Shown here piece after piece: positions 1 through 41,212 of a stretch of 41,212 nucleotides of DNA. The notes under the pieces were generated by a model, which worked only from the letters and a program-made list of their open reading frames with translations, had not been told where the DNA came from and made no database searches. Source of the stretch: Paracoccus sp. (in: a-proteobacteria) (GTDB lineage: Bacteria; Pseudomonadota; Alphaproteobacteria; Rhodobacterales; Rhodobacteraceae). The position numbers and the translations under genes are program-made. Each line of letters begins with the position of its first letter. Within the stretch, counting starts at the first letter, position 1. The stretch lies in the NCBI GenBank assembly GCA_030538425.1, contig JAUNTZ010000022.1, forward strand, positions 1 to 41,212, in the 5' to 3' direction.

Positions 1-361
1 GCGCGCCCGTCCATCGCGCCACCGCCGCGAAGGTCAGCGCCCCCGCCGCAATCGCGGCCACGGTCGAGATCATCAGCGCCAGTGCCAGCCCAAGCCCATG
101 CTGCGCCAGAACCGGCATATGGGCGACGACACCCACGCCCGCAGGCACGAAAAACAGCGACAGATTGCCCAGAAGCCCCTGCGCCACGCTGCGCAACCGC
201 TCGGCCAGCCGGGGCCGTGCCATACAGGCAAGAACAAGCGCGACCATGCCGATCACCGGCCCCGGCACGCCAAAGGGCAGGGCGCGGGCGGCGACTTCTC
301 CGGCAAGCTGAAAGGCAAGGATGATGGTCAGGGCGGCAATCATAGCGTGCAGTCTAGCCAT
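1..361 (-). CDS. CidA/LrgA family membrane protein (partial, runs off left edge)
   Basis: Reading the minus strand from an ATG at 361 gives an uninterrupted frame of 120 codons to the window edge, with no stop inside the window. The product is very hydrophobic and has the CidA/LrgA hallmarks: FQLAGE near residue 17, LPFGVPGPVIGM around residues 28-39, and FFVPAGVGVV around residues 74-83. Members are small holin-like inner-membrane proteins of about 115-130 residues, linked to control of murein hydrolase export and cell lysis, so only a few residues should be missing. A second in-frame ATG lies at 343. An LrgB-type partner normally follows; it would lie beyond the left edge and cannot be checked. 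The gene is divergent from smc. Family call is firm, physiological role inferred. Confidence 0.8.
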   Translation of the reverse strand, partial: MARLHAMIAALTIILAFQLAGEVAARALPFGVPGPVIGMVALVLACMARPRLAERLRSVAQGLLGNLSLFFVPAGVGVVAHMPVLAQHGLGLALALMISTVAAIAAGALTFAAVARWTGA

Positions 362-427
362 GGTGGCGGGCGGGTTCCAGACGGGTCATGCGTTGAAATC
401 TTGTGGATAACCCCGCCCGCGCCACCA
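361..427. repeat. Imperfect inverted repeat around the cidA-like gene start
   Basis: The arm at 361-376 (TGGTGGCGGGCGGGTT) is matched in reverse complement by 409-427 with three inserted bases. About 32 bases lie between the arms, including a DnaA-box-like nonamer. It lies in the divergent region between the cidA-like gene and smc. It could be an operator or an RNA hairpin; function unknown. Confidence 0.4.
402..410 (-). promoter_or_regulatory. Perfect DnaA-box nonamer (TTATCCACA)
   Basis: The minus strand reads TTATCCACA, an exact match to the classical DnaA-box consensus TTATNCACA. It sits about 100 bases upstream of the smc start. I noticed no second box nearby, so this is not an origin. 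It may titrate DnaA or regulate smc or the cidA-like gene, or be a chance match. Confidence 0.35.
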
Positions 428-509
428 GATGTTGCGGTTTTGATTGACTCTGGCGTGGGGCGGCGAAAGAATTGCGGATCAGGCGATTCCTTGCGGGGCA
501 GATACAGGC

Positions 510-3500
510 GTGAAGTTCGACCGGCTCAGGCTCAACGGTTTCAAGAGCTTTGTGGACCCGACCGATCTGGTCATCCGCGAGGGTCTGACCGGCGTTGTCG
601 GGCCGAATGGCTGCGGCAAGTCCAATCTGCTTGAGGCGCTGCGTTGGGTCATGGGCGAGAACCGCCCGACCTCGATGCGCGGCGAGGGGATGGAGGATGT
701 GATCTTCGCCGGCACCGCAAGGCGCGGCGCGCGCGCCTTTGCCGAGGTCACGCTGACCATCGACAACCGCGACCGGCTGGCCCCCGCAGGCGTGAATGAC
801 AGCGATTCGCTGGATATCGTGCGGCGCATCACCCGCGATGCCGGTTCGGCCTACAAGATCAACGGCAAGGACAGTCGCGCGCGCGATGTGCAGATGCTGT
901 TCGCGGATGCCTCGACCGGCTCACAATCGCCCGCGCTTGTGCGGCAGGGGCAGATCTCGGAACTGATCAGCGCCAAGCCGCGCGCAAGGCGGCGGATTCT
1001 GGAAGAGGCGGCGGGGATCTCGGGTCTTTATCAGCGCAGGCATGAGGCTGAGCTGAAGCTGAACGGCGCGGAAAACAATCTGGCGCGGGTGGATGACACG
1101 CTGGAACAGCTTGGCTCGCAGGCGGCGTCCCTGGCGCGTCAGGCGCGGGCGGCGGCGAAATACCGTGAGATCGGCGCGGCCCTGCGGCTGGCCGAGGGGC
1201 AGTTGCTGTTGGGAAGGTGGGCTGAGGCCGAGGCGGCGCGGCTCGCGGCGGTGAACGCATTGCGTGAGGCGGTCGCGCAGGCGGCGGGCGCTGAGGCTGC
1301 GGCCCGCAAGGCGGTCTCCGCGCGTGAGGCCGGTGAGGCCGCCCTGCCGCCCTTGCGCGAAGAGGAACAGGTTGCGGCGGCGGTGCTGTCGCGTGCCGTG
1401 GTCGAACGCGAGGCCTTGGATCAGGCCGAGGCCCGCGCGGCGGATGCGATCACCCAACTGGCCGCGCGCCTGGCCCAGCTGGAACGCGACATCGAACGCG
1501 AGGCGCAGCTGAACCGCGATGCGGGTGAGGTGGTCGAACGGCTGGCTTGGGAAAAGGATCAGCTGGACCGGGCGGGCGCGGGCCATGACGCGCGCTTTGC
1601 TGAGGCCGCGCAGGCGGCGGATGAGGCCGCCGAGGCGCTGCGCGCGCTTGAGGCGGGCTTGGCGGAGCTCACCGATGAGGCGGCGCGGCTGGCGGCGCGT
1701 TATCAATCGGCGGAACGGCTGGCCGCCGATCTGGGCGCGATGAAAACCCGTGCCGAGGGGGCGGCGACCCGCGCGGCGCAAACGGCGGATGAGGCCGCGA
1801 CCGTTGGGCAGAAGGCCGAGGCCGCCCGCATCGCCGCCGAGACAGCACAGGAAGAGGCGCAGGCCCGGACCGAGGCCGCCGAGGCCGCGCTGAGTGCCGC
1901 CGAGACCGCCCGGGCCACCGCTGAGGGGTCCGAGGGCCGCGCCCGCGCCGCCCGCGCCGGTGCTGAGGGGGAATCGGGCGCTTTGGCGGCGGAAATGGCC
2001 GCGCTGCAAAAGCTGGTGGATCGGGGGCGCGGGGATGGGCGCTCGCTTCTGGATCAGGTCAAGGTCGCGCGGGGCTATGAGACGGCGTTTGGCGCGGCGC
2101 TTGGCGATGATCTGCGGGCCGGTCTGGCCGGTGACGGTGCGTCGGGCTGGCGCGGGCTGGAGGATTACGACAGCGCGCAGCCCTTGCCTGAGGGTGCCGA
2201 ACCTCTGGCCCCCCATGTCACCGCCCCGCCCGCGCTTTCGCGGCGCATGGCACAGGTCGGGCTGGCCCGCGATGCGGCAGAGGCTGAGGCGATGCAGCCC
2301 GCGCTGCGTCCCGGTCAGCGTCTGGTGACGCGCGATGGCGGCTTGTGGCGTTGGGACGGGATGCGGGTTCTGGCCGGTGATGCCTCTTCGCAGGCCGCGC
2401 TGCATCTGGAAAAGGTCAACCAACTGGCCGAGATCACCGGCACCGCCGCCGCTGCCGCCGAACGCGCCGCCGATGCCGCGCGCGCGCATGACGCCGCCCG
2501 CGCCGCGCTGCAAGAGGCGGGCGCGGCTGAGAAAGCCGCCCGCGATGCGCGGCGTGAGGCGGAACGCGCGCTGTCCGATGCCGCCCGCGCCGCGACTCGC
2601 GCCGAAAGCGACCTGTCGATGGCGCAGGCGCGGCTGGAGCAGGCCCGGGCGGAGCTGGCCCGCCATCAGGGCGATGCGGCGGATGCGGGCGCGCGGCTGG
2701 CTGAGGCGGTGCGCGCGCTTGACGCGCTGCCCGACCGGGGGGCGGCGGCGGATGCGGTGGAAAACGCCCGCACCGGCGTTGAGGCCGCGCGGATTGCCAC
2801 GCTGACCCGGCGCGGCGCTTTGGATGAGCTGAAGCGTGAGGCAAACGCCCGCACCAAACGCCTGCAAGAGATCACCAAAGAGGAATCCGGCTGGCGTCTG
2901 CGGCTGGAACAGGCCGGCACCCGCGCGGCTGAACTGACCGCGCGGCACCAGGCGACTGAGGCCGAACTGGGTGAGGCCCGCGCCCAGCCTGCGGCTTTGT
3001 CGGCGCGGCGTGGCACGCTGGAACAGGCTGAAAGCATGGCAAACGCTCGGCTGGACCGCGCGCGGCAGGCTTTGGCCGAAGCGGATGCGGGGCTGCGTGA
3101 TCTGGCAGGCGCCGAACGCGATGCCGAACGTGCCGCATCCGACGCTCGTGAGGGTCGCGCCACCCGCGAGGCCCGCGCCGAGGCCGCCGCCGAGGCTGAG
3201 GCGACCGCCACCGCCCGCATCGCCGATGAGGCAGGGACCACGCCGCAGGGTTTGCGCGAACAGCTGGGTGAGGCCGAGACGCAAGCCCCCGCCGCGCTTG
3301 AGGCGGAGATCAGCCGCCTGCGCGCCGCCCGCGACGCGCTTGGCGGGGTCAACCTGCGCGCCGATGAGGACAAGGCCGAACTGGAAACCGAGCGCGACCG
3401 GCTGGGCAGCGAAAAGGCCGATCTGACCGAGGCGATCCGCAAGCTGCGCGCCGGTATAGGCAGCCTCAACCGTGAGGGGCGAGAGCGTCTGCTGGCCGCC

Positions 3501-3959
3501 TTTGACACGGTGAACGGCAATTTCACCACGCTGTTCACGCATCTCTTTGGCGGCGGTGAGGCGCGGCTGGTCATGGTCGAATCGGACGATCCTCTGGATG
3601 CCGGGCTTGAAATCATGTGCCAGCCGCCCGGCAAGAAGCTCTCAACGCTGTCGCTTTTGTCGGGGGGTGAGCAGACGCTGACCGCGCTTGCGCTGATTTT
3701 CGCGGTGTTTCTGGCCAATCCCGCGCCGATCTGCGTGCTCGATGAGGTGGACGCGCCGCTGGATGATGCCAATGTCAGCCGCTTTGCCGATCTGCTGGAC
3801 GAAATGACCCGGCGGACCGAGACCCGGTTCCTGATCATCACCCATCACGCGGTCACCATGTCGCGCATGGACCGGCTGTTCGGCGTAACCATGGTCGAAC
3901 AGGGCGTCAGCCAGCTGGTCAGCGTCGATCTCAAACGCGCCGAAGCCCTGGTCGCCTGA
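510..3959 (+). CDS. smc: Chromosome segregation protein SMC
   Basis: A 1149-residue SMC ATPase, the core of the SMC-ScpAB complex that compacts and segregates the chromosome. Walker A (GPNGCGKSN) is at residues 31-39, the ABC signature LSGGEQ at about 1050-1055, and Walker B (ICVLDEVD) at about 1074-1081. Between the heads lie two very Ala/Arg/Glu-rich coiled-coil arms and a hinge near residues 510-640 (ARGYETAFGAALGDDL). The GTG at 510 (VKFDRLRLNGFKSF) is preferred because SMC proteins begin with this strand. An upstream ATG at 444 would add 22 unrelated residues. The length fits the bacterial family. A long minus-strand open frame inside the gene comes only from its skewed codon use. Confidence 0.97.
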   Translation: MKFDRLRLNGFKSFVDPTDLVIREGLTGVVGPNGCGKSNLLEALRWVMGENRPTSMRGEGMEDVIFAGTARRGARAFAEVTLTIDNRDRLAPAGVNDSDSLDIVRRITRDAGSAYKINGKDSRARDVQMLFADASTGSQSPALVRQGQISELISAKPRARRRILEEAAGISGLYQRRHEAELKLNGAENNLARVDDTLEQLGSQAASLARQARAAAKYREIGAALRLAEGQLLLGRWAEAEAARLAAVNALREAVAQAAGAEAAARKAVSAREAGEAALPPLREEEQVAAAVLSRAVVEREALDQAEARAADAITQLAARLAQLERDIEREAQLNRDAGEVVERLAWEKDQLDRAGAGHDARFAEAAQAADEAAEALRALEAGLAELTDEAARLAARYQSAERLAADLGAMKTRAEGAATRAAQTADEAATVGQKAEAARIAAETAQEEAQARTEAAEAALSAAETARATAEGSEGRARAARAGAEGESGALAAEMAALQKLVDRGRGDGRSLLDQVKVARGYETAFGAALGDDLRAGLAGDGASGWRGLEDYDSAQPLPEGAEPLAPHVTAPPALSRRMAQVGLARDAAEAEAMQPALRPGQRLVTRDGGLWRWDGMRVLAGDASSQAALHLEKVNQLAEITGTAAAAAERAADAARAHDAARAALQEAGAAEKAARDARREAERALSDAARAATRAESDLSMAQARLEQARAELARHQGDAADAGARLAEAVRALDALPDRGAAADAVENARTGVEAARIATLTRRGALDELKREANARTKRLQEITKEESGWRLRLEQAGTRAAELTARHQATEAELGEARAQPAALSARRGTLEQAESMANARLDRARQALAEADAGLRDLAGAERDAERAASDAREGRATREARAEAAAEAEATATARIADEAGTTPQGLREQLGEAETQAPAALEAEISRLRAARDALGGVNLRADEDKAELETERDRLGSEKADLTEAIRKLRAGIGSLNREGRERLLAAFDTVNGNFTTLFTHLFGGGEARLVMVESDDPLDAGLEIMCQPPGKKLSTLSLLSGGEQTLTALALIFAVFLANPAPICVLDEVDAPLDDANVSRFADLLDEMTRRTETRFLIITHHAVTMSRMDRLFGVTMVEQGVSQLVSVDLKRAEALVA

Positions 3960-4033
3960 GGCTTTCTGCGTTCCCAATCGCGCTGCGATATGTTATCGCT
4001 GGCCGCGTAACCTGTTGCTGCCATGAGGTCGTG

Positions 4034-5101
4034 ATGCAAAGATCCCTGCTTGCCTGGGCGTGCCTGATGGCGGTTCCGCTGGCCCTGCCGGTGATGGCCC
4101 AGAACACCACCTTTGCTGAGGATAACAAGACGCAAGGCGAACAGGCGGTGGACAAACCCGCGACAAGCCCAAGCGAATGGGCCGATCTGCCCGCGCAGGA
4201 ACTGGCCGATGTGGCCTTCAAGCGCGAACAGGAAATCGCCGCCGGTGCGGATGACAGCGAATATGTCGATTATCTGGCCGCCGGGCGCGTGGACAAGCCT
4301 GCGGTCAGCCCCTCGGACTGGGCCGGTCTGCCGCAGCAGGAACTGGTCGATGCGCAAATCAAGGCCGATCAGGAAGAGGTCAGCGTCGTGGCAGGCCGGG
4401 GCAGCAGTACCGGCATGGGCGCGGGCTTTGACAAGGGCGCGGGCGATATGGCCGACTGGCCCGAGGGCAACGGCCTGATCTTCGCCTCGGACCCCGCCGC
4501 CAAGCAAGAGGATGAGCTTGAGGACCTGCCGCGCGTGGACAAGCCCGCCGTCAGCCCGTCCGACTGGGCGGGGCTTCCGGCTGAGGAACTGGTCGCGGCA
4601 TCGCAGAAAACCGCCGAGGAAGTCGCCGCCGGGGCCTATGCCCACGACAGCGGTGCAGGCAGCGCGCCCTGGCCGCCAGAGACCCCGGGCTATCCCTCTC
4701 AGGCCGAGGCGCTGATTTTCGGCAGCCGTGATCAGGTTGCCAATGCGCTTGGGGCTTATGGGCTGTCGAATGCCACCGTCTCGCCCGAGGGTGAGCGGCC
4801 GGTGACCGCGCGGCTTGAGGGCGTGGATTTCACCATCAGCTTTGCCGGTTGTGAGGATGCCGACCGCTGCACGAATATCGTCTTTGCCGCGCGTTTTGAC
4901 GCCGAAAGCGTGGATCTGGGGCGGCTGAACAACTGGAATGCCGAACGCCGCAGCGGGCGCGCCTATCTGGACCCCGAAGGCCGCGTGGTGATCGACCGCG
5001 ATATCAGTATCGCAGGCGGGATGAACGCCGCGACCTTCAACCAGAATATCGACGAATGGGCGCGGACCCTGCGCAGCTTTGCCGCCATTATCGGCGATTG
5101 A
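4034..5101 (+). CDS. Secreted YbjN-domain protein with three internal repeats
   Basis: The product has about 355 residues. An N-terminal signal peptide (residues 1-22, cleavage probably after VMA) indicates export. Three near-identical 20-residue repeats follow at about residues 39-58, 86-105 and 168-187, each built on VDKPAVSPSDWAGLPxxELV and each followed by an acidic, Ala-rich stretch. The C-terminal 125 residues (from about SRDQVANALGAYG) resemble the YbjN domain, including a Cys pair in AGCEDADRCT and the ending FNQNIDEWARTLRSFA. YbjN domains have a type III chaperone-like fold and no defined enzymatic role. GTG at 4031 directly precedes the ATG at 4034; either could start, with GAGG just upstream. 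It follows smc in the same direction after 74 bases. Function unknown. Confidence 0.75.
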   Translation: MQRSLLAWACLMAVPLALPVMAQNTTFAEDNKTQGEQAVDKPATSPSEWADLPAQELADVAFKREQEIAAGADDSEYVDYLAAGRVDKPAVSPSDWAGLPQQELVDAQIKADQEEVSVVAGRGSSTGMGAGFDKGAGDMADWPEGNGLIFASDPAAKQEDELEDLPRVDKPAVSPSDWAGLPAEELVAASQKTAEEVAAGAYAHDSGAGSAPWPPETPGYPSQAEALIFGSRDQVANALGAYGLSNATVSPEGERPVTARLEGVDFTISFAGCEDADRCTNIVFAARFDAESVDLGRLNNWNAERRSGRAYLDPEGRVVIDRDISIAGGMNAATFNQNIDEWARTLRSFAAIIGD

Positions 5102-5127
5102 CTCGATCCGAAACGAAAGTGAACAAG

Positions 5128-5586
5128 ATGCAAGATCATGACGCGAAACTGGCCGAACTGGGCCTGACCCTTCCCGACGCGCCCGCGCCTGCGGCGAATT
5201 ACGTCCCCTATGTGCAGAGCGGCAAGCTGCTGTTCGTGTCGGGGCAGATCAGCGCCGATGAAAACGGCCTGATCCTTGGCAAGGTCGGCGTTGATCTGGA
5301 CGTGGCCGCCGGGGCGGCTGCGGCGCGGACCTGCGGTCTGTCTCTGCTGGCGCAGGCGCGGGCGGCGGTGGGCTCGCTCTCGGGGATCAAGCGGCTGGTC
5401 AAGCTGACCGGCTTTGTCAACTCGGCCCCCGATTTCACCGATCAGCCCGAGGTCATCAACGGCTGTTCCGATCTGATGGTTGAGGTCTTCGGCGAGGCGG
5501 GCCGCCACGCCCGCGCCGCTGTCTCAGCGGGCGCGCTGCCGCGCGGTGTCGCGGTTGAGATCGAGGCGATTTTCGAGGTCGCCTGA
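5128..5586 (+). CDS. RidA/YjgF-YER057c-UK114 family protein
   Basis: A 152-residue member of the RidA superfamily. Seen: YVPYVQSGKLLFVSGQI near residues 30-46, and a C-terminal block with ALPRGVAVEIEAIFEVA. It resembles the longer COG0251 branch (about 150 residues) rather than canonical RidA (about 128 residues). Canonical RidA hydrolyses reactive enamine/imine intermediates from PLP enzymes; this branch is less well characterised, so the deaminase role is inferred. The ATG at 5128 is chosen because the upstream frame overlaps the previous gene; GTG at 5119 is an alternative. The stop overlaps the next ATG (ATGA at 5584-5588), indicating translational coupling to the phosphodiesterase gene. 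Confidence 0.85.
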   Translation: MQDHDAKLAELGLTLPDAPAPAANYVPYVQSGKLLFVSGQISADENGLILGKVGVDLDVAAGAAAARTCGLSLLAQARAAVGSLSGIKRLVKLTGFVNSAPDFTDQPEVINGCSDLMVEVFGEAGRHARAAVSAGALPRGVAVEIEAIFEVA

Positions 5587-6335
5587 TGGCCGCGCTTGAC
5601 GCATCCTTCACCACCACCCCGATTGCCCATCGCGGCTTGCACGGGGTTGGCGTGCCGGAGAACTCGATGGCGGCGTTTCGCGCGGCCATTGAGGCGGGCT
5701 ATGGGATCGAACTTGACGTGCAGCCCGCCGGTGACGGCACGCCGATGGTGTTCCATGATGAGGATCTGTCGCGGCTGACCGGGGCTGACGGGCTGATTGC
5801 GGCCACCTCGCGCGACGCGTTGGCCGCGCTGCGCCTCTTTGGCACGGGTGAGGGCGTGCCGACATTGGCCGAGGTGCTGGAGCTTGTCGCGGGCCGCGTG
5901 CCGCTGCTGATCGAGATCAAGGATCAGGACGGTGCGCTTGGCCCGCAGATAGGCGCCTTGGCGGCGGATGTGGCGGCGATGGTTGCGGATTATGCCGGGC
6001 CGGTCGCGCTGATGTCGTTCAACCCGCATATGGTCGCCGCCTGCCGCGATGCCGCGCCGGATGTCCCGCGCGGGCTGACAAGCTGTCATTTCGCCGCCCA
6101 TGACTGGCCGCAGATTGACGCGCAGGGCCGCGCCGAGCTGGCGGCCTTGTCACGTTTCGAAGACACGGAGTCCGCGTTCATCTCGCATTTCTGGGGTGAT
6201 CTGGACAATCCGGCGGTGGCGGCGCTCAAATCGCGCGGCGTGCCGGTGCTATGCTGGACGATCCGCGATGCGGCGCAGGAAAAGCAGGCCCGCGCGGTGG
6301 CGGACGGCATCACATTCGAACATTACGCGGCCTGA
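5586..6335 (+). CDS. Glycerophosphodiester phosphodiesterase (UgpQ-like)
   Basis: A 249-residue GDPD-family enzyme expected to hydrolyse glycerophosphodiesters, products of phospholipid turnover, to glycerol-3-phosphate and an alcohol. Catalytic and metal-binding signatures are present: HRG at 15-17, PENS at 24-27, ELD at 42-44, HDEDL starting at 57, and LLIEIKD near 108. No signal peptide is seen, so it is probably cytoplasmic like UgpQ. Its start overlaps the stop of the RidA-family gene, and zapE begins five bases after its stop. The three form a tight unit, although their functions are not obviously linked. Confidence 0.9.
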   Translation: MAALDASFTTTPIAHRGLHGVGVPENSMAAFRAAIEAGYGIELDVQPAGDGTPMVFHDEDLSRLTGADGLIAATSRDALAALRLFGTGEGVPTLAEVLELVAGRVPLLIEIKDQDGALGPQIGALAADVAAMVADYAGPVALMSFNPHMVAACRDAAPDVPRGLTSCHFAAHDWPQIDAQGRAELAALSRFEDTESAFISHFWGDLDNPAVAALKSRGVPVLCWTIRDAAQEKQARAVADGITFEHYAA

Positions 6336-6340
6336 CAAAG

Positions 6341-7438
6341 ATGAGCCTGACCGGGCCGGTAACGGCACTTTACAACGCCCGCGTGGCCTCTGGCGCGATC
6401 AGCGACGACGCGGCGCAGCGCGGTGTTCTGCCCGCGCTTGACCGCGTTGTCACCGGGCTGGCCGAGGCGCCGCCGCCCGCGCCTTCGGGCTGGCGGTCGT
6501 GGTTCGGCACGGCGCCCGCGCCTGCGCCCTCTGCACGGGGGCTCTATCTCTGGGGCGGGGTCGGGCGCGGCAAGTCGATGCTGATGGATCTGGTGACCGA
6601 GGCCGCGCCGCTGGCCGCGAAACGGCGCGTGCATTTCCATGAATTCATGCAGGAAATTCAGGCCGGGCTGAACGACGCCCGCAAGGCCGGTCAGCCCGAT
6701 GCCGTCCGCCCGGTGGCAGCGCGGGTCGCGGCGCAGGCGCGGCTTCTGTGCTTTGATGAGATGCAGATCACCGATATTGCCGATGCGATGATCGTCGGGC
6801 GGCTGTTTCAACTGCTGTTCGAGGCGGGGGTGACGGTGGTCACCACCTCGAACCGGGTGCCGGATGATCTCTATAAGAACGGGCTCAACCGTCAGCTTTT
6901 CCTGCCCTTCATCGCCCTGATCCATGAGCGGATGGAGGTCGTCGAACTGGCCAGCCCGCGCGATCATCGGCAGGCGCGCGAAACCGGCGCGCAGGTCTGG
7001 TTCTGCCCGCTTGGCCCCGAGGCGCGGGCGGGTCTGGACGCGGCCTGGGTTGAGGAAACCGCAGGCGCGGCGGCTGTTCCGTTGACGCTTGAGGTCAAGG
7101 GTCGCCGCGTGACCATCCCTCAGCATGTGGAGACCAAAGGCCGCGCCTCGTTCTGGGATCTCTGCGGCGGCCCGCTTGGTCCCGCCGATTATCTGGCGGT
7201 GGCTGAGGCGCTTGACGTGCTGTTCATCGACAATATTCCGCAGCTCGGCTCGGCCAATTTCAATGAGGCCAAGCGGTTCGTGACCCTGATCGACGCGCTT
7301 TATGAGGCGCGGGTGCGGGTGCTGGCCAGTGCCGCCGCCGAGCCCGAAAACCTGTATATCGAGGGCGAGGGCGCGTTCGAGTTCGAGCGCACCGCCTCGC
7401 GCCTGCGTGAGATGCAGGATGCGGCCTGGGGCCGTTAA
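6341..7438 (+). CDS. zapE: Cell division protein ZapE (AFG1-like ATPase)
   Basis: A 365-residue AFG1/ZapE-type P-loop ATPase. Walker A GGVGRGKS is at residues 72-79, the family motif VHFHEFM at about 97-103, Walker B LLCFDE at 135-140 followed by MQITDIADAM, and the sensor-like TSNRVPDDLYKNGL near 180. ZapE acts at the division septum with FtsZ in Escherichia coli; mitochondrial homologues act in protein quality control. The ATG at 6341 follows the previous stop by five bases and matches family N-termini; longer versions overlap the upstream gene. Its 3' end overlaps the convergent kinase-like gene by four bases. Confidence 0.92.
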   Translation: MSLTGPVTALYNARVASGAISDDAAQRGVLPALDRVVTGLAEAPPPAPSGWRSWFGTAPAPAPSARGLYLWGGVGRGKSMLMDLVTEAAPLAAKRRVHFHEFMQEIQAGLNDARKAGQPDAVRPVAARVAAQARLLCFDEMQITDIADAMIVGRLFQLLFEAGVTVVTTSNRVPDDLYKNGLNRQLFLPFIALIHERMEVVELASPRDHRQARETGAQVWFCPLGPEARAGLDAAWVEETAGAAAVPLTLEVKGRRVTIPQHVETKGRASFWDLCGGPLGPADYLAVAEALDVLFIDNIPQLGSANFNEAKRFVTLIDALYEARVRVLASAAAEPENLYIEGEGAFEFERTASRLREMQDAAWGR

Positions 7439-8166
7439 TCGGCAAAGACCGCAAGCGCGGCGGGCAGGGCGGCGAATTCCCGCGATCCGGGTTTGAGGCG
7501 GCGGATCGGCGCGGTCAGCGGCACCAGAAAGCGCAAGCGGCGGGCCATCTTGCAGGCGCGATCCCAGACGCCTGAGGGCGCGGTCTCGCGGTAGCGCGCC
7601 AAGGCGCGGCGCAGTGTCTTGCGCGATTTGCCAAGCGTGGCGATGCTGGACAGAACAAAGATCAGCAGGTCCAGTGCCATATAGCCTTCGCTGTTGCGGC
7701 GCGGAGAAAATCGTTCAAAATCAATCAGTCGCGCCTGCTGACCGTTCCAGCAAATATCCTTGAGCGCGGGCCGCCCATGCGCAAAGCCCGCGCTGTGGAG
7801 CGTCGCCAGAGCCTCGGCCGCATCGCTCAGCGCGCGCCGCTTTGTGCGACGGTCCATGCCCTGCGCGGCCAGCCCGCTGATCGTCTGGCCGCTATCGGCG
7901 GTGACGAAATAATCCGCGCCCTCATCCAGCAGCGGCGGCACCACCGGCAGCCTGGCATCGGACAGGATATGCAGCGCGGCGCGTTCGGCCTCAAACGCGC
8001 GGGCGGGGTCGCCCTTTTGCAGCCGCCAGCGCAGCGAAAGCGTCTCACGCTGTTTGATCCAAACCATGCCCTGCGAGGTCTTGACCGGGCGCAGGCGGGC
8101 AGGCGGCGCGGCAAGGGCCTGCGCCACCGCCTGATCCAGAGGCAATGCGGGCGTGGTCGGTGTCAT
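7435..8166 (-). CDS. Kinase-fold protein (LPS-kinase/RIO-like)
   Basis: A 243-residue protein with a small kinase-like fold. Candidate landmarks are the ATP-binding lysine in MVWIKQRE (about K38), a glutamate in AFEAERAAL (about E61), a catalytic-loop-like HGRPALKDICWN at 130-141, and the metal-binding-like LIDFE at 147-151. The pattern resembles WaaP/Kdo kinases and RIO/Bud32-type small kinases. The first Asp of a classic HxD loop is replaced by Arg (HGR), so D137 or D149 would have to serve in catalysis, or activity may be lost. The C-terminus is basic. It is convergent with zapE, overlapping by four bases. The substrate is unknown; an envelope sugar or lipid is a guess from the WaaP similarity. 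Confidence 0.6.
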   Translation of the reverse strand: MTPTTPALPLDQAVAQALAAPPARLRPVKTSQGMVWIKQRETLSLRWRLQKGDPARAFEAERAALHILSDARLPVVPPLLDEGADYFVTADSGQTISGLAAQGMDRRTKRRALSDAAEALATLHSAGFAHGRPALKDICWNGQQARLIDFERFSPRRNSEGYMALDLLIFVLSSIATLGKSRKTLRRALARYRETAPSGVWDRACKMARRLRFLVPLTAPIRRLKPGSREFAALPAALAVFAD

Positions 8167-8262
8167 CTTTTGTTACATAACTGTCTTAGTCGGTGGAGAG
8201 ATGGTCCCAAGCGCGCCAAAATCAAGCCCGGCGCGGGGTTGTGACCGTTCAGCGATGCGTGA

Positions 8263-9210
8263 TCAGCCCGCCATGACGCGCCCGCGCATCGCCCTCAGGA
8301 AGGCGCCGCGCCGGGCGAAGGGTCGGGCGGGGGTCATGGGATTCTTCCCCTCGGCCAGTGCGGGCAGGGCGCGGATCAGGCGAGCGCGGTCGGCGGGGCC
8401 GATCTGGCGCAGGGCGACGGGGCCGGTGAACAGCGACTCGGTCGCAGCACCCTCGGCCAGAACGATCTGGTGATCGGCCAGCGCGATATGGCAATAGACC
8501 ACCTCAGCAAACTCGCGGGCCGTGCTGACGCCGGGCCAACCGGCTTGGAGCAGCAGGCGCGCGCTGACCAGCAGCCCCTCGGGCGCGTTCAGCCGCGGGT
8601 CTTGGATCAGGACGCGATGTTGCGGCGACAGCAGGATATCGCGGCGCGGCAGGCCCGGCCTCAGCGCACCGGCGGCAATGCGGATCGGCCGCAGATCGGG
8701 GCGCAGGTCCAGTTGCGCGGCGCCAAGATGGCGCCGCCCGGTCCAAAGCACCGGCTGCGCCCCGTGATCCATGGTCAGCACCAGATCGCCCGCCCGCAAA
8801 TCCTCAACCCGCCGCGCGCCGCAGGGGGTCGCGATGCGCGTGCCTGCCGCGAAACAGACCGGCGCCGGTATCAGAAGCGCTGGATTGACCGCCGAAAAGT
8901 TGGGGTCCAGTGTGTCCAGAATGGCGGTCACGTTCTCGCCCTCCTCGAACGGGGTCGCGCCATAAAGATCACCGTTGCGCCGGCTGCCATCCCTTTCGCT
9001 GTGCCACAGCCAGCCCTCGCGATTCTCACCGGCATTATGCCCCTTGGCCACGCCGCCAGTGGCGAAATGCGCCGCCCATTCGTCGCGGTCGATCAGTCCG
9101 TCGCCGTCGCTGTCGGTAATGCGGAGCGTGACAAGCTCAACCCCGGTCACGATGCCGCGCGAGACTCTGATGCGGTAGGTTTCGACTTCGATGACTTCTC
9201 CGGCCGGCAT
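8263..9210 (-). CDS. Hint-domain protein with an EF-hand-like calcium loop
   Basis: A 315-residue protein. An EF-hand-type loop DSDGDGLIDRDE lies at residues 33-44. A Hint (hedgehog/intein) module runs from C119 (VCFAAGTRIAT) through AGDLVLTMDHG to LSPQHRVLI near 195-203, as in the Hint_2 proteins abundant in Rhodobacteraceae. Hint modules autoprocess the peptide bond before their first Cys. Here only 118 residues precede C119, so any released N-terminal product would be a small calcium-binding piece. No signal peptide is seen; relatives are often exported by type I systems, but no RTX repeats are evident. An in-frame stop upstream of the ATG limits further extension. The Shine-Dalgarno is weak. 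Domain call good, biological role unknown. Confidence 0.8.
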   Translation of the reverse strand: MPAGEVIEVETYRIRVSRGIVTGVELVTLRITDSDGDGLIDRDEWAAHFATGGVAKGHNAGENREGWLWHSERDGSRRNGDLYGATPFEEGENVTAILDTLDPNFSAVNPALLIPAPVCFAAGTRIATPCGARRVEDLRAGDLVLTMDHGAQPVLWTGRRHLGAAQLDLRPDLRPIRIAAGALRPGLPRRDILLSPQHRVLIQDPRLNAPEGLLVSARLLLQAGWPGVSTAREFAEVVYCHIALADHQIVLAEGAATESLFTGPVALRQIGPADRARLIRALPALAEGKNPMTPARPFARRGAFLRAMRGRVMAG

Positions 9211-9216
9211 AAAACT

Positions 9217-9273
9217 GTCCCCACGCGGCCGCGATGCGGCTGCGTTCCTTGCGCTCTGGTTTGGTGTGGGGAC
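9217..9273. promoter_or_regulatory. 8-bp inverted repeat upstream of the Hint gene
   Basis: GTCCCCAC at 9217-9224 is the exact reverse complement of GTGGGGAC at 9266-9273, with 41 bases between. The arms flank the likely promoter and 5' leader of the Hint-domain gene, downstream of folC. It could be a looped operator or an RNA stem. No regulator is assigned. Confidence 0.35.
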
Positions 9274-9321
9274 CGATTTAAGCGGAGGTCAGGCTTGCGT
9301 GAACTTATCTACTTGGACAGG

Positions 9322-10587
9322 TCAGCCATTCTCGCGAAGCACCCGCCCCGCCAGATAGAGCGAGCCGCAAATCAGAATCCGCGCACCCGGCGCCGCTTGC
9401 GCGATGCGGGCCACTGCGGTGGTGACATCGGGCGCGGTATCGGCCCGCAACCCGACCGAGGCCGCGATGCGGGCGGTGTCCTCGGCGGACAGCGTGGCCG
9501 CCTCGCCGGGGATCGATACGGCGGTGAGGCTGGCGGCCTGCGCGGCAAGCGGGCGCAGATAGCCGCCCGCGTCCTTGGTGTTCAGCATCCCGCAGACCAG
9601 ATGCGTGTCGCGCGGGGGCATGGCGGCAAGGGTCGCGGCGATGGCCTGCCCGCCCGCCGGATTATGGCCGCCGTCCAGCCAAATCTCGCAGCCGGGGGCG
9701 GCGTCAATCACCGGCCCGTGGCGCAGGCGCTGCATCCGGGCGGGCCATTCCGCGCGGGTGACGGCAGCTTGGGCGGCGGTGTCATCCTGCCCAAGCGCCC
9801 GCAGCGCGGCAATCGCCGCGCCTGCGTTCTGGATCTGATGCGGGCCGGGCAGGTTGGGCAATGGCAGGTCAAGAAGCCCGTTATCGTCCTGATAGACAAG
9901 GGAATCTCCCTCGCGCGCGACATGCCAATGCTGACCATGGATGAGCAGGGGCGCGCCAAGGCGGGCGGCGCGGTCCTCGATCACCTCAAGCGCGGCGTCC
10001 TGTTGCGGGCCGACAATGCAGGTCGTGCCGCGCTTGAGGATGCCCGCTTTTTCGCCTGCAATCTCGGGCAGGGTCTCGCCCAGATATTGGGTGTGGTCGA
10101 TGCTGACGGGTGTGATCACGCAAAGGCGCGGGCTTGTGATCACATTCGTTGCATCCAGCCGCCCGCCCAGCCCGACCTCAAGCAGCGTGTAATCGGCAGT
10201 GCTGCGCGAGAAGGCCAGCATGGCAGCGGCGGTGGTGATCTCGAAAAAGGTGATCGGCTGGCCGTCATTCACCGCCTCGATCTCGGACAGGATCGCGGCC
10301 AGTTCGTCCTCGGCAATCAGCGCGCCCGCCAGCCGGATGCGTTCATGAAACCGCGCCAGATGGGGCGAGGTATAGGCATGAACACGCGCCCCCCCGGCCT
10401 CCAGCCCCGCGCGGATCATGGCCTGCGTGCTGCCTTTGCCATTGGTGCCAGCGATATGGATCACCGGCGGCAGGCGGTCCTGCGGGTTGCCAAGCGCGGC
10501 AAGGATGCGGTGCATCCGGTCCAGCGACAGGTCGATCACCTTGGGGTGAAGCGACATCAGCCGTTCAAGGATGGCGTCTGAACTCAT
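9322..10587 (-). CDS. folC: Bifunctional folylpolyglutamate/dihydrofolate synthase
   Basis: A 421-residue Mur-ligase-family enzyme that adds L-glutamate to dihydropteroate and to reduced folates using ATP. The P-loop GTNGKGS is at residues 47-53, followed by the family blocks YTSPHLARFHERI and EVGLGGRLDATNVI, the metal/lysine region SIDHTQYLGETLPEIAGEK, and a C-terminal glutamate-ligase domain with LDGGHNPAG. Length is normal. It lies 63 bases downstream of accD on the same strand, the arrangement common in proteobacteria. A GC-rich palindromic element sits between the two genes and could modulate read-through. It connects with the metF and metR folate/methionine genes further along the window. 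Confidence 0.95.
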   Translation of the reverse strand: MSSDAILERLMSLHPKVIDLSLDRMHRILAALGNPQDRLPPVIHIAGTNGKGSTQAMIRAGLEAGGARVHAYTSPHLARFHERIRLAGALIAEDELAAILSEIEAVNDGQPITFFEITTAAAMLAFSRSTADYTLLEVGLGGRLDATNVITSPRLCVITPVSIDHTQYLGETLPEIAGEKAGILKRGTTCIVGPQQDAALEVIEDRAARLGAPLLIHGQHWHVAREGDSLVYQDDNGLLDLPLPNLPGPHQIQNAGAAIAALRALGQDDTAAQAAVTRAEWPARMQRLRHGPVIDAAPGCEIWLDGGHNPAGGQAIAATLAAMPPRDTHLVCGMLNTKDAGGYLRPLAAQAASLTAVSIPGEAATLSAEDTARIAASVGLRADTAPDVTTAVARIAQAAPGARILICGSLYLAGRVLRENG

Positions 10588-10595
10588 GCGACCAA

Positions 10596-10630
10596 CCGGG
10601 GGCCAGCCCCCGGACCCCCGGGATATTTCA
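10596..10630 (-). repeat. GC-rich palindromic element between accD and folC (REP-like)
   Basis: CCGGGGGC (10596-10603) pairs perfectly with GCCCCCGG (10606-10613) across two bases, and a further C-run and the tail GGATATTTCAGGACAGAAG follow. A C/G palindrome next to a GGATATTT-AGAAG tail is, to my recollection, a frequent intergenic element in Rhodobacteraceae genomes. Only one copy was noticed here. On the accD-folC mRNA it would form a strong hairpin just before folC, without a U-tract. Confidence 0.5.
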
Positions 10631-10650
10631 GGACAGAAGAGAAAGCGGCC

Positions 10651-11595
10651 CTAGCCCGCAGGCTGGGGCGCAGGTTGGGGCTCAGATTGGAGCACCGGCT
10701 GTTCGGGCGCGGCCTCGGGGGCGGGCAGATCGCCGCGCACCGGGGCGGGCAGGGACATCATCATGCGGATGATCGAGATCAGCTCATCGCGCAGTTCCTT
10801 GCGATGAGTCACGCGGTCCAGCATCCCATGTTCCAGCAGATATTCGGCGCGCTGAAAGCCCTCGGGGAGTTTCTCGCGGATGGTCTGTTCGATCACGCGC
10901 GGCCCGGCAAAGCAGATCAGCGCATTGGGTTCCGCAATCTGCACATCGCCCAGCATCGCGTAAGAGGCCGTCACCCCGCCCGTGGTCGGGTGGGTGAGCA
11001 CGACGATATAGGGCAGGCCCGCCTCTTTGAGCATCTGCACCGCGACGGTGGAACGCGGCATCTGCATCAGCGAGAGGATGCCTTCCTGCATCCGCGCGCC
11101 CCCTGCCGCCGAGAACAGCACAAGCGGGCGGCCAAGCTGCACCGCGCGCTGTGCCGCCGCCACGATGGCATTGCCGACATACATGCCCATCGAGCCGCCC
11201 ATGAACGAAAAATCCTGCGCCGCCGCGACGATGGGGGTGCGGCCCATCTCACCCTCGGCGACCAGCATCGCCTCTTTCTCGCCGGTGGCTTTCTGCGCGG
11301 CCTTCATCCGCTCGGGATATTTTTTCTGGTCACGAAATTGCAGCGGGTCGGCGATGGGCTCGGGCACGGCGACCTCAGAGAACACGCCGCCATCGAACAG
11401 CGCGGCAAAGCGCGCGCGCGGGGTGATCGCCAGATGGTGCTGGCAATTCGTGCAGACCTGAAGGTTATCGCTGAGTTCGCGATGGAACAGCATCGTGCCG
11501 CATTCGGGGCATTTCGTCCAAAGGTTCTCGGGAACCTCGCGCCGGTTGAAAAGCTGATTGATCCGCGGGCGGACGTAATTCGTGATCCAGTTCAT
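10651..11595 (-). CDS. accD: Acetyl-CoA carboxylase carboxyltransferase subunit beta
   Basis: A 314-residue subunit that with AccA transfers the carboxyl group from biotin-BCCP to acetyl-CoA, the committed step of fatty-acid synthesis. The N-terminal zinc ribbon is intact with C29, C32, C48 and C51. The crotonase-like body shows FSAAGGARMQEG and VLTHPTTGGVTASYAMLGD. The ATG at 11595 (MNWITNYVRPRI) matches the family and has GGAG upstream; longer versions run into the divergent cls gene. The C-terminus ends in a Pro/Gln/Glu-rich tail of about 25 residues (from LPAPEAAPEQP) that looks disordered. It is followed by folC on the same strand. Confidence 0.96.
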   Translation of the reverse strand: MNWITNYVRPRINQLFNRREVPENLWTKCPECGTMLFHRELSDNLQVCTNCQHHLAITPRARFAALFDGGVFSEVAVPEPIADPLQFRDQKKYPERMKAAQKATGEKEAMLVAEGEMGRTPIVAAAQDFSFMGGSMGMYVGNAIVAAAQRAVQLGRPLVLFSAAGGARMQEGILSLMQMPRSTVAVQMLKEAGLPYIVVLTHPTTGGVTASYAMLGDVQIAEPNALICFAGPRVIEQTIREKLPEGFQRAEYLLEHGMLDRVTHRKELRDELISIIRMMMSLPAPVRGDLPAPEAAPEQPVLQSEPQPAPQPAG

Positions 11596-11692
11596 CAGCA
11601 GGCTCCGGCTTGGCGCATTCGCGCCCCCGAGATAGGGGGAAAGCCCGCGAATTGCAATTGCCCTGCCGCCCGCGACTTGGTTTAACCGGATC

Positions 11693-13120
11693 ATGTGGGC
11701 CACGTTCATCCTTGTTCTGCACTTTACGCTGGCGCTTGGCATCGTGTTCCGCGTCCTGACCCGGCCACGGCTGGAGCCATCGACGCGGCTGGCCTGGGTG
11801 ATGGTGGTCGAGGCGCTGCCGCTGATCGGCATCGCGGCCTATATCCTGTTCGGTGAAATCCGCATCAGCCGGGCCGAGCGCCAGAAGCGCGCCGATATCC
11901 GCGAGCGCCTGACCGGGATGTGGCAACCTAGCCCCGAAGCCGTGACCGATCCGCCTGAGAGGGTGGCGGCGGTGATCGCCTCGGGGCGGGCGATTGGCGG
12001 GATGGGCGCGGTCGGCGGCAATGAGGTCAGCTTGCTGCCTGAGGATGATACCGCCATTGACCAACTGGTCGCCGCCATCGACGGCGCGCGCGATCATGTC
12101 CATATCCTGTTCTATATCTGGCTGGACGATGTTTCGGGCCGCAAGGTGGCCGATGCCGTCGCGCGGGCGGCGGGGCGGGGCGTGGCCTGCCGCGTGGTGG
12201 TCGATTCGCTTGGCTCACGGGCCTTTTTGCGCTCGGATGCGTGGGCCGGGATGAAGGCCGCGGGCGCGCGCGTGGTCGAGGCCTTTCCGCTGCGCCGCCC
12301 CGTGATCCTGCAAGCCCTGTGGCGCAGGCTGGATCTGCGCAACCACCGCAAGATCGCGATTATCGACGGCTCGCTTGGCTTTACCGGCAGCCGCAACTGT
12401 TCGGACATGGCCTTCGCGGTCAAGCGGCGTTACGCGCCATGGGTCGACGTGTTCTTCGCCATTCGCGGTCCGGTGCTGAGGCAGATGCAATCGGTGTTTC
12501 TGGCCGACTGGATGAGCTACACCGGCGAAGATCTGGGCGAGATGCTGCGCATGATCCCCTCGGCCGGGTCCGATACGGCGGCGCAGGTGATCGCCACCGG
12601 ACCCGACCAACGCGGCGGCAATATCGCGGAAAGCCTGATCGCGATGCTGGCGGCGGCGCGGCATGAGGTCATCATCTCGACCCCCTATTACGTCCCTGAC
12701 CAGCCGCTTGACGCCGCCCTTGCCGCCTGCGCGCGGCGCGGGGTGCGGGTCACGCTGATCCTGCCCGCGCGCAACGATTCGCTGATCGTGGGCGCAACGT
12801 CTGAGGGGTTTTATCACAACCTGCTGGCCTCGGGGCTGCATATCCATCTGTTTGAGGGCGGGCTGCTTCATGCCAAGCTGTTATCGGTGGACGGGCAAAT
12901 GGTGATGATGGGCAGCGCCAATCTGGACCGCCGCAGCTTTGAGCTGAACTATGAGATGAACATGCTGCTGATCGGGGATGAGATCACCGCCACCATCGAC
13001 GCCCGCCAGCACAGCTATCTGGAGCGGTCGCGCGAACTGACCCTGCGTGAGGTCGCCGCATGGCCCCGCTGGCGGCGGCTGCGCAACAATATGCTGGCGC
13101 TTGCCTCGCCGCTTTTGTGA
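11693..13120 (+). CDS. cls: Cardiolipin synthase (phospholipase D family)
   Basis: A 475-residue bacterial-type cardiolipin synthase, which condenses two phosphatidylglycerols to cardiolipin and glycerol in the inner membrane. Two N-terminal membrane segments (about residues 2-20 and 35-54) anchor it. Two HKD motifs are intact: H218-x-K220-x4-D225 (NHRKIAIIDGS) and H393-x-K395-x4-D400 (HAKLLSVDGQ), each followed by a GS/N element. It is divergent from accD with 97 bases between starts. The pterin dehydratase gene follows after 12 bases. Family call is secure; which of several possible cls paralogues it is cannot be told. Confidence 0.93.
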   Translation: MWATFILVLHFTLALGIVFRVLTRPRLEPSTRLAWVMVVEALPLIGIAAYILFGEIRISRAERQKRADIRERLTGMWQPSPEAVTDPPERVAAVIASGRAIGGMGAVGGNEVSLLPEDDTAIDQLVAAIDGARDHVHILFYIWLDDVSGRKVADAVARAAGRGVACRVVVDSLGSRAFLRSDAWAGMKAAGARVVEAFPLRRPVILQALWRRLDLRNHRKIAIIDGSLGFTGSRNCSDMAFAVKRRYAPWVDVFFAIRGPVLRQMQSVFLADWMSYTGEDLGEMLRMIPSAGSDTAAQVIATGPDQRGGNIAESLIAMLAAARHEVIISTPYYVPDQPLDAALAACARRGVRVTLILPARNDSLIVGATSEGFYHNLLASGLHIHLFEGGLLHAKLLSVDGQMVMMGSANLDRRSFELNYEMNMLLIGDEITATIDARQHSYLERSRELTLREVAAWPRWRRLRNNMLALASPLL

Positions 13121-13132
13121 CAGGAGGAGCTG

Positions 13133-13396
13133 ATGGACAAGCTGGACGCCATTCCCGAAGGCTGGGCGCTGAACGAGGATGCCACCGCCATCACCCGCGA
13201 CTGGAAAACCCGCAATTTCGCGCAGGCGCAGGCGATTGCCATGTTGGCGGGCGCGGTGGCTGAGCATCTGAACCACCATCCCGATATCGCCTATGGCTGG
13301 GGTTACGTCCGTGTCACCTTCACCAGCCATGACGCGGGCGGGCTGACCGCGCGCGATATTGACGGGGCCTGCCGGATCAATGCCGCCCTGGCCTGA
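13133..13396 (+). CDS. phhB: 4a-hydroxytetrahydrobiopterin (pterin carbinolamine) dehydratase
   Basis: An 87-residue PCD/DCoH protein that dehydrates 4a-hydroxy-tetrahydropterin so that aromatic hydroxylases can recycle their cofactor. The active-site signature EHLNHHPDI is at residues 44-52 (H48, H49, P50), followed by the usual VRVTFTSHDAGGLTARDI. The full-length size is normal. A strong AGGAGG-like site sits just before the ATG. It is 12 bases downstream of cls and co-directional with ilvD. No phenylalanine hydroxylase gene is in the window, so its partner is elsewhere, or it acts in another pterin pathway. Confidence 0.92.
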   Translation: MDKLDAIPEGWALNEDATAITRDWKTRNFAQAQAIAMLAGAVAEHLNHHPDIAYGWGYVRVTFTSHDAGGLTARDIDGACRINAALA

Positions 13397-13462
13397 CAGC
13401 TATTGCCCCCCGCCGATGCGCGGATTATTCGATTAACAACCGTCAGCCGGAAGGGAAGAGCC

Positions 13463-15196
13463 ATGCGGAACACGCGCTTTGACAAGACCAAACTGCCCTC
13501 GCGTCATGTGACCGAAGGACCGGCGCGCGCCGCGCATCGCAGCTATCTTTACGCGATGGGCATCACCGAGGAAGAAATCCATCAGCCTCTGGTCGGTGTC
13601 GCGACCTGCTGGAACGAGGCCGCGCCGTGCAATATCGCGCTGAACCGTCAGGCGCAGGTCGCCAAGATGGGCGTGAAAAAGGGCGGCGGCACCCCGCGCG
13701 AGTTCACCACGATCACCGTGACCGACGGCATCGCCATGGGGCATGAGGGGATGCGGTCTTCGCTTGCCTCGCGCGATGCGATTGCCGACACGGTGGAACT
13801 GACCATGCGCGGGCATTGCTATGACGCGCTTGTCGGGCTGGCGGGTTGCGACAAATCGCTGCCCGGCATGATGATGGCGATGGTGCGGCTGAACGTGCCT
13901 TCGGTCTTTATCTATGGCGGCTCGATCCTGCCGGGCAAATACAAGGGTAAGGATATCGTCGTGCAGGATATGTTCGAGGCGGCGGGCAAACATGCCGCCG
14001 GGCTGATCTCGGACGCGGAACTGGCGATCATGGAAAAGCTGGCCTGTCCCTCGGCGGGGGCCTGCGGCGGGCAATATACCGCGAACACCATGGCTTGCGT
14101 GTCCGAGGCGATCGGGCTTGCGCTGCTGAACTCCTCGGGCGCGCCTGCGCCTTATGAAAGCCGCGACCAGTTCTGCGATGCCTCGGGCGTGGCGGTGATG
14201 GAGCTTTTGGAAAAGAACATCCGCGCGCGTGACATCGTGACCCGCAAGGCGTTGGAAAACGCGGCCCGCGTGGTGGCCTGCACGGGCGGCTCGACCAATG
14301 CGGGGCTGCATCTGCCCGCCATCGCCCATGAGGCGGGGATCGAGTTCGACCTGTTCGATGTCTGCGATATTTTCCACGACACGCCCTATTTCGTGAACCT
14401 GCGTCCGGGCGGTGAATATGTCGCCAAGGATCTGTTCGAGGCGGGCGGCGTGCCGGTGGTGATGAAGGAACTGGCCAAGGCCGGGCTGCTGCATCTGGAC
14501 TGCATCACCGCATCCGGGCGGACGCTTGGCGAAGAACTGGACGAGATCCGGGGTGAGCCGGATGGCCGCGTGATCTACCCGGTCGAGACCCCGATCACCA
14601 AGACCGGCGGCGTTGTGGGCTTGAAAGGCAACCTTGCGCCTGAAGGGGCCATCGTAAAGGTCGCGGGCATGGCGCCCGAAGATCAGGTGTTCACTGGCCC
14701 CGCGCTTGTCTTTGAATGCGAGGAAGACGCGTTCGAGGCCGTGCAGGCGCGCGAATATGACGAAGGCTGCGTCTTTGTGATCCGCAACGAAGGCCCCGCG
14801 GGCGGGCCGGGTATGCGCGAGATGCTGGCGACCACTGCCGCGCTGTCGGGGCAGGGCATGGGCAAGAAGGTTGCGCTGATTACCGACGGACGTTTTTCGG
14901 GTGCGACGCGTGGCTTTTGCGTGGGCCATGTCGGCCCCGAGGCGGCGCATGGCGGGCCGATCGCGCTGATCCAGAATGGCGACATGATTACCATCGACGC
15001 GATCAAGGGCGAAATCTCGGTCGATCTGTCCGATGACGAGCTTGCCCGCCGCCGTGAGGGCTGGAAAGGCCCGCGCGCGACGGATTACGCCTCGGGTGCG
15101 CTGTGGAAATATGCCCAGCTTGTCGGCGGCGCGCGTCAAGGCGCCGTGACCCATCCGGGCGCGGCCAAGGAAACGCATATCTATATGGACCAGTAA
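13463..15196 (+). CDS. ilvD: Dihydroxy-acid dehydratase
   Basis: A 577-residue IlvD/Edd-family Fe-S enzyme that dehydrates 2,3-dihydroxy-isovalerate and -methylvalerate to the 2-keto acids of valine and isoleucine synthesis. Cluster cysteines appear at C49 (ATCWNE), C129 (GCDKSLPG) and C201 ([13 protein letters not shown]). The remaining body matches the family throughout. The ATG at 13463 has GGGAAGAG upstream and begins [13 protein letters not shown]; an earlier in-frame start at 13403 lacks support. The keto acids are then aminated by IlvE, encoded at 36907-37776 in this window. The next gene starts one base after the stop. Confidence 0.97.
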
Positions 15197-15197
15197 C

Positions 15198-15983
15198 ATG
15201 GCCTTTCGCCCCCGCGCATGGCTGCGCCGCAAGGCGCATGAACGTGTCCGCGCTGAATGGGCGGCCATGCCGGCGCGTGCGGGGGCGATGGGGCAGGCGC
15301 GGCTGGCCGACCTGTCCGAACAGGCGCGCGGGCTGCGCCACGATCTGGACCAGTTCCTTCTGGCCGCCGACCGGCGCGGGGCGCAAAGCCGCGCCGCGCT
15401 TTCCGCGCTGCCCTTGCCCGGCGGCACCGACTGGCGTTGGCGTCCCGGCTTTCTGTCGGGGCGGATCGCGCCCACCGGCATGGCCTCACCCGAAAATGGC
15501 GCGGCTTTGGGCGATTCGGCGCGGGTCTGGCATGACTGCGCCGAACATGCGCTGATGCTGCGTCAGGTGCAGAATATGCGGGCCACCGATCTGGCGGGTT
15601 ACGGGCTTCAGATGGAGGTGATGGGCTTTTCCGGCAGCTTCCTTTCGGTCTCGGTCGATCTGCCCGCCGAGGCGCTGATCGGGCTGACGAAGAACCATAT
15701 CGTCCGGCTGGAAAGCGCCATCGAGATCGAGTCCGAGATGGACATCTACGCCCGGCTCAATATCGGCAACGGTCCCAATACGGACGAATTGCTGCGCCAT
15801 CTGGGCGGGATGCGGGCCGGGCAGGTGAACCACCATGTCACCGAGTTCGATCTGGCCTATACCGAGATCAACGAGAACCGGCTGGAAAAGATCTGGCTGG
15901 ACCTGATTTTTGAGGGTCCGGTGATGAATGCGGTGCAGCTGCGTGAGCTGGTTTTCTCGCGCCATCCGCGTTCCAATATGTAA
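15198..15983 (+). CDS. Conserved hypothetical protein, probably DUF6478
   Basis: A 261-residue protein without signal peptide or membrane segment. I recognise it as a type seen repeatedly in Rhodobacteraceae and believe it is annotated DUF6478, but cannot verify that. The N-terminal 70 residues are basic and helical (RPRAWLRRKAHERVRAEW). The remainder looks like a beta-rich domain with GGTDWRWRPGFLSGRI, a central FSGSFLSVSVDLP, and a polar C-terminal part with EINENRLEKIWLDLIFEGP. It starts one base after ilvD and is followed nine bases later by another hypothetical. The link with ilvD may be positional only. Function unknown. Confidence 0.7.
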   Translation: MAFRPRAWLRRKAHERVRAEWAAMPARAGAMGQARLADLSEQARGLRHDLDQFLLAADRRGAQSRAALSALPLPGGTDWRWRPGFLSGRIAPTGMASPENGAALGDSARVWHDCAEHALMLRQVQNMRATDLAGYGLQMEVMGFSGSFLSVSVDLPAEALIGLTKNHIVRLESAIEIESEMDIYARLNIGNGPNTDELLRHLGGMRAGQVNHHVTEFDLAYTEINENRLEKIWLDLIFEGPVMNAVQLRELVFSRHPRSNM

Positions 15984-15992
15984 GGGGGGATC

Positions 15993-16364
15993 ATGTCGTT
16001 TGAACAGACGGGCTTGCAGGGCGGGATCTGGTCGGGTCTGCTGAGCCGCGATGAGGCCCCGGCCCGTGTCGCGCTGATCCATATGGGCGAGGCGGTGGCC
16101 CAGGCCAGCATCACCGATCACGCCCCCGGTATCTGGCGGATCGAGGCCGCGCTGCCCGCCGCGCGCCTGTCCGACGGGGTGCAGTCCTTTCTGCTGGTCG
16201 AACAGTCCGAGGATGGCGAGCCCGACCCCGGCGCGCCGGTTCTGGCGCGGCTGAACGTGATTGCGGGCAAGCCACTTGACGCCGACCTGCGGGCCGAGAT
16301 CGACCTGCTGCGCGCCGAGCTTGATCTGGTCAAGCGAGAGTTCCGCAGGCTTGCGCGGGGCTGA
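15993..16364 (+). CDS. Small conserved hypothetical protein
   Basis: A 123-residue soluble acidic protein, not recognised. The first 80 residues are predicted mostly beta (GIWSGLLSRDEAPARVALIHMG, then VQSFLLVEQSEDGEPDPG). The end is a charged helix (DLRAEIDLLRAELDLVKREF) with heptad-like leucines that could be a short coiled coil. GGGGGG just before the ATG is a good ribosome site. It directly follows the DUF6478-type gene, so the two are probably co-translated and may function together. Real coding is supported by codon bias, spacing and ribosome site. Confidence 0.65.
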   Translation: MSFEQTGLQGGIWSGLLSRDEAPARVALIHMGEAVAQASITDHAPGIWRIEAALPAARLSDGVQSFLLVEQSEDGEPDPGAPVLARLNVIAGKPLDADLRAEIDLLRAELDLVKREFRRLARG

Positions 16365-16454
16365 CGGGGCGCGGCCTCTCGTAAGATCGGGTAGGGGTAT
16401 CGCGTGATGTTTCGCCCCACACGATAGCGACGGATCGGCGCGTGAAAGGCCGCT

Positions 16455-17174
16455 CTAACCGGGCAGCGTCATCACGCTGTAATCCGCCAGCCGCGCGAAA
16501 CCGAGCGCGTCATAAGTCGCGATGGCGCCGTGATTTTCGACCCCCACCGCCAGCACAAGCTGATCGGCCCCCTGTGCCTGCGCCCAAAGCGCCGCGCGCC
16601 GCAGCATCCAGCCCGCCATGCCCTTGCGGCGATGCTCGGGTGCAACCACAAGCGCGTGGAGCATCGCGATACCGTCATGTAGCGCCAGAAAGCCGGTCGC
16701 CGCCGCGCGGTCGTCGATCCGCCCCAAAAGCGAGGTTTTCACCACCTCCACCCGGTCCATGACCGCCAGCCGGGGCGACCCGAAGCCACCCTCGACCCAC
16801 ATATCGCGCTGCACCGCCAAGGGCGGCCAATGCTCAAAGGCAGTCACCGGCGGGATCGGGCGGTCGGTCAGCCGGTCAGGCGCGATGCCCATCATCAGCG
16901 CCGAGGGGCTGCGCTGAAAGCCCCTTGCCTCCAAGGCGGCGATGAAACCGGCATCGGCATCGTCCACCCGAAACAGCGGCGCAATGCCCCATTCGGCCAG
17001 TTGCGCGCAGGCCGCGTCGATGTCCTTTTCGGACCAGTCGCCGACCCGATGCGCGCCATTCACGCGGTCGCCCGCGCCCGCCGCCTCAAGCGCGACCAGA
17101 CCGCCAAAGCGGCGGCTTTGCGCCGCCTGCCATGTCGCATCGAACACCGCATCGAGCCGCGGATCCAGCAGCAT
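16455..17174 (-). CDS. GNAT-family N-acetyltransferase
   Basis: A 239-residue protein whose C-terminal half is a GNAT domain. The acetyl-CoA pyrophosphate-binding motif A is LHALVVAPEHRRKGMAGWML (RRKGMA at 182-187), followed by the motif-B-like VGVENHGAIATYDALGFARL. The N-terminal half (GFQRSPSALMMG near 85-96) looks like a diverged GNAT half, so it may be a double-GNAT protein. Substrate unknown. Its ATG overlaps the stop of the upstream molybdopterin-binding-domain gene (ATGA at 17172-17176), so the two are translationally coupled. Confidence 0.85.
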   Translation of the reverse strand: MLLDPRLDAVFDATWQAAQSRRFGGLVALEAAGAGDRVNGAHRVGDWSEKDIDAACAQLAEWGIAPLFRVDDADAGFIAALEARGFQRSPSALMMGIAPDRLTDRPIPPVTAFEHWPPLAVQRDMWVEGGFGSPRLAVMDRVEVVKTSLLGRIDDRAAATGFLALHDGIAMLHALVVAPEHRRKGMAGWMLRRAALWAQAQGADQLVLAVGVENHGAIATYDALGFARLADYSVMTLPG

Positions 17175-17917
17175 CAGGCCAGCCCCAATTCGCGTTTCAG
17201 CTCACCCATGCAGGCCGCGACCGCCTCAGCCTCAAGCCCGCGCACCACCAGAACCGTGCCATAAGCGCCGTCACGCTGCCAAGGATAGGAGCCCAGCGAC
17301 AGCGCCGGATAACGCGCGGCAAGGGCGCCCAAGGGCTCGGCCACCTCAGATTCGGGGCGGGGGACGTCGACGGAATCGCTGACCACAGGGCGGCCTCGGG
17401 CCAGTGACGGCACGACTGCATCGACCATCGCGCGGAACACCTCGGGGACGCCCGCCATCACATGCGTGCTGCCGATCACAAAGCCCGGCGCGGCGGAGAC
17501 GCTGTTCTCGATCAGGCGGGCGCCGAAGGGGATGCGGGCCATGCGCAGGCGGTTGGGGGTCAGCTCAATCCCGCGCGCCTCCCACCGTTCGGCCATGACG
17601 CGGCGCGCCTCTTCGTTGATGTCGATGCCAACGCCAAAGGCCGCCGCCACCGCATCGGCGGTCACATCGTCATGGGTCGGCCCGATCCCGCCCGAGGTGA
17701 AGACCAGATCATAGGCACCGCCAAGGCTGGCATCCATCGCGCGGATCGTGTCCACGATCAGGGCTTGGTCGTCGCTGATCACCCGGATCTCACGCAGGTC
17801 GATGCCAAGGCTGTTCAGCACGCCCGCCAGATGATGCGCGTTGCCTTCGCGGGTGCGGCCCGAAAGGATCTCATCCCCGATAACGATAATTGCGGCGGTT
17901 GGGTTGTCCGATTGCAT
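17174..17917 (-). CDS. Molybdopterin-binding domain protein (CinA N-terminal-like)
   Basis: A 247-residue MoaB/CinA-type protein. The MPT-binding signature is seen as IGDEILSGRTREGNAHHLAG near residues 13-32 and FTSGGIGPTHDDVTADAVA near 72-90. It lacks the C-terminal nicotinamide-nucleotide amidase domain of full CinA, so it belongs to the short CinA-N/COG1058 group. This domain in CinA has ADP-ribose pyrophosphatase activity; whether this short protein acts on nucleotides or molybdopterin is not known. It is divergent from map and coupled to the downstream GNAT gene. Confidence 0.85.
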   Translation of the reverse strand: MQSDNPTAAIIVIGDEILSGRTREGNAHHLAGVLNSLGIDLREIRVISDDQALIVDTIRAMDASLGGAYDLVFTSGGIGPTHDDVTADAVAAAFGVGIDINEEARRVMAERWEARGIELTPNRLRMARIPFGARLIENSVSAAPGFVIGSTHVMAGVPEVFRAMVDAVVPSLARGRPVVSDSVDVPRPESEVAEPLGALAARYPALSLGSYPWQRDGAYGTVLVVRGLEAEAVAACMGELKRELGLA

Positions 17918-18019
17918 GGCGTGGTCCTGTCAGCGTTTGCGCGAAACATACGCCGCCTTGCAGGGCTGGAACAAGCGCCGCCTTGGCATTATGTGAGGGG
18001 CCAAGCGAAAGGAACGGCA

Positions 18020-18823
18020 ATGAACGACGGCAGGATCACCAGAGAGGGCATCCGCATCCACGAGGCGGGCGATTTCGCCGGGATGCACAAGGCGGGCGCG
18101 CTTGCCGCGCAGATCCTCGATGAGGTCGGGCCTTTGGTCGAGCCGGGCGTGACCACCGGCGCGCTGGACGATTTCATCCGCAACCGGGTCGAGGAGGCGG
18201 GCGCGATTTCCGCCACCATCGGCTATCGCGGTTATCAGCACGCCAGTTGTATCAGCGTGAATCATGTCGTCTGCCATGGCATCCCCGGCGAGAAGGTTCT
18301 GAAAGACGGCGATATTCTGAATATCGACGTGACGGTGATCGTCGATGGCTGGTATGGCGACACAAGCCGCATGTATGTCGCGGGCCGCGCGCCGATCAAG
18401 GCCAGGCGGCTGATTCAGGTCACCCATGACGCGCTGATGAAGGGGATCGAGGCGGTTCGTCCCGGCGCGACATTCGGCGATATCGGCGCGGCGATCCAGA
18501 CTTATGCCGAGGGGCATCGCATGTCGGTGGTGCGCGATTTCTGCGGCCATGGGTTGGGCCGCGTGTTTCACGCGCCGCCCAATGTGCTGCATTACGGCAG
18601 CCCCGGCAAAGGCCCCGTGCTGGAAGAAGGCATGTTCTTCACCATTGAGCCGATGATCAACCTTGGCCGTCCCGAGACCAAGACCCTGTCCGATGACTGG
18701 ACCGCCGTGACCCGCGACAAATCGCTGTCGGCGCAGTTCGAACATTCGATCGGCGTCACCGCCACCGGGGCCGAGATCTTCACGCTCTCGCCCGGCGGCC
18801 TGTTCTTCCCCGAACTGGATTAA
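18020..18823 (+). CDS. map: Type I methionine aminopeptidase
   Basis: A 267-residue enzyme removing the N-terminal methionine from nascent proteins. The five metal ligands fit: D103 (NIDVTV), D114 (YGDTSR), H177 (CGHGLG), E210 (TIEPM) and E241 (FEHS). The substrate-binding H86 is in VCHGIPG. The ATG at 18020 is preferred: AAAGGAA lies upstream and the family starts near here. The same frame stays open upstream to 17462, but that part lies antisense to the molybdopterin-binding gene. The stop overlaps the convergent metF stop. Confidence 0.95.
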   Translation: MNDGRITREGIRIHEAGDFAGMHKAGALAAQILDEVGPLVEPGVTTGALDDFIRNRVEEAGAISATIGYRGYQHASCISVNHVVCHGIPGEKVLKDGDILNIDVTVIVDGWYGDTSRMYVAGRAPIKARRLIQVTHDALMKGIEAVRPGATFGDIGAAIQTYAEGHRMSVVRDFCGHGLGRVFHAPPNVLHYGSPGKGPVLEEGMFFTIEPMINLGRPETKTLSDDWTAVTRDKSLSAQFEHSIGVTATGAEIFTLSPGGLFFPELD

Positions 18824-19677
18824 GCCGCGCGGGCGTCGGGCTGGACGCCAAGCGCAAGGCAGACATCGCGGGTCAGGTCGGGCTTGTTCAGCGTGTAAAA
18901 ATGCAGCCGGTCCACCCCACCCGCGATCAGCTTTTCGCACAGATCGACACAGAGATCACGGGCAAGCGCCGCCTCGCCCTCTTTGCCTGCGCGGGCGAAA
19001 GCATCCTCGGCCCATTGCGGCACGCTTGTGCCGCAGCGCGCGGCAAAGCGGCGCGCGCCTGCCCAGCCTTGAATCGGCAGGATGCCCGGAATGATCGGCG
19101 CACAGGTCCCCGCCGCCACGCAGCGGTCACGAAAGGCGAAATAGGTCTCGGCGTCGAAAAAGAATTGGGTGATGGCCGAGGACGCGCCCGCGTCGATCTT
19201 GCGTTTCAGCCATGTCACATCGCGGGTCGTGTCTCCGCCCGAATCGGGATGCGGCTCGGGATAGGCGCCCACGCGGATATTCATGTCGCCGCGCGCCGCA
19301 ATCGCCTCGATCAGTTCAACCGATGACGCAAAGCCGTCGGGCGTCGCGGTCCATTCCGCCTGACCCTGCGGCGCATCCCCGCGCAGCGCCACGATGTCGC
19401 GCACGCCCGCCTGCGCGTAGCTGTCCACGATCTCCATCGTCTCGGCGCGGGTCGCGTCAACACAGGTCAGATGCGCGGCCACGTCCAGATTATAGTGATT
19501 GGCAAGCGCCGTCACCGCCTCATGGGTCAGTTGCCGCGTGGTGCCGCCCGCGCCGTAAGTCACCGACACGAAATCCGGGCCAAGCGGCGCAAGCGCGCGC
19601 GCCGTGTCCCACAGCCGGAACGAGGCGTCCAGATTGCGCGGCGGAAAGAACTCGAAACTGATCTTCGGGGCAGACAT
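18820..19677 (-). CDS. metF: 5,10-methylenetetrahydrofolate reductase
   Basis: A 285-residue flavoenzyme reducing methylene-THF to methyl-THF, the methyl donor for methionine synthase. Family blocks seen: ISFEFFPPRN at the N-terminus, FVSVTYGAGG near 45-54, DIVALRGDAPQ near 105-115, and ITQFFFDAETY near 175. The ATG at 19677 (MSAPKISFEFFPPR) has AAGGA nine bases upstream. A TTG/GTG extension to 19710 would run into the regulatory region. It is divergent from metR, with two MetR-like boxes between the genes, so MetR probably controls it. Its product connects to the folate supply from FolC. Confidence 0.95.
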   Translation of the reverse strand: MSAPKISFEFFPPRNLDASFRLWDTARALAPLGPDFVSVTYGAGGTTRQLTHEAVTALANHYNLDVAAHLTCVDATRAETMEIVDSYAQAGVRDIVALRGDAPQGQAEWTATPDGFASSVELIEAIAARGDMNIRVGAYPEPHPDSGGDTTRDVTWLKRKIDAGASSAITQFFFDAETYFAFRDRCVAAGTCAPIIPGILPIQGWAGARRFAARCGTSVPQWAEDAFARAGKEGEAALARDLCVDLCEKLIAGGVDRLHFYTLNKPDLTRDVCLALGVQPDARAA

Positions 19678-19721
19678 TACATTATCCTTTGGTTTCGCGC
19701 CTTGTGTCACGGCTGCGCCCG

Positions 19722-19734
19722 TGAGACAAATTCA
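19722..19734. promoter_or_regulatory. Candidate MetR box 1 (metF side)
   Basis: TGAGACAAATTCA matches the known MetR consensus TGAANNWNNTTCA at all fixed positions but one (TGAG for TGAA), with the correct five-base spacer and central A/T. It lies 45-57 bases upstream of the metF ATG, a usual position for LysR-type activation. A nearby 6-bp inverted repeat (TCACGG/CCGTGA, 19707-19724) overlaps its left end. Confidence 0.55.
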
Positions 19735-19752
19735 TAATCCGCATCATTTTAT

Positions 19753-19765
19753 TGAAACTCGCTCA
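19753..19765. promoter_or_regulatory. Candidate MetR box 2 (at the metR start)
   Basis: TGAAACTCGCTCA matches TGAANNWNNTTCA with one mismatch (CTCA for TTCA). Its centre is 31 bases, about three helical turns, from box 1. It ends two bases before the metR ATG, overlapping where the ribosome binds. That position fits the autorepression known for MetR. Confidence 0.55.
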
Positions 19766-19767
19766 TC

Positions 19768-20670
19768 ATGCATCTGGAACTGCGGCATCTGCGCACCGTG
19801 CGCGCCATCCATGAACAGGGCGGCCTGGCCCGGGCCGCCGATGTGCTGAACATCACCCAATCGGCGCTGTCCCATCAGGTCAAGGCGCTTGAGGAGCAGG
19901 CTGGTGTTGAGCTGTTCATCCGCCGCGCGAAGCCCATGCGGCTGTCTGCGGCGGGGCTGCGGCTGCTGCGTCTGGCCGAACAGGTGCTGCCTCTGGTGGA
20001 TGAGGCCGAGGCCGAGATCCGCGGCGTCGAGGCGGGTCGGATCGGGCGGCTGCATATCGCGCTGGAATGCCACGCCTGCTATGACTGGCTCTTGCCGGTT
20101 CTGGACCAGTTCCGCCGCGCATGGCCCGAGGTCGAGCTGGACATCCGCGCCCGTCTGGCCTTCGGCGCTTTCCCGGCACTTGCCCGATCCGAGGTCGATC
20201 TGGTCGTGACCTCCGACCCCGAGGATCTGCCCGGTATCAGCTTTCAGCCCCTGTTCGATTATGCGCCGATGCTGGTCCTGCCCGCCGCGCATCCTCTGGC
20301 CGAAAAGGGCTTTGCCGAGCCTGCCGATCTGGCCGCCGAGACGCTGATTCATTATCCGGTCGAGCGTGAAAAGCTGGACGTGTTTTCGCAATTCCTGACC
20401 CCCGCCGGGGTTGAACCCGCCGCCACCCGCGCGGTTGAGCTGACCGATATCGCGGTGATGCTGGTCGCCTCGGGGCGCGGGGTTGCGGTGCTGCCCGACT
20501 GGGTGCTGCGCCGCCATCAGGCCAACCCGGAACTGGCGATCATCCCGCTGACCCGCGCGGGGCTGATGCGCCGCCTTTACGCGGGCCTGCGTGAGGACGA
20601 CCTGCGGCTGCCCTATATCGCCCATGTCCTGCGTCTGGCCCGCACCGAGGCCCTGCGTCTGTTGCGCTAA
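19768..20670 (+). CDS. metR: LysR-family regulator of methionine synthesis, MetR
   Basis: A 300-residue LysR-type activator. The N-terminal helix-turn-helix is at about residues 20-40 (AADVLNITQSALSHQVKALE). The effector domain shares distinctive blocks with Escherichia coli MetR: IALECHACYDWLLPVL, DLVVTSDPEDLPG, FDYAPMLVLPAAHPLA and the ending RRLYAGLRE. Homocysteine is the known coregulator in that family. It is divergent from metF, which supports the assignment. No strong Shine-Dalgarno is visible; instead a MetR-like box abuts the ATG. Codon use and length are normal. Confidence 0.9.
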   Translation: MHLELRHLRTVRAIHEQGGLARAADVLNITQSALSHQVKALEEQAGVELFIRRAKPMRLSAAGLRLLRLAEQVLPLVDEAEAEIRGVEAGRIGRLHIALECHACYDWLLPVLDQFRRAWPEVELDIRARLAFGAFPALARSEVDLVVTSDPEDLPGISFQPLFDYAPMLVLPAAHPLAEKGFAEPADLAAETLIHYPVEREKLDVFSQFLTPAGVEPAATRAVELTDIAVMLVASGRGVAVLPDWVLRRHQANPELAIIPLTRAGLMRRLYAGLREDDLRLPYIAHVLRLARTEALRLLR

Positions 20671-20730
20671 AGCCTTTTCATCCGGGCGATTTGCGCCTAA
20701 ATGAGCGCCAATCGGAACAGGAGAAACGCC

Positions 20731-21519
20731 ATGCAAAGCGCGAATATGAACGTGATGATCAAGGCCGCGCGCAAGGCCGGGCGTTCACTGGTCAAGGATT
20801 TCCGCGAGGTCGAGAACCTTCAGGTCAGCGTCAAGGGCGCGGGCGATTTCGTCAGCCGCGCCGACCGCGAGGCCGAACGGATCATCAAGGAAGAACTCCG
20901 CAATGCGCGCCCGACCTATGGCTGGCTGGGTGAGGAAACCGGCGAGGAGGCGGGCGAGGACCCGACCCGCCGCTGGATCGTGGACCCGCTGGACGGGACG
21001 ACGAATTTCCTGCACGGGCTGCCGCATTGGGCGATCTCGATTGCCTTGGAACATAAGGGCGAGGTGGTCGCGGGCGTGATTTATGACGCCGCCAAGGACG
21101 AGATGTTCACCGCCGAAAAGGGCGCCGGGGCATGGATGAACGGTCAGCGCCTGCGGGTCTCGGGGCGCAACCGGATGATCGAGTCGATCTTCGCCACCGG
21201 CGTGCCTTTCGGCGGTCGCGGTACGCTGCCCGCCACGCTGAAAGACCTGGCCCGGCTGATGCCGCTGACCGCCGGGGTCCGCCGTTTCGGCGCGGCGGCG
21301 CTTGACCTCGCCTATGTCGCGGCCGGCCGCTACGAGGGTTATTGGGAACGCGGCATCAACGCCTGGGACGTGGCCGCGGGCGTGGTGATCGTGCGCGAGG
21401 CGGGCGGCTTCGTCGAGGCGATCCGAGGCGATGGCAACCTGATCGAGACCGGCAACATCGTCGCCGCCAACGCCGCGCTGTTCCCCCAATTCGCCGAGGT
21501 GATCCGCACGCGGGATTGA
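20731..21519 (+). CDS. suhB: Inositol-1-monophosphatase family protein (SuhB-like)
   Basis: A 262-residue Mg-dependent, Li-sensitive-type phosphatase. The metal-site motifs are intact: GEETGEE (about 67-73), WIVDPLDGTTNFLHG (about 82-96, with D85 and D88), and NAWDVAAGVVIVREAGG near the C-terminus. It could dephosphorylate inositol-1-phosphate or related sugar phosphates; SuhB in enterobacteria also has an antitermination role, not inferable here. The ATG at 20731 has AGGAG at the right spacing; an upstream in-frame ATG at 20701 lacks one. It follows metR in the same direction after 60 bases. Downstream is the repeat region without genes. Confidence 0.92.
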   Translation: MQSANMNVMIKAARKAGRSLVKDFREVENLQVSVKGAGDFVSRADREAERIIKEELRNARPTYGWLGEETGEEAGEDPTRRWIVDPLDGTTNFLHGLPHWAISIALEHKGEVVAGVIYDAAKDEMFTAEKGAGAWMNGQRLRVSGRNRMIESIFATGVPFGGRGTLPATLKDLARLMPLTAGVRRFGAAALDLAYVAAGRYEGYWERGINAWDVAAGVVIVREAGGFVEAIRGDGNLIETGNIVAANAALFPQFAEVIRTRD

Positions 21520-21693
21520 GGTGGTTGAGGCGGTGTTTGATGGCCGTGTGCTGATGTAATGTGTTGAGCGGCCTGAAATGGCTGGTTTCGGGCGGGTTTT
21601 TCGAGGCCGCTGGCGATATGCACAGAAATGGTGTCGGCGCGACCGTTCCAACGGCGGACACCGGGATCGGATGAAGCTGGAAAAGTCGCGCGG
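21520..21693. other. Non-coding stretch after suhB
   Basis: No convincing gene. It holds a 7-bp perfect inverted repeat (GCGGCCT 21568-21574, AGGCCGC 21604-21610) with 29 bases between, including TTTCGGGCGGGTTTTT. It could be a weak terminator region for suhB. The 3'-end repeat array begins just after it. Confidence 0.4.
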
Positions 21694-21775
21694 CGAGCCC
21701 CCGGTAAGCGCCGCCGTGGTCACGCGGGTCTGGCGGCGCAGGTCAATGTGGGGAAGGTTTCTCGCGGCGAGTAGG
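21694..21775 (-). repeat. Array copy A
   Basis: On the minus strand this reads LLAARNLPHIDLRRQTRVTT, colinear with the gene end PLAAKELASMGLRRQTRATT, then AALTGG after loss of four codons (YLAA). The reading phase is preserved across the deletion. The flank GCCTACTCGCCGCGA also matches the gene. Confidence 0.7.
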
Positions 21776-21916
21776 CGGCAGCTTCCAGAAGCGGATTGGC
21801 GAAGAGAGTTGCAGGCTTTCCGCATATAATGGTCGAAAGCAGCTAGTTCCGATCAACTATCCGCCACACGGCGCTTCCCCAGGGCGATCTCGCCCACCAA
21901 CCAACCGACGCGCCGC

Positions 21917-22020
21917 TCATCCCCGCCGCAACCGCACCGTCAGCACCTCCAGCTAAAGCGCCGCTGTGGCCGCATGGGTCTGGCGGCGCAGGCCCATGCG
22001 GGAAAGGTTTCTCGCGTTGT
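21917..22020 (-). repeat. Array copy B
   Basis: On the minus strand this reads RMGLRRQTHAATAAL, then an in-frame stop, then LEVLTVRLRRG and a stop at the same place as in the gene. It is a clear but inactivated copy of the glycosyltransferase C-terminus. Confidence 0.7.
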
Positions 22021-22156
22021 GATGGCAAGTCGCTGAATGGCAAAGAGAGTTAAAGATTTTCCGTGTTTCAGCGTGCGAAACAGCGAGTTCCACTCAACCA
22101 TCCGCCACTCGGTTCTTCCCCATCGCCATCCGACCATCAACCGACCGCCGCGCCCC

Positions 22157-22259
22157 TCACCCCCGCCGCAACCGCCCGGTCAGCGCCGCCAGATAAAGCG
22201 CTGCCGAAGTCACGAGAGTCTGGCGGCGCGCGCCCATGCGCGCAAGGTTTTGCGTTGTG
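22157..22259 (-). repeat. Array copy C (identical C-terminus)
   Basis: On the minus strand this reads RMGARRQTLVTSAALYLAAL followed by TGRLRRG and TGA. The last 14 residues ALYLAALTGRLRRG are identical to those of the intact gene, and the sequence past the stop (TGAGGGGCGC) is also shared. It is the least decayed copy. Confidence 0.75.
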
Positions 22260-22383
22260 ATAGCCTGTATTTGAATGACAAAGAGGGTTGAAGATTTCCC
22301 GCGTTTCTGCTGCGAAACGGCCAGTTCTGCTCCAATATCGGCTACTCGGTGCTTCGCTTTCGACCATCTCACCCACCAACCCA

Positions 22384-22460
22384 CCGCCGCAAGTGCCCGG
22401 TCAGCGCCGTGATATAAAGCGGCGAAGTGGTGACACGAGTCTGGCGGCGCAGGACCATCC
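22384..22460 (-). repeat. Array copy D
   Basis: On the minus strand this reads MVLRRQTRVTTSPLYITALT followed by GHLRRW, running past the stop position of the gene. It directly abuts copy E with no spacer, so a spacer has been lost here. Confidence 0.65.
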
Positions 22461-22563
22461 CGGCCACGAGCGCCCAGTCAGCGCTGTCAGATAAAACATA
22501 ACCGTGATCCTGCGTGTCTGCAGAAGCGGAGCCGTGCGGGCAGGGCGTCTCGCGTCGCGCAGG
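22461..22563 (-). repeat. Array copy E
   Basis: On the minus strand this reads RTAPLLQTRRITVMFYLTAL followed by TGRSW, in phase with the gene end LRRQTRATTVALYLAALTGR but more diverged. Its spacer towards the intact gene nearly duplicates that of copy A. Confidence 0.6.
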
Positions 22564-22705
22564 CGGCTTCCAGAAGCGGAATGGCGAAGAGAGTTGCAGG
22601 CTTTCCGCATATAATGGTCGAAAGCAGCCAGTTACACTCAAATACTCGCCAAGCACTGCTTCGCACATGGCCCTCTCGCCCCCCAACCAAAAGGCGCGGC
22701 GCCCC

Positions 22706-23635
22706 TCACCCCCGCCGCAACCGTCCGGTCAGCGCGGCCAGATAAAGCGCCACCGTGGTCGCTCGGGTCTGGCGGCGCAGGCCCATGCTCGCAAGTTCTT
22801 TCGCGGCGAGTGGGCCGGGGCGGCGTAATGCCTGGGCAAAGCGGTCCAGCAGCGCGGCGTTTTCATCAGTCAGCATCTCGCGGCAAGCCGCTAGCGCCGC
22901 GTTATTTGCCGCCAGCCAGTCGCCATAATCGCCGCCGAAAAGTCCGCGCAACCGTTCGGCCATCGCCCTGAACGTATCGTTGCGCCCCTTCAGGTTGCCC
23001 TCATGCTGCCGGTAAAGCACCGTTTCCGCATCGTCGCGGATCACGCGCCCGCCCGCGCCACTCACCAGAAGATAGGCGAACCAGTCATGCGCCTCGATCC
23101 CGGCCGCGATGGCCGCAGGGGCGGCACGCGCATACAGCGCCGCGGCCTTGGGCGACAGCAGCGCCGTGTTCCCGCCGATCACGCATTGCACAAGCGCGTT
23201 CGCAAAATCGAACGGGCCGCTATAACGCGCCGACCCGGCCAGCGGGCGCAGCGCGCCGTCGCAAATCGTCGTGCGCGATCCGTAGACCGCAAGTCCCGGC
23301 TCAGGCCCCATCGCCGCCACCGCGCGGGAAAGTCTGTCCGGCTGCCAGACATCGTCCTGATCCGAAAAGGCCAGATATTCGCCCGGCCGGACGCCCCCGG
23401 CCATCGTCAGAAAATTCGCCGTGGCCCCTTGGCCCGGCCCATCCACCAAGGTGACCTGACCCTTGGGCCGGGTGGCGGCGAAACGCTGTGCGATGGCCGG
23501 GCCATTGTCGCGCGACCCGTCATCCGAGATCACCAGCCGCCAGTCGCGATGCGTCTGGGCCGCGATGCTGCCCAGCTGTTCGGCCAGATGCGCCGCGCCG
23601 TCATATAGCGCAAGCGCGATGAAAACTTGCGCCAT
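22706..23635 (-). CDS. Family 2 glycosyltransferase
   Basis: A 309-residue GT-A-fold glycosyltransferase, similar to rhamnosyltransferase-type GT2 proteins. Seen: VFIALALYDGAAHL at the N-terminus, the nucleotide-binding ISDDGSRDN near 35-43, FSDQDDVWQPDRLSRA near 90-105 (DxD-type metal site), and the acceptor-side EAHDWFAYLL near 180. No membrane segment. Donor and acceptor unknown. The ATG has AAGGGG upstream. It lies 53 bases after fliL on the same strand, so it may be the last gene of the flagellar operon; flagellin or surface-polysaccharide glycosylation is conceivable but not shown. Its last 35 codons are echoed five times in the downstream repeat array. Confidence 0.88.
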   Translation of the reverse strand: MAQVFIALALYDGAAHLAEQLGSIAAQTHRDWRLVISDDGSRDNGPAIAQRFAATRPKGQVTLVDGPGQGATANFLTMAGGVRPGEYLAFSDQDDVWQPDRLSRAVAAMGPEPGLAVYGSRTTICDGALRPLAGSARYSGPFDFANALVQCVIGGNTALLSPKAAALYARAAPAAIAAGIEAHDWFAYLLVSGAGGRVIRDDAETVLYRQHEGNLKGRNDTFRAMAERLRGLFGGDYGDWLAANNAALAACREMLTDENAALLDRFAQALRRPGPLAAKELASMGLRRQTRATTVALYLAALTGRLRRG

Positions 23636-23688
23636 CGCCCGCCCCCTTGCCGCCTCAGCGATAGCCGAAGGCGGCGGCGCTGACCAGA

Positions 23689-24156
23689 CTAGCTTGAATC
23701 CTGGCGCGCGATGTCCTCAATCAGCACGTCAAGGATCTGGCTGCCGCCGACCTCGTGAGCGGTGCGCAACAAGGTGTCGCGCAGGCGGCGCATCTGACCC
23801 TCGCCGGTGAAATTGCCGTCAAAGCCGCCTGTATTGGCGTGGATGAGCAGGCTTCGCAGGAATGCGTCGCGCAGGCGGTGTTCGTTCTGAAAGACGGCTG
23901 GTTCTGCGCTTTTGGGGATTTCCAGCGTCAGCGACAGAACCATCACCGAATCGAGCCTGTGGCCGCGCATGACCGGGACAAAGAACTGCGTGGGAAAGCG
24001 GAACCAGGCCAGATCGCCCCGCGCGCGTTCGCGCAGGATCGGGTCGGCGGCGTCGGTTTGCGCGATTGGTGGGGCGGGGCGCAGCCATTCGCCCGCCGCA
24101 AGACCGCCGCCTAGCGCCACCAGAACCAGAGCCGGAAGGATGAGTTTCCTGATCAT
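23689..24156 (-). CDS. fliL: Flagellar basal body-associated protein FliL
   Basis: A 155-residue FliL-type protein: a single N-terminal membrane anchor (residues 4-22, LILPALVLVALGGGLAAGEW), then a periplasmic domain with WFRFPTQFFVPVMRG and VLSLTLEIP, typical of FliL near the stator. FliL supports motor torque and MotA/B function. It is diverged from enteric FliL, so the call uses both the motifs and its place after flgH. It starts seven bases after the flgH stop, so the two are co-translated. Confidence is good but below the other flagellar genes. Confidence 0.8.
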   Translation of the reverse strand: MIRKLILPALVLVALGGGLAAGEWLRPAPPIAQTDAADPILRERARGDLAWFRFPTQFFVPVMRGHRLDSVMVLSLTLEIPKSAEPAVFQNEHRLRDAFLRSLLIHANTGGFDGNFTGEGQMRRLRDTLLRTAHEVGGSQILDVLIEDIARQDSS

Positions 24157-24163
24157 GGCGGCC

Positions 24164-24877
24164 TCAGAACGGAAGGATCATGTCGGCGACCTGCTGGCCA
24201 TAGCGCGGCTGCTGCATGTCGGTGATTTGCCCGCGCCCGCCATAGGAAATGCGTGCGCCCGCAATGCGGTCATAGGCGATTTCATTGTTGCGACCGATAT
24301 CCTCGGGGCGCACAAAGCCGGTCACGGTCAGCTCGCGCATCTCAAAATTGACGCGGACTTCCTGGCTGCCGCTGATATGGAGAACGCCATTTGGCAACGT
24401 CTCGATGATCGTGGCGGCGACGCGCAAGGTCATGCGGTCACGGCGCGAGGTCTGACCCGTTCCGCGATGGTTCGAGCTGGAGCTGGCCGCGACAAGCGGG
24501 TCCATCGGCGTCGAGGATCGCTCAGGAAGGCCCGCCATCGAGCTGATCCGCATATTCTCGGCGCCGGAACGGCTGCGGTTGCTGGAATTGCTCATCTCGG
24601 CGCGGTCGTCGATCTCGATCACAACGGTCAGGATATCACCGCGCGACGAGGCGCGGCGGTCACCCACCAGAGACCGCCGTTCCCCCGCCCAAAGCGATGC
24701 CGCCTGTTCGGGCCGCTGCGGCGTGGCGGTCAGGTCAAGAACCGGCGTGGTCATGGCGGTGAATTCGGGCGTCCGGCGCGGCTCGGTCATGGTCGGGGGG
24801 CGGCCCAGATGGTCGGTCCGGGCACAGCCGGCCAAAATCGCCGCCGCCGCAAAAGTCATTAAAAGTCGTTTATACAT
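24164..24877 (-). CDS. flgH: Flagellar L-ring protein FlgH
   Basis: A 237-residue outer-membrane lipoprotein forming the L-ring around the flagellar rod. The lipobox is LAGC with the lipidated cysteine at C18. Family features include SLWAGERRSLVGDRRASSRG, GDILTVVIEIDDRAEMSNSS, and the C-terminal VTGFVRPEDIGRNNEIAYDR followed by ISYGGRGQI. Length is typical. It lies between flgA and fliL in the minus-strand operon. The partner P-ring gene flgI is not in the window. Confidence 0.95.
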   Translation of the reverse strand: MYKRLLMTFAAAAILAGCARTDHLGRPPTMTEPRRTPEFTAMTTPVLDLTATPQRPEQAASLWAGERRSLVGDRRASSRGDILTVVIEIDDRAEMSNSSNRSRSGAENMRISSMAGLPERSSTPMDPLVAASSSSNHRGTGQTSRRDRMTLRVAATIIETLPNGVLHISGSQEVRVNFEMRELTVTGFVRPEDIGRNNEIAYDRIAGARISYGGRGQITDMQQPRYGQQVADMILPF

Positions 24878-24883
24878 AAAGGC

Positions 24884-25306
24884 TTACCTTTCGTTTGACA
24901 GCGCGCTCAGGCTGCCATCAGGATTGATCATCGCGGTCAGGGTGCTGCGCGAGGCGATGTTCATCACCCGCACCTCGTCACCGGCGCCGCCCCGGCCAAG
25001 GCTGCGGGCTTCGGCGGTGATGGTCAGCCCGCCTGCCTGATAGCGCACCCGCACGATCTGGTTGCGATCAACCAAGGTCGGGTTGCGCAGATCGGCGGCG
25101 CGAATGACGCGGCCCTGATAAATCGCGATGCGGGTCTCGCGGCCGATGGCGTCGCCCGGCTCGGTGATGCCGCCCGCCAGATCGGGGGCGAAAGCCAGAT
25201 CCTCGGGGCCGATGACATGGCCTGCTGTAAGGTGCTGCGCGGCAGTCAGGCTTTGGCCATGCGCCGCCCCTGCGCTCAGGCAGGCGGCCAGAATCAGCGC
25301 CCGCAT
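24884..25306 (-). CDS. flgA: Flagellar P-ring assembly chaperone FlgA
   Basis: A 140-residue periplasmic protein with a signal peptide (about residues 1-17, SAGAAHG) and a SAF-like region (AAQHLTAGHVIGPEDL), followed by VVRVRYQ-type strands with IVRVRYQAGGLTITAEARSL. FlgA helps FlgI assemble the P-ring. It is of the short alphaproteobacterial form, lacking the N-terminal extension of enteric FlgA. Its ATG overlaps the flgG stop by one base, so translation is coupled. Confidence 0.92.
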   Translation of the reverse strand: MRALILAACLSAGAAHGQSLTAAQHLTAGHVIGPEDLAFAPDLAGGITEPGDAIGRETRIAIYQGRVIRAADLRNPTLVDRNQIVRVRYQAGGLTITAEARSLGRGGAGDEVRVMNIASRSTLTAMINPDGSLSALSNER

Positions 25307-26091
25307 CAGCGCACCTGAACCGTTGCGCCAAGCATCTGGTCGGCGGCGGTGATGACCTTGGCGTTGAGTTCATAACCGCGCTGCGCCTTGATCAGCTCGG
25401 TGATTTCGCGCACCGGATCGACGGCGCTTTCCTCAAGATAGCCCTGCCGCAGGATCCCCGCACCGTCCTCGCCCGGCATCGAGATCATGGCCGGACCAGA
25501 GGCGCCCGTTTCCAGAAACAGGTTCGAGCCAATCGCCTCAAGCCCCTTCTGGTTGGTGAAATTGGCAAGGGTGATCTGGCCCAGATTCTCGGGCTCAACC
25601 CGGTCGGTGAAATAGGCGTAAACCTCACCATCGGCGTTAATGGCGACGGAACGCGCATCGGCGGGAATGGTGATCCCCGGCGCGACGGTGAGCCCGTCCG
25701 AGGTCACGATCAGCCCATCGGCTGAGCGTTTCAGCGCCCCGTCGCGGGTATAGCCGGAGAGGCCCGAGGGCATCTCAACCTCAATATAGCCTTGCCCGTC
25801 AATCGCCAGATCAAGGTCGCCGCCGGTCTGCAACAAGGCCCCCTGCGCCAGCTGGATCGTGACGGCCGTCGGACGCGCGCCAAGGCCCATCTGGATGCCG
25901 GCGGGAATCATCGTGCCATCCATCGCGGTAATCGTGCCGGGGCGGGCGGCCTGCTGGTAATGGAGGTCCGCGAACTCGGCGCGGCGGGCGTTATAGCCGG
26001 TGGTGGACATGTTCGCGAGGTTGTTGGAAATCACCTCGACGCGGGTTTGCTGCGCGCTCATCCCGGTGGCGGCAATCTGAAGGGCTTTCAT
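25306..26091 (-). CDS. flgG: Flagellar distal rod protein FlgG
   Basis: A 261-residue rod protein. The N-terminal flagellar rod signature is MSAQQTRVEVISNNLANMST followed by TGYNARRAEF. The conserved C-terminus has QGYLEESAVDPVREITELI and ends in a helix with YELNAKVITAADQMLG. Export is by the flagellar type III system, so no signal peptide is expected. It is nine bases after flgF and overlaps flgA. Length is normal for FlgG. Confidence 0.96.
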   Translation of the reverse strand: MKALQIAATGMSAQQTRVEVISNNLANMSTTGYNARRAEFADLHYQQAARPGTITAMDGTMIPAGIQMGLGARPTAVTIQLAQGALLQTGGDLDLAIDGQGYIEVEMPSGLSGYTRDGALKRSADGLIVTSDGLTVAPGITIPADARSVAINADGEVYAYFTDRVEPENLGQITLANFTNQKGLEAIGSNLFLETGASGPAMISMPGEDGAGILRQGYLEESAVDPVREITELIKAQRGYELNAKVITAADQMLGATVQVR

Positions 26092-26100
26092 GGTTTTCTC

Positions 26101-26817
26101 CTATCGGGTCATGGCGGAAATGGTGGCGCGGATGCGTTCATCCTCGCGGTCAAGCAGCGACTGGCCCATCTCATAGGCGCGCTGCACCTCGATCATGCGG
26201 CTGATCTCGGCGATGGGATCGACATTCGAATCCTCCAGAAAGCCCTGCCGGACACGGGCCGATTCCGAGGGGGTCAGCCGCGCCTCGGTCGCGAAAAGCG
26301 TACCGCCCCGCCGGATCATTCCGGCGGGATCGGGCGGCTCAAACAGGCCCAGACGTCCGACAGGTTCGCCATCGGCCGCAATGGTGCCGTCAGTGCCGAT
26401 ATGCACCGCGCGGGTGCCCGGCGGGATCTGGACGGGCGCAAGCCCCTCATCCAGAACGCGCAGCCCGTCGGGGGTGACCAGATCACCTTCGGGAGACAGC
26501 AGGAAGGCGCCCGCGCGGGTCAGTGCATGGCCCTGTCCGGTCGCCACGGCGAAAAAGCCCTGACCGTCAATCGCCAGATCCAGCTCACCCCCGGTTTGCG
26601 TGATGCCCGCCTGTTGCAGGTCAAGCACCCGCCCGCGCGCATGGGCCATGGACAGCCCGTGCCGCCCGTCCCCGGTGGTGGCCAGATGTTCGGCAAAGAT
26701 CACGCCTTCGCGCCGAAAACCGGTCGTGTTGGCATTGGCGATGTTGTTGGCGATCACGCGCATCTCGCGCATCAGTCCCGATTGCCGCGACAGCCCGGCA
26801 TAGATGGCGTTATCCAT
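26101..26817 (-). CDS. flgF: Flagellar proximal rod protein FlgF
   Basis: A 238-residue rod protein with the rod signature MREMRVIANNIANANTTGFR and the C-terminal block QGFLEDSNVDPIAEISRMIE. It is a paralogue of FlgG, distinguished by position before flgG and by the start MDNAIYAGLSRQSGL. It lies three bases downstream of fliQ and nine upstream of flgG, so all are on one transcript. Confidence 0.95.
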   Translation of the reverse strand: MDNAIYAGLSRQSGLMREMRVIANNIANANTTGFRREGVIFAEHLATTGDGRHGLSMAHARGRVLDLQQAGITQTGGELDLAIDGQGFFAVATGQGHALTRAGAFLLSPEGDLVTPDGLRVLDEGLAPVQIPPGTRAVHIGTDGTIAADGEPVGRLGLFEPPDPAGMIRRGGTLFATEARLTPSESARVRQGFLEDSNVDPIAEISRMIEVQRAYEMGQSLLDREDERIRATISAMTR

Positions 26818-26820
26818 CCC

Positions 26821-27087
26821 TCATCCCCCCGCAATCAGCGGCACAAGCGCATCGGTGAAGAACCCCGCCAGAATCGAGGTCATAAAGCTCATCGAGGCCC
26901 AGAAAACCGCCAGCATCAGCCCGACCTTCGGCACGAAGGTCAGGGTCATTTCCTGCACCGAGGTCAGCGCCTGAAACAGCCCGATCGTGACCCCCGCGAT
27001 CAGCGCCACCGCCAGCAAGGGCGCCGACATCCGCACCGCGATCCACAGCGATTGCCGCACCAGATCGAAGATCAGATTTTCGTCCAT
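26821..27087 (-). CDS. fliQ: Flagellar type III export protein FliQ
   Basis: An 88-residue protein with two membrane helices (about residues 14-36 and 50-72) and the FliQ signature TIGLFQALTSVQEMTLTFVP. It belongs to the FliPQR export gate in the inner membrane. Its ATG overlaps the fliE stop. Its position between fliE and flgF, away from fliP and fliR, is a recurring alphaproteobacterial order. Confidence 0.95.
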   Translation of the reverse strand: MDENLIFDLVRQSLWIAVRMSAPLLAVALIAGVTIGLFQALTSVQEMTLTFVPKVGLMLAVFWASMSFMTSILAGFFTDALVPLIAGG

Positions 27088-27356
27088 CAGACCGGCATCC
27101 GCAGGATTTCCTGATAGGCTTCGACCACCTTGTCACGAATGGCCACGGCGGCCTCAAGCGCCAGCTCAGCCTCGGCAATCGACTGGACCAGAACATGAGT
27201 GTCCACCTGGCCTTGCATTGTGCCGATGGCGGCGCGGTCGGCCTGTTCCAGCACGGCCTGAAAGCGCGCGCCAATCGCCGGGTCCGCACCCGCCGCGGGC
27301 TGCGCCGCATCTCGGGCGGCTTGATAGGCGTTGAGCGCCGAACTTGCTGTAATCAC
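27087..27356 (-). CDS. fliE: Flagellar hook-basal body protein FliE
   Basis: An 89-residue protein that joins the MS-ring to the rod. The C-terminal FliE signature is seen as HVLVQSIAEAELALEAAVAI followed by RDKVVEAYQEILRMPV. The N-terminus has an Ala-rich stretch. It follows flgC by 20 bases and overlaps fliQ by one base. Size and order fit the family. Confidence 0.93.
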   Translation of the reverse strand: MITASSALNAYQAARDAAQPAAGADPAIGARFQAVLEQADRAAIGTMQGQVDTHVLVQSIAEAELALEAAVAIRDKVVEAYQEILRMPV

Positions 27357-27376
27357 GACATTATCCTTTCAAAAAC

Positions 27377-27775
27377 TCAGCGGCGCAGCAGATCAAGCAG
27401 CGACTGCCCCATCTGCCTGGCCTGTTCAAAAATGCGCAGATTGGCCTCATAACTGCGGCTTGCCTCACGCGAGTCGGCCATCTCAGAGACCAGATCGACA
27501 TTCGATCCGTCGTAGAACCCCGCCGCATCGGCCATCGGATGGGCCGGGTCATAGATGCGCGGCAAGGCGCTGCGATCCAGCCGCGGGGCTGAGGCCATGA
27601 CGCGCCCATCGGCCCGCCCACCCTCGCGCATCGCATCGAAGGAAACGGTCTTGCGTCGATAGCCGGGCGTGTCGGTATTGGCGATATTTTCCGCGACATG
27701 GCGCAGCCGCGTGGCCTGCGCCTTCATGCCAGAGGCCGCGATCTGCACCGGGCTTGCGCGGGTTTCCATCGTCAC
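27377..27775 (-). CDS. flgC: Flagellar proximal rod protein FlgC
   Basis: A 132-residue rod protein with the N-terminal signature GMKAQATRLRHVAENIANTD followed by TPGYRRKTVSF, and the C-terminal block SNVDLVSEMADSREASRSYE. Length matches FlgC (about 130-140). Its ATG overlaps the flgB stop by four bases (27772-27775), so the genes are translationally coupled. Confidence 0.95.
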   Translation of the reverse strand: MTMETRASPVQIAASGMKAQATRLRHVAENIANTDTPGYRRKTVSFDAMREGGRADGRVMASAPRLDRSALPRIYDPAHPMADAAGFYDGSNVDLVSEMADSREASRSYEANLRIFEQARQMGQSLLDLLRR

Positions 27776-28158
27776 CTCCGTGCAATCGCGCTGCGCATCA
27801 GGCCCAGCGATGAGCGGTAGATGGTCAGCGACAGTTCATGCTGGCGGCGCATTTCGGCGGTCTTGAACATCTGATCCTCAAGCGAGACCGAGTTGCCGTT
27901 CGGCGCGGCCTGCCCCCGTTCCTCAACCACCTGCGCATTGCCGCCGCCCCAACCGGGCCGCGCGAAATGCCCCGCGCGGGTCGCCCGCATCGCCGATTCG
28001 CCGGTGTTGCGATAGCTGTCCTCAAACGGTCGCAGATCCCGCGACCGAAAGCCCGGAGTGTCCGCATTCGCCACATTTTCCGCAATGATTCCCGCGCGTT
28101 GCGCCGCATGTGCGGTCATGGCGCGGGCCATGCGAATTGTATCCATATTCTCGAACAA
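27772..28158 (-). CDS. flgB: Flagellar proximal rod protein FlgB
   Basis: About 128 residues, with the rod signature QRAGIIAENVANADTPGFRS and the C-terminus EDQMFKTAEMRRQHELSLTI. The start is uncertain. A TTG at 28158 (LFENMDTIRMARAM) has GAGGAG eight bases upstream and matches the usual FlgB N-terminus, so it is chosen. An ATG at 28146 and another at 28182 are alternatives; the latter would overlap a CtrA-like box. It is the first gene of the minus-strand flagellar operon, divergent from fliI. Confidence 0.9.
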   Translation of the reverse strand: MFENMDTIRMARAMTAHAAQRAGIIAENVANADTPGFRSRDLRPFEDSYRNTGESAMRATRAGHFARPGWGGGNAQVVEERGQAAPNGNSVSLEDQMFKTAEMRRQHELSLTIYRSSLGLMRSAIARR

Positions 28159-28181
28159 AGAGGCTTCTCCTCGTGTTGTCA

Positions 28182-28196
28182 TAAACCCGGTCTTAA
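28182..28196. promoter_or_regulatory. CtrA-like box 1
   Basis: TAAA-CCCGGTC-TTAA matches the CtrA consensus TTAA-N7-TTAA with one mismatch and exact spacing. It lies 24 bases upstream of the chosen flgB start, between divergent flagellar genes. CtrA is a known flagellar regulator in alphaproteobacteria, including the Fla2 system of Rhodobacter. Confidence 0.45.
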
Positions 28197-28206
28197 CCCC
28201 AACAGG

Positions 28207-28221
28207 TTTAGAACCCCTTAA
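28207..28221. promoter_or_regulatory. CtrA-like box 2
   Basis: TTTA-GAACCCC-TTAA matches TTAA-N7-TTAA with one mismatch. Its centre is 25 bases from box 1 and it lies 38 bases before the likely fliI start. A GCCGGG/CCCGGC hairpin (28224-28240) follows on the fliI side. Confidence 0.5.
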
Positions 28222-28258
28222 GAGCCGGGCGATTCCCGGCCCAAAACGGGGACAAAAA

Positions 28259-29605
28259 TTGGATAAAATTGAATCCATCGCGGCACGCATTGCCCGGATC
28301 AGGCCGGTGCGCTGTTTCGGGCGGGTCACGGCGATTCGCGCCGGGCTGGTCAGCGTCGCGGGCCTGAGCCATCACGCATCTATCGGGGATCGTGTGATTT
28401 TTCCGATGCTTGGCGGGCGCAATCTTGGCGGTGAAATCATCGGGCTGTCGGCTGATCACGCGCATATCCTGCCCGAATCGCCGCCCGACGGGCTAAGCAT
28501 CGACGCCGAGGCGGAGCTGATCTTTGCGCCGGACCTCGCCCCCGATTCGTCATGGGTCGGGCGAATCATCGACCCGTTCGGACAGCCGCTGGATGGGCGC
28601 CCGCTCAAGTCGGGGCCGGTCGCGCGGCCCTATCATTGCCCGCCGCCGCAGGCCGTCACGCGCAAGCGGCTGGGCGGGCGGATTGATACCGGGCTTGCGG
28701 TCTTTGACACGCTGTTGCCCATCGTGCGCGGCCAGCGGATCGGGCTGTTTGCGGGCTCGGGCGTGGGAAAATCGACGCTTCTGTCGTCTTTGTCGCGAGG
28801 GATGGCCGCCGATGTGGTCGTCATCGCAATGATCGGCGAGCGCGGGCGTGAGCTGCGTGAGTTCGTTGAAAACACGCTTGGGCCTGAGGGGATGGCGCGG
28901 GCGGTTATTGTGGCGGCGACCTCGGACCAATCGCCGTTGCTGCGGCGGCGCTGTGCCTGGGCGGCCATGACCGTGGCCGAGCACTTCCGCGATCAGGGCC
29001 GCCATGTGCTGTTTCTGGCGGACTCGATCACGCGCTTTGCCGAGGCCCATCGTGAGGTCGCACTGGCCGCCGGTGAGGGGGCGAGCCATCGCGGCTTTCC
29101 GCCCTCGACCTCGCATCTTATCATGTCCTTGGCCGAACGCGCCGGGCCGGGGGCTGAGGGCGCGGGCGATATTACCGGGATTTTCAGCGTTCTGGTCGCC
29201 GGTTCCGACATGGAAGAGCCGGTCGCGGACATCCTGCGCGGGGTGCTGGACGGGCATGTGGTGCTGGACCGCGCGATTGCGGAACGCGGGCGCTTTCCGG
29301 CGGTGGATGTGCTGCGCTCGGTCTCGCGCAGCCTGCCCCATGCCGCAAGCGCGGATGAGAACGCGCTGATCGGGCGTGCGCGCGCGGCGCTTGGCGCTTA
29401 TGCCGAGTCTGAGCTGATGATCAAGGCCGGGCTTTACGCGCCCGGCAGCGACGCAAAGCTGGACGAGGCGGTGCGTCTTTACCCTGCGCTTGACGCTTTT
29501 GTCGCCCGTCACAGCCCCGAAGGCGCCCAGGACAGCTTTGCGATGCTGGCGGCGGCGCTTGGCCAACGGCGCGGCGTAGCTACTGAATTGCTTGCAAAAA
29601 CTTGA
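28259..29605 (+). CDS. fliI: Flagellum-specific ATPase FliI
   Basis: A 448-residue F1-beta-like ATPase of the flagellar type III export apparatus. Walker A GSGVGKST is at about 166-173, with VVIAMIGERGRELREFVENT and the Walker-B-like HVLFLADSITRFAEAHRE downstream. The start is inferred: no ATG fits, and TTG at 28259 gives LDKIESIAARIARIRPVRCF, the normal N-terminus of FliI, with GGGGA upstream. The frame stays open upstream to 28058, but that part is antisense to flgB. Divergent from flgB, it shares the region with CtrA-like boxes. The Crp/Fnr gene follows. Confidence 0.94.
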   Translation: MDKIESIAARIARIRPVRCFGRVTAIRAGLVSVAGLSHHASIGDRVIFPMLGGRNLGGEIIGLSADHAHILPESPPDGLSIDAEAELIFAPDLAPDSSWVGRIIDPFGQPLDGRPLKSGPVARPYHCPPPQAVTRKRLGGRIDTGLAVFDTLLPIVRGQRIGLFAGSGVGKSTLLSSLSRGMAADVVVIAMIGERGRELREFVENTLGPEGMARAVIVAATSDQSPLLRRRCAWAAMTVAEHFRDQGRHVLFLADSITRFAEAHREVALAAGEGASHRGFPPSTSHLIMSLAERAGPGAEGAGDITGIFSVLVAGSDMEEPVADILRGVLDGHVVLDRAIAERGRFPAVDVLRSVSRSLPHAASADENALIGRARAALGAYAESELMIKAGLYAPGSDAKLDEAVRLYPALDAFVARHSPEGAQDSFAMLAAALGQRRGVATELLAKT

Positions 29606-29615
29606 GGATTAAATA

Positions 29616-29657
29616 ATGTTAGATGCAAGCGAGTCCGATTGCGCAGAATGGCCTTGA
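29616..29657 (+). CDS. Possible 13-codon leader peptide
   Basis: ATG at 29616 has a good GAGGA site (29604-29608) seven bases upstream and reads MLDASESDCAEWP before TGA at 29655-29657. It overlaps the first codons of the Crp/Fnr gene in another frame. It could couple fliI and regulator translation, or be a chance short frame. No function is claimed. Confidence 0.25.
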   Translation: MLDASESDCAEWP

Positions 29658-30424
29658 TCGGCATTTTATCCTCGATTCAACAGGGGGTTGCCTTGGCAAT
29701 TTCGGACTATTTCATCCGTTATCTTGAACGTCGCACGATCCTGACCGACGAAGATCGCGCCAGACTTGCCGCGCTGCGGACCGAGCATGTGCGGTTTGAG
29801 CCGGGCGATGTGATCGTGGCGCAGGAACGGATCGTGTCGCGGTCCTGCATGATGCTGCGCGGCATGTCGGCGCGGGTGCACCAACTGAACGGGCGCCCCG
29901 ATGATCGGGTGATTACCGCGCTGCATGTGCCGGGCGATTTTGTCGATCTGCACGGGTTCCTGCTGGCCGGTCTGGAACATAGCGTCATCGCCGCAGGCCC
30001 CGCCGAGGTTGAGTTCATCAGCCATGACCAGTTGCGCGACATCACCGAAAACAGCCCGCATCTGACCCGGCTGTTATGGATGTCCACCACCATCGACGCG
30101 GCGATTCACCGGCAATGGCTGGTTGCCGCCGCCGCGCTACGGTCCAGCTCACATCTCGCGCATCTGATCTGTGAGATCTACACAAGGCTCAATATCGTTG
30201 GCGCAGCGCATGATTATCGCTTCACCATGCCGCTGCTGCAACGCGAACTGGCTGAGATTCTGGGCTATTCGCCCATCCATATCAACCGGGTGGTGCGTGA
30301 TCTGCGCGAACGCGGTCTGGTCCGCTGGCAGGGTTCCGAGATTGAGATCGTGAACTGGCAGGGTCTGGTCGCTTTGGCGCAGTTCCGGCCCGATTACCTC
30401 GATCTGGAGCAGATCGACCGCTGA
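29648..30424 (+). CDS. Crp/Fnr-family transcriptional regulator
   Basis: About 258 residues: a cyclic-nucleotide-binding-like N-terminal domain (VRFEPGDVIVAQERIVSRSC, VPGDFVDLHGFLLAG), a dimer helix, and a C-terminal winged HTH with LLQRELAEILGYSPIHINRV followed by VRDLRERGLV. It lacks the cysteine set of FNR, so an iron-sulfur oxygen sensor is unlikely; the ligand is unknown. The start is uncertain: ATG at 29648 is annotated, but TTG at 29693 (LAISDYFIRYLERR), with AGGGGG upstream, fits the family better. It follows fliI by 42 bases in the same direction. Confidence 0.88.
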   Translation: MALIGILSSIQQGVALAISDYFIRYLERRTILTDEDRARLAALRTEHVRFEPGDVIVAQERIVSRSCMMLRGMSARVHQLNGRPDDRVITALHVPGDFVDLHGFLLAGLEHSVIAAGPAEVEFISHDQLRDITENSPHLTRLLWMSTTIDAAIHRQWLVAAAALRSSSHLAHLICEIYTRLNIVGAAHDYRFTMPLLQRELAEILGYSPIHINRVVRDLRERGLVRWQGSEIEIVNWQGLVALAQFRPDYLDLEQIDR

Positions 30425-31645
30425 TCACTGGCAGATCCGCCAGTCATTCGCGCGCCTGATCACGTCAAGATGCAGGTGGTCGTCATGCGCGGCGTCCGAG
30501 CCGGGGCCAAGCACCGTCGTAAAGAACTGGCAGGCCCCGGCGTGAATATCGCTTTGGAACCGGCCGAGCGGGTCGTTTTCGCGCGGTTCGATCATCAGAA
30601 CCTGACCGTCTGAGAGCCGGATTCCGGCAATATCGACGGCATTGCCAAGCGCATGTTCCGACAGCCGGTCAGTCCCGGCGCGCGGGCGGCAAGCATAGCC
30701 GGGGCCGGTCAGCAAACCCGCAGGACGGGGCGCGCCGTCAAGCTGCGCGGCGGCGGGCGCGACCACCTGATGCGTCCAAAGCGCCAGAGCAAGCGCGGTT
30801 TCGCAACGCAGCAATGGCTCACCTTCGACCGAGAGACCGGGCCGGATCTGCCCAAGCCTGACCGGCCTGAGGATGCCGCAATCGGGGTCGATCTCGGGAT
30901 CAGTGAGCGGCTCGGCACGCCGAACATCCGCGCCCATCACGGTGAGCGCGGCGAGACAGCCGATGAATGAGGGCAGGCTTTCGGATCTTGCCTGCCAAAG
31001 CGGTTCGGTCGGGGTGGGGGTGGCGTCCGCAGGTTCGGCTGACGGTGTGTCTGGTTGAACGGGCGTGGTTGGTGGCCGGTCCGATTGTGGTAGGGCGTTG
31101 CTGTCATCTGGTGCGGGAGTGGGGTCCGCAGGGTCAGATTCCGCAGGATGGGCTGAAGATGTGCTTGGTTGATCAGGCGCGGTTGGTGGCGGGTTCGATT
31201 GGGGCAGGGCGTTGCTGTCATTCGGCGCGGGCGCAGCGGGACTTGAGTCCGAAGGGTCAGGTTCTGCAGGATCGGCTGACGGCCTGTCTTGTTGCGCAGG
31301 TGCGATTGGTGGCCGATTCGATTGTGGCAGAGCATTGCTGCCATCTGGCGCGGTGGGCCCGGCTTCTGCACTGTCAGGTTCTACAGAGCTGTTGGGCGGT
31401 TCTGGCAGGCTCGATTGCGGCACGGCGTCGCTGTCACCCGCCTCATTCCCGGCGGCGGGCGCTTGTCGTTCGGGTCGCGGGGCAGGGGGTGGCGAGGCGG
31501 GCTGCATGACTGCGCCGGGGCGGGGCGCGGGGGGCGCGTTTTCGGTCACGGGTGCTGCCGGACGCGGCGCGGGTTGAGCAGTGGCCCATGCCGCCGCGAC
31601 GCAAAACACCCCGACCGCCGCGATGAAGGTCGGGGTGCGGCGCAT
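30425..31645 (-). CDS. Extensin-like putative peptidoglycan peptidase with Pro-rich repeat linker
   Basis: About 406 residues. A signal peptide (residues 1-20, ending TAQ) is followed by a Pro/Ala-rich low-complexity region of about 190 residues. That region carries at least three repeats of about 36-41 residues, each built on SNALPQSNRPPxAP. The C-terminal 180 residues form the extensin-like domain, with a MepA/LAS-type zinc peptidase pattern: HALGNAVDI and HDDHLHLDV. Such proteins are putative D,D- or D,D/L,D-peptidases of the cell wall. The ATG at 31645 starts one base after the L,D-transpeptidase stop, so the two wall genes are coupled. The call to the family is good; the cut bond is inferred. 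Confidence 0.85.
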   Translation of the reverse strand: MRRTPTFIAAVGVFCVAAAWATAQPAPRPAAPVTENAPPAPRPGAVMQPASPPPAPRPERQAPAAGNEAGDSDAVPQSSLPEPPNSSVEPDSAEAGPTAPDGSNALPQSNRPPIAPAQQDRPSADPAEPDPSDSSPAAPAPNDSNALPQSNPPPTAPDQPSTSSAHPAESDPADPTPAPDDSNALPQSDRPPTTPVQPDTPSAEPADATPTPTEPLWQARSESLPSFIGCLAALTVMGADVRRAEPLTDPEIDPDCGILRPVRLGQIRPGLSVEGEPLLRCETALALALWTHQVVAPAAAQLDGAPRPAGLLTGPGYACRPRAGTDRLSEHALGNAVDIAGIRLSDGQVLMIEPRENDPLGRFQSDIHAGACQFFTTVLGPGSDAAHDDHLHLDVIRRANDWRICQ

Positions 31646-31646
31646 G

Positions 31647-32819
31647 TCAGTTCGCAAGTGCAGGCGGCACGGCCAGCGGGTCTTCGGCCGCCGCGTTCAG
31701 CGCATCGGCCAGCGGGTCGCGGGTCGGAGCGGGCGGCGCGGAGGCCTCGACCGGCGCGGCGGGCTCGGTGGTGGCGGGGGCGGGTTCGGCCGCCGCGACA
31801 GGCGCCGGGGCAGCCGTCGAGCCAAGGCTTGAGCCCTGTTCCAGAAACTCGACTTGGGTCTGGCCGGGGCGCACCATATGGGCCAGCTCTCGCGCATCCC
31901 AATTGGTCAGCCGCACGCAACCGTTTGATTCATTGCGGAAAAGCCGAGAGGGCGTGGGCGTGCCGTGGATGCCGTAAGTGGGCTTGGTCAGCCCGATCCA
32001 GGTATCCCCCACCGGGCCGTTGGGGCCGGGCGGGATGCGCAGCACGCGGTCATTATCGCCCTGCTGGAAATTGACCGACGGATTATAGGTATAGTCGGGG
32101 TTCTCAGCCACATTCGCGACCTGCATCGAGCCCGAGGGCGACGGCGTCTGCGCCGAGCCGATCGTGGCCGGATAGTTGACCACCATGCGACCGTTTGCAT
32201 CAAAAGCGGCGACGCGGTTATGTTCCTTTTCGATCACGATGCGGGTGACCGTCGCGCGGATGCGCGCATTGGGGCGCATCACGCTGATCGTCTCGCCCGC
32301 CGCAAAGCTGGCGCCGGGGTTCATCGCGGCGATGAAGGGCTCACTCATGTGGAACCGCTCGGCCAGACGCTCTTGCACCGAGGTGTAGCCCAGATGCGAC
32401 ATCTGCGCCTTTTCGGCATAGTCCGAAGGGATCGCATCGACCAGATTTTCGGTGTCCGCGGCGGTGATCGTATAGCTCTGCGTCACCGGATCAGTCGCGA
32501 AATGCTGAAGCTGTTCCCAAACCGCTTCATCCATCACCCCATCCACAGGCAGGCCCGCGCGGCGTTCAAAGGCGGCGATGGCCGAATTGCTCATCCCGCC
32601 GGCCACGCCGTCGATCACGCCGGGCGAGATCCCGGAACGGTCCAGCAGCAGCTGCACCTTGGCGGTGATCGGGGACAGCCCCTGCGGCAGCGGGCCGCCG
32701 GAATAGCTGGCGGCCTCGATCTGGCTGGCCTGAAGCGCCGCAGCCTGCCCCGCGCCGCCCAGCATCAGGGCAAACGCGATGGCGATGAAAGAAAGCGGCT
32801 TTGTTGCGGTCAAGCGCAT
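31647..32819 (-). CDS. L,D-transpeptidase (YkuD) with peptidoglycan-binding region
   Basis: A 390-residue exported protein. The signal peptide spans residues 1-28 (ends QAAA). A peptidoglycan-binding-like helical domain lies near 55-100 (LDRSGISPGVIDGVAGGM), then the YkuD catalytic domain with H285 in YGIHGTP and the catalytic C301 in SNGCVRL. It should form 3-3 cross-links or attach proteins to peptidoglycan. The C-terminal 65 residues are Ala/Pro-rich and disordered. AGGAA lies before the ATG. It is followed one base later by the extensin-like gene, suggesting joint action on the wall. Confidence 0.92.
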   Translation of the reverse strand: MRLTATKPLSFIAIAFALMLGGAGQAAALQASQIEAASYSGGPLPQGLSPITAKVQLLLDRSGISPGVIDGVAGGMSNSAIAAFERRAGLPVDGVMDEAVWEQLQHFATDPVTQSYTITAADTENLVDAIPSDYAEKAQMSHLGYTSVQERLAERFHMSEPFIAAMNPGASFAAGETISVMRPNARIRATVTRIVIEKEHNRVAAFDANGRMVVNYPATIGSAQTPSPSGSMQVANVAENPDYTYNPSVNFQQGDNDRVLRIPPGPNGPVGDTWIGLTKPTYGIHGTPTPSRLFRNESNGCVRLTNWDARELAHMVRPGQTQVEFLEQGSSLGSTAAPAPVAAAEPAPATTEPAAPVEASAPPAPTRDPLADALNAAAEDPLAVPPALAN

Positions 32820-32877
32820 GGTGGTTCCTGCTGCGAAAAGGCTGTTGCCGCCTTATCGCATGATCGGCAAACCAAGC

Positions 32878-33564
32878 CTAGAGCGCAAAGGAAAGCCGAT
32901 GGTCAGGCCGGTAAACTCTGCGCGAGAGCGCGACCGCATGGCCCTGCAACCAGGCCGCCTGTTCCATCATCAGAGCCGACAGACCGGGCCTGACGCCAAG
33001 CGTCATGGCGGATTCCGCATCGACCTCAGAGGCGAACAGCGTCATCCGCATTTGCAGCGGCGGCAGGTTTTCACGCACCCATTCAAACGCATCCCTCTGG
33101 CCCAGAATTTCAGAGGTCAGGCCGGGTGTCTGGGACGGGTTGATATAGGTCGTGGTGCAGCAATAGGCGTCGCTATTGGCGCTTTGCAGCGTGTGGACGC
33201 GCAGCATTTCGCTGTTATCCTCATCGAGATGAAGCGCGTTGGCCACCGTGGCGGGCGGGACGGTGAGGCGGCTGTCGATGAGGTTGTAGTGATAGACCGC
33301 GCCGGTCGCCTCGATCTCCTGACGGGCAAGCTGGGTCTCAAGCGCCTCATGCTCGGGCTGGGCAATCACGCGCGTGCCGACCCGCCTGCGCCGGTCAACG
33401 ATACCATCCTGCGCAAGCGCGCCAAGCGCGCGGTTGACCGTCGCGCGGGCGCAGCCCAGTTCCTGCGCCAGGCAGGCTTCGGTCGGGATGATCTGGCCGG
33501 GCGGCCATTCACCGCTGCGAATGCGGTTCAGCACAACGGCTTGAACCGATTGCCATGTGTTCAT
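32878..33564 (-). CDS. GntR/HutC-family transcriptional regulator
   Basis: About 228 residues. The N-terminal winged HTH reads SVQAVVLNRIRSGEWPPGQI, then IPTEACLAQELGCARATVNR. The rest is a UTRA-type ligand domain as in HutC. The effector is unknown; HutC itself senses urocanate, but no hut genes are here. ATG at 33564 fits the family N-terminus; ATG at 33627 is an alternative with AGGCAGAG upstream. Two 16-bp palindromes lie between it and the divergent rnhB and are likely autoregulatory operators. A weak 5-bp stem with a T-run (32837-32854) follows the stop and may be its terminator. Confidence 0.85.
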   Translation of the reverse strand: MNTWQSVQAVVLNRIRSGEWPPGQIIPTEACLAQELGCARATVNRALGALAQDGIVDRRRRVGTRVIAQPEHEALETQLARQEIEATGAVYHYNLIDSRLTVPPATVANALHLDEDNSEMLRVHTLQSANSDAYCCTTTYINPSQTPGLTSEILGQRDAFEWVRENLPPLQMRMTLFASEVDAESAMTLGVRPGLSALMMEQAAWLQGHAVALSRRVYRPDHRLSFAL

Positions 33565-33709
33565 ACGGTGATGATCGGCGGGGCGAATGCGCGGAGAGCG
33601 TCTTGGGAAGCTGTGTTCGGGTTTCATCTCTGCCTGTCGTGCCAAGGAAAACGGAGGAGTCAGAGGGAAAACGGACGGCACTGGGAATATGGATATAACA
33701 AAACAAATC

Positions 33710-33725
33710 TGAACTCATCAGTTCA
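33710..33725. promoter_or_regulatory. 16-bp palindrome 1 (TGAACT-N4-AGTTCA)
   Basis: TGAACTCATCAGTTCA has perfect 6-bp arms and a 4-bp centre, in the AT-rich divergent region between the GntR gene and rnhB. Its centre is 21 bases, about two helical turns, from palindrome 2, suggesting cooperative binding by the adjacent GntR dimer. Confidence 0.5.
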
Positions 33726-33730
33726 ATTCA

Positions 33731-33746
33731 TGCAAGATATATTGCA
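33731..33746. promoter_or_regulatory. 16-bp palindrome 2 (TGCAA-N6-TTGCA)
   Basis: TGCAAGATATATTGCA has perfect 5-bp arms and a near-symmetric centre. It lies about 40 bases before the rnhB start. It differs in sequence from palindrome 1, so the two may bind different proteins. Confidence 0.45.
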
Positions 33747-33784
33747 GGCCCCTGCGGTGCAACACTCAATTTCCTTTGCAACAA

Positions 33785-34418
33785 ATGACATTTTTGCCAG
33801 ATTTTTCACATGAAGCAGATGCCTTGCGGCAGGGCGCCCTGCGTGTCGCGGGTGTTGATGAGGTGGGGCGCGGGCCCTTGGCGGGGCCGGTGACGGCGGC
33901 GGCGGTGGTTCTGGAGCCCGGCGCCATTCCCGAAGGTCTCAACGATTCCAAGAAGCTGAGCGCGGCCCGGCGTGAGGCATTGGCCGCGCAGATCGTGGAT
34001 AGTGCCGACTGGGCTGTGGCGCATATCTGGCCCGAAGAGATCGACCGGCTGAATATCTATCACGCCGCGCATCTGGCCATGTGCCGGGCCTTGGCGGGAT
34101 TGCGCGCGGCGGCGGATTTCGCGCTTGTCGATGGCAACCGCCTGCCGCGCGACCTGCCCTGCGCGGGGCTGGCGGTGGTCAAGGGCGACGGGCGGTCGTT
34201 GTCGATTGCGGCGGCCTCGATCATCGCGAAGGTGGCGCGTGATCGGATCATGGTGGATTTGGCGCAACAGTTCCCCGCCTACGCTTGGGACCGCAATGCG
34301 GGCTATCCGACGAAACAGCATCTCGACGCGTTGGAAAGCCACGGCGTGACCCCATATCATCGGCGCTCTTTCCGGCCTGTCCACAATATCTTGTGTCGAG
34401 ACATTTCCACAAGTGATT

Positions 34419-34420
<2 letters not shown>
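33785..34420 (+). CDS. rnhB: Ribonuclease HII
   Basis: A 211-residue enzyme that cuts RNA in RNA:DNA hybrids and at single misincorporated ribonucleotides. The DEDD-type site is present: D25 and E26 in VDEVGRGPLAGPV, D116 in LVDGNRL, and a C-terminal acidic residue in VARDRIM. The ATG at 33785 (MTFLPDFSHEADAL) is taken; TTG at 33776 is in frame but less likely. No strong ribosome site is visible. It lies directly upstream of ccrM in the same direction, an adjacency recurrent in alphaproteobacteria. The first GANTC site of the ccrM leader overlaps its stop codon. Confidence 0.95.
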
Positions 34421-35613
<1,193 letters not shown>

Positions 35614-35670
35614 CCCAACCCAAGTTTCGCCACATTCGCGCCCGCGCTCGTTCGTGGCGCGAATGACCTT

Positions 35671-35700
35671 GCCCTGATCGCGCTGCGGTCAGGGCCTTTT
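35671..35700 (+). terminator. Rho-independent terminator after ccrM
   Basis: GCCCTGA (35671-35677) pairs perfectly with TCAGGGC (35689-35695) over an 11-base loop, then CTTTT. It ends ccrM transcription and overlaps the 3' end of the convergent alkB-type gene by a few bases. Confidence 0.7.
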
Positions 35701-36819
35701 GATGTCAGGCATGGGCGTCGCGTGGCGGTTATAGGCGCTCCAATCCGTGATCTCGGGGTAGAACTGCCGTCGCCACGCCCGCACGCGCGGGTTCATCCGC
35801 CTGCGCCACAAGGGCGGGACCATCGCCAGAAAGGTCATCGCCGGATAGCCAAGCGGAAGCTGCGGGGCCTCATCCTCAGCATAGGTTTGCAGCAGGGGAA
35901 AGCGGCGCGCGGGTTTGTAATGGTGATCCGAATGGCGTTGCAGGTTGATGAGCAGCCAGTTCGAGGCCGTATGCGCGGCGTTCCAGCTATGATGCGGGCG
36001 GACCGGCTCATACCGCCCATCGCCCAGATGGCGGCGGGTCAGGCCGTAATGTTCCACATAATTGGTCAGCTCCAACTGCCAGACCGCAACAAAGGCCTGC
36101 CAGAGAAACAGCAAAAGCCCGACCCAGCCGCCAAGGATCGCCGCAAGCGCAAGCATCCCCGCCTGCAAGGCGGCATAGCGCCAGAACGGGTTGCGCAGAT
36201 CGAAGGGGCCACGCCCCGCGCGGGCCAGCCGCGCGACCTCGGCCCGCCACGCGCTGCGGGGACAGTCGCGCAAAACGCGCCAGAAAAAGCGATGAAACCC
36301 TTCGTTGTAGCGCCCCGTCACCGCATCGCGCGGGGTGCCGACCCAAGAATGATGGACCAGCAGATGTTCCGTCCGAAAATGCGAATAAAGCACCGAGGCC
36401 AGCAACAGATCGCCCAGCCACCGCTCAACCGCGTTGCGCTGATGCAGCAATTCATGGGCGTAAACGATGCCGATGGTGCCAGAGGCCACGCCGATGGCAA
36501 AGAACAGCCCGGCCAGCTCCCATCCCGACAGGCCCGCGCGGGTGCCATACCAGATCGCGCCGAAGATCATCGCGAATTGCAGCGGGAACCAGATGATCGT
36601 GACGGCGCGATACCAGAAGAGTTCCGCCTCTGCCGCGTCAGTCTCAGGGTTCGTCTCATTCAGCCCAAGCGCCATATCCAGAGCGGTGACCAGCGACCAC
36701 GCATAGGCCGGGACCAGCAGCCACCACCACGCGCCTTGCGAGGCGGCAAGCGCGACAAGCGGCACCACACCCAGCGACAGCCAGAAGGGCGCGGCGGTTT
36801 TCCAGCTATGTTGGCGCAT
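35689..36819 (-). CDS. alkB: AlkB-type non-haem di-iron monooxygenase
   Basis: About 376 residues with multiple membrane helices. The three histidine clusters are YAHELLHQ, HFRTEHLLVHH and LQRHSDHH, plus the AlkB signature NYVEHYGL. These bind the di-iron centre that hydroxylates the terminal carbon of alkanes. The ATG at 36819 (MRQHSWKTAAPF) is preferred: GGGGA lies seven bases upstream. ATG at 36825 is almost on top of that site. No rubredoxin or rubredoxin reductase gene is next to it, so electron partners are elsewhere. Family call is good; chain-length preference is not predictable. Confidence 0.88.
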   Translation of the reverse strand: MRQHSWKTAAPFWLSLGVVPLVALAASQGAWWWLLVPAYAWSLVTALDMALGLNETNPETDAAEAELFWYRAVTIIWFPLQFAMIFGAIWYGTRAGLSGWELAGLFFAIGVASGTIGIVYAHELLHQRNAVERWLGDLLLASVLYSHFRTEHLLVHHSWVGTPRDAVTGRYNEGFHRFFWRVLRDCPRSAWRAEVARLARAGRGPFDLRNPFWRYAALQAGMLALAAILGGWVGLLLFLWQAFVAVWQLELTNYVEHYGLTRRHLGDGRYEPVRPHHSWNAAHTASNWLLINLQRHSDHHYKPARRFPLLQTYAEDEAPQLPLGYPAMTFLAMVPPLWRRRMNPRVRAWRRQFYPEITDWSAYNRHATPMPDIKRP

Positions 36820-36850
36820 CGTCATGTCCCCGATGTAATGCGGCAGGCGG

Positions 36851-36881
36851 CGAAAACAAAGCCCCGGCGCGGGGCCGGGGC
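36851..36881 (-). terminator. Rho-independent terminator after ilvE
   Basis: On the minus strand, GCCCCGGC (36881-36874) and GCCGGGGC (36868-36861) form an 8-bp stem with a 5-base loop, followed by TTTGTTTTCG. It lies 26 bases after the ilvE stop and 32 bases before the chosen alkB start, separating the two genes. Confidence 0.75.
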
Positions 36882-36906
36882 AATGTGTCAACGGGTCGCG
36901 GGGGCC

Positions 36907-37776
36907 TCAGGCGCGGACAAGCGCCTCATAGGCCTCGGAAATCTCACGGGTCAGTTGCCCGACCTGGAAGTGATAATCCCCGATCTGGCCCACCGGCGTG
37001 ACCTCGGCGGCGGAGCCGGTCAGCCAGCATTCCGAGAAATCGGCCATTTCCTCGGGCTTGATGCGGCGTTCGTGAACGGTGATGCCGCGATCTTTCAGCA
37101 GCTCGATCACCGTGCGGCGGGTCAGCCCGTTCAGGAAACGGTCGGCCTGCGGGGTGTGAACCTCACCGTCCTTGACGAAAAAGATGTTCGCGCCGGTGGC
37201 CTCAGCAACGTAACCCTCCCAATCCATGAACAGCGCGTCGGAACAGCCTTTGGCCTCAGCCGCGTGTTTCGACATGGTGCAGATCATGTAAAGCCCGGCG
37301 GCCTTGGCGGCGGTGGGGATCGTCTCGGGCGAGGGGCGCTTCCATTTGGCGATGTCCAGCTTCGCGCCCTGCCATTTCGCATCGCCGTAATAGCTGCCCC
37401 ATTTCCACGCCGCGATGGCCACGCGCACCTTGTTGCGCGCCGCCGAGACGCCCATATCCGGCCCCGAGCCGCGCCATGCGACAACCCGGACATAGGCATT
37501 GTCCAGCCCGTTGGCGTCCAGCACTTCACGTTTCGCCGCGTCCAGTTCCTCGGCGGAATAGGGGATCGGCATATCCATCAGCTTGCCCGATTCCAGCAGG
37601 CGCAGGGAATGTTCGTGCGATTTGAAGATCTTGCCGTCATAGCACCGCTCACCCTCGAAAACCGAGCTGGCATAATGCAGCGCATGGGTCAGGACGTGAA
37701 CCTGCGCGTCGCGCCAGTCCACCATTTCGCCATCCATCCAGATCTTGCCGTCGCGGTCGTCGTAATCGCCTTCCAT
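36907..37776 (-). CDS. ilvE: Branched-chain amino acid aminotransferase
   Basis: A 289-residue class IV PLP aminotransferase making valine, leucine and isoleucine from their keto acids. Seen: IWMDGEMVDWRDAQVHVLTH near 15-34, SSVFEGERCYDG near 38-49, the PLP-lysine region ICTMSKHAAEAKG near 165, and EGYVAEATGANIFFVKDG near 187-204. The ATG at 37776 has a strong AGGAGG five bases upstream; a longer version to 37812 would cover the regulatory repeats. It works after IlvD, also in this window. It is divergent from the MarR gene and likely shares its operators. Confidence 0.94.
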   Translation of the reverse strand: MEGDYDDRDGKIWMDGEMVDWRDAQVHVLTHALHYASSVFEGERCYDGKIFKSHEHSLRLLESGKLMDMPIPYSAEELDAAKREVLDANGLDNAYVRVVAWRGSGPDMGVSAARNKVRVAIAAWKWGSYYGDAKWQGAKLDIAKWKRPSPETIPTAAKAAGLYMICTMSKHAAEAKGCSDALFMDWEGYVAEATGANIFFVKDGEVHTPQADRFLNGLTRRTVIELLKDRGITVHERRIKPEEMADFSECWLTGSAAEVTPVGQIGDYHFQVGQLTREISEAYEALVRA

Positions 37777-37798
37777 CAGAGCCTCCTGCTCATTTGCA

Positions 37799-37864
37799 AT
37801 AGTTGCGCGCAACGCCCCGGTTTCCGGCAGATAGTTGCGTGATATGGCGAATCGCTAACTATTG
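37799..37864. promoter_or_regulatory. Three ATAGTTGCG-type elements between ilvE and the MarR gene
   Basis: ATAGTTGCG occurs at 37799-37807 (extended to the palindrome GTTGCGCGCAAC, 37802-37813) and at 37831-37839, exactly 32 bases apart. A third, inverted and imperfect copy (CGCTAACTATTG) is at 37853-37864. They fill the divergent promoter region and are probable operators, most simply for the adjacent MarR-family regulator. Confidence 0.55.
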
Positions 37865-37922
37865 TCGCTTGGAAAGTCAACAAGGCTGACTTAAACAGGG
37901 GCAAGCGAGACATGAGACCACG

Positions 37923-38447
37923 ATGCAGCCACGCCACGCCAATTTGCCGATAACGCCGCAGGGTGACAGCCTGCTTTTCCTGACCGATGAGCAGATCCGG
38001 CGCGGGATTGAGGCGATGTTCTTTGCCTATCGCGCCTTTACGGCGGACCCCGACCTGATTCTGGCCGATCTGGATTATGGCCGCGCCCATCACCGCGCCT
38101 TGCACTTTATCGCGCGCAATCCCGGGCTGACCGTCTCATCTCTGCTGGATATTCTGGGCGTCACCAAACAGTCGCTGAACCGGGTGCTGCGCGGGCTGAT
38201 CGAGGACGGGCTGGTCGAAAGCCGGGTCGGCAATCGCGACCGGCGTGAGCGCCAGCTGTATCTCAGCGAAAGCGGAGCCGATCTGGAGCGCCGCCTGTCG
38301 GATGCGCAGCGCGCGCGGATGCGGGCCGCCTATCGCGCGGCGGGGCCGCAGGCGGTCGCGGGCTTCTGGCAGGTGCTGGAGGCGATGATGGACGGCGAGA
38401 CACAGCGCCAATATGCCGGGCTGCGCGATCCGGGGGCGCGGGAATGA
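37923..38447 (+). CDS. petP: MarR-family regulator, PetP-like
   Basis: A 174-residue winged-helix regulator. The HTH region is GLTVSSLLDILGVTKQSLNR followed by VLRGLIEDGLVESRVGNRD, and the beta-wing is RDRRERQLYLSE. Its coupling to an OmpR-type response regulator by an ATGA overlap, with no histidine kinase between, matches the petP-petR pair known from Rhodobacter capsulatus, which controls the cytochrome bc1 (pet) operon. The pet operon itself is not in this window, so the symbol is a probable assignment. Repeated ATAGTTGCG elements lie upstream. ATG at 37923 is the in-frame choice. Confidence 0.75.
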   Translation: MQPRHANLPITPQGDSLLFLTDEQIRRGIEAMFFAYRAFTADPDLILADLDYGRAHHRALHFIARNPGLTVSSLLDILGVTKQSLNRVLRGLIEDGLVESRVGNRDRRERQLYLSESGADLERRLSDAQRARMRAAYRAAGPQAVAGFWQVLEAMMDGETQRQYAGLRDPGARE

Positions 38448-39160
38448 GCGCCGATGCGCATATCCTTGTCGTCGATGATGACGAACGCATCCGCGCGCTG
38501 CTGCGGCGCTTTCTGATGCGAAACGGCTATCTGGTGACGACCGCCGCCGATGCCGCCCATGCCCGCCGCCTGCTGCGGGGTCTCGATTTCGACCTGATCG
38601 TTCTGGACGTGATGATGCCCGGTGAGGACGGGCTGAGCCTGACCGCCGATCTGCGCAAGCGGCTGAAAACGCCCGTGCTTTTGCTGACCGCGCGGGGGGA
38701 GACGGGCGACCGCATCGCGGGGCTTGAGGCGGGCGCGGACGATTACCTGCCCAAACCGTTTGAGCCGCGAGAGCTGTTGCTGCGCATCGCCGCAATCCTG
38801 CGCCGCGCGCCCGCGCCGGAACAGGCGGGGCCGAAATATCTGTCGCTTGGCCCGCTGCGCTATGATGCTGAGCGCGGCGCCTTGTGGCAGGGTGAGACCC
38901 TGCTGCGCCTCACCGGGACCGAGGCGGTTTTGCTGCGCCGTCTGGCCGAAACGGCGGGTCAGCCGGTCAGCCGCGCCGACCTGATCGAGGAGTTGGGCCG
39001 CGCGCCCGGCGGTTCCGCGGGCGGCGATGTGGCTGAGCAATCAGAACGCGCCATCGACGTGCAAATCACCCGCCTGCGCCGCAAGATTGAGCCCGAGCCG
39101 AGAGAGCCGCGCTATCTGCAAACCGTGCGCGGCGCGGGCTATATGCTGGTGCCGGATTAG
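38444..39160 (+). CDS. petR: OmpR/PhoB-family response regulator, PetR-like
   Basis: A 238-residue response regulator. The receiver domain has the acidic pocket VVDDDE near 9-14, phosphoacceptor D55 in LIVLDVMMPGEDG, and the switch residues LLLTARGE and K in DDYLPKPFEP. The C-terminal winged helix ends DVQITRLRRKIEPEPREPRY, then LQTVRGAGYMLVPD. No sensor kinase gene is adjacent, consistent with PetR, for which kinase-independent activity has been discussed. ATG overlaps the MarR stop. A strong bidirectional terminator follows. Confidence 0.85.
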   Translation: MSADAHILVVDDDERIRALLRRFLMRNGYLVTTAADAAHARRLLRGLDFDLIVLDVMMPGEDGLSLTADLRKRLKTPVLLLTARGETGDRIAGLEAGADDYLPKPFEPRELLLRIAAILRRAPAPEQAGPKYLSLGPLRYDAERGALWQGETLLRLTGTEAVLLRRLAETAGQPVSRADLIEELGRAPGGSAGGDVAEQSERAIDVQITRLRRKIEPEPREPRYLQTVRGAGYMLVPD

Positions 39161-39168
39161 GCATAGCA

Positions 39169-39194
39169 AAAGGGCGGGAAAAACCCCGCCCTTT
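39169..39194. terminator. Bidirectional terminator between petR and dnaJ
   Basis: AAAGGGCGGG (39169-39178) pairs perfectly with CCCGCCCTTT (39185-39194) over a 6-base A-rich loop. T-rich ends follow on both strands, so it can end both the response-regulator and the dnaJ transcripts, whose stops lie on either side. Confidence 0.85.
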
Positions 39195-39200
39195 GTGTTG

Positions 39201-40349
39201 TCAGCCGCCCCAGAAGCTGCGCACCTTGTCGAAAAAGCCTGAGGATTGGGGTGAGTTGTCGGCCTTGATCTCTTCAAACTCGCGCAGAAGTTCTTTCTGG
39301 CGGGCGGTGAGGTTGACGGGGGTTTCGACGGTCAGCTCGATCACCATATCGCCGTAATCGCCGCCCGCGCCGGGGCCGTGGCGCAAAGGCGGCATCCCCT
39401 TGCCGCGCAGGCGCATCTGGCGGCCGGACTGGCTGCCCGCAGGCACCTTCACCTGCGATTTTCCGCCATCCACCGTCGGCACCTCGACCTCACCGCCAAG
39501 CGAGGCCGTCACCATGCTGACCGGCACCTGACAGGCCAGTGTCTTGCCGTCGCGCAGGAAAATCGCGTGTTCTGCGACGCTGACAAAGATATAGAGATCG
39601 CCCGAGCCGCCGCCGCGCAGGCCCGCCTCACCCTCGCCCGCAAGGCGGATGCGGGTGCCGGTCTCAACCCCGGCGGGGATGTTCACTGCCAGCGAGCGGC
39701 GCTTTTCGACCCGCCCCGCGCCCGCGCAGGCGGCGCAGGGGTTCTTGACCATCTGGCCCGCGCCGTTACAGGTCGGGCAGGTGCGCTCGACGGTGAAAAA
39801 GCCCTGTTGCGCGCGGACCTTGCCCATGCCGGAACAGGTCGGGCAGGCGACGGGCTCAACCGCGCCCTCGGCGCCGGTGCCGTTGCATTCCTCACAGGAC
39901 ACAGAGCCCGGCACATTGATGGTTTTCTGCACGCCCGCATAGGCTTCTTCCAGCGTGACCGACAGGTTATAGCGCAAATCCTGCCCGCGCTGCGCCCGCG
40001 AGCGGCCCGCGGCCCCGCGACGCCCGCCCATCATGTCGCCGAACAGATCCTCGAACACGTCGGCAAAGGCGGAACCGAAATCGGGATGGCCCTGACCGCC
40101 GCGCCCGAAACCGCCCATCCCGCCATTCATCCCCGCATGGCCGAAGCGGTCATAGGCGGCCTTTTTCTGTGGGTCTTTCAGGCAGTCATAGGCTTCGTTC
40201 ACCTCTTTGAACTGCGTCTCGGCCTCTGCCGATGAGCCGTTGCGGTCGGGGTGAAGTTCCCGCGCCTTGGCGCGATACGCCTTCTTGATGTCATCGGCCC
40301 CGGCACCTTTGTTAAGGCCCAGAGTGTCGTAATAGCAGCGTTTTGCCAT
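39201..40349 (-). CDS. dnaJ: Chaperone DnaJ
   Basis: A 382-residue type I J-protein, co-chaperone of DnaK. The J-domain has HPD in ARELHPDRNGSS near 33-44. A Gly/Phe-rich region (GGMGGFGRGGQG) follows, then four zinc-binding CxxCxGxG motifs (CEECNGTG, CPTCSGMG, CPTCNGAG, CAACAGAG) and the C-terminal client-binding domain. Three ATGs occur in a row (40355, 40352, 40349); the last, seven bases after AAGGA, fits best. It lies downstream of dnaK on the same strand with a large inverted repeat between them. Confidence 0.97.
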   Translation of the reverse strand: MAKRCYYDTLGLNKGAGADDIKKAYRAKARELHPDRNGSSAEAETQFKEVNEAYDCLKDPQKKAAYDRFGHAGMNGGMGGFGRGGQGHPDFGSAFADVFEDLFGDMMGGRRGAAGRSRAQRGQDLRYNLSVTLEEAYAGVQKTINVPGSVSCEECNGTGAEGAVEPVACPTCSGMGKVRAQQGFFTVERTCPTCNGAGQMVKNPCAACAGAGRVEKRRSLAVNIPAGVETGTRIRLAGEGEAGLRGGGSGDLYIFVSVAEHAIFLRDGKTLACQVPVSMVTASLGGEVEVPTVDGGKSQVKVPAGSQSGRQMRLRGKGMPPLRHGPGAGGDYGDMVIELTVETPVNLTARQKELLREFEEIKADNSPQSSGFFDKVRSFWGG

Positions 40350-40367
40350 CATCATGTCCTTACGGAA

Positions 40368-40401
40368 CGGGCCGGCCCGCCGGAAATCGGGGGCCGGCCC
40401 G
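40368..40401 (-). other. 11-bp perfect inverted repeat between dnaK and dnaJ
   Basis: CGGGCCGGCCC (40368-40378) and GGGCCGGCCCG (40391-40401) are exact reverse complements with a 12-base loop. On the dnaK-dnaJ mRNA it forms a very GC-rich hairpin ending 18 bases before the dnaJ start. No U-tract follows, so it is more likely a partial attenuator or an RNA stability/processing element than a full terminator. Confidence 0.6.
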
Positions 40402-40415
40402 CAATCAAGTCGCGC

Positions 40416-41212
40416 TTACTTGCGCTTGTCGTCGCCCAGGTCTTCGAAATCGGCGTCAACGATGTCGTCATCGACTTCGCGCGGGCCTTCCTCGCCCGCG
40501 TCATCGGCGGTCTCGGATTGCTGCGATTTGTAGATCGCCTCACCCAGCTTCATCGACGCATCCATCAGGTTCTGGATGCCGCCCTTGATCTTGCCCGCGT
40601 CGTCAGACTTGAGCGATTCCTCAAGCGCGCCAATCGCCAGTTCGATCGCCTCAACGGTCGAGCCATCCACCTTATCGCCGTGTTCGTCCAGCGATTTGCG
40701 GGTCGAGTGGATCAGGCTTTCGGCCTGATTGCGCGCCTCGACCAGTTCGCGGCGGCCCTTGTCGGCCTCGGCATTGGCTTCGGCATCCTTGACCATCTTT
40801 TCGATCTCCTCGTCGGTCAGACCGCCAGAGGCTTGAATGGTGATGCTTTGTTCCTTGCCGGTGCCCTTGTCACGCGCACCGACCGACACGATGCCGTTGG
40901 CGTCGATGTCGAAGGTCACCTCAATCTGCGGCATGCCGCGCGGGGCAGGCGGGATATCCTCAAGGTTGAACTGGCCCAACAGCTTGTTGTCAGCGGCCAT
41001 TTCGCGTTCGCCCTGGAAGACGCGGATCGTCACCGCGCTTTGGTTATCCTCAGCGGTCGAGAAGGTTTCCGATTTCTTGGTCGGGATCGTGGTGTTACGG
41101 TCGATCAGACGGGTGAACACGCCGCCTTGGGTTTCGATCCCCAGCGACAGGGGCGTCACGTCCAGCAGAACCACGTCTTTCACGTCGCCTTGCAGAACAC
41201 CGGCCTGAATGG
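40416..41212 (-). CDS. dnaK: Chaperone DnaK (C-terminal part, runs off right edge)
   Basis: The last 265 residues or so of the Hsp70 chaperone. The interdomain linker and substrate-binding domain are clear: [20 protein letters not shown], then [24 protein letters not shown] and [20 protein letters not shown]. The helical lid follows, and the acidic tail ends [14 protein letters not shown], the usual alphaproteobacterial ending. The N-terminal ATPase domain lies beyond the window. The frame is open through the edge, so the true start is outside. dnaJ follows 66 bases later. Confidence 0.97.

Follow-up and report, generated by a model that had tools for sequence, protein, structure and literature searches.

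Diverged tandem echoes of gene 3′ ends behind a glycosyltransferase gene and other, unrelated genes of a Paracoccus genome

Why should the DNA behind an intact bacterial gene repeat the end of that gene five times over? The question arises in a contig of Paracoccus sp. (in: a-proteobacteria), JAUNTZ010000022.1 of assembly GCA_030538425.1, whose 41,212 nucleotides are the whole stretch that we analysed and are called the window here; the source genome is a draft of 2.69 Mb that is 87% complete. In this window a GT2 family glycosyltransferase gene and a convergent inositol monophosphatase gene leave a gap of 1,186 bp between their facing 3′ ends, and degenerate direct repeats make up most of that gap. 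An earlier note, made from the letters of the window, had described the repeats as an array echoing the 3′ end of the glycosyltransferase gene and had offered three readings of it: a set of silent C-terminal cassettes, a duplication array under slow decay, or a repeat family that had donated the terminus of the gene. The analysis reported here supports the second of these. We judge it likely that the window array arose by tandem duplication of the GT2 3′ end together with the spacer next to it and has been decaying since, and we find tail echoes of the same kind behind other, unrelated genes of this genome.

Table 1. Features of the array and of the two genes that flank it (window coordinates)
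Feature	Coordinates	Strand	Basis or remark
GT2 family glycosyltransferase gene, intact, 309 aa, source of the array	22706..23635	-	Pfam PF00535 Glycos_transf_2, E 4e-16
Echoed part of the GT2 gene, ~last 36 codons with stop	22706..22815	-	self-alignment
Spacer of unit U1	22565..22705	-	22562-22662 is 86% identical to 21777-21877
Copy U2, truncated, without in-phase stop, abuts U3 directly	22468..22564	-	66% over 109 nt to gene end
Unit U3, tail copy 22384-22467 and spacer; a 21-nt deletion took the stop codon	22262..22467	-	self-alignment
Unit U4, tail copy 22157-22261 with intact ALYLAALTGRLRRG and stop, then spacer	22022..22261	-	self-alignment
Unit U5, tail copy 21917-22021 with in-frame TAG; far end of spacer ~identical to U1 spacer	21777..22021	-	self-alignment
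Copy U6, truncated, last unit of the array	21706..21776	-	82% to gene over 71 nt
Convergent neighbour, inositol monophosphatase family	20701..21519	+	Pfam PF00459, E 7e-66

Self-alignment confirmed the array as it had been described. Five direct, degenerate copies of the last 24–36 codons of the GT2 gene lie downstream of it in the same orientation and with a period of ~240 bp (Table 1), and a related spacer is recognizable in four of the six units when the gene's own unit is counted, namely behind the gene, U3, U4 and U5. The best self-alignments pair 22502–22805 with 21714–22016 (77.5%, E 3e-65) and 21956–22458 with 21706–22237 (74%, E 2e-92). One of the five copies, U4, has a usable end; the other four are spoiled by an in-frame stop (U5), a deleted stop (U3) or truncation (U2 and U6). 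Both the exact ending of U4 and the internal stop of U5 (copies C and B of the earlier note) were read correctly, but the statement that U6 (its copy A) had lost exactly four codons was not confirmed, because recognizable homology stops at ...GCGCTT and the apparent deletion varies with the alignment chosen. Phase, which was said to be kept in every copy, is indeed kept within the short aligned cores, but not beyond them, given the deleted stop of U3 and the truncation of U2 into U3. The tail cores of U3–U5 contain no indels and the spacers contain several; this absence may simply reflect how short the cores are, and for pieces of about 100 bases the argument that neutral debris should lose phase fast is a weak one. 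As to the claim that no recombinase lies nearby, 16 of the 44 genes called in the window were scanned, and none of these is a recombinase gene.

As to which came first, the gene end or the repeats, the comparison with other species is informative. Twenty-nine GT2 relatives could be aligned at 43–61% identity, the nearest being 61% identical (no close genome turned up in the relative searches), and all have a similar C-terminus; across the resulting 30 sequences from throughout the genus, our own included, this terminus is conserved rather than variable. Because it is genus-wide and ancestral, the gene gave rise to the repeats and not the reverse. The array DNA itself is found at one place in its own 87%-complete genome, apart from one 30-nt match. 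U4 and U5 differ by 20% and 22% from their own gene and by at least 35% from the gene of any other species, and in a tree built on 81 columns they group with their own gene with modest support (86/72), while the copies of congener G031 group with the G031 gene (97/87).

A repeat was present behind the GT2 orthologue in 3 of 40 loci examined, those of the window and of congeners G031 and G029; this set of 40 includes one sequence twice (L012 and L048), three broken or partial matches (L022, L031 and L032) and three loci with fewer than 900 bases behind the gene (L015, L019 and L047). Two copies (84–86%) are present in G031; in G029 the repeat amounts to a single partial copy, at 76% over 89 nt. 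The unit in G031 is ~256 nt and nearly all coding, in contrast to the ~240 nt of the window unit with its ~140 nt of spacer. Since the units differ in extent, the three cases look like separate events at one gene, and, on these sequence grounds, the window and G031 arrays look to be of separate origin. A tail-profile search of 125 genus genomes gave a match in 110 and clustered tail copies in 2 of those 110, a count that leaves out two adjacent matches in G013 (halves of one gene) and from which the partial copy of G029, missed by the profile, is absent. Directly behind its glycosyltransferase array G031 also carries a nine-base repeat, CGTGCCTGT, in about four units (L104:5970–6003), and elsewhere a further 3′-end repeat cluster (L141) that the echo test does not count. 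G062 carries two copies, 98% identical to each other, of a 601-bp stretch that includes the glycosyltransferase tail, each at the start of a contig (L109:1–601 and L110:1–601); what precedes the tail reads like the end of a putative nucleotidyltransferase gene.

Echoes of this kind are not peculiar to the glycosyltransferase gene. When part of the last 200 bases of a gene was sought in the gap downstream of it, 16 of 811 genes in 0.99 of the 2.69 Mb were found to have such a tail echo, compared with 2 of 811 that have a head echo, that is, part of their first 200 bases copied in the upstream gap (p 0.0013). Counted per usable gap, echoes occur in 16 of 400 downstream gaps versus 2 of 478 upstream gaps (p 0.0002), and 15 of the 102 sampled downstream gaps of at least 200 nt hold one. 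Chance is excluded as their source because the rate for mismatched pairs is tiny: 14 of 324,000 wrong tail–gap pairs reach the threshold versus 17 of 400 own pairs among the same 811 genes. Extrapolation gives ~43 genes with tail echoes genome-wide, from a sample of 61 stretches that covers ~37% of the genome, is not random (mostly contig starts) and was annotated with a simple gene caller (L182, which overlaps L106, was dropped). An earlier version of the scan returned 8 of 496 genes, including a clear echo at L127 3008–4012 that the faster version behind the count of 16 of 811 misses; the weakest of the own-genome echoes are those of L162, L209 12691–13647 and L127 351–1232.

All 15 of the other echo genes match Pfam, and all fall in different families. 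They include genes for chorismate synthase, phosphate acetyltransferase (Pta), a 2-hydroxyacid dehydrogenase, a sodium:sulfate symporter, LysR and AraC regulators, a short-chain dehydrogenase, an exonuclease, formate-tetrahydrofolate ligase, a methyltransferase, a CoxE-like protein, a glyoxalase, a peptidoglycan-binding protein, FolB and TerB. Offsets range from 104 to ~290 bp and identities from 97% to ~66%, and several arrays have three to five units. Behind the chorismate synthase gene its last 35 codons are echoed twice, once with an identical protein sequence and once with a 12-nt deletion, and the pair looks like a young version of the window array. No sequence common to the 16 echo arrays was found at E 0.01, nor was one found among the 15 noncoding repeat clusters of the first 594 kb, 7 of which are purely intergenic. 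A sixteenth candidate cluster, at 31026–31455 of the window, was removed from that set as it lies inside ORF 30425–31657 (-); it is a 123-bp tandem repeat, coding and not itself an echo.

Several of these loci deserve mention in their own right. Between pta and ackA lies a three-unit array (134 bp; L133:9490–9907) that holds both the pta tail and the ackA head and is counted as a 3′ and a 5′ echo alike. Behind the formate-tetrahydrofolate ligase gene (L206:5332–7059 and the following 1 kb) stands a five-unit array with a period of ~270 bp, in divergence and size much like the window array. Two co-directional genes are separated by an array of diverged 66-bp units, about 12 in number (L170:8952–9852).

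Tail echoes are far commoner in this genome than in the relatives sampled. Outside the stretches chosen for their glycosyltransferase gene, 15 of 772 genes have one here and 2 of 941 in 11 congeners (p 0.0003); the congener figure divides into 0 of 626 genes in six genomes and 2 of 315 in five more, and the two echoes concerned (L227 and L238) are weak, at 63% and 75%. In E. coli K-12 the count was 0 of 145 genes. A loss of mismatch repair or slippage control was considered as the cause of the excess and discarded, since mutS, recJ and polA are present and no repair loss was seen among them. In genome G015, a 43-bp unit that is self-complementary in parts occurs six times in a convergent gap (L156:11834–12108).

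The changes that the copies have accumulated indicate how they have been treated by selection. Copies kept for use should avoid changes at codon positions 1 and 2. Eight arrays have two echoes or more; in these, copy-private changes are spread over codon positions 1, 2 and 3 as 52/57/55, and gene-private changes as 6/6/16; the even distribution in the copies and the third-position-heavy one in the genes indicate that the copies are neutral and the genes constrained. Pooled differences between copies are not fully even (0.208/0.237/0.290 over the same positions in 8 arrays), and changes between gene and first echo number 58/46/99; in G031, private changes are 8/6/3 for copy c1 and 3/3/7 for copy c2. 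If younger copies inherited synonymous changes that the gene lineage had already gathered, the third-position excess would be explained, although some exchange with the gene may still have taken place. That the extra copies diverge neutrally, with this mild third-position rise, is what minisatellite decay entails, and the copies also lie head to tail and are confined to one locus, as befits tandem duplication and minisatellite decay.

We therefore favor a decaying tandem duplication and envision its course as follows. A slip of replication or recombination would duplicate a ~240 bp segment spanning the stop codon; since the gene remains complete and gains no more than a dead tail downstream, selection would tolerate the event. 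This first repeat would enable further copies by unequal exchange, a step that fits the patchy identities between units. The dead copies, as the counts above show, have then changed almost irrespective of codon position and have lost stops and ends, while the gene stays constrained. The same has happened behind the 15 other unrelated genes in the sampled 37% of the genome, at 97% to ~66% identity, and, as a separate event, behind the orthologue of one congener; the arrays have no sequence in common and would need no dedicated enzyme. Duplication across the stop codon predicts an intact gene, repeats of tail and spacer in one direction, decay, occurrence in any gene family and longer gaps. Inspection by eye of 11 unit edges revealed no clear microhomology or common junction motif. 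For the eightfold excess of 3′ over 5′ echoes, the reason that we prefer is that 3′ ends may be tolerant of such events, with promoters damaged when they occur at 5′ ends.

That excess could also be mechanistic and not a matter of survival only, if a lineage-specific process favored the duplication of gene 3′ ends, for example through breaks where transcription terminates, through collisions downstream of genes or by priming at the 3′ ends of mRNAs. The 16:2 ratio of 3′ to 5′ echoes, the higher density here than in congeners and the share of long downstream gaps affected all point in this direction, but the features that one would look to for a cause do not. The 3′ flanks of echo genes are no more structured than others (median MFE -20.4 for 15 echo genes versus -21.7 for 252 other genes, p 0.69) and convergent neighbours are no commoner (4 of 15 versus 81 of 252, p 0.78), so that echo genes resemble other genes in both respects and neither hairpins behind the stop nor convergent orientation can be named as the cause; moreover, the purely intergenic clusters indicate that duplication is not confined to 3′ ends. 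We regard such a process as decidedly improbable. The broader proposition that an active process in this lineage re-copies 3′ ends, and that a substantial share of the long intergenic stretches downstream of its genes has grown from the tails of those genes, we consider unlikely, if still to be reckoned with.

In the cassette reading, the copies would be a store from which recombination replaces the end of the gene and so varies the glycosyltransferase. Their shared orientation and register and the intact end of U4 suit such a store, and there are traces of conversion-like events: a spacer block of U1 and U5 is identical at 57 of 58 positions, with 0.78 elsewhere (permutation p 0.0006), which implies that copies have recombined or re-duplicated pieces, and the G031 array is patchy, with a gene/c1 block in the coding part at p 0.001. 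The block in the window, however, lies in the spacer and is the sole significant one there; permutation detected no significant block of exchange with the window GT2 gene, the tail block shared by the gene and U4 reaching p 0.17–0.21. The G031 block leaves some room for exchange with the gene end in that congener, and part of the G031 signal (c1 versus c2 at the unit start) may be a duplication junction rather than exchange. Against a store of gene ends stand also the even codon positions, the four unusable copies out of five, the C-terminus conserved across the 30 aligned genus sequences, and the like arrays behind housekeeping enzymes, where end-swapping makes little sense. In the pilE/pilS silent-cassette system of Neisseria, partial 3′ gene copies lie in the same orientation, as they do in the window, but here no variable terminus was seen, the copies are free of protein-level constraint and many unrelated genes are affected. 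Orphan Rhs/CDI C-terminal tips, likewise displaced C-terminal fragments behind a parent gene, differ from one another and come with immunity genes, whereas the window copies are decayed duplicates of one end. Silent cassettes, as the earlier note had proposed them, are thus unsupported, and we think them very unlikely here.

More doubtful again is a functional 3′ element, such as an array of terminators or regulatory RNAs. The position of the arrays behind stop codons would agree with it, but the interval 21400–23000 gave no Rfam match up to E 1 and a single terminator-like site, outside the array, versus 1.8 in shuffles; the arrays are without a common sequence and the copies decay. A dispersed repeat family, whether it sits next to the gene or, as had been suggested, furnished its terminus, has nothing in its favor but the repeats themselves and is refuted for the sequence of this 87%-complete genome: the array occupies one genomic place apart from the 30-nt match, the genus as a whole has the terminus by ancestry, the nearest relative of U4 and U5 is their own gene, and the arrays behind the other genes share no sequence.

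Decaying tandem duplication has its nearest counterparts, by analogy, in two known kinds of repeat, bacterial minisatellites and the tandem repeats of Borgs. Minisatellites and intergenic VNTRs of bacteria, as portrayed in excerpts of PMC2884548, are direct tandem copies, often intergenic, that arise without a dedicated element, and the echoes share these traits; they differ in their units of ~100–290 bp, which are old and diverged (66–97%) and include the tail of the gene next to them. Borg repeats, according to excerpts of PMC9879509, originate independently at many loci, as the echoes appear to do, and are virtually absent from host genomes; those repeats are perfect and recent, with units of 18–21 nt in the examples given, whereas the echoes are long, degenerate and in a bacterial genome. 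A narrow search of the open literature, at the level of titles and the beginnings of abstracts, yielded, among the entries listed, no description of a genome with diverged 3′-end tandem echoes.

Overall, these results urge caution in reading partial copies behind a gene, which, even when in phase, need not be silent cassettes. What began as a curiosity of one gene becomes a measurable genome-wide trait, and its overrepresentation, both in this one lineage and at the 3′ side of genes, is directly testable. Tail echoes provide a graded series, from 97% to 66% identity, of the birth, multiplication and decay of tandem duplications, in which the parent gene serves as an internal control.
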